NCBI GenBank assembly: GCA_031272775.1
Contig: JAISTB010000034.1
Coordinates: 1-64,000 of the forward strand
Origin: Fusobacteriaceae bacterium
GTDB taxonomy: Bacteria; Fusobacteriota; Fusobacteriia; Fusobacteriales; Fusobacteriaceae
Direction: 5' to 3'
DNA length: 64,000 bases
The notes under the pieces were generated by a model. That model ran no database searches. It had not been told where the DNA came from and saw only the letters and a list, made by a program, of their open reading frames with translations. The position numbers and the translations under genes are program-made. Positions 1-64,000 of this stretch are shown one piece after another (positions within the stretch are counted from its first letter, which is position 1; each line of letters starts with the position of its first letter).

Positions 1-231
1 CGGCATACGCCTTTCTTTACGGGCTACAAACCCCAGTTCTATTTCCGGACGACGGACATCACCGGCGAAGTAAATCTGCCTGAAGGCGTTGAAATGGTAA
101 TGCCCGGCGACAACATCACGATGACGATCAAACTGATCCACGCGATCGCCATGGAAACCCAGCTGCGTTTCGCGATCCGCGAAGGCGGCAGAACAGTGGC
201 TTCGGGCGTTGTAGCCGAGATCATAAAATAG
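1..231 (+). CDS. tuf: Elongation factor Tu, C-terminal fragment (5' end outside window)
   Basis: The reading frame is open from the first base to a TAG stop and encodes the last 76 residues of EF-Tu, the GTPase that delivers aminoacyl-tRNA to the ribosome. The piece is the C-terminal half of domain III, recognisable by [20 protein letters not shown] near its start, VMPGDN in the middle and the ending [15 protein letters not shown]. One usual residue differs: the common LIHPIAM reads LIHAIAM here. The gene is truncated only by the window edge. A repeat element and a hairpin terminator follow, so tuf probably ends its operon. Confidence 0.97.
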
Positions 232-257
232 TCTTTACCGCTTGAATAGCCTCGCAC

Positions 258-274
258 GGAGGCGCAAAGGCGCA
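258..274 (+). repeat. Dispersed short repeat, copy 1
   Basis: The 17-base core GGAGGCGCAAAGGCGCA is found here and identically at 46776-46792; both copies are preceded by GCAY. Each copy lies 22-27 bases after a stop codon and a dozen or so bases before a terminator hairpin, and both are followed by ATCAAAAAA leading into the hairpin. Function is unknown. Confidence 0.7.
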
Positions 275-287
275 CAGGGAAAATCAA

Positions 288-320
288 AAAAGGGCAGACC
301 CGAAAGTTTGCCCTTTTGGT
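288..320 (+). terminator. Intrinsic terminator after tuf
   Basis: A 9-bp perfect stem (AAAAGGGCA at 288-296 with TGCCCTTTT at 309-317) with a 12-base loop and a T-rich 3' arm. It separates tuf from the small exported protein gene. Confidence 0.8.
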
Positions 321-347
321 TTATCCGTCGCAAAGGAGGAAAGATTG

Positions 348-704
348 ATGAGAAAAGTCATGATTTTATGGGTATTTTTGCTGGCAACCGCGGCTGCCTG
401 GGCCTGCCCGAAACCCAAGATCCATACGGCTACGCTGAAAGCCATCGAATGGGGTTGTGTCAAGCGGGACAGCGTTACGCTCTATGTGGATATGGATTTG
501 ACGCGGGACATGATCAAGGAAAAATTCGGAAAAGGGGCCGTGGACAGGAAAGACCTTGATTCCATGACCTACACGTATTCCCTCGTCTATGAGGAATACG
601 CGAAAAATCATGGAATGACCGTTGTCGAAGCGGATCTCGGAGAAAACCGGAAAGCCATCGTGAAAAAGCAGAAAGAACTCCTGAAAAAGGGGAAAAAGAA
701 GTAA
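348..704 (+). CDS. Small exported protein of unknown function
   Basis: Encodes 118 residues. I placed the start at the ATG at 348 rather than the in-frame TTG three bases upstream, because AGGAGG at 334-339 then sits 8 bases away. The N-terminus (MRKVMILWVFLLATAAAWAC) is a typical Sec signal, probably cleaved before or at the Cys; the -3 position is Ala rather than Leu, so it is not a clean lipobox. The mature part is charged and ends in a lysine-rich tail (KKQKELLKKGKKK). I do not recognise a family. It lies between the tuf terminator and the 684-residue protein and could be co-transcribed with the latter. Confidence 0.75.
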   Translation: MRKVMILWVFLLATAAAWACPKPKIHTATLKAIEWGCVKRDSVTLYVDMDLTRDMIKEKFGKGAVDRKDLDSMTYTYSLVYEEYAKNHGMTVVEADLGENRKAIVKKQKELLKKGKKK

Positions 705-752
705 TCGGCGAGCAAAATTCACCGACAAAAGAAAACGGGATGTGAAACCCCC

Positions 753-2807
753 ATGGAAAGGAAAAACAAGCGGCAGCCCCTGATTTTGAAAAAACACGCC
801 ACGTTCCCGACGTTCCAGATGTTCGCCTACGCCGGCAAAAAAAGCGTCCTCGCCGCGGAAGACGTTTTTAAAATCTGTGTCCTCACGACCCTTTCGTGGC
901 TTCGGGAGAAACTGGACGAGGTCGGCGGCTTTGACGAGATCAATCTGCCGGAGCCCGAAGACTACCGGCGGGTATCGGCGACGGATTTTGTCGAAGTCAA
1001 CAGCGCCCTCGTAGGCTATGATCTGAATATCGGATCGGCGCCAGAGCAGAAAATATGGGCGCTGCAATTAAAAGAACCGGATCAGGGCATCTCCCGAACG
1101 ATCGGCGGCGTTACCGAATACAGCCGTTCCCCCGTGGTCGGTCGCATGATCGAGACCAATATCGCCTTTTGCATAAACGGGGGCGTCGTAGAATGCGGAT
1201 TCAAGACCATTGTCACGGAACCCGCGGGAACGGAGACGCAGCCGGAGGTTTTTCGCTACGCCATCATCAAGACGCTCATCCGGAATCCCCTGGTGGGCCT
1301 GAGCGGCTTCTATCCCTTTATCGAGGACATGATCCCCGTGAACGACGGCAGGAAAGCCAAAAAGTTGGCCGCATGGCTGGGAAACGCGGAGCGGCAGACG
1401 CCAGCCGTGGTTCTCGCTGAATACCGCGAAGACGAGGGGGAAGAGGAAGAAGCCATCGACCCCGACGGGCTGACGGCGGCTTTTCTCGCCCGGGTTCCTT
1501 CGCACGGAATGGATTTCCGGATCCCCGCGAAGATTCCGGGACCTTTGGAATTTCAGAAAGAACAGAGACCCTTCGGCCTTCCGGTGTGGATCGAACTCGA
1601 CAAGGCCCTTTTTCCTGAGATTTACGCTGCGCGACCGGACAAAATTCCCAAAGGGATTCAGGCGCAGCCCGACAAAGCAGAAGACGCGAAGTCCGTCTCG
1701 AAAAAGCTTGAAAAGACGCCAAAAAAGCGATTCTCAGAGCCTCGCCTGGCCGCGGACTTGTCGGCGGAAGCCCGACATTTGGTGGGTTTCGCGCATTTTT
1801 TCGCGCTGTCCCACGGGGCTTTGGAAGAATTCAACAAAAATCTGGCCGGTTGCGCCGTGGAAGCGGGCGGTATGGCCATTTTCACGCGCCCGCCCCTCGT
1901 ACGGGAAGAGAGCGCCTTTGTCGTTCCCCGAAGGCGGATTCAGGAAAACGCGGCGTTTTTCGCCCCCTGGTCCGAGCTTCTGTACGGTTTTCCGCTGGGG
2001 GAAGAATTCGATTTTGCTCATTGCAAATTTGTGCCCGATATTCAGGCGCTCACCCATCACCTGAACGCGGAAAAAATCAACGCGGTCTACCGGACAAAAC
2101 AGGAAGTGGCCGAGGCACTGGAGGAATTCCAGCGGAAATACGAAGAACTGGAAAAGCAATATCAGGATTTTCAAAAAGAAAGCGCCGCCGGCGTCAATAA
2201 GCAGCTGAAATCTCTGCAATTTCAGAATACGCAATTGAGCGAATCCCTGCAAACGCAGAAAAATGAGGCGGAAAAAACAATTGCCGACTTGAAAAGACAG
2301 CTTTCCCGTACGGAAGAGCGGCTGAGCTGGCATGAGCGGATGGAAAGCAGGCCCGCCGCCATGGCGGAGATCACTCCATGGGCGGAAAGAGAATTTGCCG
2401 GGCGTCTGCTCCTGCTGCCCCGGGCGAAGCAGCTGCTCGCCGAAACGAAAAACAACCGTCCCGACTTGATCTGGAAGGCGCTCGCCTTTTTGGGCTCGGA
2501 ATACTACGATATGCAAGTTCAGCGAATTACGGAAGAGGAAGCGAAGACCCGGGCGTCCTACAAGTATCAGCGCTGGTTTGACGTGAGCCCCATCAGCGAG
2601 GAGATTATCCGGGCATACCCCCGGGAATATAAAGTGCACTATTCCCAAAACGCTTTTACCGGCAAAAAGAAGGAGGTCGGCCTCAATCTCCATCTGCGCA
2701 GCGGCGTGGACAGCGAAAACCTTGTGCGGATCTACTTTTTGTGGGACCGAGAGAAGAAGCTTGTGGTGATCGGCTCCCTGCCCGATCATTTGCCGCCGCC
2801 CAATTGA
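753..2807 (+). CDS. Large uncharacterised protein with coiled coil and RelE-like C-terminal domain (tentative)
   Basis: A 684-residue protein I cannot name. Visible parts: an N-terminal region (about 1-200) rich in Trp/Phe motifs such as WALQLKEPD, IETNIAF and VECGF; a low-complexity acidic and basic linker (about 225-330); a region with WAEREFAGRLLLLPRAKQLL at about 543-562; a coiled coil at about 445-532 (heptads rich in E, K, Q and L); and a C-terminal module (about 620-684) with HLRSG, LVRIYFLWD and VIGSLPDHLP. The C-terminal pattern, basic/His followed by LRIYF-WD and V-IG-HLP, resembles small RelE/ParE-like folds, but this is my judgement from pattern alone. No signal peptide or membrane segment is present. 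The upstream ribosome site is weak. It stands alone, ahead of a strong promoter for the TRAP operon. Confidence 0.7.
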   Translation: MERKNKRQPLILKKHATFPTFQMFAYAGKKSVLAAEDVFKICVLTTLSWLREKLDEVGGFDEINLPEPEDYRRVSATDFVEVNSALVGYDLNIGSAPEQKIWALQLKEPDQGISRTIGGVTEYSRSPVVGRMIETNIAFCINGGVVECGFKTIVTEPAGTETQPEVFRYAIIKTLIRNPLVGLSGFYPFIEDMIPVNDGRKAKKLAAWLGNAERQTPAVVLAEYREDEGEEEEAIDPDGLTAAFLARVPSHGMDFRIPAKIPGPLEFQKEQRPFGLPVWIELDKALFPEIYAARPDKIPKGIQAQPDKAEDAKSVSKKLEKTPKKRFSEPRLAADLSAEARHLVGFAHFFALSHGALEEFNKNLAGCAVEAGGMAIFTRPPLVREESAFVVPRRRIQENAAFFAPWSELLYGFPLGEEFDFAHCKFVPDIQALTHHLNAEKINAVYRTKQEVAEALEEFQRKYEELEKQYQDFQKESAAGVNKQLKSLQFQNTQLSESLQTQKNEAEKTIADLKRQLSRTEERLSWHERMESRPAAMAEITPWAEREFAGRLLLLPRAKQLLAETKNNRPDLIWKALAFLGSEYYDMQVQRITEEEAKTRASYKYQRWFDVSPISEEIIRAYPREYKVHYSQNAFTGKKKEVGLNLHLRSGVDSENLVRIYFLWDREKKLVVIGSLPDHLPPPN

Positions 2808-2853
2808 GGGGCGGGGGAAGTCGCTTGCCTAGACACAAATTTTGCGCCTGCCC

Positions 2854-2882
2854 TTGACGGCAAGCCAAAAGCGGGGTATAAT
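2854..2882 (+). promoter_or_regulatory. Sigma-70 promoter of the TRAP operon
   Basis: TTGACG (2854-2859), a 17-base spacer and TATAAT (2877-2882), about 95 bases before the dctP start codon. Confidence 0.8.
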
Positions 2883-2976
2883 AGAATCGTTTAACCATGC
2901 AAATTACAGTATAGGACGGGCATTATCGGCGGCAACATTTCTGACATGACATCACGACATCACAGGAGGACAGGAA

Positions 2977-3972
2977 ATGAAAAAGTATGTACGCATTCTG
3001 ACGGCAACTCTGTTTTTTATTTTGGGAAGCATGATACTAAACGCGGCGCCCAAGAAGCTTCAGGTGGGCTTTACGACGGCAATGAACCCCGATGATCCCT
3101 ACTTTGTGTTCGGCACGGAATTCGCCCGCATCGTCAAAGAAAAGACCAAGGGCGGGATAGAGGTCGATCTCTTGGGCGCGGGGCAACTGGGACAGGAAAG
3201 GGAGATGTTTGAAGGGATGCAACTGGGGACCGTGGACATGGCCATCATGACCAACGCCTACGCGAGCAATTTTGTCGCGGCTTCGGGCCTTTTCGACCTG
3301 CCTTTTATTTTCGCGGGCAACAAAGTCGCCGCCGATATCCTTGACGGTCCCATCGGCCAGGCCGTTCTCGCCGAATATACGAAAGAAGGCGTCATTGCCC
3401 TCGCCTGGGGAGAAGGCGGCTTCCGGCATCTGGTCACCATGAAGACTCCGGTTCGCAAACCCGCTGATTTTGCCGGATTGAAGATCCGCTGTATGGAAAC
3501 AAAGACGTACATCGCGACTTACAACGCCGTCGGCGCAAACGCCGTTCCCATGGCCTGGTCGGAGACAATTACCGGCTTGCAGCAGGGAACCATCGACGGG
3601 CTTGATATTCCGATCAGCGTAATCTACAGCAACGGTTTCCCCGATATCGCCAAATACCTCAACCTGACCGGGCATTTCTATTCACCCCTCGTAATGTGCA
3701 TCTCCGCGGAGATCTGGGGCGGATTTTCCAAAGAAGAGCAGGCCATCCTGAAGGACGCCGCCGTCGAAGCCGGAAAAGCTGACCGCGCACACAACGCCAG
3801 AGTCGAAGGAGAACTGCTGAAAAAGATGAAAGACGCCGGCATGAACATCATTGATGACGTGGATATCCCGGCATTTCAAGCTCAGTTGAAAAACTTCTAC
3901 GGCGAGCAGAAAGGCGCCATCGGCGGAACTTATGTGGATGATCTGCTGAAAGTCCTGGCCGAAACCAAATAA
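2977..3972 (+). CDS. dctP: TRAP transporter periplasmic solute-binding protein, DctP family
   Basis: Encodes 331 residues starting at an ATG preceded by AGGAGG. An N-terminal signal peptide (MKKYVRILTATLFFILGSMI, cleavage near NAA) sends it to the periplasm, where it would capture an organic acid for the membrane subunits encoded next. Family hallmarks are the opening FTTAMNPDDPYF, the GQLGQEREMFEGMQLGTVDM segment, the arginine-containing GLKIRCMET motif that usually contacts a substrate carboxylate, and MAWSETITGLQQGTIDG. The substrate cannot be read from sequence. It is first in a dctP-dctQ-dctM-hydrolase operon driven by a consensus promoter. Confidence 0.92.
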   Translation: MKKYVRILTATLFFILGSMILNAAPKKLQVGFTTAMNPDDPYFVFGTEFARIVKEKTKGGIEVDLLGAGQLGQEREMFEGMQLGTVDMAIMTNAYASNFVAASGLFDLPFIFAGNKVAADILDGPIGQAVLAEYTKEGVIALAWGEGGFRHLVTMKTPVRKPADFAGLKIRCMETKTYIATYNAVGANAVPMAWSETITGLQQGTIDGLDIPISVIYSNGFPDIAKYLNLTGHFYSPLVMCISAEIWGGFSKEEQAILKDAAVEAGKADRAHNARVEGELLKKMKDAGMNIIDDVDIPAFQAQLKNFYGEQKGAIGGTYVDDLLKVLAETK

Positions 3973-4044
3973 GCGCCCGCTGACTCTGCGCAAGCGCGAC
4001 AATTCTATTTTACAGAAGCTTTTACCGGAAACGGCAGGTGAACG

Positions 4045-4542
4045 ATGAAATTTTTAGATCTATGCGGTAGAATCATGGACCGGATCGTTAATTTTTTGAT
4101 CGTGATTTTTTTCGCGATGCTGATCTTGTCCTGCGTACTGCAAGTTTTTACGCGATATGTCATGAACAGCGCCCTCACATGGACGGAAGAATTGGCCCGA
4201 TTTACTTTTATCTGGGCCAATCTCCTCGGCGCGGTTTTCTGCACCAAAAAAGGCTCCCATGCGACGGTTACGGCTCTGTCGGACTTTTTTCCACCCGGGG
4301 CCAAACGGATTGTGCAGATTTTGATACAGGCGCTGATCCTCGCCATCGCGGTCGTCATGATCCGCTACGGGATCAAAGTGACCTATCTGACGCGCAATCA
4401 AACCAGCGCCGCCATGAAGATCAGCATGGCCCTCGTCAACGCGTCCGTGCCCTTCTGCGGCGTCATGATCTTTGTGCACGCCCTGATCCGCATGCTGCAA
4501 CTACTTTTTGCTACTAAAGCGGCGAAAGGAGGGGATGCGTAA
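4045..4542 (+). CDS. dctQ: TRAP transporter small permease, DctQ family
   Basis: Encodes 165 residues with four predicted membrane helices (about 12-35, 50-68, 88-108 and 130-152). It carries the DctQ hallmark TWTEELARFTFIWANLLGA in the second helix region. This is the small integral membrane subunit that pairs with DctM. Its TAA is immediately followed by the DctM ATG, so translation is tightly coupled. Confidence 0.9.
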   Translation: MKFLDLCGRIMDRIVNFLIVIFFAMLILSCVLQVFTRYVMNSALTWTEELARFTFIWANLLGAVFCTKKGSHATVTALSDFFPPGAKRIVQILIQALILAIAVVMIRYGIKVTYLTRNQTSAAMKISMALVNASVPFCGVMIFVHALIRMLQLLFATKAAKGGDA

Positions 4543-5826
4543 ATGGTCGGCACAATGTTTACTTTAATGATCATATTTATATTTTTGAGCGTCCCCGTGG
4601 CCTACGCGATTCTCGGATCGGGCATTATTTTCCTGATCGCGGCGGGTTCGAAGCCGCTTACCCTCGTCTGCCAAAAACTGGTGACCGGACTGGATTCCTT
4701 TCCGCTCCTGGCGGTGCCGCTTTTCGTCCTTGTGGGCGAATTGATGGACAGCGGCGGCATCTCCCGCAGGATGGTCAAATGGGCGGAAAGCCTTGTCGGC
4801 TGGATGCCCGGCGGATTGGGCGTTGTGACCATCGTCTCCTGCGCCATGTTCGCGGCCCTGACGGGCTCGGGACCGGCGACAGTAGCCGCCATCGGTGGGA
4901 TCATGATCCCTTCCCTTACGGCCAAGGGCTATTCCAAGGAAACGGCGGCTGGCCTTGTGGCGGCGTCGGGAGCGCTGGGTCCCATTATTCCCCCCAGTAT
5001 CCCCATGATCATCTACGGCGTCACGATGAATCTGTCGATTCCGAAGATGTTTATCGGCGGGATCGTTCCGGGGCTCGTGATCTCCATGGGCCTCATCGTC
5101 GTCAATCTCTGGCATGCTTTCCGGCATCCGGAAATTCTCGCCCACAGGGGGGAAAAATTCAGCTTTTCCGAATTCCTGCGGCATACCTGGTCGGCGCTCG
5201 GAGCGCTTCTGATCCCGGTCATCATTCTGGGCGGGATTTACGGCGGAATTTTCACGCCGACTGAAGCGTCGGCGGTGGGCGTGACCTACGCCCTGATCGT
5301 GGGTCTCTTCATTTACCGGGAAATCAAGGTCCGGGATTTGCCGCGGATTCTCATCAAATCCATGGAGACGGCGGCCATGGTGGATTTCATCATCGCGGCG
5401 GCCAATTTGCTGTCGTGGATCATGTCCACGTCCCGGGTATCGACGAAAATCGTCGACTTCCTGATGACCTTCGTTTCCAACAAATACACGTATATTTTGA
5501 TGCTGATGCTACTCCTCTTCTTTGTGGGGGCGTTGATGGATACCGTCGCTGCGATAATCATCATTTCGCCGATCATTGTGCCTCTGGGCCTGCAACTGGG
5601 TCTCGATCCGCTGCATTTGGGGATGATCTATGTTATCAATCTCGTTATCGGCTACGTGACGCCGCCCTTCGGCTATAATCTTTTTACGGCCTGCTCCATA
5701 ACGGGCTTGAAATTTGACAAGATCGTCCGGGGGGTCATGCCCTTTCTCCTGGTGGAAATGGGGCTTGTCATGCTCTTTGCTTATGTTCCTGGCCTGACGA
5801 CCTGGCTCCCCAATCTCTTTATGTAG
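4543..5826 (+). CDS. dctM: TRAP transporter large permease, DctM family
   Basis: Encodes 427 residues, about the usual DctM length, almost entirely hydrophobic with about 12 helices. It is the Na+- or H+-coupled transport subunit. Conserved segments include AALTGSGPATVAAIGGIMIP, ASGALGPIIPPSIPMIIYG and GGIFTPTEASAVGVTYAL. AGGAGG within the end of dctQ serves as ribosome site. With DctP and DctQ it forms a complete transporter. Confidence 0.94.
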   Translation: MVGTMFTLMIIFIFLSVPVAYAILGSGIIFLIAAGSKPLTLVCQKLVTGLDSFPLLAVPLFVLVGELMDSGGISRRMVKWAESLVGWMPGGLGVVTIVSCAMFAALTGSGPATVAAIGGIMIPSLTAKGYSKETAAGLVAASGALGPIIPPSIPMIIYGVTMNLSIPKMFIGGIVPGLVISMGLIVVNLWHAFRHPEILAHRGEKFSFSEFLRHTWSALGALLIPVIILGGIYGGIFTPTEASAVGVTYALIVGLFIYREIKVRDLPRILIKSMETAAMVDFIIAAANLLSWIMSTSRVSTKIVDFLMTFVSNKYTYILMLMLLLFFVGALMDTVAAIIIISPIIVPLGLQLGLDPLHLGMIYVINLVIGYVTPPFGYNLFTACSITGLKFDKIVRGVMPFLLVEMGLVMLFAYVPGLTTWLPNLFM

Positions 5827-5860
5827 CCGGAACGGAAACCGTGGGGGGAAAAATAAAAAA

Positions 5861-6757
5861 ATGGACAAAAATAGGATAATATGCGGAAATGGCGCGGAAA
5901 ATGCGGAATTGCGCGCCCGGGCCAGAGAACTGGCCAAAGGCGCCTATGATCTCCACATTCACACGATCCCGTCCCATGCCAAACGAGCCCTCGACGATCT
6001 TGAACTGATCCGGGAAGCGGACGCGCTGGGTATGGCGGGGGTACTCATCAAAAATCACTACGAACCCACCGGTTCACGGGCGATCATCGCCAACCGCTCC
6101 GGGCAATACAAAACAAAGGCCTATGGCGGCGTTGCCCTCAATTGGCCCGTGGGCGGGCTGAATCCTTATGCCGTGGAAAGCGCCCTCAACCTAGGCGCCG
6201 TTATGGTCTGGGCCCCGACCAGGGACGCGTGGAATTCTCTCTTGCACGGGGATATGCCCGGCGATTTCTTCAAACGGCCGGGGATACGGATTCTCGACGA
6301 AAACGGGGAATTGTTGCCCGTGATTCACGATATTTTTGATGTGATTTTGAAATATGACGGCTGTCTCGCGACCGGTCATCTCTCGCCGGAGGAATCCGTG
6401 ATCCTCTGCAAGGCGGCAAGGGCCAGAAATGTGCGGACGGTACTCACCCATCCGGAATTTGAGCGGACAAGGATTCCGGTTGACGTCCAGAAAGAATTGG
6501 CGGCAATCGGCGTTGTGATCGAGAAATGCTGGTACAACATCGCGGAACAAAACTGCACGGAAGCCTACATGATGGAGACGGTCCGTGAGGTGGGCGCCGC
6601 CCGTATTTACTTAAGCACGGACCGGGGCCAGGAAGGCAGGGAACGCCCGGCCGAAGCCATGCTGCTTCTGATTGAGGCGCTTTTGCGGAACGGCTTCACC
6701 GACCGGGAAATAGGGAATCTCATCCGGGAAGTCCCGGCCTCTGTCGTAAAAAACTAG
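5861..6757 (+). CDS. DUF6282-like metal-dependent hydrolase
   Basis: Encodes 298 residues. The segment YDLHIHTIPSHAKRALDD (about 29-46) carries the paired histidines of amidohydrolase/PHP-type metal sites; TGHLSPEE and LTHPEFER supply further likely metal ligands, and STDRGQEG contains a late Asp. This pattern matches proteins annotated as DUF6282, found beside transporters in anaerobes; no reaction is established to my knowledge. It closes the TRAP operon 34 bases after dctM, so it probably hydrolyses the imported compound or a product of it. A 13-bp terminator follows. Confidence 0.75.
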   Translation: MDKNRIICGNGAENAELRARARELAKGAYDLHIHTIPSHAKRALDDLELIREADALGMAGVLIKNHYEPTGSRAIIANRSGQYKTKAYGGVALNWPVGGLNPYAVESALNLGAVMVWAPTRDAWNSLLHGDMPGDFFKRPGIRILDENGELLPVIHDIFDVILKYDGCLATGHLSPEESVILCKAARARNVRTVLTHPEFERTRIPVDVQKELAAIGVVIEKCWYNIAEQNCTEAYMMETVREVGAARIYLSTDRGQEGRERPAEAMLLLIEALLRNGFTDREIGNLIREVPASVVKN

Positions 6758-6767
6758 GGTTTAACCC

Positions 6768-6812
6768 AAAAAAATCTCTCCTTCCGCCAGCGGGCGGTCG
6801 GAGAGATTTTTT
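6768..6812. terminator. Bidirectional intrinsic terminator
   Basis: A 13-bp perfect stem (6769-6781 with 6800-6812) with A/T tracts on both arms, placed between the convergent TRAP operon (+) and dnaN (-), so it can stop both. Confidence 0.9.
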
Positions 6813-6823
6813 ATACTCGGAAC

Positions 6824-7948
6824 TTATTTTTTCAAAGAAAGGGGCATCACGATGTAGATGTATTTGTGGGAGCCGGTGATCCGAACGGATTTGGCCGAGC
6901 TCACCATTTCCATAACGATATTGTCTTCCTTGTCGAGGTTTTGCACAAAGTCGAGAATGAATTTCGTGTTGAGGGCGATTTTGATCGGTTCGCCCTCGAA
7001 GTTGACCTTTAGCGTCTCGTTGATCCGCGCCAGGTCATTGGCGCCCTCGATCACCATGGCGTCCCCGTTGAAATCCAATGTGGCGCCGTACCGGGATTCC
7101 TGATTGTTCCGGACGAAGATCAGGACGCGGCGCAGGAGCATGGAAAACTCATTGTTGACGATGGTCAGCTTCTTGTCGTAATCGCCGGTCTCGAGGATGG
7201 CCTTGTAGTTGGGGAAATTCATGTCCACAACCCGGCTGATCGTCAGCGTATTGCCGAGTTTGAAGAAAATCTTGCCTTCAATGGCGTAAAACTTGACTTC
7301 GGTGTCTTCATTGGCCCGGAAGAGCTTCACAAGCGAATCCACGGTGGAATAGGGGATGCTCAGGCTCACGGGTTCGTTGACGGCCTCCAGCTCATGCTCG
7401 ATGTACGTCATGCGGAATGTGTCCGTGGAGATGAATTTGAGGGTATTCTCTTCGCTCTCCATGCGGACGCAGTTGATCGAGATGTTTTCGGGGGAAACGG
7501 ACGCCGAAAATTTGACCTTTTCAAGCAGGTCAGCCAAATCTTTGGCCTTGGCCTTGAAATTTTCGGTATTCTTGTCGAAGTCCACGTCCACAGGGATCTT
7601 CGGATAGTCGTCGGCGTTCATCAGCGCGAATTCCGAGGAGGAATCCTCATTTTCGATCAAAAGATTGTTGTCGTTGATGCGCAGCGTGATTTCCGCGTCG
7701 TTCAATTCACCGACGTATTCGGCGACCATCTGGTGCTGGAAGACGATCTTGCCTTCCTCGATGACGTCCTCGCAGGGAATCACTGTTGTAATCGTCGTCT
7801 CAAGGTTCGTCCCCATAAAAAACAGTTCGTTTTTTCTCGTCTCCATATAGGTACAGGAAATAATGGGTTTGACCTTGTTTTCCACGATGGCTTTTTCCAC
7901 GGTTTTGATCCCGCCAAGAAAACTTGCCCGGTTAATCTTGATTATCAC
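6824..7948 (-). CDS. dnaN: DNA polymerase III beta subunit (sliding clamp)
   Basis: Encodes 374 residues, the normal length, starting at GTG with AGGAGG (7956-7961) 7 bases upstream. The clamp encircles DNA and tethers polymerase III. Beta-clamp features are the three repeated topologically similar domains (N-terminal MIIKINRASFLGGIKTVEKA, the central block with ISINCVRMESEENTLKFIST and TDTFRM, and the C-terminal ALNTKFILDFVQNL) and the ending HKYIYIVMPL, the classic clamp C-terminus. It overlaps the end of the sigma-factor gene by 17 bases, is last in a six-gene operon, and is not next to dnaA here. Confidence 0.95.
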   Translation of the reverse strand: MIIKINRASFLGGIKTVEKAIVENKVKPIISCTYMETRKNELFFMGTNLETTITTVIPCEDVIEEGKIVFQHQMVAEYVGELNDAEITLRINDNNLLIENEDSSSEFALMNADDYPKIPVDVDFDKNTENFKAKAKDLADLLEKVKFSASVSPENISINCVRMESEENTLKFISTDTFRMTYIEHELEAVNEPVSLSIPYSTVDSLVKLFRANEDTEVKFYAIEGKIFFKLGNTLTISRVVDMNFPNYKAILETGDYDKKLTIVNNEFSMLLRRVLIFVRNNQESRYGATLDFNGDAMVIEGANDLARINETLKVNFEGEPIKIALNTKFILDFVQNLDKEDNIVMEMVSSAKSVRITGSHKYIYIVMPLSLKK

Positions 7949-8843
7949 TTTTCTTCCTCCTGGTATTATTTTTCTTTATTTTGGCCGTTTTATCCGCTTT
8001 GTCCTGTGATTTTTGGTTCTGTCTCGGGGCATAATTGCCGATGATGCGCTGGAACACGCTGCGCAGCTTTTCGAGCGTGCGTTTTTCGATCTGCCGAACC
8101 CGTTCCCGGGTGATTCGGAATTCGTTGCCGATTTCCTCCAGCGTGTGGATCTCGTAGCCGTCCAAGCCGAAACGCATCTTGAGGATCTCTTTTTCTCTTT
8201 CGTCCAGGGCGTTGACCATGTCGATGACCTGCCGGCGGCCCAATTCCTCGATGACTTTATCTTCAAGGGAACTCCCGTCCTCGTTGATCAGCGTGTCCTC
8301 GAGGAAGATATCCTCGCCGATGGACATGTTGAGGGACATGGTGTCCTGGAAGTCCAGCAGGATTTTTTCCACCTTGCCGTCGGTGATCTTGAGGTCCCGG
8401 GAAATCCGTTCGATGGAGGGGTAAAAGCCGTCTTCCTTGATCTTTGCCATGATATAGCGGTTGACGCGGTTCAGGAGATCGTGCCGGTACGAGGGAATAC
8501 GTATATCCCGCCCTTTGTTGATCACGGCCTTGCTGATGGCCTGTTTGATCCACCAGACCGCGTAGGTCGAAAAACGGAAGCCCTTGTGGATGTCGAACTT
8601 TTCTATGGCGTGAATCAAGCCGAAATTCCCCTCGCTGATCAAGTCGATAAAACTCATCCCTTTTTTCGTATAGCCCTTGGCAACGTTGACCACAAGCCGC
8701 AAGTTAGACAAAATGAGTTGGTTTTTTGCCTCGGGGTCTCCCTCTTCTATTTTTTTCAGCAGTTCCAGCTCTTCATCTTTGTCGAGCACCTTGTATTTCC
8801 GGATGTCTTCGAGATAAAGAGAGATCAAATCGCGATCTTCCAT
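7932..8843 (-). CDS. RNA polymerase sigma-70 family factor, lacking region 1.1
   Basis: Encodes 303 residues. Region 1.2 is at the start (DLISLYLEDIRKYKVLDKDEE), region 2 contains NLRLVVNVAKGY and FSTYAVWWIKQAISKAV (the -10-reading segment), region 3 follows, and region 4.2 is the helix-turn-helix TLEEIGNEFRITRERVRQIE. There is no N-terminal region 1.1, and the protein ends in a lysine-rich tail. It could be the primary sigma factor of a lineage with a short RpoD or an RpoS-like group 2 factor. The consensus promoters in this window would suit either. It sits between gpsA (2-base gap) and dnaN (17-base overlap). Confidence 0.9.
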   Translation of the reverse strand: MEDRDLISLYLEDIRKYKVLDKDEELELLKKIEEGDPEAKNQLILSNLRLVVNVAKGYTKKGMSFIDLISEGNFGLIHAIEKFDIHKGFRFSTYAVWWIKQAISKAVINKGRDIRIPSYRHDLLNRVNRYIMAKIKEDGFYPSIERISRDLKITDGKVEKILLDFQDTMSLNMSIGEDIFLEDTLINEDGSSLEDKVIEELGRRQVIDMVNALDEREKEILKMRFGLDGYEIHTLEEIGNEFRITRERVRQIEKRTLEKLRSVFQRIIGNYAPRQNQKSQDKADKTAKIKKNNTRRKKSDNQD

Positions 8844-8845
8844 AC

Positions 8846-9859
8846 TTATCCCTTCCGTTCGTAAAATTCTTCCTTTGTGCTTCTGCGCATAAGATCCGAC
8901 ACCACGTTCCTCGGGTCGGCGTTTTTGTAGATGACCGCGTAGACGCCGTCGATCAGGGGCATGGAGACCCCCAGTTTTTTCGCGGATTCGTAAATGGCTT
9001 TGACCGTCGGCACGCCTTCGGCCACCATGACCATATCCGCGAGGATTTTGTCGATTTTCTCCCCTTTGCCGAGACGTTCGCCCACATGGCGGTTCCTGCT
9101 GTGGCGGCTCGTACAGGTGACGACGAGGTCGCCAATGCCGGTCAGGCCTGAAAAGGTGGTTTCCCTTGCGCCCATGGCCTTTCCGTAGCGGACCATTTCC
9201 GCGACGCCGCGGGTGATGATGGAGGCCTTGGTGTTGTCGCCGAAGCCCAGACCGTCCGAGATCCCCGCGCCGATGGCGAGACAGTTTTTGACCGCCGCGC
9301 CCAGTTCGACGCCCATGACGTCGTCGTTGATATAGACCCGAAACCTGTCGTTGGTCATGAGTTTCTGGACTTTTTTGGCCTTGGCGGGATCCCCTGCGGC
9401 CACGATGGTGCTGGGCATGCCAATGGCCACTTCCTCGGCGTGGGTGGGCCCTGAAAGGACGACGATATTCTTGTGGAATTTCCCGAGAATTTCGTCTTTG
9501 ATGACCTCCGAGAGCCGCATGCCGCTCTTGATTTCGATGCCTTTTGCCGTATTGATGAGAATGGTTTTGTCCGTGAGCTGCGTCGTAAAGCGCCGGACTA
9601 CGGTCCGCAACTCCTGCGAGGGGACGGAGAGAAGGACATAGTTGACTTTTTCGAGAAGGCCTTCCTCGTCAGCGGTCACATGGACATTGCCGGGGAATTT
9701 GACGCCCGGCAGATAGCGCTTGTTTTCCCGGGCAGCCTCGGTTTCCGCCGCTCTTTCCCTCCGGTGGTCCCAGATGACGACGGGCCGCCCGAAAGCGCCC
9801 AGCATAAGGCCGAGGGCCGTGCCCCAGCTGCCCGCGCCCAGTATCACTACTTTTTCCAA
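8846..9859 (-). CDS. gpsA: Glycerol-3-phosphate dehydrogenase [NAD(P)+]
   Basis: Encodes 337 residues. It reduces dihydroxyacetone phosphate to sn-glycerol-3-phosphate, the backbone precursor used by PlsY. The N-terminal nucleotide-binding motif is ILGAGSWGTALG; the catalytic-lysine region reads GVELGAAVKNCLAIGAG, and NTKASIITRG is the substrate-binding loop. The start is a TTG with AAGGAGG only 4-5 bases upstream; no better start fits. It follows plsY by 21 bases, an obvious functional pair. Confidence 0.95.
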   Translation of the reverse strand: MEKVVILGAGSWGTALGLMLGAFGRPVVIWDHRRERAAETEAARENKRYLPGVKFPGNVHVTADEEGLLEKVNYVLLSVPSQELRTVVRRFTTQLTDKTILINTAKGIEIKSGMRLSEVIKDEILGKFHKNIVVLSGPTHAEEVAIGMPSTIVAAGDPAKAKKVQKLMTNDRFRVYINDDVMGVELGAAVKNCLAIGAGISDGLGFGDNTKASIITRGVAEMVRYGKAMGARETTFSGLTGIGDLVVTCTSRHSRNRHVGERLGKGEKIDKILADMVMVAEGVPTVKAIYESAKKLGVSMPLIDGVYAVIYKNADPRNVVSDLMRRSTKEEFYERKG

Positions 9860-9880
9860 AATGCCTCCTTGGTCGGGCGT

Positions 9881-10483
9881 CTAAAACTTGAATTTATTTT
9901 CCGATCCGGAACGGAGCCGCGCGATGTTGCTCCGGTGTTTCCAGATCACAAAGATCCCCGTAAAAAGCGTAATGACAAATATGGGGCCCCGGGTCATCCC
10001 CGATTTCGTCGGCGGAAACAGGAGCGTCAGAATCGGAAGCAGGCCCGCGCAGACAATGGAACCCAGCGAGATGTATTTGCTGAGGGCCACAATCACAATG
10101 AAAAGAACAAGCAGGATCAGCGTCACTTTGGGGATCAGGAACAAAAATGTTCCGAGGCTTGTGGCGACGCCCTTTCCGCCCTTGAAGCGCAGGAAACAGG
10201 ACAGCGTATGCCCGAGGATGGCCACCATGCCGATAAAGACCAAGATATTGCCGGAAACGCCGGCTTTACTGGCTAAAAAAGGCGGCAGCCAGCCCTTCAG
10301 CGCGTCGATGAACAGGACGAGGACGCCGTACCTGGCTCCCAGGACCCGCCACGCGTTTGTCGTGCCGGTATTTTTGCTGCCGTGTTCGCGGATATCGATG
10401 TTTTTGAAATATTTTCCCACCCAGACGCCGGCGGGAACGGAACCCAAAAAATACGCAAGAAGAATAAAGAACAGCGATTTCAT
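9881..10483 (-). CDS. plsY: Acyl-phosphate:glycerol-3-phosphate acyltransferase
   Basis: Encodes 200 residues. It is a membrane enzyme that acylates glycerol-3-phosphate with acyl-phosphate, the first step in phospholipid synthesis. PlsY motifs are visible: GSVPAGVWVGKYF, DIREHGSKNTGTTNAWRVLG and GHTLSCFLRFKGGKGVATSLG, in a protein with about five hydrophobic helices. I start at the ATG at 10483, 6 bases from AGGTGA, rather than the GTG just upstream. The ribosome site overlaps the stop codon of the upstream small membrane protein, so translation is coupled. Confidence 0.95.
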   Translation of the reverse strand: MKSLFFILLAYFLGSVPAGVWVGKYFKNIDIREHGSKNTGTTNAWRVLGARYGVLVLFIDALKGWLPPFLASKAGVSGNILVFIGMVAILGHTLSCFLRFKGGKGVATSLGTFLFLIPKVTLILLVLFIVIVALSKYISLGSIVCAGLLPILTLLFPPTKSGMTRGPIFVITLFTGIFVIWKHRSNIARLRSGSENKFKF

Positions 10484-10493
10484 CACAGATCAC

Positions 10494-10826
10494 CTATTTT
10501 ATGAATAATTTGAGCGATTGAAAAAGATCGGAGATATACGTGAAAATCCTTGTTACAGGCACTTTAAGGTAGTAATTCATGTAGACGTAAATATAGGCCG
10601 CGTGCAGGATCAGCGCCACAAAGCGAAATTTGCGGCTGCGGGAGAATAAAAAGCGGAAGAAGGAAAGCACAAAGCCGATGATGGCCACGATTCCCGTAAA
10701 AAACATGATGTCGTTGCTGAACACCCGGCTTTGCAGGATGGAAAGCCAGCCGTCCGTCGCCTCCGGCATTTTCCGGACGATGAACCAGCAGATCCCGTAG
10801 ATGTATTCCAAAAAGCATAAAAACAT
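10494..10826 (-). CDS. Small membrane protein of unknown function
   Basis: Encodes 110 residues with an ATG preceded by GGGAGGA. Three hydrophobic segments can be seen (about 1-17, 37-61 and 70-86), separated by a basic loop (FSRSRKFR). I do not recognise a family. It lies 22 bases after the HsdR-like gene, and its stop codon is embedded in the ribosome site of plsY, so it is translationally tied to phospholipid synthesis. It might anchor the upstream HsdR-like protein at the membrane or assist PlsY; neither is shown by sequence. Confidence 0.75.
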   Translation of the reverse strand: MFLCFLEYIYGICWFIVRKMPEATDGWLSILQSRVFSNDIMFFTGIVAIIGFVLSFFRFLFSRSRKFRFVALILHAAYIYVYMNYYLKVPVTRIFTYISDLFQSLKLFIK

Positions 10827-10848
10827 GATTTCCTCCCGCCAAACGCGC

Positions 10849-13800
10849 CTATTTGAACAGCGCGTTGCTGTAAATGGTCCTCAGGATCGATAAAATTTTT
10901 TCCTGACGGGCCTCGTCAAAGAGACTGGTAAAATCGGCAAATTCTTCAATTTCATAGGCAAAGGCGTCGCAGTTCTCGATGTAGCCCTTATCGACGACCC
11001 AGGCCCGCAGCCGGGTGAGGAAATTCTTTTGCTCGTCGCTCAGGGTCTTGTCGTTGGTCACGGGAAAGAAGGCCACCTTTACCTGCTCGGCTTCGATTTT
11101 GGCCACTTGCCGGACCAGAAGCCCGAATTGGAGATTGCCGTAGGCGTCTTCATAGTCTTTTTTCGTGCCGAGACGTTTCGTAAACACCCGGGCCAGGGAC
11201 TTGTGGTCCTCCTCGGTCATTTTGTAATTGACCCGCATGCGCCAGATGGCCGCTTGATTGGGATTCGTCCGGATGTAGTCCGTGATTCTCTCCTTGTATT
11301 CCCGGATCCGGAGATTCCGTTCCCGTTCCTCGGGCGTGAGTTCGCTTGCGTTTTCGGTCTTTTCTCCGGACTCTGTCTGCGCGTCGTCGACCACGGGCTC
11401 GGAAACTTTATTTTTCGGCAATTCCGGTTTATCCGGCGTTTCTTTTTCCGCCGGATCCGTCGCAAAAATAAACTTGATTAGTTTTCTTAATTTTGTACGC
11501 ACCATCTCCAGTTCGAGAATGGAACTGTTGTCAATAAATTTGCTGCTGCCGAAATACTTGATATAATCGAGCTCGTTTTTGATTTCGGGAATGTTCTCAT
11601 GCTTGTGCAGCATGTGGCATATGCCGGAAAGCTGCTTTTTTGCCCGGATTACAAAGGGCTTGGATTCCATCTGGGCCAGCATGATGCCGTACATGAAATT
11701 ATCAAATTGAAGACTATATTCATCGCCTTTTATGCGGACAAGGGGCGCGATCTGGACTTCAAGATTGCTCTTGTCCTCAGCGGTCAACCCCGCGTCGTAG
11801 ACAGCCCGGCGCGTATACTTTTCGAGATGGGAAAATTGCAGATGCACGTTGGTCAATTCCGTCGTCACGCTCTTGACGAGGGCGGTCACGAAGTCCGTCA
11901 GCTTGTCGGAAAAGGCCATATAATCCTTGTCGGTCAGCTTGTTGTGCTGGATGTGGTACAAGAGGCCCACGCATTTGACAAAAATATCTTCCGAGATGTT
12001 TCGGAGCTCGAGGTTGTCCTCGCTTTTCTTGTCGGCGCTGAAAAAATCGAAATTGCCCAAATAGTCAAAAATGTAATAGCGCTTTTTCCCGACATAGACT
12101 CCTTCCTTGGGCTCGATACAGGTAATATTGGGATTGGCTACGTTTCCGACGCTCATCATCTGATGAAACTCGAATTTGGAATAGATTTTCTTGAAGAGGA
12201 CCACATTGAGGATTTCGGGAATAATCATGCCCATGGAGGCGAAGCCCACGTCCACAAGGATGTTCACATTGCGCTCGGGGTCCAGAAAATCATCGAGGGA
12301 ATCTCTGTCGTCAAAGAGCGCGAGTCTGATAAAATCGTTGCCCGCGTCGGGATATTTCAACCGGAAGCGTTGCAGGATCCGTTCCCCGTGGTTCCGGTTC
12401 TGGGCAAAAATCACGGTTTTCCCCACGGATTCGCTCTTGGAGTCCTTGATCCCGCTTTTCATGATATCTTTGAGGACCATGTCGATGGTGTTCGCGTTCA
12501 TCAGGTAATTGTCCACGAGGTCGTTGGGGACCCAGTTCAGCATCTTGGCCGGATCGTCCGTATACGTCTCCTCGCAGAGGTTCTTGTTTTCCGTCGTCAG
12601 CTGGTCATAGGCCATGTTGTTTTCCAGGACTTTGTTGCCGATGGTGACGACGCTGTAGGGCACGATGATGTTGTCCTGCTGTAGGGCTTCCTCATAGTGG
12701 TAAATGTAGCGGCTGTCGTCCCGGTTCGTCCCGAAAAAGCGGAAGACGTCGGGGTCCAGGTCGTCCTTGGGCAGCGGGGAAATCCCCACGACGGCGGAAT
12801 CGAAATAGCGGAAGATCTCTCCGTAGGAGATGATCGTATTCCGGCAGACGTTGTCGACGACGATCAGGTCAAATTCGCCCGGGGAGAAATAGCGCTCGCC
12901 GCTGCCGGTGATGTGACCCAGTTCCTTGACGATGTCTTCGGGCGTGGAAACGAGCAGTCGTCCGGCGTCGTCGGCGTACTTGCTGTATTCGCCGATGGAC
13001 ATGCTGAGAATGAGCCGCTTCAGCATTTTCTTCGTATACTTGAGATTGACGTCCCGCCCGATTAGATAGAGGACGCTGGTCACGTAGTTGGCCCGGGACA
13101 TGAGGTCGATCAGTCCCGCCAAAACTCTCCCCTGAGCGCTGCCGCTCGTCATGAAGATCAGGCTTTTCGTTTTGTTTTCGATAAAATCCGACGTGACGGC
13201 CTTGATGGCCTCCACTTCGTAGGGAAGCGGCGCGATCCGGTTGTCGATGGCCACCGTGATCAGGTCTTTTTTGCTTTTCTTGAGATTTTTGATCCGGTGC
13301 AGATCCTCGAGCCCGAAAATGCCGGCAATCTTTCTCGGCGTGGCGTGCAGGCTGTCCATGTAATAGAAGGAACCGCCGTGAACGAGGAAAACGGCCGGTA
13401 TTCGCCGGGTGTCGCTGCCGATGTGGCCCGCGTAGCGGACGGCCTGTTTTCTGCCGTATTCGAGATCCTCTAGGCTGTAGCGGCCCTCGATGATCGCCAG
13501 GGGCAAGCCGTCTTTGCCCAGGAGCAGGTAGTCGATGGCGACTTTTTCCCTGCCTTCAAGGGGACTGCGGATCTCGTATTCGACGTCTTTCTTGATGTCC
13601 CGCTCGGGGTCCCAGCCCGCGAATTTGAGGTCGAGGTCGATATAAAAGGAGCGGACGCTCATTTTGTAAAAATCGGCGGGGCGGAATGTCCGCAGTTTCC
13701 GGTTCAGATCCTTTTTGATCAGAAAATAATTGCGAACGCCGGAAATCTGGTCCTCCAGCCGCTTGGAGACCGCCTCGTCGCGGAAAACCAGGCTTTTCTT

Positions 13801-14265
13801 CTCAAAGGCCAGATCTTTGTTCAGGACCGTGATCATGCCGACGGGGATATCTTCCTCGCGGAATTCCCTTTCCGTATAGGTCAGACCGTAGACGTAATCG
13901 ATCCACAGCACAAACTCAAAAACAATGGACAGCGCCAAAACCGCGTCATCCTTGGTCAGTTCGTCTTCCGACTGAAGCGTGAATTTCCACAGTTTGACAA
14001 TATACGGGAGTTTGAGGATCACCTGTTCGTCTACGAGGGACTTGAACAGGGGGTCCGCGATCAACTGATCGAGCTTTTTGTATTTTTCCCGGCCCGGCAG
14101 ATTCTCCACGGCGTACACCCAGCGCACCGCGAAAGTCAAAGCCTCGTAGCACCCCAAAACGGAGAGGGCCAGCGACGTCGAGAGAATATTTTCCGTTTCT
14201 ATACAGACATCAGAAAACAACTCGTATTGTTTCAGATGCTTCAAATATTCGAAATTGGTAGGCAT
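10849..14265 (-). CDS. HsdR-like protein (type I restriction R-subunit fold) with all catalytic motifs eroded
   Basis: Encodes 1138 residues, the length and domain order of an EcoEI-type HsdR. An N-terminal DUF4145-like helical region spans about 20-130. The PD-(D/E)xK domain at 225-310 keeps D245 and E260, but the usual ExK reads E-G-R. Two RecA-like helicase domains follow at 340-720. The phosphate-binding loop expected as TGTGKT reads SGSAQGR (374-380) with no lysine; DEAH reads DNVC (471-474); motif III reads GISPLPK (494-500); the end of motif VI, normally QMIGRGTR, reads QMMSVGNVA (702-710). Surrounding non-catalytic landmarks are well kept, and the frame is intact. A charged linker (935-985) leads to a helical C-terminal domain. 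No hsdM or hsdS is nearby. It is first in a six-gene operon ending in dnaN. I infer a non-enzymatic, DNA-binding or scaffolding role. Confidence 0.8.
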   Translation of the reverse strand: MPTNFEYLKHLKQYELFSDVCIETENILSTSLALSVLGCYEALTFAVRWVYAVENLPGREKYKKLDQLIADPLFKSLVDEQVILKLPYIVKLWKFTLQSEDELTKDDAVLALSIVFEFVLWIDYVYGLTYTEREFREEDIPVGMITVLNKDLAFEKKSLVFRDEAVSKRLEDQISGVRNYFLIKKDLNRKLRTFRPADFYKMSVRSFYIDLDLKFAGWDPERDIKKDVEYEIRSPLEGREKVAIDYLLLGKDGLPLAIIEGRYSLEDLEYGRKQAVRYAGHIGSDTRRIPAVFLVHGGSFYYMDSLHATPRKIAGIFGLEDLHRIKNLKKSKKDLITVAIDNRIAPLPYEVEAIKAVTSDFIENKTKSLIFMTSGSAQGRVLAGLIDLMSRANYVTSVLYLIGRDVNLKYTKKMLKRLILSMSIGEYSKYADDAGRLLVSTPEDIVKELGHITGSGERYFSPGEFDLIVVDNVCRNTIISYGEIFRYFDSAVVGISPLPKDDLDPDVFRFFGTNRDDSRYIYHYEEALQQDNIIVPYSVVTIGNKVLENNMAYDQLTTENKNLCEETYTDDPAKMLNWVPNDLVDNYLMNANTIDMVLKDIMKSGIKDSKSESVGKTVIFAQNRNHGERILQRFRLKYPDAGNDFIRLALFDDRDSLDDFLDPERNVNILVDVGFASMGMIIPEILNVVLFKKIYSKFEFHQMMSVGNVANPNITCIEPKEGVYVGKKRYYIFDYLGNFDFFSADKKSEDNLELRNISEDIFVKCVGLLYHIQHNKLTDKDYMAFSDKLTDFVTALVKSVTTELTNVHLQFSHLEKYTRRAVYDAGLTAEDKSNLEVQIAPLVRIKGDEYSLQFDNFMYGIMLAQMESKPFVIRAKKQLSGICHMLHKHENIPEIKNELDYIKYFGSSKFIDNSSILELEMVRTKLRKLIKFIFATDPAEKETPDKPELPKNKVSEPVVDDAQTESGEKTENASELTPEERERNLRIREYKERITDYIRTNPNQAAIWRMRVNYKMTEEDHKSLARVFTKRLGTKKDYEDAYGNLQFGLLVRQVAKIEAEQVKVAFFPVTNDKTLSDEQKNFLTRLRAWVVDKGYIENCDAFAYEIEEFADFTSLFDEARQEKILSILRTIYSNALFK

Positions 14266-14385
14266 CTTTTCCCCTTTATCTATTTCCGGAGTTGGCGCAC
14301 AGCTTATTTTCTGGTTTTTTCTTTATTGTCTTGTTCTCTATGGATGAAGGAAGGTTCATTTTGCTTACGGAAGTGATTCTTCCCC

Positions 14386-14427
14386 ATTATACCAAAAAAT
14401 GCATGGTTTTGTCTATAGATTAGACAA
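14386..14427 (-). promoter_or_regulatory. Promoter with overlapping inverted repeat for the HsdR-like/plsY/gpsA/sigma/dnaN operon
   Basis: On the minus strand, TAGACA (14415-14410), an 18-base spacer and TATAAT (14391-14386). A perfect 7-bp inverted repeat, TTGTCTA-N5-TAGACAA (14409-14427), covers the -35 box, as a repressor operator would. The leader before the first start codon is about 115 bases, with nothing else recognised. Confidence 0.65.
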
Positions 14428-14450
14428 TTATTTTTCGGGGATGGTTGTAC

Positions 14451-14483
14451 AAAAAAATTCTGCCGGTTCTTTTCAGAACCGGC
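14451..14483 (-). terminator. Intrinsic terminator after the D-Ala-D-Ala carboxypeptidase
   Basis: An 8-bp GC-rich stem (14462-14469 with 14476-14483) followed on the minus strand by seven T residues (14457-14451). Confidence 0.85.
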
Positions 14484-14507
14484 GAAAAGTGTATGATTTT
14501 TATAGAT

Positions 14508-15797
14508 TTAGAACGTCAGCTTGAGCTTGACGTCATCCCGCGTCCGGAGATTGCCCTCGATGATTTTTTCGTCTCTGATGTAGATCGCGTAGGTCCCGAG
14601 GATCTCGTTTTTTTCCACGGGGGCGATGACCTTGGCGCTGCGTTTGATCTTGATGTTGACGTTGTCGTTGACTTTGATGACCCTGCCGTAGGTCCGATCG
14701 GGGTAGAGATCGATAAATTCGCTGGCGCCGTGGATTACGGGGATCCGGGCCAGGGCCCGGGATTCGTCGAGGATCTGCTTTACGGCAAAGTGGGCGTCAA
14801 AGGAATCCACGTAGGCAAGGGCCACGGCGTCCCGCTCCCGGTAGGATTTTCCGCCGAGAACCACCGTAATGATCCGGAGCCCGTTGCGGTCCGTGACAAT
14901 GGCGATGTTGTAGCCCGATTTGGAGTGGTAGCCGGTCTTGATGCCGTAGATCCCGCGCTCTCCGATGAGTTTGTTGCGGTTGGTGAGCTTGATCTTGCCG
15001 CCGTGGATCGTTTCGGCGGCGGTACCCGCCACGGCCATCAGGCGCTTTCTTTTGACAAATTCCACGGCCAGCTTGTAGACCCCCATGGCCGTTCCCATGT
15101 CCATGTCTTTTTTCGTGATGTGGGTCGGAAGCCCCGCCGGCGTGTGAAATTCGAGTTCATTTTCGAGACCCAGTTCCCGGGCCTTGTCGTTCATCATGTC
15201 CACGAAGTCGGCAATACTCCCCCCCACATGGTCGGCAAGGGCGTAAATCGCGTTGTTGGCCGAATAGATCCCCGCGGCCTTGATCAGATCCTCCACGGTA
15301 AAAGTTTCGCCCGATTTCATGGGAATTCCGCTGCCCCCTATGCCGATGGCGGCCTTTGGGATGGCGATCTTGTCCGTAAGGGCGATCTTTCCCGCGTTGA
15401 CGGCGTCGTCGACGACGAGGAGCGACATCATTTTCGTCAGCGAGGCTAGGGGCCATTTGACCGAGCTGTTTTCGGAAAAGAAAATTTCCCCGTGCTCTTC
15501 GCCCAAAAGCACCGCGGCGTATAATTGCTCCGCGGAGGCGATATTCTCGGCTACGCCGGTCTCGCCGCTTTCCGTGTCTTCCTTGTCGCTGTCGGGAACC
15601 GGGATGATGTCCAGCTTTATCGGCTCGGGCGCGGCTTTTTTCACGGCTTTTTTCTTTTTTGGGGCGGCTTTTTTCGGAGTTTCCGCCGCCGGGGCGGATA
15701 CTTCCGCTTTTGTCGGGATCGGGGGGACAGACATCCCCCGGGACAAATCAAAAATACCGAAAAACAGGATACCGAAAAGGATAAGGACTCGTTTCAT
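14508..15797 (-). CDS. Serine-type D-Ala-D-Ala carboxypeptidase (penicillin-binding protein, DacA family)
   Basis: Encodes 429 residues. It trims the terminal D-Ala from peptidoglycan stem peptides in the periplasm. The three serine-peptidase motifs are present: S119-L-T-K122 with the nucleophilic serine, S179-A-N181, and K287-T-G289. An N-terminal hydrophobic segment (about 3-17) is a signal or anchor; it is followed by an unusual Lys/Pro/Ala linker (about 28-60). A C-terminal beta-rich domain (about 345-429) matches the PBP5-associated domain. It is a single-gene unit with its own terminator. Confidence 0.92.
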   Translation of the reverse strand: MKRVLILFGILFFGIFDLSRGMSVPPIPTKAEVSAPAAETPKKAAPKKKKAVKKAAPEPIKLDIIPVPDSDKEDTESGETGVAENIASAEQLYAAVLLGEEHGEIFFSENSSVKWPLASLTKMMSLLVVDDAVNAGKIALTDKIAIPKAAIGIGGSGIPMKSGETFTVEDLIKAAGIYSANNAIYALADHVGGSIADFVDMMNDKARELGLENELEFHTPAGLPTHITKKDMDMGTAMGVYKLAVEFVKRKRLMAVAGTAAETIHGGKIKLTNRNKLIGERGIYGIKTGYHSKSGYNIAIVTDRNGLRIITVVLGGKSYRERDAVALAYVDSFDAHFAVKQILDESRALARIPVIHGASEFIDLYPDRTYGRVIKVNDNVNIKIKRSAKVIAPVEKNEILGTYAIYIRDEKIIEGNLRTRDDVKLKLTF

Positions 15798-15832
15798 GGT
15801 TTTCTCCGTCGCGTTTTCTATTATTCAATGAA

Positions 15833-15860
15833 ATTATAGCATATCCCGGAGAAATTGCAA
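15833..15860 (-). promoter_or_regulatory. Candidate promoter of the carboxypeptidase gene
   Basis: Minus strand TTGCAA (15860-15855), a 16-base spacer and TATAAT (15838-15833), 36 bases upstream of the start codon. The -10 is perfect; the -35 is only moderate. Confidence 0.5.
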
Positions 15861-15873
15861 TGTTTTTTCAAAG

Positions 15874-15911
15874 AAAAAAAACCTCCATAAACGATAAATT
15901 TACAGAGGTTT
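15874..15911 (-). terminator. Intrinsic terminator of the catabolic operon
   Basis: Minus strand AAACCTC (15911-15905), an approximately 19-base loop, GAGGTTT (15885-15879) and a T tract, about 40 bases beyond the stop codon of the HMG-CoA-lyase-like gene. Confidence 0.75.
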
Positions 15912-15951
15912 GGCGCAATCAGCGACGACATGGAAGCTTGGGGGGATAAAT

Positions 15952-16878
15952 TCAGCCTTTTCCCGATTCCAAAACCAGATCCTTTGATTTTCCCGCCTTG
16001 AGGATATAGCTGTCCGTATCGTGGCCGAGAATTTCCCGGACCCGTTTGGCGCAGCCGATGACCTTGTCGAGGTCAATCCCCGTCTCTATCCCCATTTCCG
16101 AAAACATATGCACGACGTCCTCCGTCGCGACGTTTCCGGCCGCCCCCGGGACGAAGGGACAGCCTCCCACGCCCGCGAAGGACGTGTCAAAGCGTTTGAT
16201 CCCCGCGCCCAGGCCCGCGATGATATTGGCCATGGCGAGCCCCCGGGTGTTGTGAAAATGGAGCCACCACGTAACTTCGGAAAATTTCTTTTTCATTTCC
16301 ATGCAGATGTTGTAGACCTGGTTGGGAACCGCCATGCCGGACGCGTCCGAAAGAGAGATTTCGGAAATCCCGCAGTCGAGATAGGCCCTCGCGATGATTT
16401 TTACGTCCTCCAGGGGGATTTCCCGGTCCCAGGGGGAGCCGAAAGGCATGGAAATGGATCCCGAGATTTCAATCCCGTTTGCTCGCGCCGCCCGGACACA
16501 TTCCGCAAAGCCTTCGACTGATTCTTTGGGCGTCATGTTGAGATTCGCCAAATTATGTCCTTTGCTCGCGGACACATTGAGCTTGACTTTTTTGCAGCCG
16601 CAGGCCGCCGCCCGTTCGACGCCCTTCAGGTTGGCAATGAGTACGCGGTATTCTGTCCCTTCCCGCTTCCGGATCCGCCGCATGACTTCATCGGTATCAG
16701 CCATCTGGGGGACGGCTTTGGGGTTCATGAAGGACCCCGCTTCGATTACCGGAAACCCCGAATCCGTAATGGCGTCAATGAGGCTTACCTTTTCCTCCGT
16801 CGTGAGGATTTTTTTTTCGTTTTGAAGCCCGTCCCGGGGGCCGACTTCACACAGGATGACTTTTCTTTCTTCCATCAT
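15952..16878 (-). CDS. HMG-CoA lyase-like TIM-barrel enzyme
   Basis: Encodes 308 residues. HMG-CoA lyases cleave (S)-HMG-CoA to acetoacetate and acetyl-CoA; relatives split similar 3-hydroxy-3-methyl acyl-CoAs. Family landmarks are GPRDGLQNE with catalytic Arg/Asp (R15, D16), the metal-binding pair in HFHN (H207, H209) and the signature GVGGCPFVPGAAGN with its active-site cysteine C240. The signature is of the HMG-CoA lyase type rather than the isopropylmalate synthase type. The actual substrate is uncertain because the neighbours are not leucine-degradation genes. It is last in the operon, 4 bases after the TIM-barrel isomerase gene. Confidence 0.85.
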   Translation of the reverse strand: MMEERKVILCEVGPRDGLQNEKKILTTEEKVSLIDAITDSGFPVIEAGSFMNPKAVPQMADTDEVMRRIRKREGTEYRVLIANLKGVERAAACGCKKVKLNVSASKGHNLANLNMTPKESVEGFAECVRAARANGIEISGSISMPFGSPWDREIPLEDVKIIARAYLDCGISEISLSDASGMAVPNQVYNICMEMKKKFSEVTWWLHFHNTRGLAMANIIAGLGAGIKRFDTSFAGVGGCPFVPGAAGNVATEDVVHMFSEMGIETGIDLDKVIGCAKRVREILGHDTDSYILKAGKSKDLVLESGKG

Positions 16879-16882
16879 CAGA

Positions 16883-17704
16883 TTACCTTCCGCTCACATA
16901 TTTTTCGCAGTATTCTTTTGCCGTCTCAAGGCAGCGCTTCGCGTGACCCTGCTGGCCTAATTCCGCTACCCGGGCCGCGTTGGGGAGCTCGATGGAGTAG
17001 GTCATCGGCGGCATACAGTTGAGAATCGCCGCGATGTCGATCCCGCCTTCTCCCGCGTAGAGCCGCTCTTCCCGCATGATCCGGACCAGTTCGTCCCGCT
17101 CCGCCGGGATTTCTCCCGTGGCGTCACAGAGATGGGCAAAATGGAAATACTTGTCGGGTACGGCCCGCAAATCTTCATATTTATCCCGGGCCCGCTGGAA
17201 ATGGTGCGTATCGACCATGAGTCCCGCGTTGTCCCGGTTGACGGCGCGAAGAACCTCCATGGCCTGGGCCAGGGTTCGGACCCCGGCAATCGGCACATAC
17301 TCGAGATCGACGGTCAGGTCGTATTTTTTGGCGAGGTCGCAGATTTCGCCGAATTTTTCAATGTAATAGGGCTTATTTTCCGTCCAGATGCTCGAAAGCA
17401 CATGGGATCCGCCCAATTCCCGGGCCAGCTCAAAAGCCTTTTCATAGGCGGACACATCCATGTTGTCCAGAACCCGGGCCAGTTCGATATCGGACAATTT
17501 TAGTCCCGTATCCCTGAAGATGGCCTTGACTTCGGCTTTCATGTCGGGATCGTCATAAAGGGCGTATCGTTCCTCACCGGGAACCCCCATGTAGATCTGC
17601 CGGATGCTGACGTAATCATATCCGCAAACGGCGGCGATTCTGGCCAGTTCTACGGGCGTTGTTTTGAGGATCGTCAGATGCGCCAAAGAAAATTTGAACT
17701 CCAT
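16883..17704 (-). CDS. Sugar phosphate isomerase/epimerase-family TIM barrel (possible 3-dehydroshikimate dehydratase)
   Basis: Encodes 273 residues from the ATG at 17704, which has CCGGAGG upstream; a longer in-frame extension upstream lacks a ribosome site. It is a xylose-isomerase-like TIM barrel with typical metal ligands: the Glu in DLEYVPI, the Asp/His in MVDTHHFQRA, the His in HFAHLCDA and the Glu in GEGGIDI. This superfamily includes AsbF/QuiC-type 3-dehydroshikimate dehydratases as well as sugar and inosose epimerases. The AroQ-like and AroE-like neighbours make the dehydroshikimate option attractive, but family membership alone cannot decide it. Confidence 0.8.
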   Translation of the reverse strand: MEFKFSLAHLTILKTTPVELARIAAVCGYDYVSIRQIYMGVPGEERYALYDDPDMKAEVKAIFRDTGLKLSDIELARVLDNMDVSAYEKAFELARELGGSHVLSSIWTENKPYYIEKFGEICDLAKKYDLTVDLEYVPIAGVRTLAQAMEVLRAVNRDNAGLMVDTHHFQRARDKYEDLRAVPDKYFHFAHLCDATGEIPAERDELVRIMREERLYAGEGGIDIAAILNCMPPMTYSIELPNAARVAELGQQGHAKRCLETAKEYCEKYVSGR

Positions 17705-17721
17705 ACTACCTCCGGATGGCA

Positions 17722-17758
17722 GGGATTCCGGCTTCTCACTCGTTTCGCCGGAAATCCC
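17722..17758 (-). other. Intercistronic hairpin between the aroE-like and TIM-barrel genes
   Basis: GGGATTTCCGGC (17758-17747) can pair with GCCGGAATCCC (17732-17722) with one bulged base. No T tract follows, so it is more likely an mRNA stabiliser or processing site than a terminator. Confidence 0.5.
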
Positions 17759-17780
17759 CGTCAATTTTGATATCGTTTGT

Positions 17781-18647
17781 TTATTGTTCAAAAAGCTCCT
17801 GTCGAACATAATCCAGGGGCATGTCCACGCCAAACCAGATCTTGAAGGCAATGGCGCCCTGCCACAGCATCATGTTGATGCCGTTTGTGGTCTCGCAACC
17901 GGCTTGTCTCGCGTACTTCATCAAAAGCGTTTCCCGCGGGTCGTAGACGATGTCATAGACGAAGACGCCGGGATGAAAGACATCGGGAGAGGAAACGACG
18001 CATTTTCCGCCGCGGCTTTCCATCCCGAGAGGGGTTGCGTTGATAAATAATGTCGCGTCCTTCATTTCATTTTTAACCGTAATATCGTCATCGGCTATGA
18101 TCCTTACTTTCGCGCCGGAAATATTACGTTCTATGGTTTCCTTGATCTCAGCCGCGAGAGTTTTGTTGATTTCTTTGAGGATCAATTCTCCGACCCCGTT
18201 GTAAGCCAGTGATATTGCAATCGCGCGTCCTGCCCCGCCGACACCGCACAAAATTACTTTTTCGTTGCGATATTTGATTCGTTTTTCATCAAATGATGCG
18301 ATAATCCCTCTGCCATCGGTATTGTATCCTGTGATCTTTCCGGTTGACGGATCAATTTTCGCGGTATTGATCGCTCCGATAATCCGCGCGTCTTCCGAAA
18401 TGTCATCCAGATAAGCCAAAATTTTTTGTTTATGGGGAAAAGTAACATTGAACCCTCTGGCCTGAAAAAGCTTGAATGCGTCAATGGCCCTTTCCAGATC
18501 GCCATCCTGGACGTCAAAGCACAAATAGACGTAATCCAGTCCCAGTTTTTCGAAAGCGGAATTGTGCATATGCGGCGACCGACTGTGCTTTGTAGGGTTT
18601 CCGATCAGCCCGATCAATCCCGTGGTTCCTTGTATTCTGTTATTCAT
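17781..18647 (-). CDS. aroE: Shikimate (or quinate/shikimate) dehydrogenase family protein
   Basis: Encodes 288 residues. It interconverts 3-dehydroshikimate and shikimate, or dehydroquinate and quinate in catabolic members. Substrate-site motifs are NPTKHSRSPHMHN, NVTFPHKQK with the catalytic lysine, and NTAK...GYNTDGRGI with the catalytic Asp; the nucleotide loop is GVGGAGRAIA, and MLWQGAIAFKIWFG closes the active site. It lies in a transport-linked operon beside an AroQ-like dehydratase rather than with the rest of the shikimate pathway, which favours a degradative role. NAD versus NADP preference was not resolved. Confidence 0.88.
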   Translation of the reverse strand: MNNRIQGTTGLIGLIGNPTKHSRSPHMHNSAFEKLGLDYVYLCFDVQDGDLERAIDAFKLFQARGFNVTFPHKQKILAYLDDISEDARIIGAINTAKIDPSTGKITGYNTDGRGIIASFDEKRIKYRNEKVILCGVGGAGRAIAISLAYNGVGELILKEINKTLAAEIKETIERNISGAKVRIIADDDITVKNEMKDATLFINATPLGMESRGGKCVVSSPDVFHPGVFVYDIVYDPRETLLMKYARQAGCETTNGINMMLWQGAIAFKIWFGVDMPLDYVRQELFEQ

Positions 18648-18684
18648 CCAATCACTTCCGTGGCTATAGTTTTGACTCAGGCTA

Positions 18685-20484
18685 TTATTTCGTTGTCACA
18701 TGCTTTGAACGGACGGCTTCGCCGGAAATCAACACGCCTTCGTAAATGTTATCTTTGGGGGTATAAATATCGTTAATATTCCATGTGCCGTCTGTCGGCA
18801 CCGGAATATTTTCCATCGGAACATCCAGCAAATATGGTTCATTGGCGTTGATTGCCTCTTCAAAGGCTCTTTTGAATTCCTCGGCGCTTGTGATTTTTTT
18901 CGCCTTGATCCCGTAAGCTCTGGCGACTTCAGACCATTCCGGATTGTAAGGTTTTTCATTGATTTTGAAGACCGTCCCGAACGTATGATGGTAATGGGAG
19001 GATTCCAATCCGGCGATCGTTCCGAAAGCATAATTGTTCATCACAACCCAGACAACGGGGATATTGTATTCTTTCGCAGCGGCAAGGACGGAAGGATTTG
19101 TTCCGAAACCGCCGTCTCCGATCAGTGTGATGACTTTTCTGTCGGGGGCCGCCAGCTTCGCACCCAGTAAAGCGGCTGAGCCGAATCCCATCGTTGCCAG
19201 TCCGCCCGGATGCAGAATCGTTCCCGGGACCGTGATGTCAAATTGTTGCCCGACGCCGTTTTTATTCCATCCGACATCGGTTACAATAATCCCGTCTTCG
19301 GGCAGGACCTCACGGACATCCTTCAATATTCTTTGAGGCGTCATTGGATAGCGCTTGTCCTCTTCCACAGTCTTGTTTGCTTTTTTGAAATTCGCTTTAT
19401 ATTCAGCGATGGCTTTGATTATTTCCGGTCGCTTGATTCCTTCCGTTTTTAAAGTTTTCGCCGCTTTTAAAATCGCTTTGAGCGCGGCTTTCAGATCCGC
19501 GACAGCGCCGATGACGACGGGATAATTTCTCCCGATTTCCGTAGGATCGATATCAATTTGGATGAATTTTGTTTTGCCTTGATCAAAGGAAACGCCCTTG
19601 TACCAGCTGCTGGAATCCGCTTCGGCGAATCTTGTCCCCAAAGCCAGGATGACGTCGGCGTTGGCGGTTCGCTCGTTGATGAAATTCGTGCCCCAGAAGC
19701 CTGTCATACCCATCAGGAGTGGATGCCGGTCGGAAATACAGCCCTGTCCCATAAGCGTCCGTGATACGGGGACTTCAAGAAATTCCACGAGTTCCCTGAG
19801 TTCTTCGCTGGCTTTGGACAGGAGGATGCCGCCCCCCGCGTGGATCACGGGATTTTTTGCTTCAATGAGCGCTTTTGCGATTTTAACCGCTGTATCCTCG
19901 TCGAGGGACGGCTTTATGGTATCATGAGAATCCAGATACGTCCTTTCAAAAAAGAGCGTGTCCACTTCCCGTGAAAACATATCCATGGGCACGGAAATCA
20001 ATACCGGCCCGGGGCGGCCCGATTCGGCCAGGCGAAAGGCCTTGTCGAGGATTTCCCCCATCATTTCCGGCGTATCAAGACGCCACGCCCTTTTGACAAA
20101 GGGCTTGTAAATATCATATTGCGAGCCGTCGCAATGCAGGTTCACTTCCTGGTGCGGATGCTTGCCGTAATAATAACTCGGCACATCGCCTGCTATAACC
20201 ACCATCGGTATCGAATCGAAAGCTGCGTTGGCAACTCCCGTAGTGGCGTTTGTCAGCCCCGGGCCCAGATGACACATCACGACGCTCGCTTTTCCTTTGA
20301 CTCTCGCGTAGCCGTCGGCGGCCGTGGAAGCGATTTGTTCATGGCGAGTCGAAATATATTTTAATTTACTCTTTTGCAACGCATCCAGCATTGCGATAAC
20401 CGTGTGTCCACAAAGGCCGAAAACGTATTCCACGCCTCTGCGTTCGAGATAGTCGGTAATTTGTTCCGACAACAGTCTTTTCAT
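18685..20484 (-). CDS. Thiamine diphosphate-dependent enzyme of the acetolactate synthase superfamily
   Basis: Encodes 599 residues from the ATG at 20484 with AGGAGG 8 bases upstream. The three domains of the family are present: an N-terminal PYR domain with catalytic glutamate E49 in STRHEQIAS, a central domain (about 190-330), and a C-terminal ThDP domain with GDGGFGTN...NN binding Mg2+ and ThDP. Such enzymes perform ligation, decarboxylation or ring hydrolysis of 2-oxo compounds. The setting with AroQ/AroE-like enzymes and no small regulatory subunit argues against biosynthetic acetolactate synthase. Cyclohexane-1,2-dione hydrolase or IolD-like ring opening is a reasonable speculation. Confidence 0.82.
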   Translation of the reverse strand: MKRLLSEQITDYLERRGVEYVFGLCGHTVIAMLDALQKSKLKYISTRHEQIASTAADGYARVKGKASVVMCHLGPGLTNATTGVANAAFDSIPMVVIAGDVPSYYYGKHPHQEVNLHCDGSQYDIYKPFVKRAWRLDTPEMMGEILDKAFRLAESGRPGPVLISVPMDMFSREVDTLFFERTYLDSHDTIKPSLDEDTAVKIAKALIEAKNPVIHAGGGILLSKASEELRELVEFLEVPVSRTLMGQGCISDRHPLLMGMTGFWGTNFINERTANADVILALGTRFAEADSSSWYKGVSFDQGKTKFIQIDIDPTEIGRNYPVVIGAVADLKAALKAILKAAKTLKTEGIKRPEIIKAIAEYKANFKKANKTVEEDKRYPMTPQRILKDVREVLPEDGIIVTDVGWNKNGVGQQFDITVPGTILHPGGLATMGFGSAALLGAKLAAPDRKVITLIGDGGFGTNPSVLAAAKEYNIPVVWVVMNNYAFGTIAGLESSHYHHTFGTVFKINEKPYNPEWSEVARAYGIKAKKITSAEEFKRAFEEAINANEPYLLDVPMENIPVPTDGTWNINDIYTPKDNIYEGVLISGEAVRSKHVTTK

Positions 20485-20526
20485 TGGTCTGTCCTCCTTA
20501 ACAGGTATCAAACGAAATATGCTACA

Positions 20527-20991
20527 TTACTTTTTTTGATCAATGAAGCTGCATGCGGCGCGTAATCCCAGTGTGTAAACATCGGGACCGAGACCCACGA
20601 GAATCCCCTGAGCCAGGGAAGAGATTACGGAAAAATGTCGCCATTCTTCTCTTTTGTGTACATTTGACATATGAAGCTCATATATGGGGCACTCCAGGAT
20701 GTCCAACGCGTCGTGAATTGCCCAGCTGTAGTGAGTCCACGCGCCCGCGTTGATCAGGACGGCGTCCTTTTTATCCATGTACGCTTTCAATATGCGATCC
20801 ACCATATCCCCTTCGGAGTTTGTCTGGTAGAATTCCACCGTGACGTCCCCGATTTCTTCGGCGACTTTTCTGATGCGCTCGTTGATCTGATCCAGCGTAA
20901 TCGTTCCGTACTGTTTCGGGTCTCTCTTTCCAAACATATTGTGATTGACTCCGTGTAAAAACAGTACTTTTTTCATTTTTTTATTATTCAT
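20527..20991 (-). CDS. aroQ: Type II 3-dehydroquinate dehydratase-like protein
   Basis: Encodes 154 residues, the normal size for the dodecameric type II enzyme that interconverts 3-dehydroquinate and 3-dehydroshikimate. Expected catalytic residues appear retained: R23 and Y28 in the flexible lid (GKRDPKQYG), N81 and H87 in NAGAWTH, E105 and H107 in ELHMSN, and R118. Differences from the usual sequence are GVNHNMFG for GPNLNLLG and NAGAWTH for NPGAYTH. These may mean an altered substrate. The gene starts 4 bases after tctA. Confidence 0.82.
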   Translation of the reverse strand: MNNKKMKKVLFLHGVNHNMFGKRDPKQYGTITLDQINERIRKVAEEIGDVTVEFYQTNSEGDMVDRILKAYMDKKDAVLINAGAWTHYSWAIHDALDILECPIYELHMSNVHKREEWRHFSVISSLAQGILVGLGPDVYTLGLRAACSFIDQKK

Positions 20992-20995
20992 TTCT

Positions 20996-22543
20996 TCATC
21001 CCCTTATAGAATAGCCGGCTTTTTCTGGCGAATTTAAGCTGTCAGCCCGGCCTTTGTTTCTTTTTGCCTTCCACCGCTGATAAGTCTGTGTTTGCGTGAC
21101 AAACATCACGACGATCATGATGAAGAGAACCACGGAAATCGGACTTGTGAAGATGCTTCCCAGCAATCCCACCACGGATTTTTTTAGAAGTACGCCTCTC
21201 CGGTAATTTTCTTCGAGCAATTTTTCCAGAATCGTACCGAGTACACATGGCCCGATGGGATAGTCAAATTGCTTCATGAAATAGCCCAACACGCCGAAAC
21301 CCAGCATCCAAAACACATCCGGCAGGCTGTTGTTTATGGCATAGGAACCGACCACAGACAGAATAATGATGATCGGCATTAGAATCCCCTTGGGTATTTC
21401 CACAATTTTCGTAAAAATTTTGATTCCGGTCAAACCAAAGATCAGAAGAAAGACCGTTCCGAACGCGAGACAGCTGACAATCAGATAGAACAGGTCCGGC
21501 GTTGTCGTCATCAAATTGGGGCCCGGCTTCAGCCCGTGAATCGTCAATGCGCCGATCATAACCGCCGTAACGGCGTCTCCGGGAATCCCCAAAGTGAGCA
21601 TCGGAATGAAAGCGCCTCCGATCGCCGCGTTGTTGGCGGTTTCCGGTGCAACAATCCCTTCAATCGCTCCTTCTCCGAAGGGCGTTTCCGGATTCTTGAT
21701 GGTCCGTTTGGCCTGATCGTAGGTTAAAAGCGCCGCAATGTCTCCGCCTGCGCCCGGCAGCGCTCCCACAAGCACACCAACGATGGCGGAACGGAACGTC
21801 AGCGGCAAATGTTTTTTGATCACATCAAAAGAAGGAATGATTTTATCAATTTTTTGTTTGATCGGGATAATGTCTTTCGTCGTGATTTGCGCCAAAGCCT
21901 CTGAAACGCCGAATAATCCAATCATGGCTACGACATAGTTCACGCCCGGCAATAAATAGGTGATGCCATACGTAAAACGCGGTTTCGCCGTCATGGTATC
22001 CATTCCCACGGTACCCAGCAGGACGCCGATGGCGGCGGAGATAAGACCACGGTATATGGATTTGCAACCGAGGCTGCCCACCATCATCATGCCCATTATG
22101 CCTAAAAGCAAATAGTCGACCGAAGAAAACTTCAAGGCAAATTTTGAAACCATGGGCGCGCAACAACCAAGCGCAATGATTCCGAGCAATGTGCCGATGA
22201 CCGATTGCGTTGTGGCAATGCCCATGGCTCTGCCCGCCTCTCCTTTTTGTGCGAGAGGATAGCCGTCAAAACTGGTGGCAACGGCTGCGGGCGCTCCCGG
22301 AATGTTCAGTAAAATGGCGGAGCGAGATCCGCCATATACGGCGCCGATAAAGACGCCGATCATGAGTGCCAGAGCTCTGTGCGTTTCCCATCCAAAGGTA
22401 AACGAAACCAATAAAGATACAGCCATTGTCCCCGACAGACCGGGAATTGCGCCGATATAAATTCCTGAAAAAACACCGACTGCGACAAACAGAATCAGGA
22501 CGGGATTATAGACGGGAATCATTAAATAATTAAATATACTCAT
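20996..22543 (-). CDS. tctA: Tripartite tricarboxylate transporter large permease, TctA family
   Basis: Encodes 515 residues from the ATG at 22543 with AGGAGAG upstream; the longer open frame upstream lacks a start signal and overlaps tctB. It has about 12 membrane helices and the TctA hallmarks GIYIGAIPGLSGTMAVSLL, YGGSRSAILLNIPGAPAAVATSFDGYPLA and GALPGAGGDIAALLTYDQAKR. It is the main channel of a binding-protein-dependent carboxylate importer; TctB and TctC are encoded directly upstream. Confidence 0.93.
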   Translation of the reverse strand: MSIFNYLMIPVYNPVLILFVAVGVFSGIYIGAIPGLSGTMAVSLLVSFTFGWETHRALALMIGVFIGAVYGGSRSAILLNIPGAPAAVATSFDGYPLAQKGEAGRAMGIATTQSVIGTLLGIIALGCCAPMVSKFALKFSSVDYLLLGIMGMMMVGSLGCKSIYRGLISAAIGVLLGTVGMDTMTAKPRFTYGITYLLPGVNYVVAMIGLFGVSEALAQITTKDIIPIKQKIDKIIPSFDVIKKHLPLTFRSAIVGVLVGALPGAGGDIAALLTYDQAKRTIKNPETPFGEGAIEGIVAPETANNAAIGGAFIPMLTLGIPGDAVTAVMIGALTIHGLKPGPNLMTTTPDLFYLIVSCLAFGTVFLLIFGLTGIKIFTKIVEIPKGILMPIIIILSVVGSYAINNSLPDVFWMLGFGVLGYFMKQFDYPIGPCVLGTILEKLLEENYRRGVLLKKSVVGLLGSIFTSPISVVLFIMIVVMFVTQTQTYQRWKAKRNKGRADSLNSPEKAGYSIRG

Positions 22544-22557
22544 GAAACTCTCCTTTT

Positions 22558-23034
22558 TTATGGCAAAACAACGCTGAAGAGGTATCTGAAAACAACAAGG
22601 ATGAATGCCATGCAACATGCCGTCCAGAGTATGTTTTTCACATAGTTCTTCCGCAATAGATAACAGATTCCCACCCATAAAAACAGGGGTGTTGATACAA
22701 TGAAACCGACTCCTTGATAAAGCGCCGTGCAATATGCCAATATGAGTCCCATCATGATCAATATGTCTTTAGGAAATATGTAGGCCAAAGTTATCAGAAT
22801 CTTTTTTCCCGCAGGCAGACCTTTCGTTTCGGATGTTTTTTTGCGGTCATTGATCAGGATCGCCAGAGAAAACAGAACGATCAGCGAACTGACAAACAAA
22901 GGGACCGCCCCGTAAGAAGAGGGTTTTGGATTTTCAAGATACAGTTTGACAGAAGCCTGGAAAAAATAACCACCGAAAATCAGCAGAAACACTGCGAATC
23001 CTTTTTCTCCCGGTTTAAAATTTTTTTCTGTCAT
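22558..23034 (-). CDS. tctB: Tripartite tricarboxylate transporter small permease, TctB family
   Basis: Encodes 158 residues with four hydrophobic helices (about 12-28, 42-60, 80-105 and 110-150). Sequence conservation in TctB is low, so the call rests on size, topology and position between tctC and tctA. GGAGGAGG precedes the start. Confidence 0.85.
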   Translation of the reverse strand: MTEKNFKPGEKGFAVFLLIFGGYFFQASVKLYLENPKPSSYGAVPLFVSSLIVLFSLAILINDRKKTSETKGLPAGKKILITLAYIFPKDILIMMGLILAYCTALYQGVGFIVSTPLFLWVGICYLLRKNYVKNILWTACCMAFILVVFRYLFSVVLP

Positions 23035-23053
23035 GGAACCTCCTCCGTTCTTG

Positions 23054-24049
23054 TTATTTTAAACCCAATTCCGCCGCGCTTTTATCGGTAGCGCCGCTTT
23101 TATATAATGCGTCAATCGTGTTGATCTGCCAGGATTTGAGATATGCTTTTGCCTTTTCGCCGGTATACCCCAAGCCATTGATATTGAAATCTTTCAGCAC
23201 TTTCTGATAAGTATCGCTTTGATACGCCTTTTCAAAGGCTTTTCCAAGAGTGGCGATCACAGCCGGATCGGTCCCCTTTTTTACAAATACGCCGTAGAAA
23301 GGACCCCAAGGTAAATACTGTTCAAAATCCGGATATTCAGCAGTAATCAGAGGTACGGATTCCATCTGGGGAACCGGACTTTTGGAGAGCATCGCGAGAA
23401 ATCTCAAATCCCCGGATTTGTACTCTTCGATTCCCGATTGCACTTTCACAACGGTAAAATCACATTCTCCTCCTAAAACTGCGGCTCTCGCGGTGGCGTC
23501 GCTGTCGTAGGGAATCTGGCTGAATGTGGCGCCAGTCAGCGCTGTAATGAAGGATCCTACTTCCCAAGGAAGCCCTCCGGTTCCAGTCGTGGACAAGGTC
23601 AAAGCTCCGGGCTCTTTCTTGGCGGCTTCGACAATTTCGGTAAATGTTTTGTAGGGAGAATTTTTGGATACGGCAATGCCGACTGTTTCATCTCCGATCA
23701 GAAATACCGGTTCAAAATCCGCGTAAGTCAGATCCAGGATTTTCAGTGCCGTGTATAATTGAGGGTTTTCCGCTCCCATCAGCAAGGTATAACCATCAGC
23801 GTTTTTCGCGTAGACGTATTGGGTGGCTATGGATCCGGTCCCGCCGGTTTTGTTTTCCACCACGATGCTCTTGCCCAGTTCTTTTTCAGCAAGACTGGCG
23901 AGAGGACGCATCAGCGAGTCAGTACCGCCGCCGGCGCCCCATTGTACAATGCCGCTGATATTTTTTTCAGGATACGCGGCGTCAAGCATGCTGAGATTTC
24001 CAAAAAATATTAGACAAGCAGATAAAACGAACCATTTGATTTTTTTCAT
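23054..24049 (-). CDS. tctC: Tripartite tricarboxylate transporter substrate-binding protein, TctC/Bug family
   Basis: Encodes 331 residues from the ATG at 24049 (GGAGG 6 bases upstream). A signal peptide (about 1-24) exports it to the periplasm. Bug-family motifs are VQWGAGGGTDSLMRPLA, VVENKTGGTGSIATQYV, TGTGGLPWEVGSF and the C-terminal AFEKAYQS region. Ligands of this family are usually carboxylates. Its operon partners suggest an alicyclic or aromatic acid such as quinate, which is inference only. Confidence 0.92.
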   Translation of the reverse strand: MKKIKWFVLSACLIFFGNLSMLDAAYPEKNISGIVQWGAGGGTDSLMRPLASLAEKELGKSIVVENKTGGTGSIATQYVYAKNADGYTLLMGAENPQLYTALKILDLTYADFEPVFLIGDETVGIAVSKNSPYKTFTEIVEAAKKEPGALTLSTTGTGGLPWEVGSFITALTGATFSQIPYDSDATARAAVLGGECDFTVVKVQSGIEEYKSGDLRFLAMLSKSPVPQMESVPLITAEYPDFEQYLPWGPFYGVFVKKGTDPAVIATLGKAFEKAYQSDTYQKVLKDFNINGLGYTGEKAKAYLKSWQINTIDALYKSGATDKSAAELGLK

Positions 24050-24101
24050 GAAAAGCCTCCTTTTATTTTTTTCTGTCATAAAATCGCAGTTGTTATAAAA
24101 A

Positions 24102-25529
24102 CTATTCTTCCATGGCGGGGTCGTAGTAGCTCCCGAAGAGTTCCTGATCCGTGGGCATATCCCGCGGAATGGGCCGGGATACCCAGGTGGTATTCATATA
24201 ATGCTTCAGCGCGATATTTTCCGAAACAATGTTACCGCCCCAAGTCCCGCAACCCATGGACGAGGTCATGGGCATCCCGTTTGTGGCGGAACCGGCGTTG
24301 GCCTTGGATTGCGGCTGTCGTACCATGATCCGGCTTACGGGAGCGGCGAGCCCCAGTCTGTGAATGTGGTCGTCGTCGAAGGAATAAATCCCCACCGAAT
24401 GTCCCTTGCCGCCGACTTCATAGATGGCCCGCATGGCGTCGAGGGCGTTTTCAAACTCACCGGAATATTTGTGGGTCGCCAGAAGCGTCGTCAGTTTCTC
24501 ACTTGAGAAGGGATGCTCCTTTCCGATGCCGTCCCCCTCCACGAAGATGAATTTTCTGTCGGCGGGAATCTCGAATCCTGCGGCCTTCGCCAGGGCCTGG
24601 GGGGCGATGGCTACGGTGTCCGGTTTTCTGTGATTTTCCTCGTCCCACATGACGCTCCGCAGTTTTTCGCGTTCCGCGGCGTTTGCCCGGTAGCCCCCTT
24701 CGGCTTCGAGAGCATCCAGCACCTGATCGTAGACTTTATCGTAGATGATAATGTTGCCGTCGGCCGAGCAGCCGCTGCCGTAATCGGAAGTCTTGCTGAG
24801 CATGGTGTTGCGGGCCGCTTCCTGAATCCTTTCGGGATGGCCCTCAAGGGTATCGTCATAGATCATCGTGGCGTTGCCCGCGCCCGAGCCGTAAGCGGGC
24901 GTGCCGGAACTGTACGCGGCCTTGACCATGGGGCGTCCGCCCGTGGCGATCACAAGATTTACCCGCTTCATCATTTCCTGAGTCATGGCCTCGCTGGGGT
25001 TTGTCACGCACTGCAGAATGTCCTCGGGGGCGCCTTCTTTTTTGAGGGCCTCCCGCATGAGGCGCACGGTCTCAAATGTGGTCTTTTTCGATCGCGGATG
25101 CGGGGAAAAGATCACGACGTCCCGGGCCTTGATGGCGTAGATGGCCTGCCCCGCCGGGGTCAGGTCGGGGTTTGTCGTCGGTACCAGAGAACCGATGATC
25201 CCCACGGGTTTCGCGTATTTCACGATGCCTTTTTCCGGAATTTCTTCGATGATGCCCACGCTCTTTGCCCGCAGGGCGTCTCTAAGGCAGCCCCGAATTT
25301 TGAAACGCTTGTTCTGCCGGGAAACCGGGTCTCCGAGGCCGCTTTCGGCGATCCCCATATCGACCAATTGCAGGAAAGTTTTTTTGTTGGCGACGGACCA
25401 GGCCACGGCCTGGATCAATTTGTCGACCCGCTCCTGATCGTAGGTCTCGATGATTTTGGCCGCCTTTTCGGCCCGCGAGAGTAATTCGTCCAACTCCCTG
25501 ATTTGTTCTGCGGTAATTTCTTTTGCCAT
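24102..25529 (-). CDS. Aldehyde dehydrogenase family protein, probably CoA-acylating
   Basis: Encodes 475 residues, the length of CoA-acylating aldehyde dehydrogenases of the EutE/SauS type, which oxidise an aldehyde to its acyl-CoA with NAD(P)+. Visible motifs are GIIGSLVPTTNPDLTP, FSPHPRSKKT, ATGGRPMVKAAYSSGTPAYGSG and the probable catalytic cysteine C254 in SDYGSGCSADGN. This arrangement most resembles sulfoacetaldehyde and similar acylating dehydrogenases as I remember them. It is first in the catabolic operon, divergent from the LysR gene, and its base composition looks richer in GC than the next seven genes. Confidence 0.8.
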   Translation of the reverse strand: MAKEITAEQIRELDELLSRAEKAAKIIETYDQERVDKLIQAVAWSVANKKTFLQLVDMGIAESGLGDPVSRQNKRFKIRGCLRDALRAKSVGIIEEIPEKGIVKYAKPVGIIGSLVPTTNPDLTPAGQAIYAIKARDVVIFSPHPRSKKTTFETVRLMREALKKEGAPEDILQCVTNPSEAMTQEMMKRVNLVIATGGRPMVKAAYSSGTPAYGSGAGNATMIYDDTLEGHPERIQEAARNTMLSKTSDYGSGCSADGNIIIYDKVYDQVLDALEAEGGYRANAAEREKLRSVMWDEENHRKPDTVAIAPQALAKAAGFEIPADRKFIFVEGDGIGKEHPFSSEKLTTLLATHKYSGEFENALDAMRAIYEVGGKGHSVGIYSFDDDHIHRLGLAAPVSRIMVRQPQSKANAGSATNGMPMTSSMGCGTWGGNIVSENIALKHYMNTTWVSRPIPRDMPTDQELFGSYYDPAMEE

Positions 25530-25831
25530 GTCGCAAATGCCTCCTTCTTTTATTACAGTAAAATTGTCATTTTTTTATTCGCTATGTTTATTTTCCGCAT
25601 GCTTTAATCTTTTATACTACAACCTTATCACTAAAAAAAGAGAAAATCCAATACTTTTATTCGATTGACTTGATAAAAAAATTTTATAAGTATGAAAATT
25701 TGTGCTTCGTGTAACAAAATTCAGTAACAGAATTTCCGCAAAAGAACAAATTGACATTCCATGAAAAAGTGGTATAATCGAACTAAGAGAGCTTTATGGT
25801 AAAATTGCCATTTTTTTCAAAAGGAGGGGCT
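25530..25831. promoter_or_regulatory. Divergent intergenic control region between the catabolic operon and lysR
   Basis: 302 bases, AT-rich in the middle. The plus strand holds the lysR promoter (25751-25778). On the minus strand a TATAAA is seen near 25616-25611 but no convincing -35, as is usual for activator-dependent promoters. A short inverted repeat, ATACTT (25651-25656) with AAGTAT (25688-25693), is a possible LysR site but is weak. Confidence 0.45.
25751..25778 (+). promoter_or_regulatory. Promoter of the lysR gene
   Basis: TTGACA (25751-25756), a 16-base spacer and TATAAT (25773-25778), 54 bases before the start codon. Confidence 0.8.
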
Positions 25832-26710
25832 ATGACATTAAAGGCGCTTCGTTACTTCAAAACTTTAGCGGAAATTCAGCATTTCAATAACGCGGCGCAG
25901 CAGCTTTATGTCTCGCAGCCCAGCCTGAGCTACACGATCACCGAGCTTGAAAAAGAGCTGGGCGTTTTGTTGTTTGACCGGAAGGGGAAGAAGATATTTT
26001 TGAACGCCAACGGGGAAAAATTCCTGGGCTATGTCAGTGAGGCCCTCCGGATCATCGATGACGGCATAGAGCAAATCAAGCCCCCGGGCGACGGGGCAAA
26101 AATCATCAATATCGGCTGCCTGCACAGTATGAGTCTTGTCTCGGTACCGCAACTCATTGAAAAATTTTATGCCGACGAAGAGAACCGTTTTATCAAATTC
26201 AATTTTACCGAAGGACTTAACGAGGAAATCAAAGAGGAGCTCTATCAAAAGAAAGTCGACATGATCTTTTGTGTGGGAAAGCCGGACAACACCGAGGCCT
26301 ATCCGGTTCTTGAGCAAAAACTCTATCTGGTGGCGTCCAAAAAAAATCCGATTTCCGCCAGAGACGAAATCTCTCTGGATGAGATTGTCAACGAGCCCTT
26401 TGTGATGATCAAAAAAGACAGCGCCCTCCGAAAGCTTGTGGAAGAGGAATTCAAAATCCGAAAAGCCGTTCCGAATACGGTATTTGAAGTCAATCAATGC
26501 AATTCGGCCCTGACCTATGTTTCCATGAATTTCGGCGTTTCCATAATTCCATCGATTCCCGGAATGTTCCGGGAGGACCTGAAAGTCCTGCGACTCATCA
26601 ATCCGGAAGTCACCCGGACCATCTATGTGGCCTGGCTGCCCGAGGAAAAAACCTGTCCGGCCGTCGAAAAAGTCCACCGCTTTATTGTCGGACAGACAGC
26701 CATTATTTGA
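25832..26710 (+). CDS. LysR-family transcriptional regulator
   Basis: Encodes 292 residues from the ATG at 25832, which has AGGAGG just upstream; a short in-frame extension lacks a ribosome site. The N-terminal winged helix-turn-helix is clear (MTLKALRYFKTLAEIQHFNN, AAQQLYVSQPSLSYTITELE, LGVLLFDRKGKKIFLNANG), followed by a periplasmic-binding-like effector domain (about 90-290). LysR regulators typically activate the divergent operon in response to a pathway metabolite. Here that operon is 24102-15952 on the other strand. Confidence 0.93.
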   Translation: MTLKALRYFKTLAEIQHFNNAAQQLYVSQPSLSYTITELEKELGVLLFDRKGKKIFLNANGEKFLGYVSEALRIIDDGIEQIKPPGDGAKIINIGCLHSMSLVSVPQLIEKFYADEENRFIKFNFTEGLNEEIKEELYQKKVDMIFCVGKPDNTEAYPVLEQKLYLVASKKNPISARDEISLDEIVNEPFVMIKKDSALRKLVEEEFKIRKAVPNTVFEVNQCNSALTYVSMNFGVSIIPSIPGMFREDLKVLRLINPEVTRTIYVAWLPEEKTCPAVEKVHRFIVGQTAII

Positions 26711-26714
26711 AGAT

Positions 26715-26754
26715 AAAAAAAACGCGACCCCTTTTCGGATCGCGTGATTTTTTA
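26715..26754. terminator. Bidirectional terminator between lysR and nifU
   Basis: ACGCGA (26722-26727) pairs with TCGCGT (26740-26745), flanked by an A tract on the left and a T tract on the right, between convergent genes. Confidence 0.75.
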
Positions 26755-26763
26755 TTGCGAATT

Positions 26764-27144
26764 TTAACTTTGCGGCTGCTTTTTGCTCAGGTAATTTTCA
26801 ATGGCGAGCTTGATGGCCTCCTCGGCGAGGACCGAGCAGTGCATCTTGACCGCGGGCAGCCCCCCGAGCTCCTCGACGACTTTTTTGTTCGTCAGCTGCA
26901 GGGCGTCGCGGATGGACTTCCCCTTGACGAGCTCCGTGGAAATGGACGAGCTCGCGATGGCCGAGGCGCAACCGAAGGTCCGGAATTTCGCGTCAGTGAT
27001 CACGTCGTTGTCCACTTTCAAAAAGATTTCCATAATATCCCCGCAAGCCGGATTGCCGACCTTTCCATAGCCGTCAGGGTTTTCGATGACGCCCACGTTG
27101 CGCGGGTTCATAAAATGTTCCATGACTTTTTCCGAATACTGCAT
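26764..27144 (-). CDS. nifU: Iron-sulfur cluster scaffold protein, NifU/IscU family
   Basis: Encodes 126 residues forming the U-type scaffold on which Fe-S clusters are assembled before transfer. The three conserved cysteines are C34 (NPACGD), C59 (TFGCASAIAS) and C103 (MHCSVLAEEA). It has only the N-terminal scaffold domain, as in IscU and the short NifU of anaerobes. It follows the cysteine desulfurase gene by 33 bases. Its product would feed the Fe-S enzymes encoded elsewhere in the window. Confidence 0.95.
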   Translation of the reverse strand: MQYSEKVMEHFMNPRNVGVIENPDGYGKVGNPACGDIMEIFLKVDNDVITDAKFRTFGCASAIASSSISTELVKGKSIRDALQLTNKKVVEELGGLPAVKMHCSVLAEEAIKLAIENYLSKKQPQS

Positions 27145-27177
27145 ATTCTCTCCTTTATCGAATTCTTGTGCTTTTTT

Positions 27178-28350
27178 TTATTTCGCGCCGATATATTCGT
27201 TCCACAGCGGCGACAGACTCCTGAGTCTGGCGATAATCTCCGTCAGCGTCGTCACCACATAGTCGATTTCTTCTTTTGTGTTGTATTTTCCCAGGGAAAA
27301 ACGGATGGTCCCGTGGGCGAATTTGGGGTCAATGCCCATGGCGAGGAGCACATGGGAGGCCTGGAGGTCGTCGGAGGAGCAGGCGGAGCCCGAGCTCACG
27401 GCGATCCCTTTCATGCTTAGGGAAAGCAGGATCGATTCCCCCTCGAGGTATTTGAACGTGACGCTGGACGTTCCGGCAAGCCGCTTGACATCCTTGGCGT
27501 TGATGACGATCTCGGGAATTTTTTTCAGAATCTCGCTTTCGAAATAATCCCTCAATTCCGATTCCCGTCTGTATTCTTCGTCCTCGTTGGCCACGGCTTT
27601 TTTCAGCGCCGCCGCGAGTCCCACCATGGACGCTACGTCCGAGGTCCCCGGTCGCCGGTGTTTTTCCTGGTTGCCGCCGGTCAGCGTGTGGGCGAACCGC
27701 ACGCCGTTCCGCCAATAGAGGCAGCCGATGCCCTTGGGGCCGTAAAACTTGTGGCCGGAAAAGGAAAGCAGGTCGATGCCCGTTTCTTTGGGCGCCACTT
27801 TGATCTTCCCCATGGTCTGGACGGCGTCCACATGAAAAATGATTTTATGCGCTTTGGCGATTTTCGCGATTTCCTCCACGGGTTCGATGGTCCCCACTTC
27901 GTTATTGGCGTGCATGACGGAAATGAGGATCGTATCGTCACGGATGGCCTTTTTCAGTGCTTCCAGATCGACAAGGGCGTTTTTGTCCACGGGAAGTTCC
28001 GTGATCTCGTAACCGTCCTGCCGCAGGTCTTCCAGCGTATTTTTGATCGCGTGGTGCTCGATGGAGCTGGAGATAATGTGCTTTCCCCGGTTCCGGTAGG
28101 CCTTGGCGATACCGCGCAGGGCCATATTGTCCGCTTCGCTGCCCGAGGCCGTAAAAATAATCTCGTCGGGGCTGACGCCCAATATGTCGGCCACGGTTTC
28201 CCGGGCCCCGTTCATGGCGTCGGTCGTTTCCTTCGAAAACAGGTGCAGGCTCGACGCGTTTCCGTAAAATTCCGTCAGGTAGGGGGTCATGATGCGGAAA
28301 ACTTCGTCGTCCAGTTTTGTTGTGGCGTTATTGTCCAGATATACTCGCAT
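27178..28350 (-). CDS. nifS: Cysteine desulfurase, NifS/IscS family
   Basis: Encodes 390 residues from the ATG at 28350; an upstream in-frame extension lacks signals. This PLP enzyme releases sulfur from cysteine for Fe-S assembly. Landmarks are YLDNNATTKLDDEV at the start, the PLP lysine K201 in SFSGHKFYGPKG, and the persulfide-forming cysteine C324 in SSGSACSSDD. It forms a two-gene suf-independent assembly unit with nifU. Confidence 0.95.
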   Translation of the reverse strand: MRVYLDNNATTKLDDEVFRIMTPYLTEFYGNASSLHLFSKETTDAMNGARETVADILGVSPDEIIFTASGSEADNMALRGIAKAYRNRGKHIISSSIEHHAIKNTLEDLRQDGYEITELPVDKNALVDLEALKKAIRDDTILISVMHANNEVGTIEPVEEIAKIAKAHKIIFHVDAVQTMGKIKVAPKETGIDLLSFSGHKFYGPKGIGCLYWRNGVRFAHTLTGGNQEKHRRPGTSDVASMVGLAAALKKAVANEDEEYRRESELRDYFESEILKKIPEIVINAKDVKRLAGTSSVTFKYLEGESILLSLSMKGIAVSSGSACSSDDLQASHVLLAMGIDPKFAHGTIRFSLGKYNTKEEIDYVVTTLTEIIARLRSLSPLWNEYIGAK

Positions 28351-28462
28351 ATGCAACACTTCCTTATGGTTTAATCGTTGGCGTATTCGCAATTTTGTTT
28401 TTTTCTGCGTTTCGTCTCATATCAAGTATATTCTATCATTTCTTAGTCGTTGAGTCAAGAAT

Positions 28463-29443
28463 TTATTTTACGATTTTCCCATTTTTGTAGGAAAAGTTCT
28501 CCTTCGTCCCGTCGCCCCGGATCAGGGTAGCGGGTCCCTCCTTCTCGCCGCGGATATAGGTGAAGCGGGTCTTGTTGCCCTTGTCGTCAAAGGCGTAGGC
28601 CCTGCCTTCCTTGATGCCGTTGATGTAGCTGTATTCCTCGGCGGCGCCGTCATTAGCGTAAAATGTTGCCTTGCCGTTTTTCTTGTTGTGCTCGTAGCTG
28701 AATTCTTCCCGGTCCCCGTTGGCGCAGTAAAATACGGCCTCGCCGTCCCTTTCCCCCATGAGGTAGGAAAATTTCAGGTAGTCGCCGTTGCCGTAGCGGA
28801 CTTCCGCCTTTCCGTTGCGTTTGCCGTTGAAGTATTCCGCCTCTTCCCGGTCCCCGTTGACGAAAAGGGAAAGTGTACGGCCGGTTTTGACGCCGTTTTC
28901 ATACCAGAATTCCTCCCTGTCCCCGTTGGCCCAAAAATAAGTGGCCTTGCCCTGCTTTTTGCCGCCCGAGAACAGAAAGTCCACCCGGTCCCCGTTTGTC
29001 CGGTACCGCGTCGCCGCCCCTTCCCGTTTGCCGTCTTTGTAAAAGAACTCCGCCTTGTCGCCGTTGACCCAGTAATAGACCGCCCGGCCGTTCCGCTGGC
29101 CGCTGACGACGGTGAATTCCTCCCTGTCCCCGTTGGGATAGGTGAAACTGTCGGTATTTTCTTCCATATCAGCGGGAATCATGTCGTCCAGCTTGATGGT
29201 TTTTTCCGCCTGAACCGGCGCGGCTTCGTTTCCGCCGTCTGTCGCTTCGTCTTCCGCATCGGCGCTTTCCCGGGCCGGAGGCTTGCTTTTCCCCGATTTT
29301 TTTGTCGCTTTTTTCAGTAAAAGCAAGAGGACAAACAGCGCGATCAGCCCCCCCGCACAGCCCAAGGCCGCCCCGGGGTTCTTGTCATAAAGCGCTCGCG
29401 CCGCTTCTTTCCATTTGTTCAGTAACGTCAGAAATTTGTCCAT
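28463..29443 (-). CDS. Membrane-anchored MORN-like repeat protein
   Basis: Encodes 326 residues. One transmembrane helix (about 26-43) is preceded by a short basic N-terminus; a low-complexity linker (45-85) follows. From about 95 to the end run roughly ten repeats of 22-23 residues, with a consensus like aromatic-ANGDREEF-Y-NGK-G-A. Such MORN/YwqK-type repeats fold into a beta ribbon; functions are mostly unknown. The single helix would place the repeats on one face of the inner membrane. It is downstream of hslU with a 106-base gap and no obvious strong promoter. Confidence 0.82.
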   Translation of the reverse strand: MDKFLTLLNKWKEAARALYDKNPGAALGCAGGLIALFVLLLLLKKATKKSGKSKPPARESADAEDEATDGGNEAAPVQAEKTIKLDDMIPADMEENTDSFTYPNGDREEFTVVSGQRNGRAVYYWVNGDKAEFFYKDGKREGAATRYRTNGDRVDFLFSGGKKQGKATYFWANGDREEFWYENGVKTGRTLSLFVNGDREEAEYFNGKRNGKAEVRYGNGDYLKFSYLMGERDGEAVFYCANGDREEFSYEHNKKNGKATFYANDGAAEEYSYINGIKEGRAYAFDDKGNKTRFTYIRGEKEGPATLIRGDGTKENFSYKNGKIVK

Positions 29444-29549
29444 AGTAATCCCGCCTCCCGGGTTTTGATTCGTTCACGCTATCAGTATATCACAAAGAAA
29501 TGAAAATGCAAAGGGGATTTTCCTTTATTTTGCGCCGTCGGCGCGGAAA

Positions 29550-30887
29550 TCACAGGATAAATTTGTCGAGGTTTTCTCCCGCGCTCTCGTCTTTGAACAC
29601 CCTTTTGACGAAGCGGGCGTCGATGGCGACGCGTTCTTCCCTGCCATAGGGCGCTTCAAAGAGGATGTCCTTGAGGATCTGCTCGACGACTGTGGCCAGA
29701 CGCCGGGCGCCGATATTCTCGACGCTGTCATTGAGCCGCACCGCGATTTCCGAGATGGTCTCAATGGCGTTTTTCGTAAAGGACAGCTTGACATTGTCGG
29801 TCAGGAGCATGGCCTTGTATTGATCGAGCAGATTGTATTCCACTTCGGTCAGAATTTTCACGAAGTCTTCCTTGTCGAGGCTTTTGAGCTTGACCCGGAT
29901 CGGAAAACGCCCCTGCAACTCAGGCATCAGATCCGAGGGAGAACTCTGGGTAAAGGCTCCCGCCGCGATAAAGAGGATGTGGTCCGTTTTGACGGGGCCG
30001 TAGGGGGTCATGATCGTGCTGCCTTCTATGATCGGCAGGATATCCCGCTGTACGCCCTGGCGGGACACGTCTCCCCGGTCGATGCCGCCCCGTTCAGCGA
30101 TTTTGTCGATCTCGTCGATAAAGACGATGCCGTTGTTCTCGACGTTTTCGATGACCCTTTCCTTGAGCGCCTCAAGATTCAGCCGCTTTTCGAGGTCCTC
30201 CTCGATATAGCGCCTGATGCCGTCTTTTACGCTCAGCTTGAGTTTTTCTCTGCCGCCCTTGCGGCCGGGCTCAAAGTTCGAGATCATCTGCTCGAAGACG
30301 TTTCCGATGTTGTTGTTTTCGTCGATGCTGCCGCCGACGATTTCGATGATGGGCATGGGTACGGGCCGGATCTTCCGGTCCATTTCAATCTCCCGGTTGT
30401 CGTATTTGCCGGCCTCGATTTCCCCGAGCAGGCGGGTTTTCTCCGCTTCGCTGAGGGTTTCCTTGGGTTTCAGCGCCTTGAGAACCTTCTCATAGGCTTT
30501 TTTGCGGGAAATTTCCCGCATCTCATTGTACATTTCCTCTTTCATCTTGCGGAACGTGATCTCCACAAGGTCCCGGATGATGCTTTCGACGTCTTTGCCC
30601 ACATAGCCCACTTCCGTGTACTTGGTGGCTTCGACCTTGATAAAGGGGGCGTTCACGATCCGCGCGATCCTGCGGGCGATTTCGCTTTTGCCGACGCCCG
30701 TGGGGCCGATCAGAATGACGTTTTTGGGCGTGATCTCGTTTTTCATTTCGGGATCGGACACACTTTTCCTTCTGTCCCGGTTTTTGAGGGAAATGGCGAC
30801 ATATTTTTTCGCCTCTTCCTGCGAAATAATGAATTTATCCAGTTCTTTGACGATCCCTCTCGGGGTCAATTCTATTTTTTTACTCAT
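29550..30887 (-). CDS. hslU: ATP-dependent protease ATPase subunit HslU (ClpY)
   Basis: Encodes 445 residues. HslU is the AAA+ unfoldase that feeds proteins into the HslV peptidase. Walker A is GPTGVGKS (61-68), the pore loop is GYVG (94-97), the Walker B is FIDEID, and the C-terminal tail ends DKFIL, the segment that inserts into HslV and activates it. The I domain (about 110-240) is present. No hslV gene is in this window, although the two are normally adjacent. The start overlaps rdgB by 8 bases. Confidence 0.95.
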   Translation of the reverse strand: MSKKIELTPRGIVKELDKFIISQEEAKKYVAISLKNRDRRKSVSDPEMKNEITPKNVILIGPTGVGKSEIARRIARIVNAPFIKVEATKYTEVGYVGKDVESIIRDLVEITFRKMKEEMYNEMREISRKKAYEKVLKALKPKETLSEAEKTRLLGEIEAGKYDNREIEMDRKIRPVPMPIIEIVGGSIDENNNIGNVFEQMISNFEPGRKGGREKLKLSVKDGIRRYIEEDLEKRLNLEALKERVIENVENNGIVFIDEIDKIAERGGIDRGDVSRQGVQRDILPIIEGSTIMTPYGPVKTDHILFIAAGAFTQSSPSDLMPELQGRFPIRVKLKSLDKEDFVKILTEVEYNLLDQYKAMLLTDNVKLSFTKNAIETISEIAVRLNDSVENIGARRLATVVEQILKDILFEAPYGREERVAIDARFVKRVFKDESAGENLDKFIL

Positions 30888-31482
30888 GGTTTGCTCCTGA
30901 ATCCCTCCGGATATGTTCTTTTAAGGCGGCAAGCGCCCTTCCTCTGTGGCTGAGCGCGTTTTTTTCCGCGGCGCCCAGTTCCGCCATGGTCTTTCCGATG
31001 TCGGGAAGCCAAAAATGCGGGTCGTAGCCGAAGCCGTTAGCGCCTTGGGCCTCATCGACGATGACGCCCGGGACCTCGCCCCGGTAGCAATGCGTCGTCC
31101 CGTCGGGGAGCGCCATGCAGATCACGCAGACGAATCTGGCCGAGCGGTCGGCTTTTCCTTGCAGGTCCGCGATCAATTTGGCGTTGTTGGCGGCGTCGTT
31201 GCCGTGCTCACCGGCGTATCTGGCCGAAAGAACCCCGGGCGCGCCTCCGAGGGCCGCGACCTGGAGACCCGAATCATCGGCGATAACCGGCATACGGAGA
31301 GTTCGCGCGATGGCAAGCGCCTTTTTGACGGCGTTTTCCTCAAAGGTCCCGCCGTCTTCGACGACGTCGGGGATCGCTATGCCGTCCCGGACCGAGAGGA
31401 GCTCAAGTTCGGGCATATCCCGCAGGATTTCTTTCATTTCTCTGATTTTATTGGCGTTGCCCGTCGCGAGAAAAAGTTTCAC
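30880..31482 (-). CDS. rdgB: XTP/dITP diphosphatase (RdgB/HAM1)
   Basis: Encodes 200 residues. It removes non-canonical purine triphosphates from the nucleotide pool. Motifs are LATGNANKIREM, VIADDSGLQVAALGGAPGV, GFGYDPHFWLP and LSHRGRAL. It starts at a GTG that abuts the TAA of rph directly; GGGGAG inside the end of rph is the ribosome site, so the two are translationally coupled. Confidence 0.95.
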   Translation of the reverse strand: MKLFLATGNANKIREMKEILRDMPELELLSVRDGIAIPDVVEDGGTFEENAVKKALAIARTLRMPVIADDSGLQVAALGGAPGVLSARYAGEHGNDAANNAKLIADLQGKADRSARFVCVICMALPDGTTHCYRGEVPGVIVDEAQGANGFGYDPHFWLPDIGKTMAELGAAEKNALSHRGRALAALKEHIRRDSGANHE

Positions 31483-32205
31483 TTACATCTCCCCGATGGC
31501 TTTATTTTGCTGCCGGATAATTTTTTCAATGGCTTTTCCCGCCAGATCCAGCATGGTCGTCAGCTGTTCCCGGGTAAAGGTCGAGCCCTCTCCTGTCCCC
31601 TGCACCTCGATATATTCACCTTTGGCGTTCATGACGACGTTCATGTCCACATCGGCAGCGGAATCTTCCGAATATTTAAGATCCACGACGGGGACGCCCT
31701 TGAGGAGCCCCACGCTGATGGCGGCCACGTTGGAGATAATGGGATTTGTTTCGAGTTCGCAGTCGTCGAGCATTTTTTTGATGGCCAGCGCCAGCGCGAC
31801 AAATCCGCCCGTAATTGACGTCGTCCTTGTGCCGCCGTCGGCCTGGATAACGTCGCAATCGACGGTAATGAGCACCTCGCCCAGGGCCTCAAGGTCCACG
31901 GCGGCCCGCAGAGATCTTCCGATCAGGCGCTGGATCTCCATGGTCCGGCCCGTGAGCTTCCCCTTGGCCGATTCCCGGACGTTTCTTTCGAGGGTGGCCC
32001 GTGGCAGCATGCTGTATTCGGCTGTTATCCAGCCTTTTCCGGTATTTTTCAAAAATGGCGGCGTCTTGTCCGACACGGTGGCCGTACAGATGACCTTGGT
32101 GTTGCCGCACTCAATCAAGACCGAGCCTTCCGCGTGGATATTCACGTCGGTCTTTATTTTCAGTTTTCGTACTTCCTCATTTTTTCTGCCGTCGTCTCTT
32201 GCCAT
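31483..32205 (-). CDS. rph: Ribonuclease PH
   Basis: Encodes 240 residues. It trims tRNA 3' ends phosphorolytically. Family features are [58 protein letters not shown] and the late [15 protein letters not shown]. It is followed immediately by rdgB, a common pairing in bacteria. Confidence 0.96.
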
Positions 32206-32223
32206 AATTCCCCCTGATTGGAT

Positions 32224-34005
32224 TTATTCCGTGTAATATTGGACTTCCTGTCCGTTAAACTGGATATCGTAGTAATATTTGTACAGACCCCCCCGCCGGA
32301 TGAGCTCCTCATGTCGTCCGGCCTCGACGATCCGCCCTTCCTCCATGACCAGGATCATATCGGCGCTCAGGATGGTCGAGAGTCGGTGGGCGATCACCAG
32401 GGTCGTCCGGTTTTTCATGAGCTTGTCGAGGGCGTCCTGTACGAGGCGTTCCGATTCCGTATCGAGGGCCGAGGTCGCCTCGTCGAGGATCAGGATCTGC
32501 GGGTCCTTGATCAGGGCCCGGGCGATTGCGATCCGCTGTTTTTGCCCGCCCGACAGCAGCGTTCCCTTTTCCCCCACTTCCGTTTCCATCTTGTCGGGAA
32601 AGGCGTCGATAAAGTCCCAGGCGTTGGCCATCCGGGCCGCCCGCTCTATGTCGGCGGCGTCGGTATTTTCCTTGCCGAAGGCGATATTTTCCGCGATTGT
32701 GCCGCTGAACAAAAAGCTCTCCTGGGGAACGACGCCGATGTAATTCCGGTATTCCTTGAGGGCGTACTCCCGGATATCCCGGCCGTTGATGAGGATCGCG
32801 CCGCCGGTGAAGTCGTAAAAGCGGGGAATCAGGTTGACGAGGGTCGTCTTTCCGCTGCCGCTTTTGCCGACGAGGGCCACCACATCCCCGGCTTTCACGG
32901 TAAAATTGATGTCGTGGAGCGTGTCTTCCTCCCGGTCGTCGTAGTGAAAATCCACGTGACGGAATTCGATATCGCGTATGGTCGGACCGACCTGCGCCTC
33001 ATTTCCCGCAGCGACAGGCTCCGGCGTCTCATCGAAGATCTCGATGATCCGGTCCGCCGAGGGCAGCGCTTCTTGGAGATCGTTGTTTTTATTGATCATG
33101 CGCTTCAGAGGCTGGTGCATGAGGCCCAAAGCCGTCACAAAGGACGCCAGATCTCCCGAGGTGATCTGCTTTCCCGTGACGAGATACCAGCCGTAGGCGC
33201 CCACGAGGACGATCATGACCGTCGTGATGACTTCGTTGATGGGATTGACTTTGGCCTTGATTTTTCGGCTCCGGTACGTGGTCTGAAACTCCTCTTGGCT
33301 GATTTTTTTGTAGTTTTCGATCATTTTGTCTTCATTGTTGAAGGATTTGACGACGAAGATGCCCGCGAGGGCCTCCTGAATATAGGCGGTCACGGCCCCG
33401 GTCACGTCCTGCCGGACCCGTCCCGATTTTCTGATCTTCCGCGTATATTTGCGCACGGTGCTGATCAGAAGCGGCATGATCACAAGGCTGATCAGGGTCA
33501 GGACCATATCGACCTGGAAGAGCCGGATCGTCAGGGCAAGCACGGCCAGAAACTCCTTGAACATATCGAAGATGTGAAAGCCGATCTGCCCGAGGGTCGT
33601 CGAATCGCCCGAGAGCCTTGCCATGAGGTCTCCCAGCTTGTTTTTCTTGTAAAAGGCAAGGGGCAGCCGCTGCAAATGCGAGAAGATGTCGATGCGGATA
33701 TCCCGCCGGATCGTCTCGGTCACGTAGCTCGAAAAGATTGAGGCCAGATAGCCCGAGAGCACTTTTACGGCCGTCGTGAAAAGAAAGGCCGAAAGGATGT
33801 AGATGACCATTCGCGTATTTTCTTTGACGAGCACGTCGTCCACAAAATATTTGCTGAGCCAGGCCGGGGCGGCCGCCATGCCCGAAGAGAGGACGGACAT
33901 GAAAACGACGCCGATCATGGTCCATTTGTGGCGCATACTGTATTTGAGGAAGGTCTTCAGGGATTTGTTGTTGTACATCCTGAATTTTTCTTTGACTGTA
34001 CTCAT
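32224..34005 (-). CDS. msbA: Lipid A export ABC transporter, MsbA type
   Basis: Encodes 593 residues: a six-helix exporter domain (about 20-325) fused to an ATPase domain (about 345-580). ATPase motifs are Walker A GKSGSGKTT, Q-loop GVVPQESFLFSGTI, signature LSGGQ, Walker B ILILDEATSALD and the switch His in IAHRLS. Its place directly after lpxB in the lipid A operon supports MsbA-type flipping of lipid A across the inner membrane rather than a drug efflux role. Confidence 0.88.
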   Translation of the reverse strand: MSTVKEKFRMYNNKSLKTFLKYSMRHKWTMIGVVFMSVLSSGMAAAPAWLSKYFVDDVLVKENTRMVIYILSAFLFTTAVKVLSGYLASIFSSYVTETIRRDIRIDIFSHLQRLPLAFYKKNKLGDLMARLSGDSTTLGQIGFHIFDMFKEFLAVLALTIRLFQVDMVLTLISLVIMPLLISTVRKYTRKIRKSGRVRQDVTGAVTAYIQEALAGIFVVKSFNNEDKMIENYKKISQEEFQTTYRSRKIKAKVNPINEVITTVMIVLVGAYGWYLVTGKQITSGDLASFVTALGLMHQPLKRMINKNNDLQEALPSADRIIEIFDETPEPVAAGNEAQVGPTIRDIEFRHVDFHYDDREEDTLHDINFTVKAGDVVALVGKSGSGKTTLVNLIPRFYDFTGGAILINGRDIREYALKEYRNYIGVVPQESFLFSGTIAENIAFGKENTDAADIERAARMANAWDFIDAFPDKMETEVGEKGTLLSGGQKQRIAIARALIKDPQILILDEATSALDTESERLVQDALDKLMKNRTTLVIAHRLSTILSADMILVMEEGRIVEAGRHEELIRRGGLYKYYYDIQFNGQEVQYYTE

Positions 34006-34032
34006 GTATTCTCCATCTGGGTAAAGGGCCGC

Positions 34033-35142
34033 TCAACGCAGCAGGCAGGCCCCGTAGCTTTCGACAATTCCGTCGTTTTGATTTTTGAGTTTTGCCCGGA
34101 CTTCCGCCATATCCGCCCGGACTTTTTCCATCCGCGCGGGGTCCTCCGTCAGGGCCCGCAGCTCCCGCCCGATATTTTCCGGTGTGCACTTTTCCTGCAG
34201 CAGTTCGGGGTAGACTTCCCGGTTTACCGTGAGGTTCGGCAGCGAGACATAGCCGATCCTGAGAAAGAGCCGGATCAGGACCGCGTTGACGAGACCCAGC
34301 CTGTACAGTACCACGGCGGGGATTCCCATGAGGCAGAGCTCAAGGGTAACCGTGCCCGAGGCGCAAAGGGCCGCGGCCGAACGCGCGACGCAATCCTCAA
34401 GACTGTCGCCCGCGGTGATCTCCAGATTTTCGGGAAAGGGTCCCCCGTCGGAAAATTCTTTCAACCAGGCTTTATGGGCTTCTTCGGACAATTTCAATAA
34501 AAAATGTTTCTCCGGAAAATTCCGGATCACCTGGAGCATGACCGGAAAAAGGCGCATAACTTCCTGCCTGCGGCTGCCCGGCAACAGTAGGACAGCGTCC
34601 CCGCGACGCTCCACAGGCCGATACTTTTCCGTGAAGGGATTGCCGTAATAGATGACTTCGACGTTGTTTTTCCGGTAAAAATCCACTTCCCAGGGGAAAA
34701 TGACCATGATGCGGTCGGCCAGAACGAGTTTTTTGAGGCGGTTTTTCCCCCAGATCCAGAGTTTCGGCGGAATATAATAGTAAACTTTGACTTCGGGCGC
34801 TTCTTTTTTCAAAAAGGCCAGAAAATTCAGATGAAAGCCGCCGTAATCGACGAGAATAACCTTTCCGATCCGCTCTTTTCTGATGTACGCGAGGTATTCC
34901 GCGGCCTTTTTCTTCAAAAATCCGTATTTGCCGACGGCCTCCGTAAAGCCCATGACCGCGAGCTCTCCGATGTCCTGAAGGATCGTGACGCCCGCTTCAC
35001 GGCAGTAAGCCCCCGCCGCGCCCGCGAAGGTCGCTTCGGGACAGAGTTTTTTCGCCGCCGAGACGATGTAAGACAAGTGCAGATCGCCGGACACTTCGCC
35101 CGCCGAGACAAAAAAGCGCTGTTCCGTCGTTTGTTCTCCCAT
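34033..35142 (-). CDS. lpxB: Lipid-A-disaccharide synthase
   Basis: Encodes 369 residues. It condenses UDP-2,3-diacylglucosamine with lipid X to form the lipid A disaccharide. The GT19 family pattern is visible: SAGEVSGDLH at the start, ELAVMGFTEAV, PPKLWIWGKNRLKKL, YGNPF, LLPGSRRQEV and ALCASGTVTLELCLMGIPAVVLYRL. It lies between lpxI and msbA with a 25-base gap upstream. Confidence 0.95.
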   Translation of the reverse strand: MGEQTTEQRFFVSAGEVSGDLHLSYIVSAAKKLCPEATFAGAAGAYCREAGVTILQDIGELAVMGFTEAVGKYGFLKKKAAEYLAYIRKERIGKVILVDYGGFHLNFLAFLKKEAPEVKVYYYIPPKLWIWGKNRLKKLVLADRIMVIFPWEVDFYRKNNVEVIYYGNPFTEKYRPVERRGDAVLLLPGSRRQEVMRLFPVMLQVIRNFPEKHFLLKLSEEAHKAWLKEFSDGGPFPENLEITAGDSLEDCVARSAAALCASGTVTLELCLMGIPAVVLYRLGLVNAVLIRLFLRIGYVSLPNLTVNREVYPELLQEKCTPENIGRELRALTEDPARMEKVRADMAEVRAKLKNQNDGIVESYGACLLR

Positions 35143-35167
35143 AACTTACCTCTTTTTGCGCAAAGGC

Positions 35168-35965
35168 TCAAATGCCGATTAAAAACATATTGTTTTCATC
35201 GGCGATACGCACGCAGTCCGCTTCGTCAAGAAGCATCATTTTGCCGGCCTCTCCGGCGATTCCCCGGGCCTTGACGGCGGCGGCCCGACGGACGGTTTCC
35301 AGGCCGATGACCGGCACGTCCACCTTCATGTCCTGCTGGGGCCGCGCCATTTTTACGATAATGGTCCCCGGGCCGGCCAGTTCCCCGCCCCGGGCGATAC
35401 AGCGGTCCGTCCCCTCGATGCCCTCAAGGGCCACGACGCTCCGGTCTTTGCAGACGACGCACTGTCCGGCGTCGATTTTCGAAAGGGCCTTGGCGGCCTC
35501 GACGCCCGTTTTTACTGTCCGCAGGTCATTTTCGTCGGGGGCGCTTTTCGTATAGCGGGTCTTCCGGATCAGAAATTCCTCGATAAATTTTGTCTGGTCG
35601 AGGACCTTGATGCCGTTCAGCCGCAAAAAACTAATCACCCCAAAAAGGAGGGTTTCATCCTTCCTGTCGGGCAGTTTTCGCAGCAGTTCCTCTCCCCAGG
35701 CGTCGGGCGTGAGATCCTGAAAGATCAGCCGTTTTTCCACTTTGCCCAGCATGATCAGTTCCCGTACGTCGTTCAGCAGAAAATGTTTGACGATATCGCC
35801 CACGGCGCCGATGTTGAAGGCGCGAAAACGGGCGTTTTCTCTGACGGCCCCGTCTATGGTGTCAAAGAGGCCGATGGGGTAGACTTCGAGGTCTTTGGCG
35901 GCCGCCTTTTCCAAAAAATAGCGCGGCAGCAGGCCGTTTCCTACGATAAGGCCGATTTTTCTCAT
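35168..35965 (-). CDS. lpxI: UDP-2,3-diacylglucosamine pyrophosphatase LpxI
   Basis: Encodes 265 residues. LpxI hydrolyses UDP-2,3-diacylglucosamine to lipid X; it replaces LpxH in a minority of Gram-negative lineages. Family pattern: IGLIVGNGLLPRYF, KVEKRLIFQDL, AQ-like CVVCKDRSVVALEGIEGTD, MARPQQDMKVDVPVIGLET. It starts 1 base after lpxA ends and precedes lpxB. The use of LpxI rather than LpxH is a useful taxonomic hint. Confidence 0.94.
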   Translation of the reverse strand: MRKIGLIVGNGLLPRYFLEKAAAKDLEVYPIGLFDTIDGAVRENARFRAFNIGAVGDIVKHFLLNDVRELIMLGKVEKRLIFQDLTPDAWGEELLRKLPDRKDETLLFGVISFLRLNGIKVLDQTKFIEEFLIRKTRYTKSAPDENDLRTVKTGVEAAKALSKIDAGQCVVCKDRSVVALEGIEGTDRCIARGGELAGPGTIIVKMARPQQDMKVDVPVIGLETVRRAAAVKARGIAGEAGKMMLLDEADCVRIADENNMFLIGI

Positions 35966-35966
35966 C

Positions 35967-36740
35967 TCAGCGCGCGATCCCCCTCTGGCTGCTTCGGATA
36001 AAATTGACGAGGTACATGACGTGCTCGTCCTGCCCGAAGCTCTCTTCCACCTGGCGCAGGGCCTCCTTGAGCGGGAGTCCGCTCCGGAAAATGAGCCGGT
36101 AGGCTTTTTTCAGATTGGAGAGATCCTCGTCGGTAAAACCGTGGCGGCGCAGGCCTATGCTGTTGAGTCCTTTCATTTCCGCCCGTTCCCCCTCGGCGAG
36201 GCAGAAGGGACAGATATCCTGCGCGATGCCGCTGTTGCCGCCGGTCATGGAATAAGCTCCGATCCGCGTAAACTGATGGGCCGGCGTGAGTCCGCCGATG
36301 ATCGCGTAATCTTCCACGGTCACATGGCCCGCCAGCGTGACGTTGTTGGCGAGGACGCAGCCGTTCCCGATCCGGACGTCATGGGCCACATGGACATAGG
36401 CCATGAGCAGGTTGCCGTCGCCGATCCGCGTTTCCCAACTGGCGTCGGTGCCCCGGTGGATCGTGACGCATTCCCGGATTCTGTTGCGGTTGCCGATAAT
36501 GGTCTTTGTGGCCTCTCCCTTGTATTTCAGGTCCTGATTGGCGAGTCCGATGGACGCGAAGGGGTAGATTTCATTGCCCTCGCCGATTTCGGTAATCCCG
36601 CCTACGACGACATGCGAAAACAAAGACGTGCCGGACCCGATCCTGACGTCTTTGCCGATAAAGCAATAGGGACCAACTTTTACGTCGTCGGCGAGGATGG
36701 CCCCCTGTTCGATGATGGCTGTTTCATGGATATCCGCCAA
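35967..36740 (-). CDS. lpxA: UDP-N-acetylglucosamine O-acyltransferase
   Basis: Encodes 257 residues forming a left-handed beta helix of hexapeptide repeats, followed by a helical C-terminus. It transfers a 3-hydroxyacyl chain from ACP to UDP-GlcNAc, the first step of lipid A synthesis. The catalytic histidine is H120 in YVHVAHD. The start is a TTG with GGGGGCG upstream; no ATG or GTG fits better. Typical VHQF after the repeats reads AHQF. Confidence 0.95.
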   Translation of the reverse strand: MADIHETAIIEQGAILADDVKVGPYCFIGKDVRIGSGTSLFSHVVVGGITEIGEGNEIYPFASIGLANQDLKYKGEATKTIIGNRNRIRECVTIHRGTDASWETRIGDGNLLMAYVHVAHDVRIGNGCVLANNVTLAGHVTVEDYAIIGGLTPAHQFTRIGAYSMTGGNSGIAQDICPFCLAEGERAEMKGLNSIGLRRHGFTDEDLSNLKKAYRLIFRSGLPLKEALRQVEESFGQDEHVMYLVNFIRSSQRGIAR

Positions 36741-36759
36741 GGTAACGCCCCCTCAGACT

Positions 36760-37191
36760 TTATTTGCCGACGAGACTGAACGTAAACGTCGCTTCGCAGG
36801 CCAGTTCGCCGTCGACTTTGGCGATGCCGTGGGCTTTGACGATGCTGAGCTTTTGCTTTTCCACGCGCACTTCATAGACGAGCTGGTCGCCGGGCCGCAC
36901 GGGCCGCTTGAATTTCGCGGAATCGATCCCCGCGAAATAGGGGAGCTTCGTCCCGCCTTCAATGTCGTCCATAACGAGAACGCCCAGACACTGGGCCATG
37001 CTTTCGATGATCATCACGCCGGGCATAATCGGATGTCCCGGGAAATGCCCTTCAAAATGCGCTTCGTTCATCGTCACATTTTTGATTCCCCGGACGGTTT
37101 TTGTCTCTTTATCCATTTCAAGGATCCTGTCCACCAGCAAAAACGGATAGCGGTGCGGGATTCGCTTCATGATTTCCACGATGTCTAACAT
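36760..37191 (-). CDS. fabZ: 3-hydroxyacyl-ACP dehydratase FabZ
   Basis: Encodes 143 residues from the ATG at 37191 with GGAGG upstream; the longer frame upstream has no ribosome site. It dehydrates 3-hydroxyacyl-ACP in fatty acid elongation and competes with LpxA for the same substrate. The hot-dog-fold active site has H49 (EGHFPGHPIMPG) and E63 (IIESMAQ). It sits between lpxC and lpxA, a common arrangement, and may have its own extended -10 promoter. Confidence 0.95.
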   Translation of the reverse strand: MLDIVEIMKRIPHRYPFLLVDRILEMDKETKTVRGIKNVTMNEAHFEGHFPGHPIMPGVMIIESMAQCLGVLVMDDIEGGTKLPYFAGIDSAKFKRPVRPGDQLVYEVRVEKQKLSIVKAHGIAKVDGELACEATFTFSLVGK

Positions 37192-37233
37192 GCTTTCTTC
37201 CTCCGTGTCAAATGAATTTGTGTGATCTGTCCT

Positions 37234-37242
37234 ATTATACCA
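37234..37242 (-). promoter_or_regulatory. Possible internal extended -10 promoter before fabZ
   Basis: Minus strand TGG-TATAAT, 43 bases upstream of the fabZ start. No good -35 is seen. A small GC hairpin (37278-37293) lies between it and the lpxC stop. Confidence 0.45.
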
Positions 37243-37298
37243 CATTTATTGGGATTGTACCAGATTTTTTCTCCATAGCGGTCTTCCGACCGCGGTAG

Positions 37299-38126
37299 TC
37301 ACAGCGCCCGGAGCTTTTCCGCGAAGGCGATATCGATGGCGTGTCCGGCCTTAATCGCGACGATATGGCCTCTTATGGGGCGGTTCAAGATCTTCAGGTC
37401 GCCGATGATGTCAAGCATCTTGTGCCGGACGAATTCATCGGGGAAACGGAGTCCTTCGGGGTTCATGACGCCCTCTTTCGTGATCACAATGGCGTTTTCA
37501 AGGGAGCCGCCCAGGGCGAGATGATTTTTTTTCAGGTAGTCGATCTCATAATCGAAGCCGAAAGTCCTGGCGGGGGCGATTTCTTTTTTGTAGGTCTCAT
37601 AGTCGATTTCAAATTCCGCGAGCTCCGACTGGAGCCAGCTCCGCTCGAAACGGATCGCGTAGGTGATCTTGAAGCCCTCCCAGGGGAAGGCCGCCACCAT
37701 TTTATCGTCCTGCCTGAGGTAGACCGGGGAGGTGATCACCAGAGGATCCGCTTCCGCCTCCAATTCCCTGATTCCGGCTTTTTCATAGAGCGCCAAAAAG
37801 CCGGAGGCGCTGCCGTCCCCGATGGGGAGCTCGTTTCCGTCCAGTTCCACGACGAGATCCGTGATCCCCGCCGCCATCAGCGACGAGAGAAAATGCTCGA
37901 TCGTGTAGACCGCGGCCCCGTACGGATTTTTGAGGTTCGTCCCCCGGGTCAGGTCAAAGGTGTTGGCGAGGTCAAGCGAGACCTCATTTTCTCCCGCTTT
38001 CAGGTCTGTCCGCCGGAAGAGGACATGTCCGTCATTGGCGGGCAGCAGACGCAGCTTTATATTTTGCCCCTTATGAAGGCCGATCCCCTCGGTGGAGATC
38101 TCTTTTGCTATGGTTTTCCGTTTCAC
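37299..38126 (-). CDS. lpxC: UDP-3-O-acyl-N-acetylglucosamine deacetylase
   Basis: Encodes 275 residues starting at GTG with GGAGG 7 bases upstream. LpxC is the zinc enzyme performing the committed step of lipid A synthesis. Zinc ligands are H78 (TIEHFLSSL), H235 and D239 (FVRHKMLDIIGDL); E77 is the general base and H262 the second catalytic His. It is 30 bases downstream of the helicase gene and first of the lipid A block. Confidence 0.95.
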   Translation of the reverse strand: MKRKTIAKEISTEGIGLHKGQNIKLRLLPANDGHVLFRRTDLKAGENEVSLDLANTFDLTRGTNLKNPYGAAVYTIEHFLSSLMAAGITDLVVELDGNELPIGDGSASGFLALYEKAGIRELEAEADPLVITSPVYLRQDDKMVAAFPWEGFKITYAIRFERSWLQSELAEFEIDYETYKKEIAPARTFGFDYEIDYLKKNHLALGGSLENAIVITKEGVMNPEGLRFPDEFVRHKMLDIIGDLKILNRPIRGHIVAIKAGHAIDIAFAEKLRAL

Positions 38127-38156
38127 GCTGATCCCTCCGCTTGCTCGTTTGCGCGT

Positions 38157-40367
38157 TCATTGTTTCTGCAAAAATTTATCGGCGACGACAAGGGCGATTT
38201 CCTTCCTGCCGTCCACAAAATCGATTTCCACTTTCCTCGGGGTAATGTTCCGGACGACGCCGAGGCCGAATTTTTTGTGCATGACCTTTTCCCCGATCTT
38301 GTAGGGAAAATCCGCTACGGTCTTGTTCAGATCCGCCACGGTAATCGTCTTCCGGAACTCAAAGGCATAAGGTTCCGGCTTTTTCGTCTTTTCCGCCGGG
38401 CGGCCTTCTCCGGCCAAGCCCTCCCGGGTCTCTTCCTTCGGCGCTTCCACCATCAGGAGCGATTCCGGGATTTCCGCGAGGAAGCGGGATTCGGTCCGGT
38501 AGCTCAATTCCCCGTAGAGGTAGCGCATCCGCGCGAAGGAAAGATAGAGCTTGTCCTCGGCCCGGGTAATGGCCACATAGCAGAGTCGCCGCTCCTCCTC
38601 GAGGTCCGAGGTCGAAAAGACCGCCTTTTTCCCCGGAAAGATCTCTTCCTCGAGGCCGCAGAGAAAGACCACGGGAAATTCGAGGCCCTTGGAATTGTGG
38701 ATCGTCATCAGCTTGACGTAGTCTTTTTCCTCGCTCAAATCGTCGGTCGCGCTGACGAGGGAAATGTTTTCGAGGTATTCCCTGAGCGTCAGCGTCTCCG
38801 CCATACGCTCCAGTTCCCGGATGGAATTGAAGAGCTCCTCGACGTTTTCCGCGCGGGTCTCCGCGTCGTCGTAGGTCTCCGTGAGGTATTCCCGGTAACG
38901 GATCGCGGAAAGGAGTCGCTCGAAGATCTCCGAAACCGCGGAATCTTCATTCATTTGCGCGAGTTCCTGGAGGATCCCCCGCAGTTCCTTGAGCTTTTCC
39001 CTTGCCCCCGCCGGGATCCCGGCAATGTCGTCGCAGGCGCCGACGGCTTCGTAGAGGGAAAGCCCCCGGGCGCTCCGGGCTTCGTTCAATTTTTCGACGG
39101 TCTTGTCGCCGATTTTCCGGCGCGGGATATTGATGATCCGCTGGAGGTTGGCGTTGTCTGCGGGGTTGTTGACGACGGAGAGGTAGGCCAGCAGGTCTTT
39201 GATTTCCGCCCGCTGGTAAAACTGTGTGCCGCCGAACACCTTGTAGGGAATATTGTTTCTGAGGCAGCCTTCCTCGAAGAGGCGGGACTGGGCGTTTGTC
39301 CGGTAGAGAACCGTAAAATCCCGGTAGCGCATTCCCCGGGCCCGACCCTTTTCCACCTCGGCCAGGACCCGGTTGACCTCGTCTCGTCCGTCGGGGCAGT
39401 CAAAGAGCGTGATCAGCTCCCCGCTGGTTTTTTTCGTCCAGAGCGTCTTGTCCTTGGCGCTGGCGTTGTTCCGGATCACGTTATTGGCCGCGTCCAGAAT
39501 GACCGAGGTCGAACGGTAATTTTCCTCGAGCTTGACGACGACGGCGTCGGGCCAGTCCCGCTCAAAATCAAGGATATTCTGGATATTGGCCCCCCGGAAG
39601 CCGTAAATGCTCTGATTTTCGTCGCCGACGACGCAGAGGTTCCGGTATTGAGCCGCGATTTTCTGAATGATGTCGTACTGGATCCGGTTCGTGTCCTGGT
39701 ACTCGTCGACCATAATGTAGCGGAATTTGTCCCGGACCCGCCGGAGCACGTCCTCTTGACGCAGGAGCTTTTCCGTATTGACGAGGATGTCTGAAAAATC
39801 CATGGCGTTATTCTCTTTGAGGATTTTGTTGTAGCGCAGGTAAACGTCGCCGATGAGCCGCTCGTTTTCGTCAAAGTTGGCCGAAGCGGCGTTGTAATCC
39901 TCGGGGGACGTCCCCTCTTCCTTGATCCTCGAGATCATGGAGGCGAGGATGCCGTCGGTCAGGACTTTGTTGGCGGAGCGCAGTTCCTTGAGAATCCCCT
40001 TGATGACCCGTTTCTGGTCGTCCGTGTCGTAAATCGTAAAATTGGCCCCGTAGCCCAATTTCGTCCCGTATACCCGCAGGAGCCTGAGCCCGAAGGAATG
40101 AAACGTCGAGATCAAGGCCCGGTTGGCGTCGTCCCCCACGAGATCGGCGACGCGCTCTTTCATTTCCCGGGCCGCTTTGTTCGTAAACGTCACCGCGAGG
40201 ATGGCGTAGGGAGAAATCCCGCAATTCCTGATCATATGGGCGATCCGGTACGTGATGGTCCGGGTCTTCCCCGAGCCCGCCCCCGCCAGGATCAAAAGGG
40301 GCCCGTCGGTCCTCAGGCAGGCTTCCCGCTGTCTGTCGTTCAGTTTATCCAAAATATTGTTTTGCAT
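38157..40367 (-). CDS. pcrA: UvrD/PcrA-type superfamily 1 DNA helicase
   Basis: Encodes 736 residues, the length of PcrA/UvrD. It unwinds DNA 3'-5' in repair and plasmid replication. Motifs in order: Q motif and Walker A LAGAGSGKTRTI (about 27-38), TFTNKAAREM, ISTFHSFGLRLLR, DEYQDTN, GDENQSIYGFRGA, ENYRST, MTIHNSKGLEFPVVF and CYVAITRAED. A C-terminal Tudor-like module (IGEKVMHKKFGLGVVRNI) matches PcrA. It is the first gene downstream of the SRP RNA and leads into lpxC. Confidence 0.94.
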   Translation of the reverse strand: MQNNILDKLNDRQREACLRTDGPLLILAGAGSGKTRTITYRIAHMIRNCGISPYAILAVTFTNKAAREMKERVADLVGDDANRALISTFHSFGLRLLRVYGTKLGYGANFTIYDTDDQKRVIKGILKELRSANKVLTDGILASMISRIKEEGTSPEDYNAASANFDENERLIGDVYLRYNKILKENNAMDFSDILVNTEKLLRQEDVLRRVRDKFRYIMVDEYQDTNRIQYDIIQKIAAQYRNLCVVGDENQSIYGFRGANIQNILDFERDWPDAVVVKLEENYRSTSVILDAANNVIRNNASAKDKTLWTKKTSGELITLFDCPDGRDEVNRVLAEVEKGRARGMRYRDFTVLYRTNAQSRLFEEGCLRNNIPYKVFGGTQFYQRAEIKDLLAYLSVVNNPADNANLQRIINIPRRKIGDKTVEKLNEARSARGLSLYEAVGACDDIAGIPAGAREKLKELRGILQELAQMNEDSAVSEIFERLLSAIRYREYLTETYDDAETRAENVEELFNSIRELERMAETLTLREYLENISLVSATDDLSEEKDYVKLMTIHNSKGLEFPVVFLCGLEEEIFPGKKAVFSTSDLEEERRLCYVAITRAEDKLYLSFARMRYLYGELSYRTESRFLAEIPESLLMVEAPKEETREGLAGEGRPAEKTKKPEPYAFEFRKTITVADLNKTVADFPYKIGEKVMHKKFGLGVVRNITPRKVEIDFVDGRKEIALVVADKFLQKQ

Positions 40368-40427
40368 GTTCCTCCCCGGGATGTTCTATAAAAAACGCGA
40401 TTTTCGCGTATCCAGCGCAGAACAAAA

Positions 40428-40538
40428 GTCACAAAGGCAGGAATATCCTACACCCACAATCCTACCTTAGTGCTGCTACCTTCCGGTCCTGACACGGTTC
40501 GATACAACTATGCCGTAAGAATCCCCGTTCTCTGTGAC
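40428..40538 (-). ncRNA. ffs: Signal recognition particle RNA (small, 4.5S type)
   Basis: Read on the minus strand, the conserved apical loop and Ffh-binding site appear as GTCAGGACCGGAAGGTAGCA followed by GCACTAAGG. The ends GTCAC (5') and GTGAC (3') pair, giving a transcript of about 111 nt that folds as one long hairpin without an Alu domain. A T-rich stretch follows the 3' end. The size is that of the short SRP RNA of Gram-negative-type bacteria, not the 270-nt Bacillus type. Confidence 0.92.
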
Positions 40539-40545
40539 ATCGTCT

Positions 40546-40574
40546 ATTATAGCACGGATCTTCCGTTTCGTCAA
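40546..40574 (-). promoter_or_regulatory. Consensus promoter of the SRP RNA gene
   Basis: Minus strand TTGACG (40574-40569), a 17-base spacer and TATAAT (40551-40546), ending 7 bases before the mature 5' end of the RNA. Confidence 0.88.
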
Positions 40575-40589
40575 CAAAAGCGTCGTTCT

Positions 40590-42266
40590 TTACCATTTTT
40601 TGAAGAGATTTTTGAGGAGCTTCTCCCCTTCTTTGAGGTTTTCCCTGACGTCTTCCCGTTCGCTCCACTTGTCGAGGCGCTCCAGGAGTTTCGTCATCGT
40701 ATCGGAATCGCTCCCGGCGAGGTTTTCGATCATATCACCGGCCTGTTTTTCCTCCCGGTCCAGCGCCGTCCCGTAGTCTTCGACGGTTTTTTGGTTGCGT
40801 TTCAACAGCGAGCGCAGGAGGTCTTCGCGGATGGCGCCGTTATTTTTCCGGATCTCGGCCAGAAGCTTTTGCGGGAGGCCGCTTTGGATCACGAGGTCCC
40901 GAGTTCCGGAATCATAAGAATAGCGTATATCGTTCAGCGTAAGATTTTCGAGGACAGGCAGGACCACTTCGTAGAGGAGCGGGATGCCGCTGTCGTTGGC
41001 GCCTTTGAGGGCGCTCTTGTCGAATTTGGGGTTCCGGACGCCTGCGCTTCCGGAGATTTTAATGTTTTGATCGGTCAGGCCCATGTCGGTGAATACCGAA
41101 AAGGATCCGCCGCGGATGTAGTTTCTGACTTCCGGCGTCTTGTCAAATTCTCCGCCGGGAACCCTGAGGGAAAGGGTCCCCTGCAGATCCCGCAAATTGA
41201 TTTTTCCTTCGATGACCGCGTTATTTTTGTCTTCCCAGGCCGTGAGCCGGATCACGACGTCCGTTTTGTTTTTGGAAAGGCGGCTGGAGACGTCGTTGAT
41301 TTCCCCGCTGAAGACCATGCCGTAGACCTCGACGTTGAGCAGCAGTTTTTCCACGAGGACTTCCCAGCTGTCCCTGTCCTGAAAGTCCTTTTCTCTGGCG
41401 TCCCGGACCTTTTTCAGCGATTCCCGGTACAGATAGACGAGCTCGTCAAGGTCCTTCTCGTATTTTTGCTTGAGATAGCGGCTCAAGTATTTGTCAAAGT
41501 CGGCGAGGAGTCCCTCTTCGCTGACGAGATAGTCTCTGAGACGCTTTTCAAGGTTCTTTTGATAGGCGTCCTTTGAGACGTTTTGCCGGATCAGGGCCCG
41601 GACCTGTTCTTTTTCCGCCGAGATCTCCTTCAGGAGCGCCTTTGCCTGCCCCTTGAGGCGCTCGACGTCTTCTTTTTGCAGCGACAGGAGTTTCATGGGG
41701 TTCTTGAGGTCAAGGATTCCTTCGGTTTCTTTCTTCAGCGTCTGCCAGGCTTCCCCCTGCTTGATGGCGTCTATCCTTTTTTTATAAGTTTCGCGGATCT
41801 CCCCCAGTTTTTTTTTGGCGTCGTCAAATTGCGCCGCGGCCAGATCCTTTGTCTTTTCGTTGAGCGCTTCGCCGGCGACGCCGGTCTCTCCGCCGGTCGC
41901 GACGCTCGCCGCCGAAGGCGCCGTTCCGCCTGTTTCCCCCGGCGTGAAGAGCTGTACGCCGATCAGCGAGGAATCCGTTACCGTGATCTTTTTTTCCTTG
42001 ACCGAAAGCCGGTAGTTGATCTTGACTTCCCGGATCGCGGCGGCTTTGATCCTCTGATCGCCCCGGCCGGCCACGGAAATCGCCGTAGCCGAAAGATAGG
42101 ATGAGAAGGGCCTGAAATCCACGCCTCCGATCTCGACTTGGCTGCCCGCCGCCTCCGTCAGCTTTTTCTCCAGCGTATATTCAAGGAGTTTGTTTCGCGC
42201 GAAATACAGCAAAAAAATCAGCGCGAGCACGATTATTCCGAGGGTGGAGAAAGTTTTTCGGATCAT
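40590..42266 (-). CDS. Inner-membrane-anchored AsmA-like protein, TIGR03545-like
   Basis: Encodes 558 residues. One N-terminal transmembrane helix (about 8-24) is followed by an AsmA/DUF748-like beta region (GSQVEIGGVDFRPFSSYL...ATAISVAG), a long coiled-coil section (about 135-310), a second beta region (about 330-480) and a charged C-terminus. This layout matches my memory of TIGR03545, an uncharacterised family restricted to outer-membrane bacteria and often paired with a TIGR03546 gene; no such partner is adjacent here. It may act in lipid or envelope transport by analogy with AsmA proteins. Divergent from pssA. Confidence 0.7.
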   Translation of the reverse strand: MIRKTFSTLGIIVLALIFLLYFARNKLLEYTLEKKLTEAAGSQVEIGGVDFRPFSSYLSATAISVAGRGDQRIKAAAIREVKINYRLSVKEKKITVTDSSLIGVQLFTPGETGGTAPSAASVATGGETGVAGEALNEKTKDLAAAQFDDAKKKLGEIRETYKKRIDAIKQGEAWQTLKKETEGILDLKNPMKLLSLQKEDVERLKGQAKALLKEISAEKEQVRALIRQNVSKDAYQKNLEKRLRDYLVSEEGLLADFDKYLSRYLKQKYEKDLDELVYLYRESLKKVRDAREKDFQDRDSWEVLVEKLLLNVEVYGMVFSGEINDVSSRLSKNKTDVVIRLTAWEDKNNAVIEGKINLRDLQGTLSLRVPGGEFDKTPEVRNYIRGGSFSVFTDMGLTDQNIKISGSAGVRNPKFDKSALKGANDSGIPLLYEVVLPVLENLTLNDIRYSYDSGTRDLVIQSGLPQKLLAEIRKNNGAIREDLLRSLLKRNQKTVEDYGTALDREEKQAGDMIENLAGSDSDTMTKLLERLDKWSEREDVRENLKEGEKLLKNLFKKW

Positions 42267-42317
42267 GGCGGAACTTCCTTTCCGGAGGCTTTCCGGGGCA
42301 ACGGATCTTTTTCTCTA

Positions 42318-42346
42318 ATTTTATCACAGCGGGCCTTGATTTTCAA
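42318..42346 (-). promoter_or_regulatory. Promoter of the AsmA-like gene
   Basis: Minus strand TTGAAA (42346-42341), a 17-base spacer and TAAAAT (42323-42318), 51 bases upstream of the start codon. Confidence 0.6.
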
Positions 42347-42366
42347 TGAAAACTTTCCCCTTTCTC

Positions 42367-42395
42367 TTGTCTTTCCCCGCGTTTTATGGTAAAAT
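42367..42395 (+). promoter_or_regulatory. Promoter of pssA
   Basis: TTGTCT (42367-42372), a 17-base spacer and TAAAAT (42390-42395) with an upstream TG giving an extended -10. Divergent from the AsmA-like gene promoter. Confidence 0.55.
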
Positions 42396-42452
42396 GGATC
42401 ATCAAAACTTTGAACGAATTCCGGTTGCGAAAACCGGGCAGGAGATGAAGCC

Positions 42453-43412
42453 ATGCTGGAAAAAAAATATCTGGCGCCCAACGCCATAACGGCCGCGAGC
42501 CTGTTTCTGGGATTTTTGAGTATAACGACCTCTTTCAAGGGCGAATTCAACAAATCGATCCTCTTTATCATCATTGCCATGATCTGTGACGGTCTGGACG
42601 GCAAAGCCGCCCGGAAATTTGACGCCTTCAGCGAGTTCGGAAAAGAATTCGATTCCTTCGCCGACGCCATATCCTTCGGCCTCGCGCCGGGGTTCCTGAT
42701 TTACTGCAAGCTGCAGGCGGAAGTCGCCAACAGCACGATTTTGGTCCCCGTTTCCTTTCTCTACGCCTTTTGCGGCGTCATGCGCCTGGTCAAATTCAAC
42801 GTGATCACCGTGGCCTCAAGCGAAAAGGGGGATTTCAGCGGTATGCCGATCCCCAACGCCGCGGCCATGGTCTGTTCCTATGTGCTGATCAGCCGTTCCC
42901 TGGAGCAACGTTTCGGCTTTCGTTTTTATGACCGGGAGTTCTTTATCGGAATCTCCCTTTTGGCGGCCATTCTCATGGTCAGCACGATCAGCTTCAAGAC
43001 CCCCGAAAAGACCTTTTCGTTTATTCCCCGCAAGCTGATCCCCGTCGTCATCGTAGGGGCCGCGATAACGGCCTATTATTCGATCTTTATCCTCTCGGGG
43101 AGCTATGTGATCCTGAATCTTTACCGGCATATCCGCAACAGCTTCGGCGTCGGGGACGAGGGCGACGGAGACCTTGAGGAAGAGGAAAAAACCCCGGTCG
43201 TGGAATATTTGCCGCTGATCCCCAAAGAAAAGCCCGCTCCCGGGACCGAAACGCCGAAAGCAGCCGGCGCGTCCTCCGAACCGGCCGGAGAAAAACCCAA
43301 AGAGGAAAAGGAAAAACCGGCGGCGGAAAAGAAAAAAAGCCCGCCCCGAACCGCGAAGAGCGGCGGCCCGGGGACCGGAGCGAAAGCGCCCCGGAAGAGA
43401 ACCAAAAAATAG
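42453..43412 (+). CDS. pssA: CDP-diacylglycerol--serine O-phosphatidyltransferase
   Basis: Encodes 319 residues. It makes phosphatidylserine, the precursor of phosphatidylethanolamine. The CDP-alcohol phosphotransferase signature is intact: DGLDGKAAR, then GKEFDSFAD, supplying the metal-binding aspartates at about 46-71. About six to eight membrane helices run to residue 230. The last 90 residues form an unusual Pro/Lys/Glu low-complexity cytoplasmic tail (EEEEKTP..., PKEEKEKPAAEKKK) that ordinary PssA lacks. It stands between two promoters as a single-gene unit. No psd gene is nearby. Confidence 0.9.
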   Translation: MLEKKYLAPNAITAASLFLGFLSITTSFKGEFNKSILFIIIAMICDGLDGKAARKFDAFSEFGKEFDSFADAISFGLAPGFLIYCKLQAEVANSTILVPVSFLYAFCGVMRLVKFNVITVASSEKGDFSGMPIPNAAAMVCSYVLISRSLEQRFGFRFYDREFFIGISLLAAILMVSTISFKTPEKTFSFIPRKLIPVVIVGAAITAYYSIFILSGSYVILNLYRHIRNSFGVGDEGDGDLEEEEKTPVVEYLPLIPKEKPAPGTETPKAAGASSEPAGEKPKEEKEKPAAEKKKSPPRTAKSGGPGTGAKAPRKRTKK

Positions 43413-43438
43413 CACAAAGAAATAGACGACAAAGGGCG

Positions 43439-43466
43439 TTGATTTTTTCCAAAAATGTGGTATGAT
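43439..43466 (+). promoter_or_regulatory. Promoter of the keto-deoxy-sugar module
   Basis: TTGATT (43439-43444), a 16-base spacer and TATGAT (43461-43466), 51 bases before the aldolase start. Confidence 0.6.
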
Positions 43467-43517
43467 AGAGCGTAAAGGGTGTTTTCGTAATAAAAGCAAT
43501 TGTTAAGGAGGATCAGC

Positions 43518-44159
43518 ATGTTCAAAAAAACTGAAATCTTGAAACGGATTACCGACGTGGGCATCGTGGCCGTGGTCCGGGCCGAGAGTACGGCGGAGGC
43601 CATACGGATATCCAAAGCCTGCATCGCGGGCGGCATCCCGGCCATCGAAGTGACCTATACGGTTCCGGGCGCCACGGAAGCCATCAAGGCCCTGAAGGCC
43701 GAGATCGATCCCGGGCAGCTCATCATCGGCGCGGGGACCGTACTTGACGCCGTGACAGCAAGGATCGCCATTCTGGCGGGGGCCGAGTATATCGTATCTC
43801 CGGGCTTTGACGAGGAGACCGCGAAACTCTGCAACCTCTACCAGGTTCCCTATATGCCCGGCTGCCTCACGATCACGGAAATGATGCGCGCCATGTCCTA
43901 TGGCTGCGAGATTCTGAAGCTCTTCCCGGGAAGCGCCTTCGGACCCGACTATGTGAAAGCCGTCAAAGGGCCCCTGCCCACGGTCAACATCATGCCCACA
44001 GGAGGCGTCAGCATAGACAACATCGAAGCCTGGTTCGCAAACGGCGTCGTGGCCTGCGGCGCGGGCGGAAAACTGGCCAGCGGGACCAGCGAAGACATCA
44101 CGAAAACCGCGAAGGCCTTTGTGGAAAAAATCGCGGCCCTTCGCGCCAAAAAGAAATAA
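43518..44159 (+). CDS. eda: KDPG/KHG aldolase (2-dehydro-3-deoxy-phosphogluconate aldolase)
   Basis: Encodes 213 residues from the ATG at 43518 with AAGGAGG upstream. It cleaves KDPG to pyruvate and glyceraldehyde-3-phosphate. The class I aldolase features are the early VRAES and AIEVTYTVPGA, GAGTVLDA, the Schiff-base lysine in EILKLFPGSAFGP, and PTGGVSIDNI. It heads a four-gene module with KDG-kinase-like genes, so it probably finishes breakdown of uronates or related sugar acids. Confidence 0.93.
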   Translation: MFKKTEILKRITDVGIVAVVRAESTAEAIRISKACIAGGIPAIEVTYTVPGATEAIKALKAEIDPGQLIIGAGTVLDAVTARIAILAGAEYIVSPGFDEETAKLCNLYQVPYMPGCLTITEMMRAMSYGCEILKLFPGSAFGPDYVKAVKGPLPTVNIMPTGGVSIDNIEAWFANGVVACGAGGKLASGTSEDITKTAKAFVEKIAALRAKKK

Positions 44160-44185
44160 AACTTCACGCAACGGGGTGATGAGGA

Positions 44186-45202
44186 ATGGAGAAGATCGTT
44201 ACCTTCGGGGAAATCATGCTGCGTCTGACGCCGCCCGAATACAGCAAAATCAACCAGACCACGAGCTTCATGGCCAATTACGGCGGCGGAGAGGCCAATG
44301 TGGCCGTTTCCCTGTCCCATTTCGGGCACAGGACGTTTTTCCTTTCGAAGCTGCCCCCCAATATTCTGGGCGATTCGGCGATCCAGCATCTGCGCGGGCA
44401 CGGGGTCAATACGGACTATGTGATCCGCGGCTCCACAACCCTCGGGATCTATTTCCTCGAAACGGGCTTCGGCGGCAGACCGTCCAAGGTCATCTACAAC
44501 CGCAAGCATTCGGCCATTACCCGGATCGAAGCCGAAGAGGTGAATTTTGAGGAGATTTTCCGGGACGCCACCTGGTTTCATGTGTCGGGAATCTCGTTGG
44601 CCCTCGGGGAAAAGGTCCGGAAAACGGTGCTTCTTTGCCTCAAGGCCTGCAAGGAATACGGCGTCATGGTCTCTTTCGACTTCAATTACCGCTCGAAGCT
44701 CTGGACCGTGGAGGAGGCCGCTCCCCAATACCGGAAAGTCATTCCTTACGCCGATATCGTCTTTGCCTCGGAATTTGACTGCGAGACCATATTGGGCGTC
44801 AAGGCCGACAGCGGGACGCTTCTTTCCCCCAACGAACGGCGCGGCAACCTCTTTCGGAAGACCATCAAAAAATACGGCCTGCGTTATATTTTCGGCACGG
44901 ACCGGATCATCTACAGCGCCACGGAAAACAGCCTTTCGGCTTATTGCTTTTCCGAGACGACAGAAAAATATACCGATCCTATCCGCTTTAATATCTATGA
45001 CCGGATCGGAGGCGGCGACGCCTTCGCGGCGGGCGTGATCCACGGCCTGCTGGAAAAGCCCGACGATCCGGCCTGGGCCCTCAATTTCGGCCTGGTCACA
45101 TCCGTTTTGAAACACACGATTTACGGGGATGTTTGTGTGCTGAACGTTGAGGATATCCTCGACTACATGAAAAATTCAGGCGCCAAAGGCGTTGAACGCT
45201 GA
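44186..45202 (+). CDS. kdgK: PfkB-family sugar kinase, 2-keto-3-deoxygluconate kinase-like (first copy)
   Basis: Encodes 338 residues. It would phosphorylate KDG to KDPG for the adjacent aldolase. Ribokinase-family motifs: FGEIMLRLTPPE at the start, YGGGEANVAVSLSHFG, and the catalytic anion hole RIGGGDAFAAGVIHGL near 270. The second copy (45729-46754) is clearly paralogous but divergent, so the two may use different keto-deoxy sugars. Confidence 0.85.
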   Translation: MEKIVTFGEIMLRLTPPEYSKINQTTSFMANYGGGEANVAVSLSHFGHRTFFLSKLPPNILGDSAIQHLRGHGVNTDYVIRGSTTLGIYFLETGFGGRPSKVIYNRKHSAITRIEAEEVNFEEIFRDATWFHVSGISLALGEKVRKTVLLCLKACKEYGVMVSFDFNYRSKLWTVEEAAPQYRKVIPYADIVFASEFDCETILGVKADSGTLLSPNERRGNLFRKTIKKYGLRYIFGTDRIIYSATENSLSAYCFSETTEKYTDPIRFNIYDRIGGGDAFAAGVIHGLLEKPDDPAWALNFGLVTSVLKHTIYGDVCVLNVEDILDYMKNSGAKGVER

Positions 45203-45232
45203 CAAAAATTCTATATCAACTGGAGGAAAACG

Positions 45233-45688
45233 ATGATTATCGGAAAGATCAAAGATCTCAAATTATACAAAGGCCTGAGTCCGAACATTGATAAGGCGAT
45301 CGATTACGCCCTTTCGACGGATCTGGCGGCCCTCGCCGTGGGAAAACAGGACATTGACGGCAAAAATATTTATATCAACCGCCAGTCCTATACGGGAAAA
45401 CCCGCGGCCGATTGCGCCGCCGAAAACCACAACGACTATCTGGATCTGCAAATCGTCCTCAAGGGGACGGAAGGCTTCGGCTATGCCGATATCGGCAATC
45501 CGACGCTCAAAACGCTCGATCCCTACAACAAGGAAAAAGACGTCACAAAATACACCTGCGTCGACGAGACGGTCTACACCATGACGGAAGGCTCCTTTGC
45601 CATCGTCTTCCCCGAAGACGTCCACCGGCCCCAGATCAAAATCAACGAGGGGACCATTGAAAAAGCCGTGATCAAGATCAGGATCTGA
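45233..45688 (+). CDS. YhcH/YjgK/YiaL family protein
   Basis: Encodes 151 residues of the cupin-like DUF386 family. Conserved points are the ENHNDYLDLQIVLKG strand, AFPED-like IVFPEDVHRPQIK and the ending VIKIRI. Members cluster with sialic acid and uronate genes; some are sugar anomerases or isomerases. Its insertion between two kinase genes suggests it handles the anomeric form or an early isomer of the sugar acid. Confidence 0.88.
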   Translation: MIIGKIKDLKLYKGLSPNIDKAIDYALSTDLAALAVGKQDIDGKNIYINRQSYTGKPAADCAAENHNDYLDLQIVLKGTEGFGYADIGNPTLKTLDPYNKEKDVTKYTCVDETVYTMTEGSFAIVFPEDVHRPQIKINEGTIEKAVIKIRI

Positions 45689-45728
45689 CGAGAAAAATCC
45701 GAGAGGTAAAAGACAGGAGGTAATTGAA

Positions 45729-46754
45729 ATGGCAAAAATCATCACATTGGGCGAAATCATGCTGCGGCTTTCCTCACCGGGAAATTCCCGCCTCGTGCAA
45801 TCCCAGACCTTTGACGTGGTCTATGGCGGCGGGGAGGCCAACGTGGCCGTATCCTGCGCCAATTACGGGCATGACGCTTATTTCGTGACAAAACTCCCGA
45901 AACATGAAGTCGGGGAAAGCGCTCTGACGACGCTCAGGCGCTACGGCATCCGGACGGATTATATCGCGAGGGGCGGCGAGCGCCTCGGGATTTATTTTCT
46001 CGAGTCGGGCTCTTCGGTCCGGCCTTCGAAAGTAATCTACGACAGAGCCCATTCGGCCATCGCCGAAGCGGACGAAAAGGATTTTGACTTCGACAAAATC
46101 ATGGAAGGGGCGGCCTGGTTCCACTGGTCGGGGATCACCCCCGCCATCAGCGACAAGGCCTCGGAACTCACGAAGCTCGCCTGTATCGCCGCGAAAAAGC
46201 ACGGCGTCACCGTATCGGTGGATCTCAATTTCCGGAAAAAGCTCTGGTCCAAAGAGAAAGCCCAGTCCGTTATGCGGCCGCTGATGGAATACGTCGACGT
46301 CTGCATCGGCAATGAGGAGGACGCGGAACTCTGCCTCGGCTTCAAGCCCGACGCCGACATCACGAAGGGAAAGACCGGCGCCGAAGGCTATAAGGGCATT
46401 TTCAAACAAATGGCCGATCAGTTCAAATTCAAATATGTAATTTCCACGCTGCGGGAATCGCTCTCGGCCTCCCACAACGGCTGGAAGGCGCTGATTTATA
46501 ACGGCAGCGAATTCTATGAATCCAAGCGCTACGATCTGCTGCCCATCGTGGATCGCGTCGGCGGCGGCGACGCCTTTTCCGGCGGGATCATCCACGGGCT
46601 TTTGACTTGGCCCGACAATCAGGGAAAAGCGCTGGAATTCGCGGTAGCGGCTTCGGCCCTGAAGCATACGATCCCCGGCGACTTCAATCTTGTGAGCCTT
46701 GAGGAAGTGGAAACGCTGGCGGGCGGCGACGCCTCGGGCAGAGTGCAGCGCTGA
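45729..46754 (+). CDS. PfkB-family sugar kinase, 2-keto-3-deoxygluconate kinase-like (second copy)
   Basis: Encodes 341 residues with AGGAGG upstream. The domain pattern is as in the first copy: LGEIMLRLSSPG, YGGGEANVAVSCANYG and RVGGGDAFSGGIIHGL. It shares long stretches of similarity with the first copy, such as the N-terminal 50 residues and the region from SASELT to the end, so the pair looks like an old tandem duplication around the YhcH gene. It is the last gene of the module; a repeat and a terminator follow. Confidence 0.85.
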   Translation: MAKIITLGEIMLRLSSPGNSRLVQSQTFDVVYGGGEANVAVSCANYGHDAYFVTKLPKHEVGESALTTLRRYGIRTDYIARGGERLGIYFLESGSSVRPSKVIYDRAHSAIAEADEKDFDFDKIMEGAAWFHWSGITPAISDKASELTKLACIAAKKHGVTVSVDLNFRKKLWSKEKAQSVMRPLMEYVDVCIGNEEDAELCLGFKPDADITKGKTGAEGYKGIFKQMADQFKFKYVISTLRESLSASHNGWKALIYNGSEFYESKRYDLLPIVDRVGGGDAFSGGIIHGLLTWPDNQGKALEFAVAASALKHTIPGDFNLVSLEEVETLAGGDASGRVQR

Positions 46755-46775
46755 AAAATCAAAACCATCTTGCAT

Positions 46776-46792
46776 GGAGGCGCAAAGGCGCA
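46776..46792 (+). repeat. Dispersed short repeat, copy 2
   Basis: Identical to the 17-base core at 258-274 (GGAGGCGCAAAGGCGCA), again between a stop codon and a terminator hairpin. Confidence 0.7.
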
Positions 46793-46805
46793 GAGGAAAT
46801 GTTGA

Positions 46806-46843
46806 TCAAAAAACCCCCGGACCGGAAATGTTCGGGGTTTTTC
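46806..46843 (+). terminator. Intrinsic terminator after the keto-deoxy-sugar module
   Basis: AAAAACCCC (46809-46817) pairs with GGGGTTTTT (46834-46842), with a GC-rich interior and a T tract. Confidence 0.85.
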
Positions 46844-46845
46844 TA

Positions 46846-46874
46846 TTGCGTTTTTTCGGCAAATATGATATAAC
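46846..46874 (+). promoter_or_regulatory. Promoter of the nadK-recN-era operon
   Basis: TTGCGT (46846-46851), a 17-base spacer and TATAAC (46869-46874) with TG two bases upstream of the -10, 44 bases before the nadK start. Confidence 0.6.
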
Positions 46875-46917
46875 TTTCTTAGAGAATTTCCAAGACAAAA
46901 GGGTGTTCAGGTGAAGC

Positions 46918-47721
46918 ATGAAAACGGTTGCGATATTCTATAACGAGCAAAAAGAGCTGGCGCGGAAGATTTACGACAGGAGTCTCGCCTATTTCCGGGA
47001 AAAGGGAATCCGGGTCGTGGGCTTGGATGAAATCGGCGGCTGTGATTTCTGCGTGACCATCGGCGGCGACGGGACGCTCCTCAGAAGTTTCCGGGCGATC
47101 AGCGAAAATGAGCGCCTGTTTGTGATCGCCATCAACGCCGGCAGTCTCGGATTTTTGACCGAGATCAAAGAAGAAGGTGTATTTTCAGCCTATGACGAAT
47201 ATCTTTCGGGAGATTTCCGCTGGGAAGAGCGTTACATCCTCGAGGTAACCCACGGAGACAACACCCGCTACGCCCTGAACGAGCTCCTGATTTCCAAAGA
47301 CGGGGCCGCTGCCCGGGTCATCCGCCTGAAATTCACCTCGGACGGCCAGGATATGTGCGTCTACAAAGGAGACGGCGTTATCGTTTCCACGCCGACAGGC
47401 TCCACGGCCTATTCCATGTCGGCGGGAGGCCCCATCGTCAAATCGAACGCCAAAGTCATGGTGATTACGCCCCTGGCGCCGCACAACCTCAATATCCGCC
47501 CCATCGTCATCGGCGGCGACGAGACGCTGGACATCCGCTTGATCGACGAAGACAGAAAAGCGACTATTTTGATAGACGGGCATGAGGGGGAGACCGTCAC
47601 GCCCTTTTCCCGGGTAGGCGTCCGTTATTCCGGAAAAACCCTGAAATTGGTTATCCCCAAGGCGCGCAATTATTACAGCGTGCTCCGGGAAAAGCTCAAA
47701 TGGGGGGACAATTTATGCTGA
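46918..47721 (+). CDS. nadK: NAD kinase
   Basis: Encodes 267 residues. It phosphorylates NAD to NADP. Motifs are TIGGDGTLLRSF, NAGSLGFLTEI, the NELLISKDG segment and STPTGSTAYSMSAGGPIV. The start is ATG with CAGGTGA upstream. Its stop overlaps the recN start by 7 bases. Confidence 0.95.
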   Translation: MKTVAIFYNEQKELARKIYDRSLAYFREKGIRVVGLDEIGGCDFCVTIGGDGTLLRSFRAISENERLFVIAINAGSLGFLTEIKEEGVFSAYDEYLSGDFRWEERYILEVTHGDNTRYALNELLISKDGAAARVIRLKFTSDGQDMCVYKGDGVIVSTPTGSTAYSMSAGGPIVKSNAKVMVITPLAPHNLNIRPIVIGGDETLDIRLIDEDRKATILIDGHEGETVTPFSRVGVRYSGKTLKLVIPKARNYYSVLREKLKWGDNLC

Positions 47722-49379
47722 AGGAGTTGAAGATCGAAAATCTGGCGATCATCAAGGACGTCGCCATGGCCTTTGAAGACGGGCTTGTGGTCCTGACCGG
47801 CGAAACCGGCGCGGGAAAATCCATTATCCTCAGCGGGATCAATCTGCTCATCGGAGAAAAAGCGTCTTTTGACATGATCCGGAGCGGCGAGGAAAATTTG
47901 ATCGCCCAGGGCATATTCTCCCTGACCCCCGCCCAGCGGGAAGAAATCGAAAAACTGGGCATTCTGCTCTTTGATGAGGACGAGCTCATCATCCGCCGGA
48001 TCTACGACAGCAGCGGCAAGGGCAAGGCCTTTATCAATGACGCCCGGGTGACCCTGAACGCTCTCAGGGAGGTCACGGTCAACCTGATCGATATTGTGGG
48101 CCAGCACGCCCATCAGATGCTGCTCAACAAAAATAACCACATCCGGCTGCTGGACCAGTTCCTCGGAGAAGAGGGGAAAAGGCAAAAAGAAGCCGTGGCG
48201 GTCCTGCATGGGCGGTATACCGACGTCCTTCGGGCCATCGGGGAGACGGAAGCGCTGCGGACGGCGTACAAAGACAAGATGGAATTATACCTGTTCCAGG
48301 CGGATGAGATCGACAGGATCAATCCGCTTTCTGATGAGGACACACAGCTGGAGGAAGAATACAAGCGTCTCTTTCACGCCGAAATGATCCGGGAAAAACT
48401 GGAAACCGGGCATATGACGCTGTCCGAGGGGGAAAGAAGCGTCCTCGGGCAGTTGCGCGCCGTCGTGCGCAGTCTCGAGAGCATCGTTTCCTGGGGCGGC
48501 GCCTACGGGGAACTCCATGAGCGCCTCGAAAGGGCCTGGTATGAGGTCGAGGACTGCGACGATATCCTGAAGACACTGGGAAGCGGCCTTGAAACCGATG
48601 ACAGGGCCCTGGCCCGGATGGCCGAGCGCCTGGACGCGCTGGCGGGTCTGCGGCGCAAATACGGAGCGAGCATGGACGAGGTCCTTCAATATCGGGCGGA
48701 GATCGCGCAAAAAATAGCCGATTACGACGAAAGCGCCTACCGGATCGACCATTTGCTCAAGGAAAAGCAAGAGATCCTGAATCTCTACACCGCCGAATCG
48801 GCGAAGCTTTCGGCGTTGAGACGGCAGAAGGGCGCGGAGATCAAAAACCTGCTGGAAGCGGAATTAAAGGATCTCAATATGGGCGGAGCGAGCTTTGAGG
48901 CAAGGACCACGGAAAGCGAGCGGATGGGCCCGGGCGGAACCGACGACGTGGAATTTTTCATCTCCACGAATCCCGGCGAGGAAATGAAACCCCTGTGGCG
49001 CATCGCTTCAGGCGGGGAAGTCAGCCGGATCATGCTCGCGCTCAAAGTGATCTTTTCAAAGGTTGACAATATCCCGATACTGATCTTTGACGAGATCGAT
49101 ACGGGCGTCGGCGGCGAGACGATTCGCAAAATCGCCGCCAAGCTGAAAGCCATCGGAAGCCACACGCAGGTGATCTCCATCACCCATTCGCCCGTGATCG
49201 CGGCCATGGCCACGGAACAACTGCTGATCCAAAAAGAGACGGAGGGACAGAAGACACAGACGACGGTAAAGACCATAGACGGCGAGGAAAGGGTCCGGGA
49301 GATCGCGAGGATGCTCGCGGGGGAAGCCGTCACCGAAAGCGTCGTCGCCCACGCCAGAGAGCTCCTTTCGGGGGCGTGA
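47715..49379 (+). CDS. recN: DNA repair protein RecN
   Basis: Encodes 554 residues from the ATG at 47715 with GGGGGG upstream. RecN is an SMC-like ATPase that tethers broken DNA ends. Walker A is LTGETGAGKSIIL near the N-terminus; the DIVGQHAHQMLLN motif follows; a coiled coil spans about 150-370; the signature ASGGEVSRIMLALK and Walker B LIFDEIDTGVGG lie near the C-terminus. It is translationally coupled to nadK, as in many bacteria. Confidence 0.95.
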   Translation: MLKELKIENLAIIKDVAMAFEDGLVVLTGETGAGKSIILSGINLLIGEKASFDMIRSGEENLIAQGIFSLTPAQREEIEKLGILLFDEDELIIRRIYDSSGKGKAFINDARVTLNALREVTVNLIDIVGQHAHQMLLNKNNHIRLLDQFLGEEGKRQKEAVAVLHGRYTDVLRAIGETEALRTAYKDKMELYLFQADEIDRINPLSDEDTQLEEEYKRLFHAEMIREKLETGHMTLSEGERSVLGQLRAVVRSLESIVSWGGAYGELHERLERAWYEVEDCDDILKTLGSGLETDDRALARMAERLDALAGLRRKYGASMDEVLQYRAEIAQKIADYDESAYRIDHLLKEKQEILNLYTAESAKLSALRRQKGAEIKNLLEAELKDLNMGGASFEARTTESERMGPGGTDDVEFFISTNPGEEMKPLWRIASGGEVSRIMLALKVIFSKVDNIPILIFDEIDTGVGGETIRKIAAKLKAIGSHTQVISITHSPVIAAMATEQLLIQKETEGQKTQTTVKTIDGEERVREIARMLAGEAVTESVVAHARELLSGA

Positions 49380-49410
49380 GCGCAGGCCGGCGGGAACAAG
49401 GGGGAAGAGC

Positions 49411-50199
49411 ATGGACCATATCTGGGCGTTTCTGGAGTACGCGAGAAATATCGGGAATATCAATGACCAGACTTTCCGGATCTACGAAAAGGACATCAAC
49501 GACTTGCGGCTCTGGTTGAAAGAAAAAGAGATCGACGTAGAAAAGGCGAAAACCGAAGATCTCAACGCTTATCTTCAGCATTTGCAAAATAAATACAAGA
49601 CAAAAACAGTATATCGTAAAACGAGTTCCATCAGGAGTTTTTACAAATACCTGCTTGAGCAAAATGTCATCCCGCAGATTCCCCTCGGCAATTTTCGCTT
49701 TGAGGCCGCGGCAACGATCGGCGGAAACGCGCTGAGCGCCGGGGAATACGAGACGCTGCTTGCGCAATTTCCGGATACGGAGGAAGGGCAAAGGGAAAAA
49801 ATATTGACTGAATTTATCTATGAATCGGGACTCAAGAATACGGAGGTTTTTTCTTTGCAAATGAGAGACCTGCGTCGCTACGAATACAGAAATTTCCTGC
49901 TTTTGAAGCGGGGTAAACTGATCAAAAGAGATATTTCTCCCATTCTGCGGGAAGAACTCATGCGCTTCGCGGCATGTTACCCCGAAGCCGACCTCTTTGA
50001 CAAAAGGACCGCGAAGGTCTACAACCGACATTTGCTGGAATACGGCTACAAAGCGGGCTTTGCCGACAACATCACGTCAAACGTGATCCGAAACAGCAAA
50101 CTCCGTCACGACCGGAGCGGGGAAGAGGGAGACGGGGATTTTTTCCGAAAGCTCAAAGAATTTTATTTATCTACAAAAATAGGAGATGATCTCCGGTGA
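49411..50199 (+). CDS. Tyrosine recombinase (XerC/D-like) homologue lacking catalytic residues
   Basis: Encodes 262 residues. The N-terminal SAM-like core-binding domain (about 1-90) is typical, with KTSSIRSFYKYL. In the catalytic domain the first active-site Arg, normally in TGLR-SE, is K142 (ESGLKNTE); the HxxR block reads N224-V-I-R227; and the final stretch resembling LGHSSISTTQIY is LKEFYLSTKIGD, which leaves no nucleophilic tyrosine in place. R227 is the only catalytic residue I can align. The frame is intact, and its end overlaps era by 4 bases (GTGA). I infer a DNA-binding protein without recombinase activity. Confidence 0.78.
   Translation: MDHIWAFLEYARNIGNINDQTFRIYEKDINDLRLWLKEKEIDVEKAKTEDLNAYLQHLQNKYKTKTVYRKTSSIRSFYKYLLEQNVIPQIPLGNFRFEAAATIGGNALSAGEYETLLAQFPDTEEGQREKILTEFIYESGLKNTEVFSLQMRDLRRYEYRNFLLLKRGKLIKRDISPILREELMRFAACYPEADLFDKRTAKVYNRHLLEYGYKAGFADNITSNVIRNSKLRHDRSGEEGDGDFFRKLKEFYLSTKIGDDLR
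50182..50194 (+). promoter_or_regulatory. Hairpin covering the era ribosome-binding site
   Basis: GGAGA-TGA-TCTCC forms a perfect 5-bp stem that contains the only Shine-Dalgarno sequence of era, whose GTG start lies just after it at 50196. Ribosomes finishing the upstream gene would melt it, coupling the two. Confidence 0.5.
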
Positions 50200-51095
50200 A
50201 GGCCGGGTTTATCGCCGTCGTCGGACGGCCCAACACAGGAAAATCCACGCTGATCAATAAGCTCGTCTCGGAAAAGGTCGCGATCGTTTCCGACAAATCG
50301 GGTACGACCCGGGAGAATATCCGAGGGATTCTGAACCGGGGCGGCAATCAGTATATCTTTATCGATACGCCGGGCATTCACAAGCCGAAAAATCTCCTGG
50401 GCGATTACATGACCCAAAGCGCTGTGGGCGTCCTCTCGGAAGTGGACGTGATTTTATTCGTGCTGGACGGGACGGTCCCCGTGGGTACGGGCGACCAATT
50501 TGTCATGGAGCGCATCCTTGAGGCGAAGCGGGTTCCCCGGATCATCGTCTTGAATAAAACCGACAAGCTCACGGACGCGGCGCTCATCGAAAAAAAAGCG
50601 GAAATCGAAGAAAAATTGACTAATTTTGACGGCTATATTGAAATATCTGGCAAATACGGCTTTGGACTCGACCGGCTTTTGGCCGCCGTCGATCCTTTTT
50701 TAGAGGAAGGGGTCTGCTATTATCCCGACGACATGTATACGGATATGCCCACTTACCGAATCATCACGGAGATCATCCGGGAGAAAATTCTCCTGAAGAC
50801 CAGGGACGAAATCCCCCATTCCGTCGCGATTGAGCTGATTCATACGGAACAGCGGAAGAAGAGCGCCGACCTCTTTCAGGCCAACATCTACGTGGAAAGG
50901 GATTCCCAGAAGGGGATCCTGATCGGGAAAAACGGACGCATGCTCAAGGAAATCAGCACGGAGGCGAGACTCGAGATCGAAAAACTGCTCGATCATCCGG
51001 TCTACCTCGAACTATGGGTCAAAGTCAAGGAAGATTGGCGCAAAAAAAAGCCCTTCCTGAAGGAAATGGGCTACGCGCCCGGGAAAGGAACGTGA
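50196..51095 (+). CDS. era: GTPase Era
   Basis: Encodes 299 residues from a GTG start. Era binds 16S rRNA and helps 30S maturation. GTPase motifs: G1 VGRPNTGKST, G2 region SGTTRENIRG, G3 DTPGIHKPK, G4 NKTD. The C-terminal KH domain carries GILIGKNGRMLKEIS. It follows the XerC-like gene with a 4-base overlap and precedes an ABC exporter by 9 bases. Confidence 0.95.
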   Translation: MKAGFIAVVGRPNTGKSTLINKLVSEKVAIVSDKSGTTRENIRGILNRGGNQYIFIDTPGIHKPKNLLGDYMTQSAVGVLSEVDVILFVLDGTVPVGTGDQFVMERILEAKRVPRIIVLNKTDKLTDAALIEKKAEIEEKLTNFDGYIEISGKYGFGLDRLLAAVDPFLEEGVCYYPDDMYTDMPTYRIITEIIREKILLKTRDEIPHSVAIELIHTEQRKKSADLFQANIYVERDSQKGILIGKNGRMLKEISTEARLEIEKLLDHPVYLELWVKVKEDWRKKKPFLKEMGYAPGKGT

Positions 51096-51104
51096 AGAAA
51101 AGCA

Positions 51105-52805
51105 ATGTTAAAACTGTTTATTCAATATTACAAGCCCCATAAAGCCATGTTTTTACTGGACCTCTTCGTGGCCATGGTCGCCTCAATGTGCGGCCTCGTC
51201 TATCCGCTGATGACGCGGGAAATCATCAACAACGTGCTGCCCGCCAGGGATTACCGGCTGTTCATGATCTTTGCGGCGGCGCTCATGGGGATCTATCTGA
51301 TCCGAATGTTCTGCAACTATTTTATGCAGTACTGGGGGCATCTCGTCGGCGTCGGCATGCAGGCCGACATGCGCCGGGACGTCTATGAGCACTTGCAGGA
51401 ACTGCCGGTTCGTTATTTTGACAGCAATCAGACCGGAACCATCATGTCCCGGATCGTAAACGATTTGCAGGAAGTTTCGGAACTGGCCCACCACGGCCCC
51501 GAGGATCTTTTCATTTCCTTTGTGATGCTCGCCGGTTCCTTCGTGATTCTGCTCAGGATCAATGTGGCCCTGACCCTGATCCTGTTTATCGTGTTTCCGC
51601 TCATCGTCGCTTTCAGCATGCTGATGCAAAAACGGGAATTCGACGCCTTCCTCAAAACCCGGGAAAAAACCGGCGTCATCAACGCGAGATTGCAAAACAG
51701 CATATCGGGGATCCGGGTCTCCAAGGCCTTTGTGATCGCCGAGGCCGAAAGGGAACGCTTTGAAGAGGACAACCGGGAATATATCGACGCCCGGGGCGAA
51801 GCTTACCGGGTTATGGCCCAATTCGGCGCCGGCATGAACTTTTTTATGGACGTGCTGGACTATGTGGTCCTGATGTCGGGCGGCTGGTTTGCCTGGAACG
51901 GGAAAATCACGACCGGCGATCTCTTCGCCTATCTGCTCTATGTCAAGACCTTTACGATGCCCCTCAGACGGCTCGTCCAGTTCGTGGAGCAATACCAGAG
52001 CGGCATGACGGGCTTCAAACGCTTTTTCGAGCTGATTTCCGAAGACAGGGAAAAAGACCGGAAAAATGCGAAACCGGCGGCGATTTTCGAGGGGGAGATC
52101 GAATTCCGAGACGTCTCCTTCCGGCATGAGCAGAAAGAAGTATTGAGTCACATCTCGTTCAAGATCGAAAAAGGAAGGATGCTGGCCCTTGTGGGTCCGT
52201 CGGGGGGCGGGAAGACCACCCTATGCAACCTGATTCCGCGCTTTTATGAAATTGAGTCGGGGGACATCCGTATTGACGGCGTCAGCATCTATGACATGAC
52301 GCTTTCTTCACTGAGGCGCAATATCGGCGTCGTGCAGCAGGACGTCTTTCTCTTTTCTGGGACGATCCGGGACAATATCGTCGTCGGGAAGACCGACGCC
52401 ACGGAAGAGGAGATTCTTGAAGCGGCCAGAAAGGCCAATATCGAAGAATTTTTGGCCGAACTCCCCGAAGGGCTCGATACCTACGTGGGAGAACGGGGCG
52501 TGAAGCTTTCGGGCGGACAAAAACAAAGGATCGCCATCGCCCGGATTTTTCTTAAAAATCCGCCGATTTTGATCCTTGATGAGGCCACATCGGCCCTTGA
52601 TAATATCACGGAGCAGCTGATCCAGAAATCCCTGGAGGAGCTCTGCAAAGGCCGCACGGCCATTGTGGTGGCCCACCGGCTCACGACGATACGGAACGCC
52701 GACGAGATCCTTGTGCTGACGGAGCAGGGCATCGAGGAGCGGGGAACCCATGAATCACTTCTTGCCGCCAAAGGGTATTATTACAAGCTCCACGGGGAAC
52801 TGTAA
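51105..52805 (+). CDS. ABC exporter, fused permease-ATPase half transporter
   Basis: Encodes 566 residues: six membrane helices (about 15-305) and an ATPase domain (about 335-560) with Walker A GPSGGGKTT, LSGGQ, ILILDEATSALD and VAHRLTT. It functions as a dimer. It is about one third identical in pattern to the MsbA-type protein at 32224-34005 but lies away from lipid A genes, so the substrate (lipid, peptide or drug) is open. Its ribosome site is weak, and it ends convergent with the 3-hydroxyacyl-CoA dehydrogenase gene, with only one base between the two stop codons. Confidence 0.88.
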   Translation: MLKLFIQYYKPHKAMFLLDLFVAMVASMCGLVYPLMTREIINNVLPARDYRLFMIFAAALMGIYLIRMFCNYFMQYWGHLVGVGMQADMRRDVYEHLQELPVRYFDSNQTGTIMSRIVNDLQEVSELAHHGPEDLFISFVMLAGSFVILLRINVALTLILFIVFPLIVAFSMLMQKREFDAFLKTREKTGVINARLQNSISGIRVSKAFVIAEAERERFEEDNREYIDARGEAYRVMAQFGAGMNFFMDVLDYVVLMSGGWFAWNGKITTGDLFAYLLYVKTFTMPLRRLVQFVEQYQSGMTGFKRFFELISEDREKDRKNAKPAAIFEGEIEFRDVSFRHEQKEVLSHISFKIEKGRMLALVGPSGGGKTTLCNLIPRFYEIESGDIRIDGVSIYDMTLSSLRRNIGVVQQDVFLFSGTIRDNIVVGKTDATEEEILEAARKANIEEFLAELPEGLDTYVGERGVKLSGGQKQRIAIARIFLKNPPILILDEATSALDNITEQLIQKSLEELCKGRTAIVVAHRLTTIRNADEILVLTEQGIEERGTHESLLAAKGYYYKLHGEL

Positions 52806-52806
52806 C

Positions 52807-53745
52807 TCATCCCTTCCGGAGAATTTCCAGCATCTTTTTGTCGCGCATGCGAACGGTTTCGGCCCCTTTGCCGCCGGACCAGTCATAGAAGCCTTTTCCG
52901 GTCTTGAGACCCAGATCTCCGGACCGGATTTTCTTTTCCAATACGGGATCGGGACCGTTGTAGTTGGCAAGGTCCGAATAGAGATAGATTGAGGAATTGT
53001 AAAAAATATCGAGGCCGCCCAGGTCCGCGGAAGTTACGGGGCCCAGGATGCTCCAGCGCAGGCCGACGCTGGCGAGGACGATCTCGTCGATTGCCTCGGG
53101 GTCGGCTATTCCTTCTTCGATAATATGATAACATTCTCTGAGGACCGCGTCCTGGATCCGGTTTCCCACAAAGCCGAGAGATTCTTTTTTGAGGGCCACG
53201 GCCTTTTTCCCGAGACGCTTCATGAGTTCGACGGTCGTTTGAACCGTTTCCGGGTTCGTGCGGGCGCCCGGGACGACTTCCACAAGGGGCATCAGGTGGG
53301 CGGGATTCCAGAAATGGGCGACGACAAAGCGTTCGGGATGAACGAGGACGCTCTGGATTTCCGTGGGACTCAGGCCCGAGGTATTCGTAGCGAGAATGGC
53401 GTTCTCAGACACGGCTTTTTCAATGTCGGACCAGACCGCCTGCTTTACGGCTACGTCCTCGACGATGGATTCGATCACAAAATCCACGTCGGCAAGCTCC
53501 GCGTAAGTCGTCACTTTTTCGATATTGGCGATGATTTCTTCGATATGGTCAACGGGGATGATTCCGGCCTCTGCGTAGGTTTCAAGCCCGGAGCGGATTT
53601 TCCCGAAGGCCCGGGCAAAAGATTCGTCGCTGCGTCCGAAGAGTTTGACCCGGTAGCCGTGCATGGCGAAGAGCATGGCCGTCGCGTATCCCATGGTTCC
53701 GGTCCCGATATTGCCGATGATCTTGATGTTTTCGAGTTTTTTCAT
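52807..53745 (-). CDS. 3-hydroxyacyl-CoA dehydrogenase family protein
   Basis: Encodes 312 residues from the ATG at 53745 with GGGAGG upstream. It is an NAD-dependent 3-hydroxyacyl-CoA dehydrogenase, as in butyrate-type fermentation or beta-oxidation. The dinucleotide motif is GTGTMG; catalytic landmarks are VIESIVEDVAVKQ, NTSGLSPTEI, AHFWNPAHLMPLVEVVPG (active-site His-Asn block) and ESLGFVGNRI. The C-terminal domain ends KTGKGFYDWSGG. It has its own promoter and no crotonase gene beside it. Members also act on gulonate or hydroxybutyrate, so the substrate is not settled. Confidence 0.87.
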   Translation of the reverse strand: MKKLENIKIIGNIGTGTMGYATAMLFAMHGYRVKLFGRSDESFARAFGKIRSGLETYAEAGIIPVDHIEEIIANIEKVTTYAELADVDFVIESIVEDVAVKQAVWSDIEKAVSENAILATNTSGLSPTEIQSVLVHPERFVVAHFWNPAHLMPLVEVVPGARTNPETVQTTVELMKRLGKKAVALKKESLGFVGNRIQDAVLRECYHIIEEGIADPEAIDEIVLASVGLRWSILGPVTSADLGGLDIFYNSSIYLYSDLANYNGPDPVLEKKIRSGDLGLKTGKGFYDWSGGKGAETVRMRDKKMLEILRKG

Positions 53746-53780
53746 AAAAGCCTCCCGCAAAAGTTTTTTTCTCATTATCC

Positions 53781-53809
53781 ATGATAGCATATTTCAGGGG
53801 AAACGTCAA
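53781..53809 (-). promoter_or_regulatory. Promoter of the 3-hydroxyacyl-CoA dehydrogenase gene
   Basis: Minus strand TTGACG (53809-53804), a 17-base spacer and TATCAT (53786-53781), 35 bases upstream of the start codon. Confidence 0.7.
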
Positions 53810-53826
53810 CGAGGGAAGGCGGGCGC

Positions 53827-54051
53827 TTAAGCCAGCGTAAAGACCGGCTTCAGCTTTCCGACCGGCTTCCCGTGGTCGTTGCGGTTGTCGGGTTCGGTAA
53901 ATCGGGCGTAGCCTGTGGCCATATTGCGGATGGGCATGGCGTGGACCGGAACGCTGCAGTGCTTTCCCGAGCCGTCCGCGACGACCGCGCAACCTCTGTG
54001 CCGCGATTCCACGACATCCCCTCTTGTCACGTCCACAAGCGCAACATCCAT
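53827..54051 (-). pseudogene. Asparaginase II remnant with internal and C-terminal deletions
   Basis: A 74-codon frame. Its first part, LVDVTRGDVVESRHRG, matches the N-terminus of asparaginase II (PF06089, normally about 330 residues). Within 20 residues it jumps to SGKH, typical of the middle of the protein, and then to SVPVHAMPIRNMATGYARF, which corresponds to the GCGVP-FALPLR-MA-AYARL segment normally over 100 residues further on. The C-terminal third is missing. The ATG still has AGGAGG 8 bases upstream and a good promoter. It may be a decayed gene or a retained mini-protein. Confidence 0.7.
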
Positions 54052-54091
54052 AGTACAGCCTCCTTTGATCGGTAGAAATGATGGTTATTTA

Positions 54092-54121
54092 ATCTTACCG
54101 CATGATCGGGGGCTTTGTCAA
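54092..54121 (-). promoter_or_regulatory. Promoter upstream of the asparaginase remnant
   Basis: Minus strand TTGACA (54121-54116), an 18-base spacer and TAAGAT (54097-54092), about 40 bases upstream of the remnant start. Confidence 0.6.
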
Positions 54122-54183
54122 TAAGGAAAAAGGGGGGCTCGCGGAATAATAGGATACCGACATACCGGTTGTAAGGATTCTGC

Positions 54184-54212
54184 TTGACCGGCAGTCGGTT
54201 TTATGCTACACT
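54184..54212 (+). promoter_or_regulatory. Promoter of the antitoxin gene
   Basis: TTGACC (54184-54189), a 17-base spacer and TACACT (54207-54212), 36 bases before the antitoxin start. Confidence 0.6.
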
Positions 54213-54248
54213 GTATTTACAAGATATCATGTATGGCGAGGGGGAAAA

Positions 54249-54509
54249 ATGAAATCCATCAATATCCGGTTGAATGAAGATTTGCTGGCAGACCTTAAAC
54301 ATATTGCGGAAACTTATCACGAAACACTCAGCGGGCTGGCCCGGACTGCGCTTGAGAAAATTGTGCAGGAAAGGAAAGCGGATTTTTATTATCGATTGAT
54401 GAATGTGCCGGAATGCTCCAAAGAAGAATCCGAAGAATTGCTGGAAATCTTGAATTCCATGACAGAAGAAGAATTGAAAATCGCTAAGGTTAAGAGCGTG
54501 ATATTCTAA
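54249..54509 (+). CDS. Ribbon-helix-helix antitoxin-like protein
   Basis: Encodes 86 residues. The N-terminal 45 residues (MKSINIRLNEDLLADLKHIA, then LSGLARTALEKIV) are a ribbon-helix-helix DNA-binding fold like CopG/RelB. The acidic C-terminus (CSKEESEELLEILNSMTEEE) would wrap a toxin. A GAGGGGG ribosome site precedes the ATG. The toxin gene expected just downstream is present only as a C-terminal fragment, so this antitoxin is probably an orphan. Confidence 0.82.
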   Translation: MKSINIRLNEDLLADLKHIAETYHETLSGLARTALEKIVQERKADFYYRLMNVPECSKEESEELLEILNSMTEEELKIAKVKSVIF

Positions 54510-54629
54510 GGCATACTCCGCTTGAGAATCCGTTCCTTCAGGTTTTTATTCCGGGTATCCCAAAATTTGGAAATAATTGTTTTTGCACTGTATGCCGGAA
54601 ATCGTGGTGATATTTATAAAAAGCTGTAA
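54510..54629 (+). pseudogene. RelE/ParE-type toxin, C-terminal remnant
   Basis: Starting right after the antitoxin stop and in the same frame, 39 codons read ILRLRIRSFRFLFRVSQNL then EIIVFALYAGNRGDIYKKL and stop with TAA. This is the last half of a RelE/ParE toxin: the RLRI-YRVLFRV strand pair and the final G-RGDIYK. The N-terminal helices and any start codon with a ribosome site are missing. It is therefore a 5'-deleted toxin gene, too short for standard ORF calling. Confidence 0.72.
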
Positions 54630-54726
54630 GCCCATGAAACAGGGCGCTTTCTTCAATCACTGATATTTTTTTTGCCGAATGCCTGAGGATTAATGCACGC
54701 AGCAAGTTTAAAAAGAGGTGAATGCG

Positions 54727-54909
54727 ATGCCAAAAGAAAAAAATACGATGAGTAAAAAATTTATGGGCTGTATGGATTGGCATAAAGACAAGACTTGGTA
54801 CATATATGATCCAAAAAAGGACACCTATACTTTGACTGAAAGTGCCCCGCCAAACGCCATCGAAGCATTTGAACTCTACAAAATAGTGAACAAAAAATAC
54901 TATGAATGA
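54727..54909 (+). CDS. Small hypothetical protein
   Basis: Encodes 60 residues. I use the ATG at 54727, 5 bases after GAGGTGA, instead of an overlapping GTG. The protein is polar, with FMGCMDWHKDKTWYIYDPKK and a C-terminal AIEAFELYKIVNKKYYE. No family recognised. It follows the toxin remnant and may belong to the same accessory patch. Confidence 0.55.
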   Translation: MPKEKNTMSKKFMGCMDWHKDKTWYIYDPKKDTYTLTESAPPNAIEAFELYKIVNKKYYE

Positions 54910-54961
54910 TCAATTCTCGGACTCGCTAAAAAAGCGGAGAGTCTTTCTTTCCTGTCAATGA

Positions 54962-55016
54962 GATAAAAAGATTTTCGCCGGATCACCCATCGTAGCATTT
55001 CTGGAATGACCCGGCG
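54962..55016 (-). terminator. Intrinsic terminator of the Stickland cluster
   Basis: Minus strand GCCGGGTCA (55015-55007) pairs with TGATCCGGC (54985-54977) with one G-T pair, followed by a T-rich tract (54970-54964). It lies about 30 bases after the etfA stop. Confidence 0.75.
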
Positions 55017-55043
55017 TCATAAAAATTAGGAAGATAGGATAGC

Positions 55044-56222
55044 TTAGTTGAGTGCTGCGAGAATTTCCGGAACGATTTTATACAAGTCTCCGACAATTCC
55101 ATAGTCCGCGACTTCGAAAATTGGCGCGGATTCATCCTTGTTGATGGCCACGATCAGTTTGGAATTTTGCATACCTGCCAAATGCTGAATCGCGCCGGAA
55201 ATGCCGCAGGCAACGTAAATATTGGGTTTGACTGTCGTCCCGGTTTGCCCGACCTGATAGGCATGGTCAATCCAGCCGGCGTCTACGGCGGCTCGTGAAC
55301 TACCGATTACTCCGCCCAACTTATCCGCAAGTTTCTTAAGCAATTCGAATCCTTCCGGTTTCCCCAGACCCATGCCGCCGGAGACGATAATTTTCGCATC
55401 CGTCAAAGAAACGGCTTCTTTCAATGTTTTTACAATATCGATTACTTTTGTACGAATTTCATCTTCCGCAAATTTTACAGGAAGTTGGATGATTTCTCCG
55501 GTACGTCCTTCCTTCTTTGCGGCTTTCTCCATTACGCCGGGCCTGACCGTTGACATTTGCGGTCTGTGATTCGGGCAGACAATCGTCGCCATCAAATTTC
55601 CGCCGAATGCCGGGCGGGTCTGTCGGATTTTTTTGTCTTCAGGATCAATTTCAAGTTTGGTGCAATCAGCAGTTAACCCGGTACCTGCCTTGACTGCCAG
55701 GCACGGCCCCAAATCGCGCCCGATATGTGTAGCGCCCAGAAGTACGATCTCCGGCATATACGTTTCCACCGCCTCGTTGAAGACTTTTGTATAGGCGTCT
55801 GTCCTGTAGGTAGCCAATTTGGGATCATCTGCCAAATACACCTTATTCGCTCCATAAGCGAAAAGTTCATCAACAAGCGCGCCGACATCTTCGCCGAGCA
55901 ATACGGCCGCAAGTTCACATCCGATTTCATCAGCCAGTTTTCTGCCTTCGCCCAATAATTCGATGACTACCGGCATGAGCTTTTTATCTCTTTGTTCAGC
56001 GAAAACCCAAACGCCATGATATTCGCTCAAATCTTTTTTCACTTTTGCCGCTTCCGTTTTTTCAATGGCTTTGAAAGGACATTTCTCTACGCATACGCCG
56101 CACTCAGTGCAGGCGGAATTTATTACAGCCAGTTTTCCTTCCATGGTGATTGCTTGAAAGGGGCAATTTTTTACGCATATTGTGCAACCTTTACATTTTT
56201 CATTAATGATAACAACAGACAT
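55044..56222 (-). CDS. etfA: Electron transfer flavoprotein alpha subunit with N-terminal two-cluster ferredoxin domain
   Basis: Encodes 392 residues from the ATG at 56222 (AGGAGG 9 bases upstream). Residues 10-48 hold two [4Fe-4S] motifs: C10-C13-C16-C20 and C38-C41-C44-C48. The rest is EtfA, with the C-terminal FAD site [11 protein letters not shown] and [22 protein letters not shown]. The added ferredoxin domain is known from ETFs of electron-bifurcating or ferredoxin-linked complexes in anaerobes. With EtfB and the acyl-CoA dehydrogenase upstream it would couple enoyl-CoA reduction to ferredoxin or NADH. Confidence 0.93.
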
Positions 56223-56300
56223 AACCGTCATCCTCCTTTGCCTGTATGACTGCCGGTTCCGAAAAGGCGTATACCCTCCCGAAAGGTTCGGCAATTCTCT

Positions 56301-57086
56301 CTACAAATAGTGCTTTTCCTTTAGTCCTGACACCAGCGATTCAGCCATTTCTTTCGGCGTACCTTTGAGAATTTCGCCTTTTCCTTTGGGAGGCGGCGTA
56401 AAGGAACGGAATACTTGTGTGGGGGAGGCGTTGAGTCCGCAATCTTTCGGGTCAAGCCCCACAGCCAAATGATCCCAGACAGGAATGTCGGTTTTGTAGG
56501 CTGCTTCAATTTTATCAACCGTCATATACCGGGGTTCATTCAGCTCTTTTACCGCCGTCAAAACGCAGGGAGTTTTTACTTCTATCATTTCGTATCCGTC
56601 TTCCAGCATTCGCTTTACAATGGCTTTTCCTTTTTCCAGCTTGACTTCGCTGACGTATGACACCACCGGCAGATCAAGACGCCAAGCCGTTTGCGGTCCC
56701 ACCTGCGCCGTATCGCCGTCAATTGCTTGGCGACCTGCAAAAATCAAATCCACATCGCCGACTTTTTTGACCCCCGCCGCCAATGTAGTAGAAGTGGCGC
56801 AAGTATCGGCTCCGCCAAAGGCCCGGTCACTCAAAAGATAAGCCTCATCCGCTCCCATGGCCAGGCATTCCCGCAGCATATAAACTGCCTGCGGCGGTCC
56901 CATACTCAAAACGATCACTTTGGAATCCGGATTCGCGTCTTTGATCTGCAACGCCGCTTCCAACGCGTTTGCATCATCCGGATTCAGAATACTGGGCACG
57001 CCGTCCCTGATTAACGTACCTTTTACAGGATCAATTTTGACTTCGTTGGTATCCGGTACTTGTTTTACACAGACCAGTATTTTCAT
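56301..57086 (-). CDS. etfB: Electron transfer flavoprotein beta subunit
   Basis: Encodes 261 residues. The ATG at 57086 is preferred because AGGAGG is 7 bases away; the ATG two codons upstream is too close. EtfB landmarks are VCVKQVPDTNEVKID, NPDDANALEAAL, the nucleotide-binding AGRQAIDGDTAQVGPQTAW, and the late ELNEPRYMTVDKI. It lies 11 bases after the acyl-CoA dehydrogenase gene. Confidence 0.95.
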   Translation of the reverse strand: MKILVCVKQVPDTNEVKIDPVKGTLIRDGVPSILNPDDANALEAALQIKDANPDSKVIVLSMGPPQAVYMLRECLAMGADEAYLLSDRAFGGADTCATSTTLAAGVKKVGDVDLIFAGRQAIDGDTAQVGPQTAWRLDLPVVSYVSEVKLEKGKAIVKRMLEDGYEMIEVKTPCVLTAVKELNEPRYMTVDKIEAAYKTDIPVWDHLAVGLDPKDCGLNASPTQVFRSFTPPPKGKGEILKGTPKEMAESLVSGLKEKHYL

Positions 57087-57097
57087 GTTCATTCCTC

Positions 57098-58237
57098 CTA
57101 TTTTTTCAGTAATTTCCCAGAGATCACGATTCTTTGCACTTGACTTGTACCTTCATAAATCGTGAACACACGACAATCGCGGTACATCCGCTCAATCTTG
57201 TAATCCTTGATATAGCCATAGCCGCCATGGATTTGCAGCGTCTTTGCAGCAATTTCATTGCATACCTCTGAAGCAAACAATTTCGCCATGGACGCGCTGA
57301 GCGTGGTATCCTGATTGGCGTCGAGCAAATAGGCCGTCTTGTAGACCAGTTCTTTCGCCGCTTCCAATTTCGTCGCCATATCGGCGATCATGAAGCTGAT
57401 CCCTTGAAAATCCGCAATCCTTCTTCCGAATTGTTTTCTTTCTTTGGCGTATTTTACCGCTTCATCCAAACAACCTTGGGCAAGCCCAATGGATTGTGCC
57501 GCTACGCCTAAACGGCCGGTATCCAGAGTCTTCATCGCATTGATGAATCCCTTTCCTTCTTCCCCAAGCATCTCGGATTTGTGCACGCGGACGTCATCAA
57601 GAATAATATCGCTGGTTGCGCAACCGATAAGCCCCATTTTATGCTCCGGCTTCCCACAGGAAACCCCCGGCAGTTTCATATCGACGATAAATGCGCTGAT
57701 GCCTTTTATCCCTTTATTTCGCTCTGTTTTCGCGTATATTACCGCGTATTCAGAAAGCGGCGCCATTGTTATGAACGTTTTTCGACCGTTCAGCACATAA
57801 TAATCCCCGTCTTTCTGGGCAAACGTCGTCATCGCCGCCGGATCGGAGCCAGCCCCCGGTTCTGTCAGCCCGAAACAGAGTTTGTATTGCCCGGTTACGA
57901 TGGGGCGCAGGTATTTTTGTTTTTGTTCTTCGGTTCCCGAGAGCAAAAAAGGTCCACCCGAAAGAGAATTTGCCGAGGAGACATAGAGGCTTGCTACAGC
58001 GCTTACGCGAGTGATTTCTTCTATGACAACCGCATAGGATCTCGCGTCTGATCCCTGTCCTCCGTATTCTTTTGGAATTTTGATTCCCAAAAGGCCGATT
58101 TTGGCCATTTTTTGATATATCTCTTCCGGAAAAACCCCACTTTCTTCAGTCTGATCCAGCACATCTTTCGTGAGCTCTTTTAGAGCAAAGTCTCTGGCCA
58201 ATTTTCTGACCAGGGCATGTTTTTCTGTCAAATACAT
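57098..58237 (-). CDS. acdB: Acyl-CoA dehydrogenase (enoyl-CoA reductase of the Stickland pathway)
   Basis: Encodes 379 residues, standard length. FAD/substrate landmarks are CFGLTEPGAGSDPAAMTT, the catalytic glutamate E362 in IYEGTSQVQR, and GRRIADFQGI. With etfB and etfA directly after, the most likely reaction is reduction of the 2-enoyl-CoA formed by the dehydratase to the saturated acyl-CoA, as in the AcdB step of leucine or phenylalanine reduction in clostridia. Confidence 0.9.
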   Translation of the reverse strand: MYLTEKHALVRKLARDFALKELTKDVLDQTEESGVFPEEIYQKMAKIGLLGIKIPKEYGGQGSDARSYAVVIEEITRVSAVASLYVSSANSLSGGPFLLSGTEEQKQKYLRPIVTGQYKLCFGLTEPGAGSDPAAMTTFAQKDGDYYVLNGRKTFITMAPLSEYAVIYAKTERNKGIKGISAFIVDMKLPGVSCGKPEHKMGLIGCATSDIILDDVRVHKSEMLGEEGKGFINAMKTLDTGRLGVAAQSIGLAQGCLDEAVKYAKERKQFGRRIADFQGISFMIADMATKLEAAKELVYKTAYLLDANQDTTLSASMAKLFASEVCNEIAAKTLQIHGGYGYIKDYKIERMYRDCRVFTIYEGTSQVQRIVISGKLLKK

Positions 58238-58306
58238 ATTATCCTCCTGTACAAATTCGCGATGGTCAGCCGAATCGTATAGATTCAGGCTACGACCGCT
58301 CGTTAA

Positions 58307-59545
58307 TTATTTATCGCCTATTTTGTTGATGAAAAAACTTGTTAGCAAACCCAGCAAAGAAGAAGCCAGTAAAAGAGTAAACACCATCGGATAGCTACCG
58401 CTTCTGTCGAGTATTTTACCGGTCACAGTAGCCATTGATGACGCAAATAAGAGCATTGTGTTGACAATACTGAAATTGGTCGCAAAATTTTTCTTGCCGT
58501 ATGTTTGCGCAATGAACCCGCTCGTGAGGGGCGGCATAAATCCATAGGAAATTCCCACAAGAATCAGCCCCAGGGAATTGAGCGCCATATTTCTTGTCCA
58601 GGCTGACCAAAGGCAAATCCCGTTCGCGATTACGCAAATTGTAGCGGCAAGCGGCAATGTTTTCTTCTTGCCGAGCTTATCGTACAAAATGCCCGAAAGA
58701 ATGCGACCGAATCCATTGCTAACAGCCAACATCCCGGCAAGCGCCACCGCAAAACTCTCCGGAGCGCCTGAAAAAACCGAAAAGTCTTTGGCGAAGCTGA
58801 TAACACTGTTCCCGACGCAGGCAATCAGAATAGAGAACACATAAAACAACCAAAATGAGGCTTTTTTGAGTGTTTCTGACACGCTGAGTTCGTCGCCTTG
58901 CGCTGAATCAACGGTATTCTTTCCGGCGCTGATTGAAACCGGCCGGATGATAATTGCACAAATGGCGATAACACCTGCGGTCGAAGCGGCAAGATATCCG
59001 AAAAAGGATCGCCAACCAATCGAAGAGAAGAGTATTCTGGCTGCGGAACCGACGAGCAGGCTACTCGCGCCAAATCCCATCATCAAAACGCCGGAAGCGC
59101 CCGCTCTGTGATCCGGAAACCATCCGATCACACAGGAAATCACTAGACTGTATACGGCGCCGATGCCTAGCCCGCACAGTCCCCCATAGGCGATATAAAG
59201 TGAAACAACACCTCCGCTTCGCAAACGTGAGACCATGAAGTATCCGATTCCGGCGAGCAAGGCTGATCCGATCACTGTCCAGTGAAAACCCAGCTTTTTC
59301 TGGATGAGACTGCCGATTACGCCTCCGATACAGAAACAGCACATCAAAACTGTAAAATTAAGGCCAAGATCTCCCGCACTCCAACCGAATTCCCTTGAGA
59401 ACGGCTGCTTTAGAACCGACCAAGCGTAAATTGATCCTGCGAACAGCATAATCACAAAGCCCGCCAAAAGAAACCACAGACGCCTGTTGAGATTGGATTC
59501 ACCGGCAGTTGGCCATTGTTCTACCGATTTCATATTTTCGTTCAT
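58307..59545 (-). CDS. MFS transporter, oxalate/formate antiporter-like
   Basis: Encodes 412 residues with 12 membrane helices. The opening LAGFVIMLFAGSIYAWSVLKQP is typical of the OFA family (OxlT-like), as are GGVIGSLIQKKLG and the loop GWFPDHRAGASG. A hairpin terminator lies just upstream (59612-59637), so this gene may be transcribed partly on its own. A role in exporting the fermentation acid, or exchanging it with the precursor, fits the neighbourhood but is inference. Confidence 0.82.
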   Translation of the reverse strand: MNENMKSVEQWPTAGESNLNRRLWFLLAGFVIMLFAGSIYAWSVLKQPFSREFGWSAGDLGLNFTVLMCCFCIGGVIGSLIQKKLGFHWTVIGSALLAGIGYFMVSRLRSGGVVSLYIAYGGLCGLGIGAVYSLVISCVIGWFPDHRAGASGVLMMGFGASSLLVGSAARILFSSIGWRSFFGYLAASTAGVIAICAIIIRPVSISAGKNTVDSAQGDELSVSETLKKASFWLFYVFSILIACVGNSVISFAKDFSVFSGAPESFAVALAGMLAVSNGFGRILSGILYDKLGKKKTLPLAATICVIANGICLWSAWTRNMALNSLGLILVGISYGFMPPLTSGFIAQTYGKKNFATNFSIVNTMLLFASSMATVTGKILDRSGSYPMVFTLLLASSLLGLLTSFFINKIGDK

Positions 59546-59611
59546 ATTCCCTCATTAATCAAAAGATTGACATTTTTTACAACTTGTATTCTTGTAGACA
59601 AGCATGATCGG

Positions 59612-59637
59612 GTAAAAGGTTGCGCGAGCGCGCAACC
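59612..59637 (-). terminator. Intrinsic terminator between the CoA-transferase and MFS genes
   Basis: A perfect 8-bp stem (59618-59625 with 59630-59637, loop of 4) followed on the minus strand by TTTT. It may attenuate transcription into the downstream genes. Confidence 0.75.
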
Positions 59638-59654
59638 TGTTTATCCAATATTTC

Positions 59655-60893
59655 TTATCCGATTCTCTTACAATCCGTGACATCTCCTGCGGCGATCATG
59701 GCTTCGACCTGCTCAGTGCTGTAACCCATGGCGCTCAGCACAGTTCTGGTATCTTCACCCAAGAATCTTGCCCGCTCATACGGAGGCAATTCTGTTTCCG
59801 TAAAAGAGACGGGAGGTCTGACCATCGTCCTTTTGTTCCCGTTCGGGAATTCTACTTTTGTCAGAATATCCGCTTCCCATGCCTGTTTGTCATTCAACAG
59901 CTGATTCCAGGTCTGACAAACGGCGTAGGGCAGATCCGCCTTTTTCATGAGATTCTCCACTTCCTCAAGGGTTCTCTTCCCGACTTCGTCGTGAAGGAGA
60001 TCATAAAATTCATCCAAATGGCTCTGCAAATTGGTCTGCGGGAAAAAGCGCTCATCGTTTAACAAATCCTGTCTGCCCAATGCTTCCATAAAGATCGGAT
60101 AATAGAAATCATATCTCGTCATGCCGAATTGCACCCATTTTCCATCCTTTGTCTTATGCGCCACCTGAAATTGATTCGCGAAGCCCCTTCTGCTGATCGG
60201 CCATTGCGTGGAAACATCTCCATACTGATTGCATTGCAGGTAAAGCGCCACGTCCCATACGCCGGCATGAAAGAGACTGGCGATGACCTGATCGCCTTTT
60301 CCGGTCTCTCTTGCTCGATACAATGCCGCCAATATTCCGCTGGCCAGATACAACGAAACCTGATGATCGCCAAATCCGGCTACAGGCAACATGGGAGAAG
60401 AATCAGTATCATACATGGCCCCCATAATCCCTGCGCGGGCAAAGAATGCGGTGTAGTCGAAACCAGGCAAATCTTTGTCCGGTCCTTTTTCACCATATCC
60501 GCTGACCAAACCCATGACCAACTTGGGATATTTTTTCTTCAGTGTATCGTAGTCCAATCCCGCTCTCTTCAACGCTGGTTGACGCCAGTTTGTGATAAAC
60601 ACATCGCTTTGGCTGATCAGATCCTCCAGAATTTTTCTGCCCTTTTCTGATTTTGTATTCAGCGTGATGCATTTTTTTCCGGTATTTTCCAGACAAAAGG
60701 ACGTATCTTCCTGATCACCAAATGGGCGCCCTTCATTAACCGCAGTATACCGAAGCGGGTCGCCCGCCGGCGCCTCCACTTTTATAACTTCCGCTCCTAG
60801 GTCCGATAAAAATCTTGCACAGCAGGGGCCTGCAATAAATGTCGCCAATTCTACTACTTTGATTCCTTCCAATGCACGTTTACACTCACTCAT
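59655..60893 (-). CDS. hadA: 2-hydroxyacyl-CoA transferase, CaiB/BaiF family (HadA/FldA-like)
   Basis: Encodes 412 residues. Family III CoA-transferases move CoA between an enoyl-CoA product and a 2-hydroxy acid. The catalytic aspartate is D146 in DLPGFDYTAF. As recalled, the blocks APAGDPLRYTAVNEGRPF, LNTKSEKGRKIL and GYGEKGPDKDLPGFDYTAFF match the phenyllactate CoA-transferase FldA closely, more than carnitine CoA-transferase. The start has GAGGTGA 6 bases upstream. The dehydratase genes 1.2 kb upstream complete the cycle. An aromatic or branched-chain substrate is expected. Confidence 0.88.
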   Translation of the reverse strand: MSECKRALEGIKVVELATFIAGPCCARFLSDLGAEVIKVEAPAGDPLRYTAVNEGRPFGDQEDTSFCLENTGKKCITLNTKSEKGRKILEDLISQSDVFITNWRQPALKRAGLDYDTLKKKYPKLVMGLVSGYGEKGPDKDLPGFDYTAFFARAGIMGAMYDTDSSPMLPVAGFGDHQVSLYLASGILAALYRARETGKGDQVIASLFHAGVWDVALYLQCNQYGDVSTQWPISRRGFANQFQVAHKTKDGKWVQFGMTRYDFYYPIFMEALGRQDLLNDERFFPQTNLQSHLDEFYDLLHDEVGKRTLEEVENLMKKADLPYAVCQTWNQLLNDKQAWEADILTKVEFPNGNKRTMVRPPVSFTETELPPYERARFLGEDTRTVLSAMGYSTEQVEAMIAAGDVTDCKRIG

Positions 60894-60920
60894 TATTTAT
60901 CACCTCTTTATAATTAAAAC

Positions 60921-62057
60921 CTAAGCTTTGCTGGATTTGGTATCGCATTTTGTTACGACAAAATGAATAATATACGGTATCATGATAACCGGAAATGCCA
61001 ACCAGCCAAGAATTGAATACCCTTTGCTCACCAACGGAAGCAACCCGAATTGCGCTACCGAGAAACCGACAATACTCAAAATTGCGGTCGTGATGATTAC
61101 TTTGGAATCGGGTTTGGCGTTGGGATCATAGTTTTCATCAATCATCTTACAAACGCGAGTCGTTCCGGCCGCAACCATATTGACCGCTGTGGATACTGCT
61201 CCGAGAATGATCAGAATCGAAATGACCGGTTTCAGAACACTGCCTCCGACGCCTTGATTTACCAACAAAAGCACTGGCAAAGCCGTCGTCTTATATTCCG
61301 GCAAGCCGATAATCGCCAGCAATCCCAAAGTAGAAAGAAAGATCATCAGACTGTTTACGACAAATCCCAGGAAAAATGTGAACCAGGCGTCTTTCGGCTC
61401 TACCAGAACGCTGCAATGTTGTGAATGAATTGCCGGAGAAGAAGCGATCTGGAAAGCCGCATACACGATCATGCTCCAGATGGCAGGCCACGCAGGTTTG
61501 CTTTCAGCGGATAAAACGCTGATATTTGATGTGATGCTTCCCCACAAAGTCACAATGTTGGGAATGAATACCACCAACAAACCCGCTACGATAAGCACGG
61601 AAAGGAGAACTGCCACGCGTCGGACAATGGCCGTACCGTAAATGGCTACGAAAAAGATGAAGAGACCTACAACCGCCGTGCAGGCAAGATAGGGAATGCC
61701 GGTCAAGGCAGAAAGCGTGGCGCCTCCTGTGGAGAACGCTACGGCCGGAACCACCAGCAGAACAAACACATAGACCAGTTCAAACAAGAAAGAAAATACC
61801 GGTGAATATTTGCCGTAAAAACTCTTGTTGAAGCTGCGATAGTCATAAGTGTTATGCTTTCTCCCATAATATGCGATATAGGCGTTGTATACGGCACAGA
61901 TCGCCTGCGCCCCGATGCAGGTAAATAGACATAAAATTCCGTAGTTGATAAAATAGCTTTTCAGTTGGGCTCCGGACGCAAATCCACCGCCAAATTGCGT
62001 TGTAAACCAAACGAAAGTAATCCCGAATGCCGCTGACCATTTGGTACTCTTTTCCAT
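60921..62057 (-). CDS. YkvI-family membrane transporter
   Basis: Encodes 378 residues with about ten hydrophobic helices. The start FGITFVWFTTQFGGGFASGAQ is the YkvI family opening, resembling LeuT-fold amino-acid carriers with an unwound first helix. AGGAGG lies 7 bases before the ATG. Placed between the dehydratase and the CoA-transferase genes, it most plausibly imports the amino acid or 2-hydroxy acid that the cluster reduces. YkvI function has not been established experimentally as far as I know. Confidence 0.82.
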   Translation of the reverse strand: MEKSTKWSAAFGITFVWFTTQFGGGFASGAQLKSYFINYGILCLFTCIGAQAICAVYNAYIAYYGRKHNTYDYRSFNKSFYGKYSPVFSFLFELVYVFVLLVVPAVAFSTGGATLSALTGIPYLACTAVVGLFIFFVAIYGTAIVRRVAVLLSVLIVAGLLVVFIPNIVTLWGSITSNISVLSAESKPAWPAIWSMIVYAAFQIASSPAIHSQHCSVLVEPKDAWFTFFLGFVVNSLMIFLSTLGLLAIIGLPEYKTTALPVLLLVNQGVGGSVLKPVISILIILGAVSTAVNMVAAGTTRVCKMIDENYDPNAKPDSKVIITTAILSIVGFSVAQFGLLPLVSKGYSILGWLAFPVIMIPYIIHFVVTKCDTKSSKA

Positions 62058-62123
62058 TTTTCATCCTCCTTGATATTGTCTTGACTGAAAATACAGTGTA
62101 ATCATTATTGATACTATCGTATT

Positions 62124-63257
62124 CTATTGCGGACTCTGTTTCGAAAGAATCGTCTGCACAGTTTCCAATATTGTTCTTGCTTGTTCATAGTTCACCATTT
62201 GCCGGTCAACTTCGATGAGCGTTGATAATATGTTTGCCTCTTCACAGGCTTTTTTGATCAACGGATAATCGAATTCCTCGGGGTCGCAAAATTTAGTCAG
62301 AATGACAATTACGGCTTGGGCTTTTGTCGCTTTGGCTTTTGAGACAATCGTGGCAATTCGTTCCTTCTTGGCATCGTAGAGGACAGAACAGTTATTCATA
62401 TCGGCAAATTTCTTTGCCAAGCGGTCAAGGCCGGTCTCGCCGTCAACCGCATCTTGCTGGTATTGCCTGCTTTCAGCTGCCACGTCGTCCGCGACGATTT
62501 GCATATTATATACATCGAGGTAGCTCAGAAAATCCGGATTGTCCGCGAGTATACCCGAAGTCAAAACTCGTATTCTTCCCTTTTTCGGTTCATTTTCTTT
62601 CAAGGCCGCAATCAGCTTTTTTACCAGGAGCGTATGCTCTTCCTTTCTCATAAAATAAGCGCTCTTGAAAATATCGCTCCGCTGTACGGCGCTCACTTCT
62701 CCGTGAACGGCCAAAAGTTCCGCCAATTCTCTCATTACCTGGTTGTGTTCATTGTATACCGCAAGTGAAGCTATCAATTTTTCATCACTGAAAGTCTCGC
62801 CGGTCACCTTTTCCAAATCGTCGATGACCCGCTGATAGCCTGCTTTTGTAAATGCAATCCCGAAATCTGGTTTTCTGTTTTGCGGATATGTCATCGGGAT
62901 AAAAGGAATGTCGGGTACGGCATATTTCCAGTTTTGCCCCAGGGTTTTCAAGCTGTCGCAAAGACTGGGAATAATAATCGCAGAAACGCCTTTATAGCTA
63001 CCTTTAATGCCCAGTTCCAGAATGCTCTGAACGATCGAGCAGATAAAGGTCGGAAAGTATGTTTTTGCTTCCTGCAATTGCATGTCCGCGCCCCAGGCCC
63101 CCATTGGGACAAGGTCCATAGAGTGGACAATTTCTTCGGGCGTATAGACAGGAGCAACCAAAATGACTTTTTTCCCGGCGCCAAGATAATTATCCAACTG
63201 TTGCTTTGGATTTTGCGCCACTTTGCTGAATTCATCCAATATCACTTTCAGATTCAT
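62124..63257 (-). CDS. hadC: 2-hydroxyacyl-CoA dehydratase, beta subunit (HadC/FldC-like)
   Basis: Encodes 377 residues. With the alpha subunit it removes water from (R)-2-hydroxyacyl-CoA by a ketyl radical mechanism using [4Fe-4S] clusters. Candidate cluster cysteines are C73 (FICSIV), C100 (SLCDS) and C324 (KFCDPEEFDYP), matching the three Cys of this subunit. The ATG overlaps the stop codon of the alpha subunit (ATGA). An ATPase activator (HadI/FldI) is required in known systems but is not in the window. Confidence 0.9.
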   Translation of the reverse strand: MNLKVILDEFSKVAQNPKQQLDNYLGAGKKVILVAPVYTPEEIVHSMDLVPMGAWGADMQLQEAKTYFPTFICSIVQSILELGIKGSYKGVSAIIIPSLCDSLKTLGQNWKYAVPDIPFIPMTYPQNRKPDFGIAFTKAGYQRVIDDLEKVTGETFSDEKLIASLAVYNEHNQVMRELAELLAVHGEVSAVQRSDIFKSAYFMRKEEHTLLVKKLIAALKENEPKKGRIRVLTSGILADNPDFLSYLDVYNMQIVADDVAAESRQYQQDAVDGETGLDRLAKKFADMNNCSVLYDAKKERIATIVSKAKATKAQAVIVILTKFCDPEEFDYPLIKKACEEANILSTLIEVDRQMVNYEQARTILETVQTILSKQSPQ

Positions 63258-64000
63258 CTGGCCGCCTCCTTTTTTTGCTCCATGATTTCCATCAAACCTT
63301 GCACTCTGGTGTTGTACTGCGCTTCAGAAAAGTTCCTCGGATCCGCCTGATCACCGTCAAAGCTGACAACCGGGATTCCGCAGGCCGCACCGATTTGGCG
63401 GCTCATTTCCGCCATAAATCCGCTCCAAAGCTTGCAGGAACGATTTGTGTGCACAAGGAGACCCTCAACATGGTTTTCTTTACAGAGTTTGATCCGCTTA
63501 TCCCTCGAAAGTTCCAAATTAATAGCGTTCGGAACCTTGGAGTAGGCGGCGCACATACCGTCAAAATCATCATAGATAAACCCGAAAGCGTCGGCATAAA
63601 TTGTTGTGACCATGTTGATGCCTCTGTCTTTCAATCCTGTAGCCGTGGCGCGTAACCAGGGCCAGCAGGCGATGCCCTCAAACATAATGCGGTATTTTTC
63701 TTCGCCGCGAAATGTCGAGACGCCTTTTTCATGATTTTCCTTATACTCTTTCAGCAAAGTTTCCATGGCGTCGACCGCTTCGTCTTTACCGCGGGCGGTA
63801 ACCATAACCGCCATATGGTTCAGGAGATCAAAACCGTTGAAGGGGGATGGCGTGTAGCATGCGCAGGATGTGGCGTCAAGCCAGGCGCGACTTGTTCTCC
63901 CCGAGCGTTCTTTCACTTTCTTGAAGTTTTCATCATCCCATTTTTTTCCTGTCAATTCTTCCAGTTGATGGATCGCGGCCCAAAACTGCTCTCGTACATA
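63254..64000 (-). CDS. hadB: 2-hydroxyacyl-CoA dehydratase, alpha subunit (HadB/FldB-like), 5' end outside window
   Basis: The frame is open to the right edge, giving the C-terminal 248 residues of a protein normally about 400 long; an internal TTG should not be taken as the start. Landmarks are the cysteine-containing DATSCACYTPSPFNGFDLL, the cluster cysteine in HTNRSCKLWSGF, and the final AACGIPVVSFDGDQADPRNFSEAQ block typical of dehydratase subunits. The stop overlaps the hadC start by 4 bases. An activator and a 2-hydroxyacid dehydrogenase might lie just beyond the edge. Confidence 0.9.
   Translation of the reverse strand, partial: YVREQFWAAIHQLEELTGKKWDDENFKKVKERSGRTSRAWLDATSCACYTPSPFNGFDLLNHMAVMVTARGKDEAVDAMETLLKEYKENHEKGVSTFRGEEKYRIMFEGIACWPWLRATATGLKDRGINMVTTIYADAFGFIYDDFDGMCAAYSKVPNAINLELSRDKRIKLCKENHVEGLLVHTNRSCKLWSGFMAEMSRQIGAACGIPVVSFDGDQADPRNFSEAQYNTRVQGLMEIMEQKKEAAR

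Follow-up and report, generated by a model that had tools for sequence, protein, structure and literature searches.

Restriction genes are usually viewed as dispensable, and as decaying once their partners or their activity have been lost. The gene on the minus strand at 10849..14265 of the window analysed here (the 64,000 nucleotides at positions 1 to 64,000 of contig JAISTB010000034.1, Fusobacteriaceae bacterium assembly GCA_031272775.1) raises the question of what becomes of a type I restriction R subunit (HsdR) that has lost both. A first-pass annotation, made from the letters alone, described a full-length HsdR-like protein that had lost every catalytic motif and was unlinked to hsdM or hsdS, and proposed that its fold is kept under selection for another job, perhaps that of a regulator, a nucleoid factor or a new defence component. 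The alternative is a restriction gene that died recently and whose frame stays open by accident.

Results

An intact frame of HsdR descent

As annotated, the frame is intact over 1138 codons; it has an ATG start and no internal stop (all features of the window given below likewise lie on the minus strand), and frame, profile, orthologue, structure and selection evidence together mark it as the gene of an HsdR-like pseudoenzyme of 1138 aa. The proposed kinship with HsdR is borne out by matches to PADLOC REase_I (E=8e-68) and to Pfam EcoEI_R_C (2e-11) and ResIII (2e-7), both above the Pfam cut-off; to NCBIfam NF046051, the EcoAI/FtnUII type I R subunit, the protein scores 89.3 bits, below the curated cut-off of 550. 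By domain architecture and homology it is an HsdR by descent. Its N-terminus had been called DUF4145-like: residues 1-135 are indeed homologous to those of L018, an intact clostridial HsdR (44% identity), with the Pfam domain itself recognised in L018 only. A helical domain occupies residues 761-935 (11461..11985), and the EcoEI_R_C domain residues 989-1129 (10879..11301). This last region belongs to the part of HsdR thought to contact HsdM.

An AlphaFold2 model of the protein has a pLDDT of 74.5 and a pTM of 0.48, and L018, modelled with the same alignment, a pLDDT of 73.8 and a pTM of 0.38; both models are moderate in confidence and have little to say on domain arrangement. Because the intact L018 scores no better, the fold of the HsdR-like protein, as modelled, shows no sign of collapse. 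The best solved matches to the model in a Foldseek search were a V. vulnificus HsdR fragment (3h1t) and EcoR124I HsdR entries.

The genus is represented by three draft genomes, the window's own (G000), G001 and G002, with completeness of 99, 92 and 97%. Full-length orthologues occupy the same genomic place in G001 (73% identical) and G002 (67%), and are the only orthologues in the 98 Fusobacteriota genomes searched; where other Fusobacteriota have an HsdR at all, it is an ordinary one of about 27% identity. The open frames of the gene in the three species measure 1136-1144 codons.

Loss of the ATP site and erosion of the nuclease site

The motifs quoted in the annotation all occur exactly in the sequence, within IIEGR, SGSAQGR, VVDNVCR and QMMSVGNVA. 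That every catalytic motif is lost proved right for Walker A, DEAH and motifs III, V and VI, and too strong for the nuclease, where D245 and E260 survive throughout the three species and G002 has also retained K262. In alignments with intact relatives, Walker A (residues 371-381; 13123..13155) reads FMTSGSAQGRV in place of VMATGTGKTRT; in motif II (residues 469-475; 12841..12861), now VVDNVCR, the DEAH or DESH of the relatives has become DNVC; motif III (residues 494-499; 12769..12786) reads GISPLP in place of GLTATP; motif V (residues 672-683; 12217..12252) reads DVGFASMGMIIP in place of SVDMLDTGIDVP; and motif VI (residues 702-710; 12136..12162) reads QMMSVGNVA in place of QMIGRGTRL.

Superfamily 2 (SF2) motors need the Walker lysine, the DExH glutamate and the motif VI arginine for ATP-driven translocation. 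In the order G000, G001 and G002, the aligned residues are Q, Q and P at K378, N, N and N at E472, and V, L and I at R706. Because all three residues that define the ATP site of an SF2 translocase are absent, ATP-driven translocation by the HsdR-like protein is, on its sequence, not credible.

The PD-(D/E)xK nuclease core, counting the QxxxY position, aligns to residues 240-278 (13432..13548). Beside the conserved D245 and E260, the K262 position holds R, R and K, and the Q274 position Q, Q and L; E201 and E227, invariant elsewhere in the family, are replaced in the clade formed by the three proteins (the dead clade). Replacing the lysine equivalent to K262 in EcoR124I (K167A) abolished cleavage (PMC2602864). 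Given these replacements and the behaviour of that mutant, the nuclease, although its site is only partly eroded, is probably, not certainly, dead.

The lack of a link to hsdM and hsdS extends over the entire genome and across the genus: Methylase_S is absent from the three genomes, no type I system was found in them, and the HsdR-like gene is accompanied by HsdM and HsdS neither in its operon nor elsewhere in its genome. Matches to N6_Mtase in the three genomes are weak, and the only one common to all three is an orphan Eco57I-type N6-methylase directly beside murJ (L029:1477-3024 in the window's own genome, C8; also L028 and L030). The intact relatives inspected with full flanks belong to hsdM-hsdS-hsdR operons, hsdM and hsdS being recognised by Pfam next to L018, L023 and L024 and by order and motif next to L036-L038.

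Purifying selection and shifts in constraint

The annotation had named orthologues with intact motifs and an adjacent hsdMS, or a dN/dS near one, as signs of a recently dead gene. The orthologues in G001 and G002 are themselves ATPase-dead and lack hsdMS, and dN/dS between G000 and G001 comes to 0.093 when counted and to 0.055 under maximum likelihood (2dlnL=771 against omega=1). This value of about 0.05-0.09 is comparable to those of the nearby plsY (0.104 by counting, 0.071 by maximum likelihood) and gpsA (0.117, 0.028), dacA having 0.172 and 0.045, and omega=1 was rejected in each of six domains tested. For pairs with G002, dS is saturated and dN/dS serves for direction only. Third-position G+C is 72% in G000 and 25% in G002, and nonetheless the two proteins retain their 67% identity. 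Dead sister orthologues and a dN/dS far below one both support the proposal that selection maintains the fold for some task other than ATP-driven restriction. Stops, frameshifts or a dN/dS near one, by which a pseudogene would be known, were found in none of the three species.

To see where constraint has shifted, pairs within the dead clade were set against intact pairs that are about as divergent overall. Identity in the P-loop is 0.38-0.69 in the dead clade versus 0.92-1.00 in intact pairs; motifs Ib and VI are also looser, and the EcoEI_R_C domain is somewhat relaxed (0.51-0.60 versus 0.58-0.75). The helical domain is mostly tighter than in intact pairs (0.61-0.73 versus 0.41-0.68), the N-terminus is similar or slightly tighter, and residues 240-262 are 78-96% identical inside the dead clade. 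Of the 219 positions that never vary in the intact set, all three species keep 114; at 50 they agree on a new residue, at 32 they differ, and 23 are mixed. Because the new residue at each of these 50 positions is common to the three, the simplest view is that much of the change predates the species split.

Origin

The closest relatives of the dead clade are clostridial HsdRs, at 35% identity, with clostridial members covering 33-36%. In a tree of 36 rows, the three proteins group together (100/100) within clostridial HsdRs (92/94). The stem leading to them measures 2.04 changes per column, where the median tip is 0.2; a 14-row tree puts it at 1.72. For plsY-gpsA-sigma, the genus stem comes to no more than about 0.15, much like the tips of the genus. 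The long HsdR-like stem beside this short one suggests that the gene was acquired from a clostridial lineage and went through a burst of change before constraint returned, although unsampled donors may account for part of the stem's length. In all the other homologues read, more than 35 from Clostridia and further Fusobacteriota, the ATPase motifs are intact wherever the sequence covers them. No further dead HsdR appeared among the strong dead-profile matches read from 98 Fusobacteriota genomes and 391 genomes of one clostridial class, and the viral contigs searched held no relative of the protein.

Locus and promoter

Upstream of the gene in all three species lies a dacA-like D-Ala-D-Ala carboxypeptidase gene (14508..15797). 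Downstream, after 22 nt, comes p110 (10494..10826), followed by plsY (9881..10486), gpsA (8846..9859), a sigma-70 family factor (7932..8843) and dnaN, encoding the beta clamp (6824..7948). The order dacA-HsdR-like-p110-plsY-gpsA-sigma recurs in G000, G001 and G002, with dnaN next in G000 and G002. At dnaN's usual place by the sigma gene, G001 has a 428-aa open frame on the opposite strand with no Pfam match (L034:4208-5494). The locus in G002 has two extra genes, a transporter-like one before the HsdR-like gene and an ankyrin-repeat one (L035:13063-13923, G002 only) between it and p110. The p110 protein (110 aa, small, hydrophobic, no Pfam match) is confined to the genus and always encoded just upstream of plsY. 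The string plsY-gpsA-sigma-dnaN is conserved across the family, and the HsdR-like gene and p110 are limited to the genus; a divergent orthologue at the same locus of other Fusobacteriaceae was considered and rejected, this string being present there and both genes absent. The neighbourhood is one of housekeeping genes and lends no support to a role in defence.

A terminator-like hairpin with a T run after dacA (14462..14483), read from the sequence, separates the HsdR-like gene from its upstream neighbour. A promoter-like TAGACA-18-TATAAT follows (14386..14415; 11/12 matches, TG before the -10), its hexamers and spacing kept in G001 and G002, so that the 18-nt spacer and the -10 are the same in the three species. 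Overlapping the -35 box is a 19-bp dyad, TTGTCTA-ATCTA-TAGACAA (14409..14427), with perfect 7-bp arms and a 5-nt spacer, which stands out by its three-species conservation: 25 positions of the 27-nt block around it (14409-14435) are identical in all three, whose G+C contents differ widely, and the flanks have diverged. Near-exact dyads number one per genome in the three genomes, always at this promoter. A wider dyad regulon was rejected, since the only other candidates were looser sites with two mismatches, close to the level of the control pattern. No leader RNA structure was found (z=+1.14).

Between the HsdR-like gene and dnaN, no good promoter or terminator was found on the minus strand. 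Because the gene has its own promoter and none of these signals interrupts the string, it probably heads the compact p110-plsY-gpsA-sigma-dnaN string as one long transcript, so far as sequence signals tell.

Discussion

Homology to HsdR, genus-wide loss of the ATPase motifs, absence of hsdS, strong sequence constraint, a fixed place with a conserved promoter and dyad, and nesting among clostridial proteins all have to be accommodated by any account of this gene. We consider it probable that the protein is an exapted HsdR: a pseudoenzyme serving as a nucleotide-independent scaffold, able to bind but not to translocate, and probably not to cut. The ancestor of the genus would have acquired a clostridial-type type I R subunit, parted from hsdM and hsdS; in this ancestral HsdR the ATP site would have been lost and the nuclease site eroded, and the entire fold would then have been fixed by purifying selection. 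As a passive, ATP-independent clamp or scaffold, the protein may, in the manner of RecC and AddB, bind duplex DNA, a protein partner or both by way of the N-terminus, nuclease fold and helical domain that it retains. By position and shared distribution only, p110 is the first candidate partner and the dyad the first candidate DNA site.

A rival reading, a recently dead restriction gene with an accidentally open frame, has on its side the loss of the catalytic motifs and the absence of hsdM and hsdS. It has, however, to contend with three open frames at 67-73% identity and an omega near 0.05, with a conserved promoter and ribosome-binding region, and with derived residues common to the clade, and we give it hardly any weight; on the comparison of the three species, a pseudogene is excluded for practical purposes. 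An unlikely reading, though a better one, is that only the helicase is dead and that the nuclease fold cuts or nicks without ATP through D245, E260 and R/K262. The invariance of the two acidic residues, the lysine kept in G002 and the high identity of residues 240-262 would fit such an activity, but two of the three species have arginine for the lysine whose EcoR124I equivalent cannot be replaced by alanine without loss of cleavage (PMC2602864), the third has leucine for Q274, and E201 and E227 are gone.

Two further readings assign the protein a methylase-related partner. As a restriction decoy, the dead R subunit would capture the M2S core of any type I system entering the cell and so block assembly of the active enzyme, which would suit both the retention of the full architecture, EcoEI_R_C included, and three genomes without a type I system; yet EcoEI_R_C is among the less constrained parts, the locus is neither a defence nor a mobile region, and we regard the idea as improbable. 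Slightly less probable again is a non-cutting epigenetic reader working with the Eco57I-type methylase: that enzyme, encoded in all three genomes, combines an intact NPPY motif with a TaqI_C specificity domain, but its gene is unlinked and its architecture differs from that of HsdM.

A bolder reading would have the HsdR-like protein bind the dyad at its own promoter and thereby control the plsY/gpsA/sigma/dnaN string. We hold this to be a long shot; if true, a former restriction motor would have become a DNA-bound regulator, and the string under its control unites phospholipid synthesis, through plsY and gpsA, with a sigma factor and, in dnaN, the replication clamp.

In domain order, length, structural matches and its level of clostridial identity, the protein resembles HsdR of the EcoAI/EcoEI type (NF046051, EcoEI_R_C), from which it differs by the loss of the ATPase motifs, the replacement of the nuclease lysine in two of three species, and a housekeeping locus without hsdM or hsdS. 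Dead helicase-nuclease scaffolds are already known: in RecC, a dead nuclease fold guides DNA (PMC1185551), and AddB has an inactivated helicase-like domain (PMC4824097). Like the HsdR-like protein, RecC (of RecBCD) and AddB (of AddAB) combine helicase and nuclease folds that have lost catalysis, and they serve as DNA-binding scaffolds; the HsdR-like protein belongs to a different helicase superfamily and origin, its DNA binding is only inferred, and no RecB/AddA-like partner is encoded adjacent to it. Laboratory mutants of EcoR124I HsdR (K220A/E/R, D151A, E165H and K167A), which have lost ATP or nuclease function at single sites, still fold (PMC2602864), and mutant entries are among the Foldseek matches (PDB 4bec, 4beb, 4be7 and 4xjx). 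The mutants were engineered, one site at a time, in an enzyme that depends on M2S, whereas here the loss is natural, spans several motifs and occurs without M2S.

A scaffold derived from HsdR would be new among these, and the literature searched, which covers few subscription papers, yielded no report of a solitary or domesticated, conserved and catalytically dead HsdR. What distinguishes the case is an R subunit of 1138 residues without motor, partners and probably nuclease that is kept as tightly as the nearby metabolic enzymes. As a candidate natural exaptation, it asks which parts of the HsdR fold work without ATP, as RecC does for the recombination helicases.

In another genus, an N-terminal HsdR fragment with an in-frame TAA (L008 of G046, about 1537-2178) has the appearance of an ordinary decayed copy.
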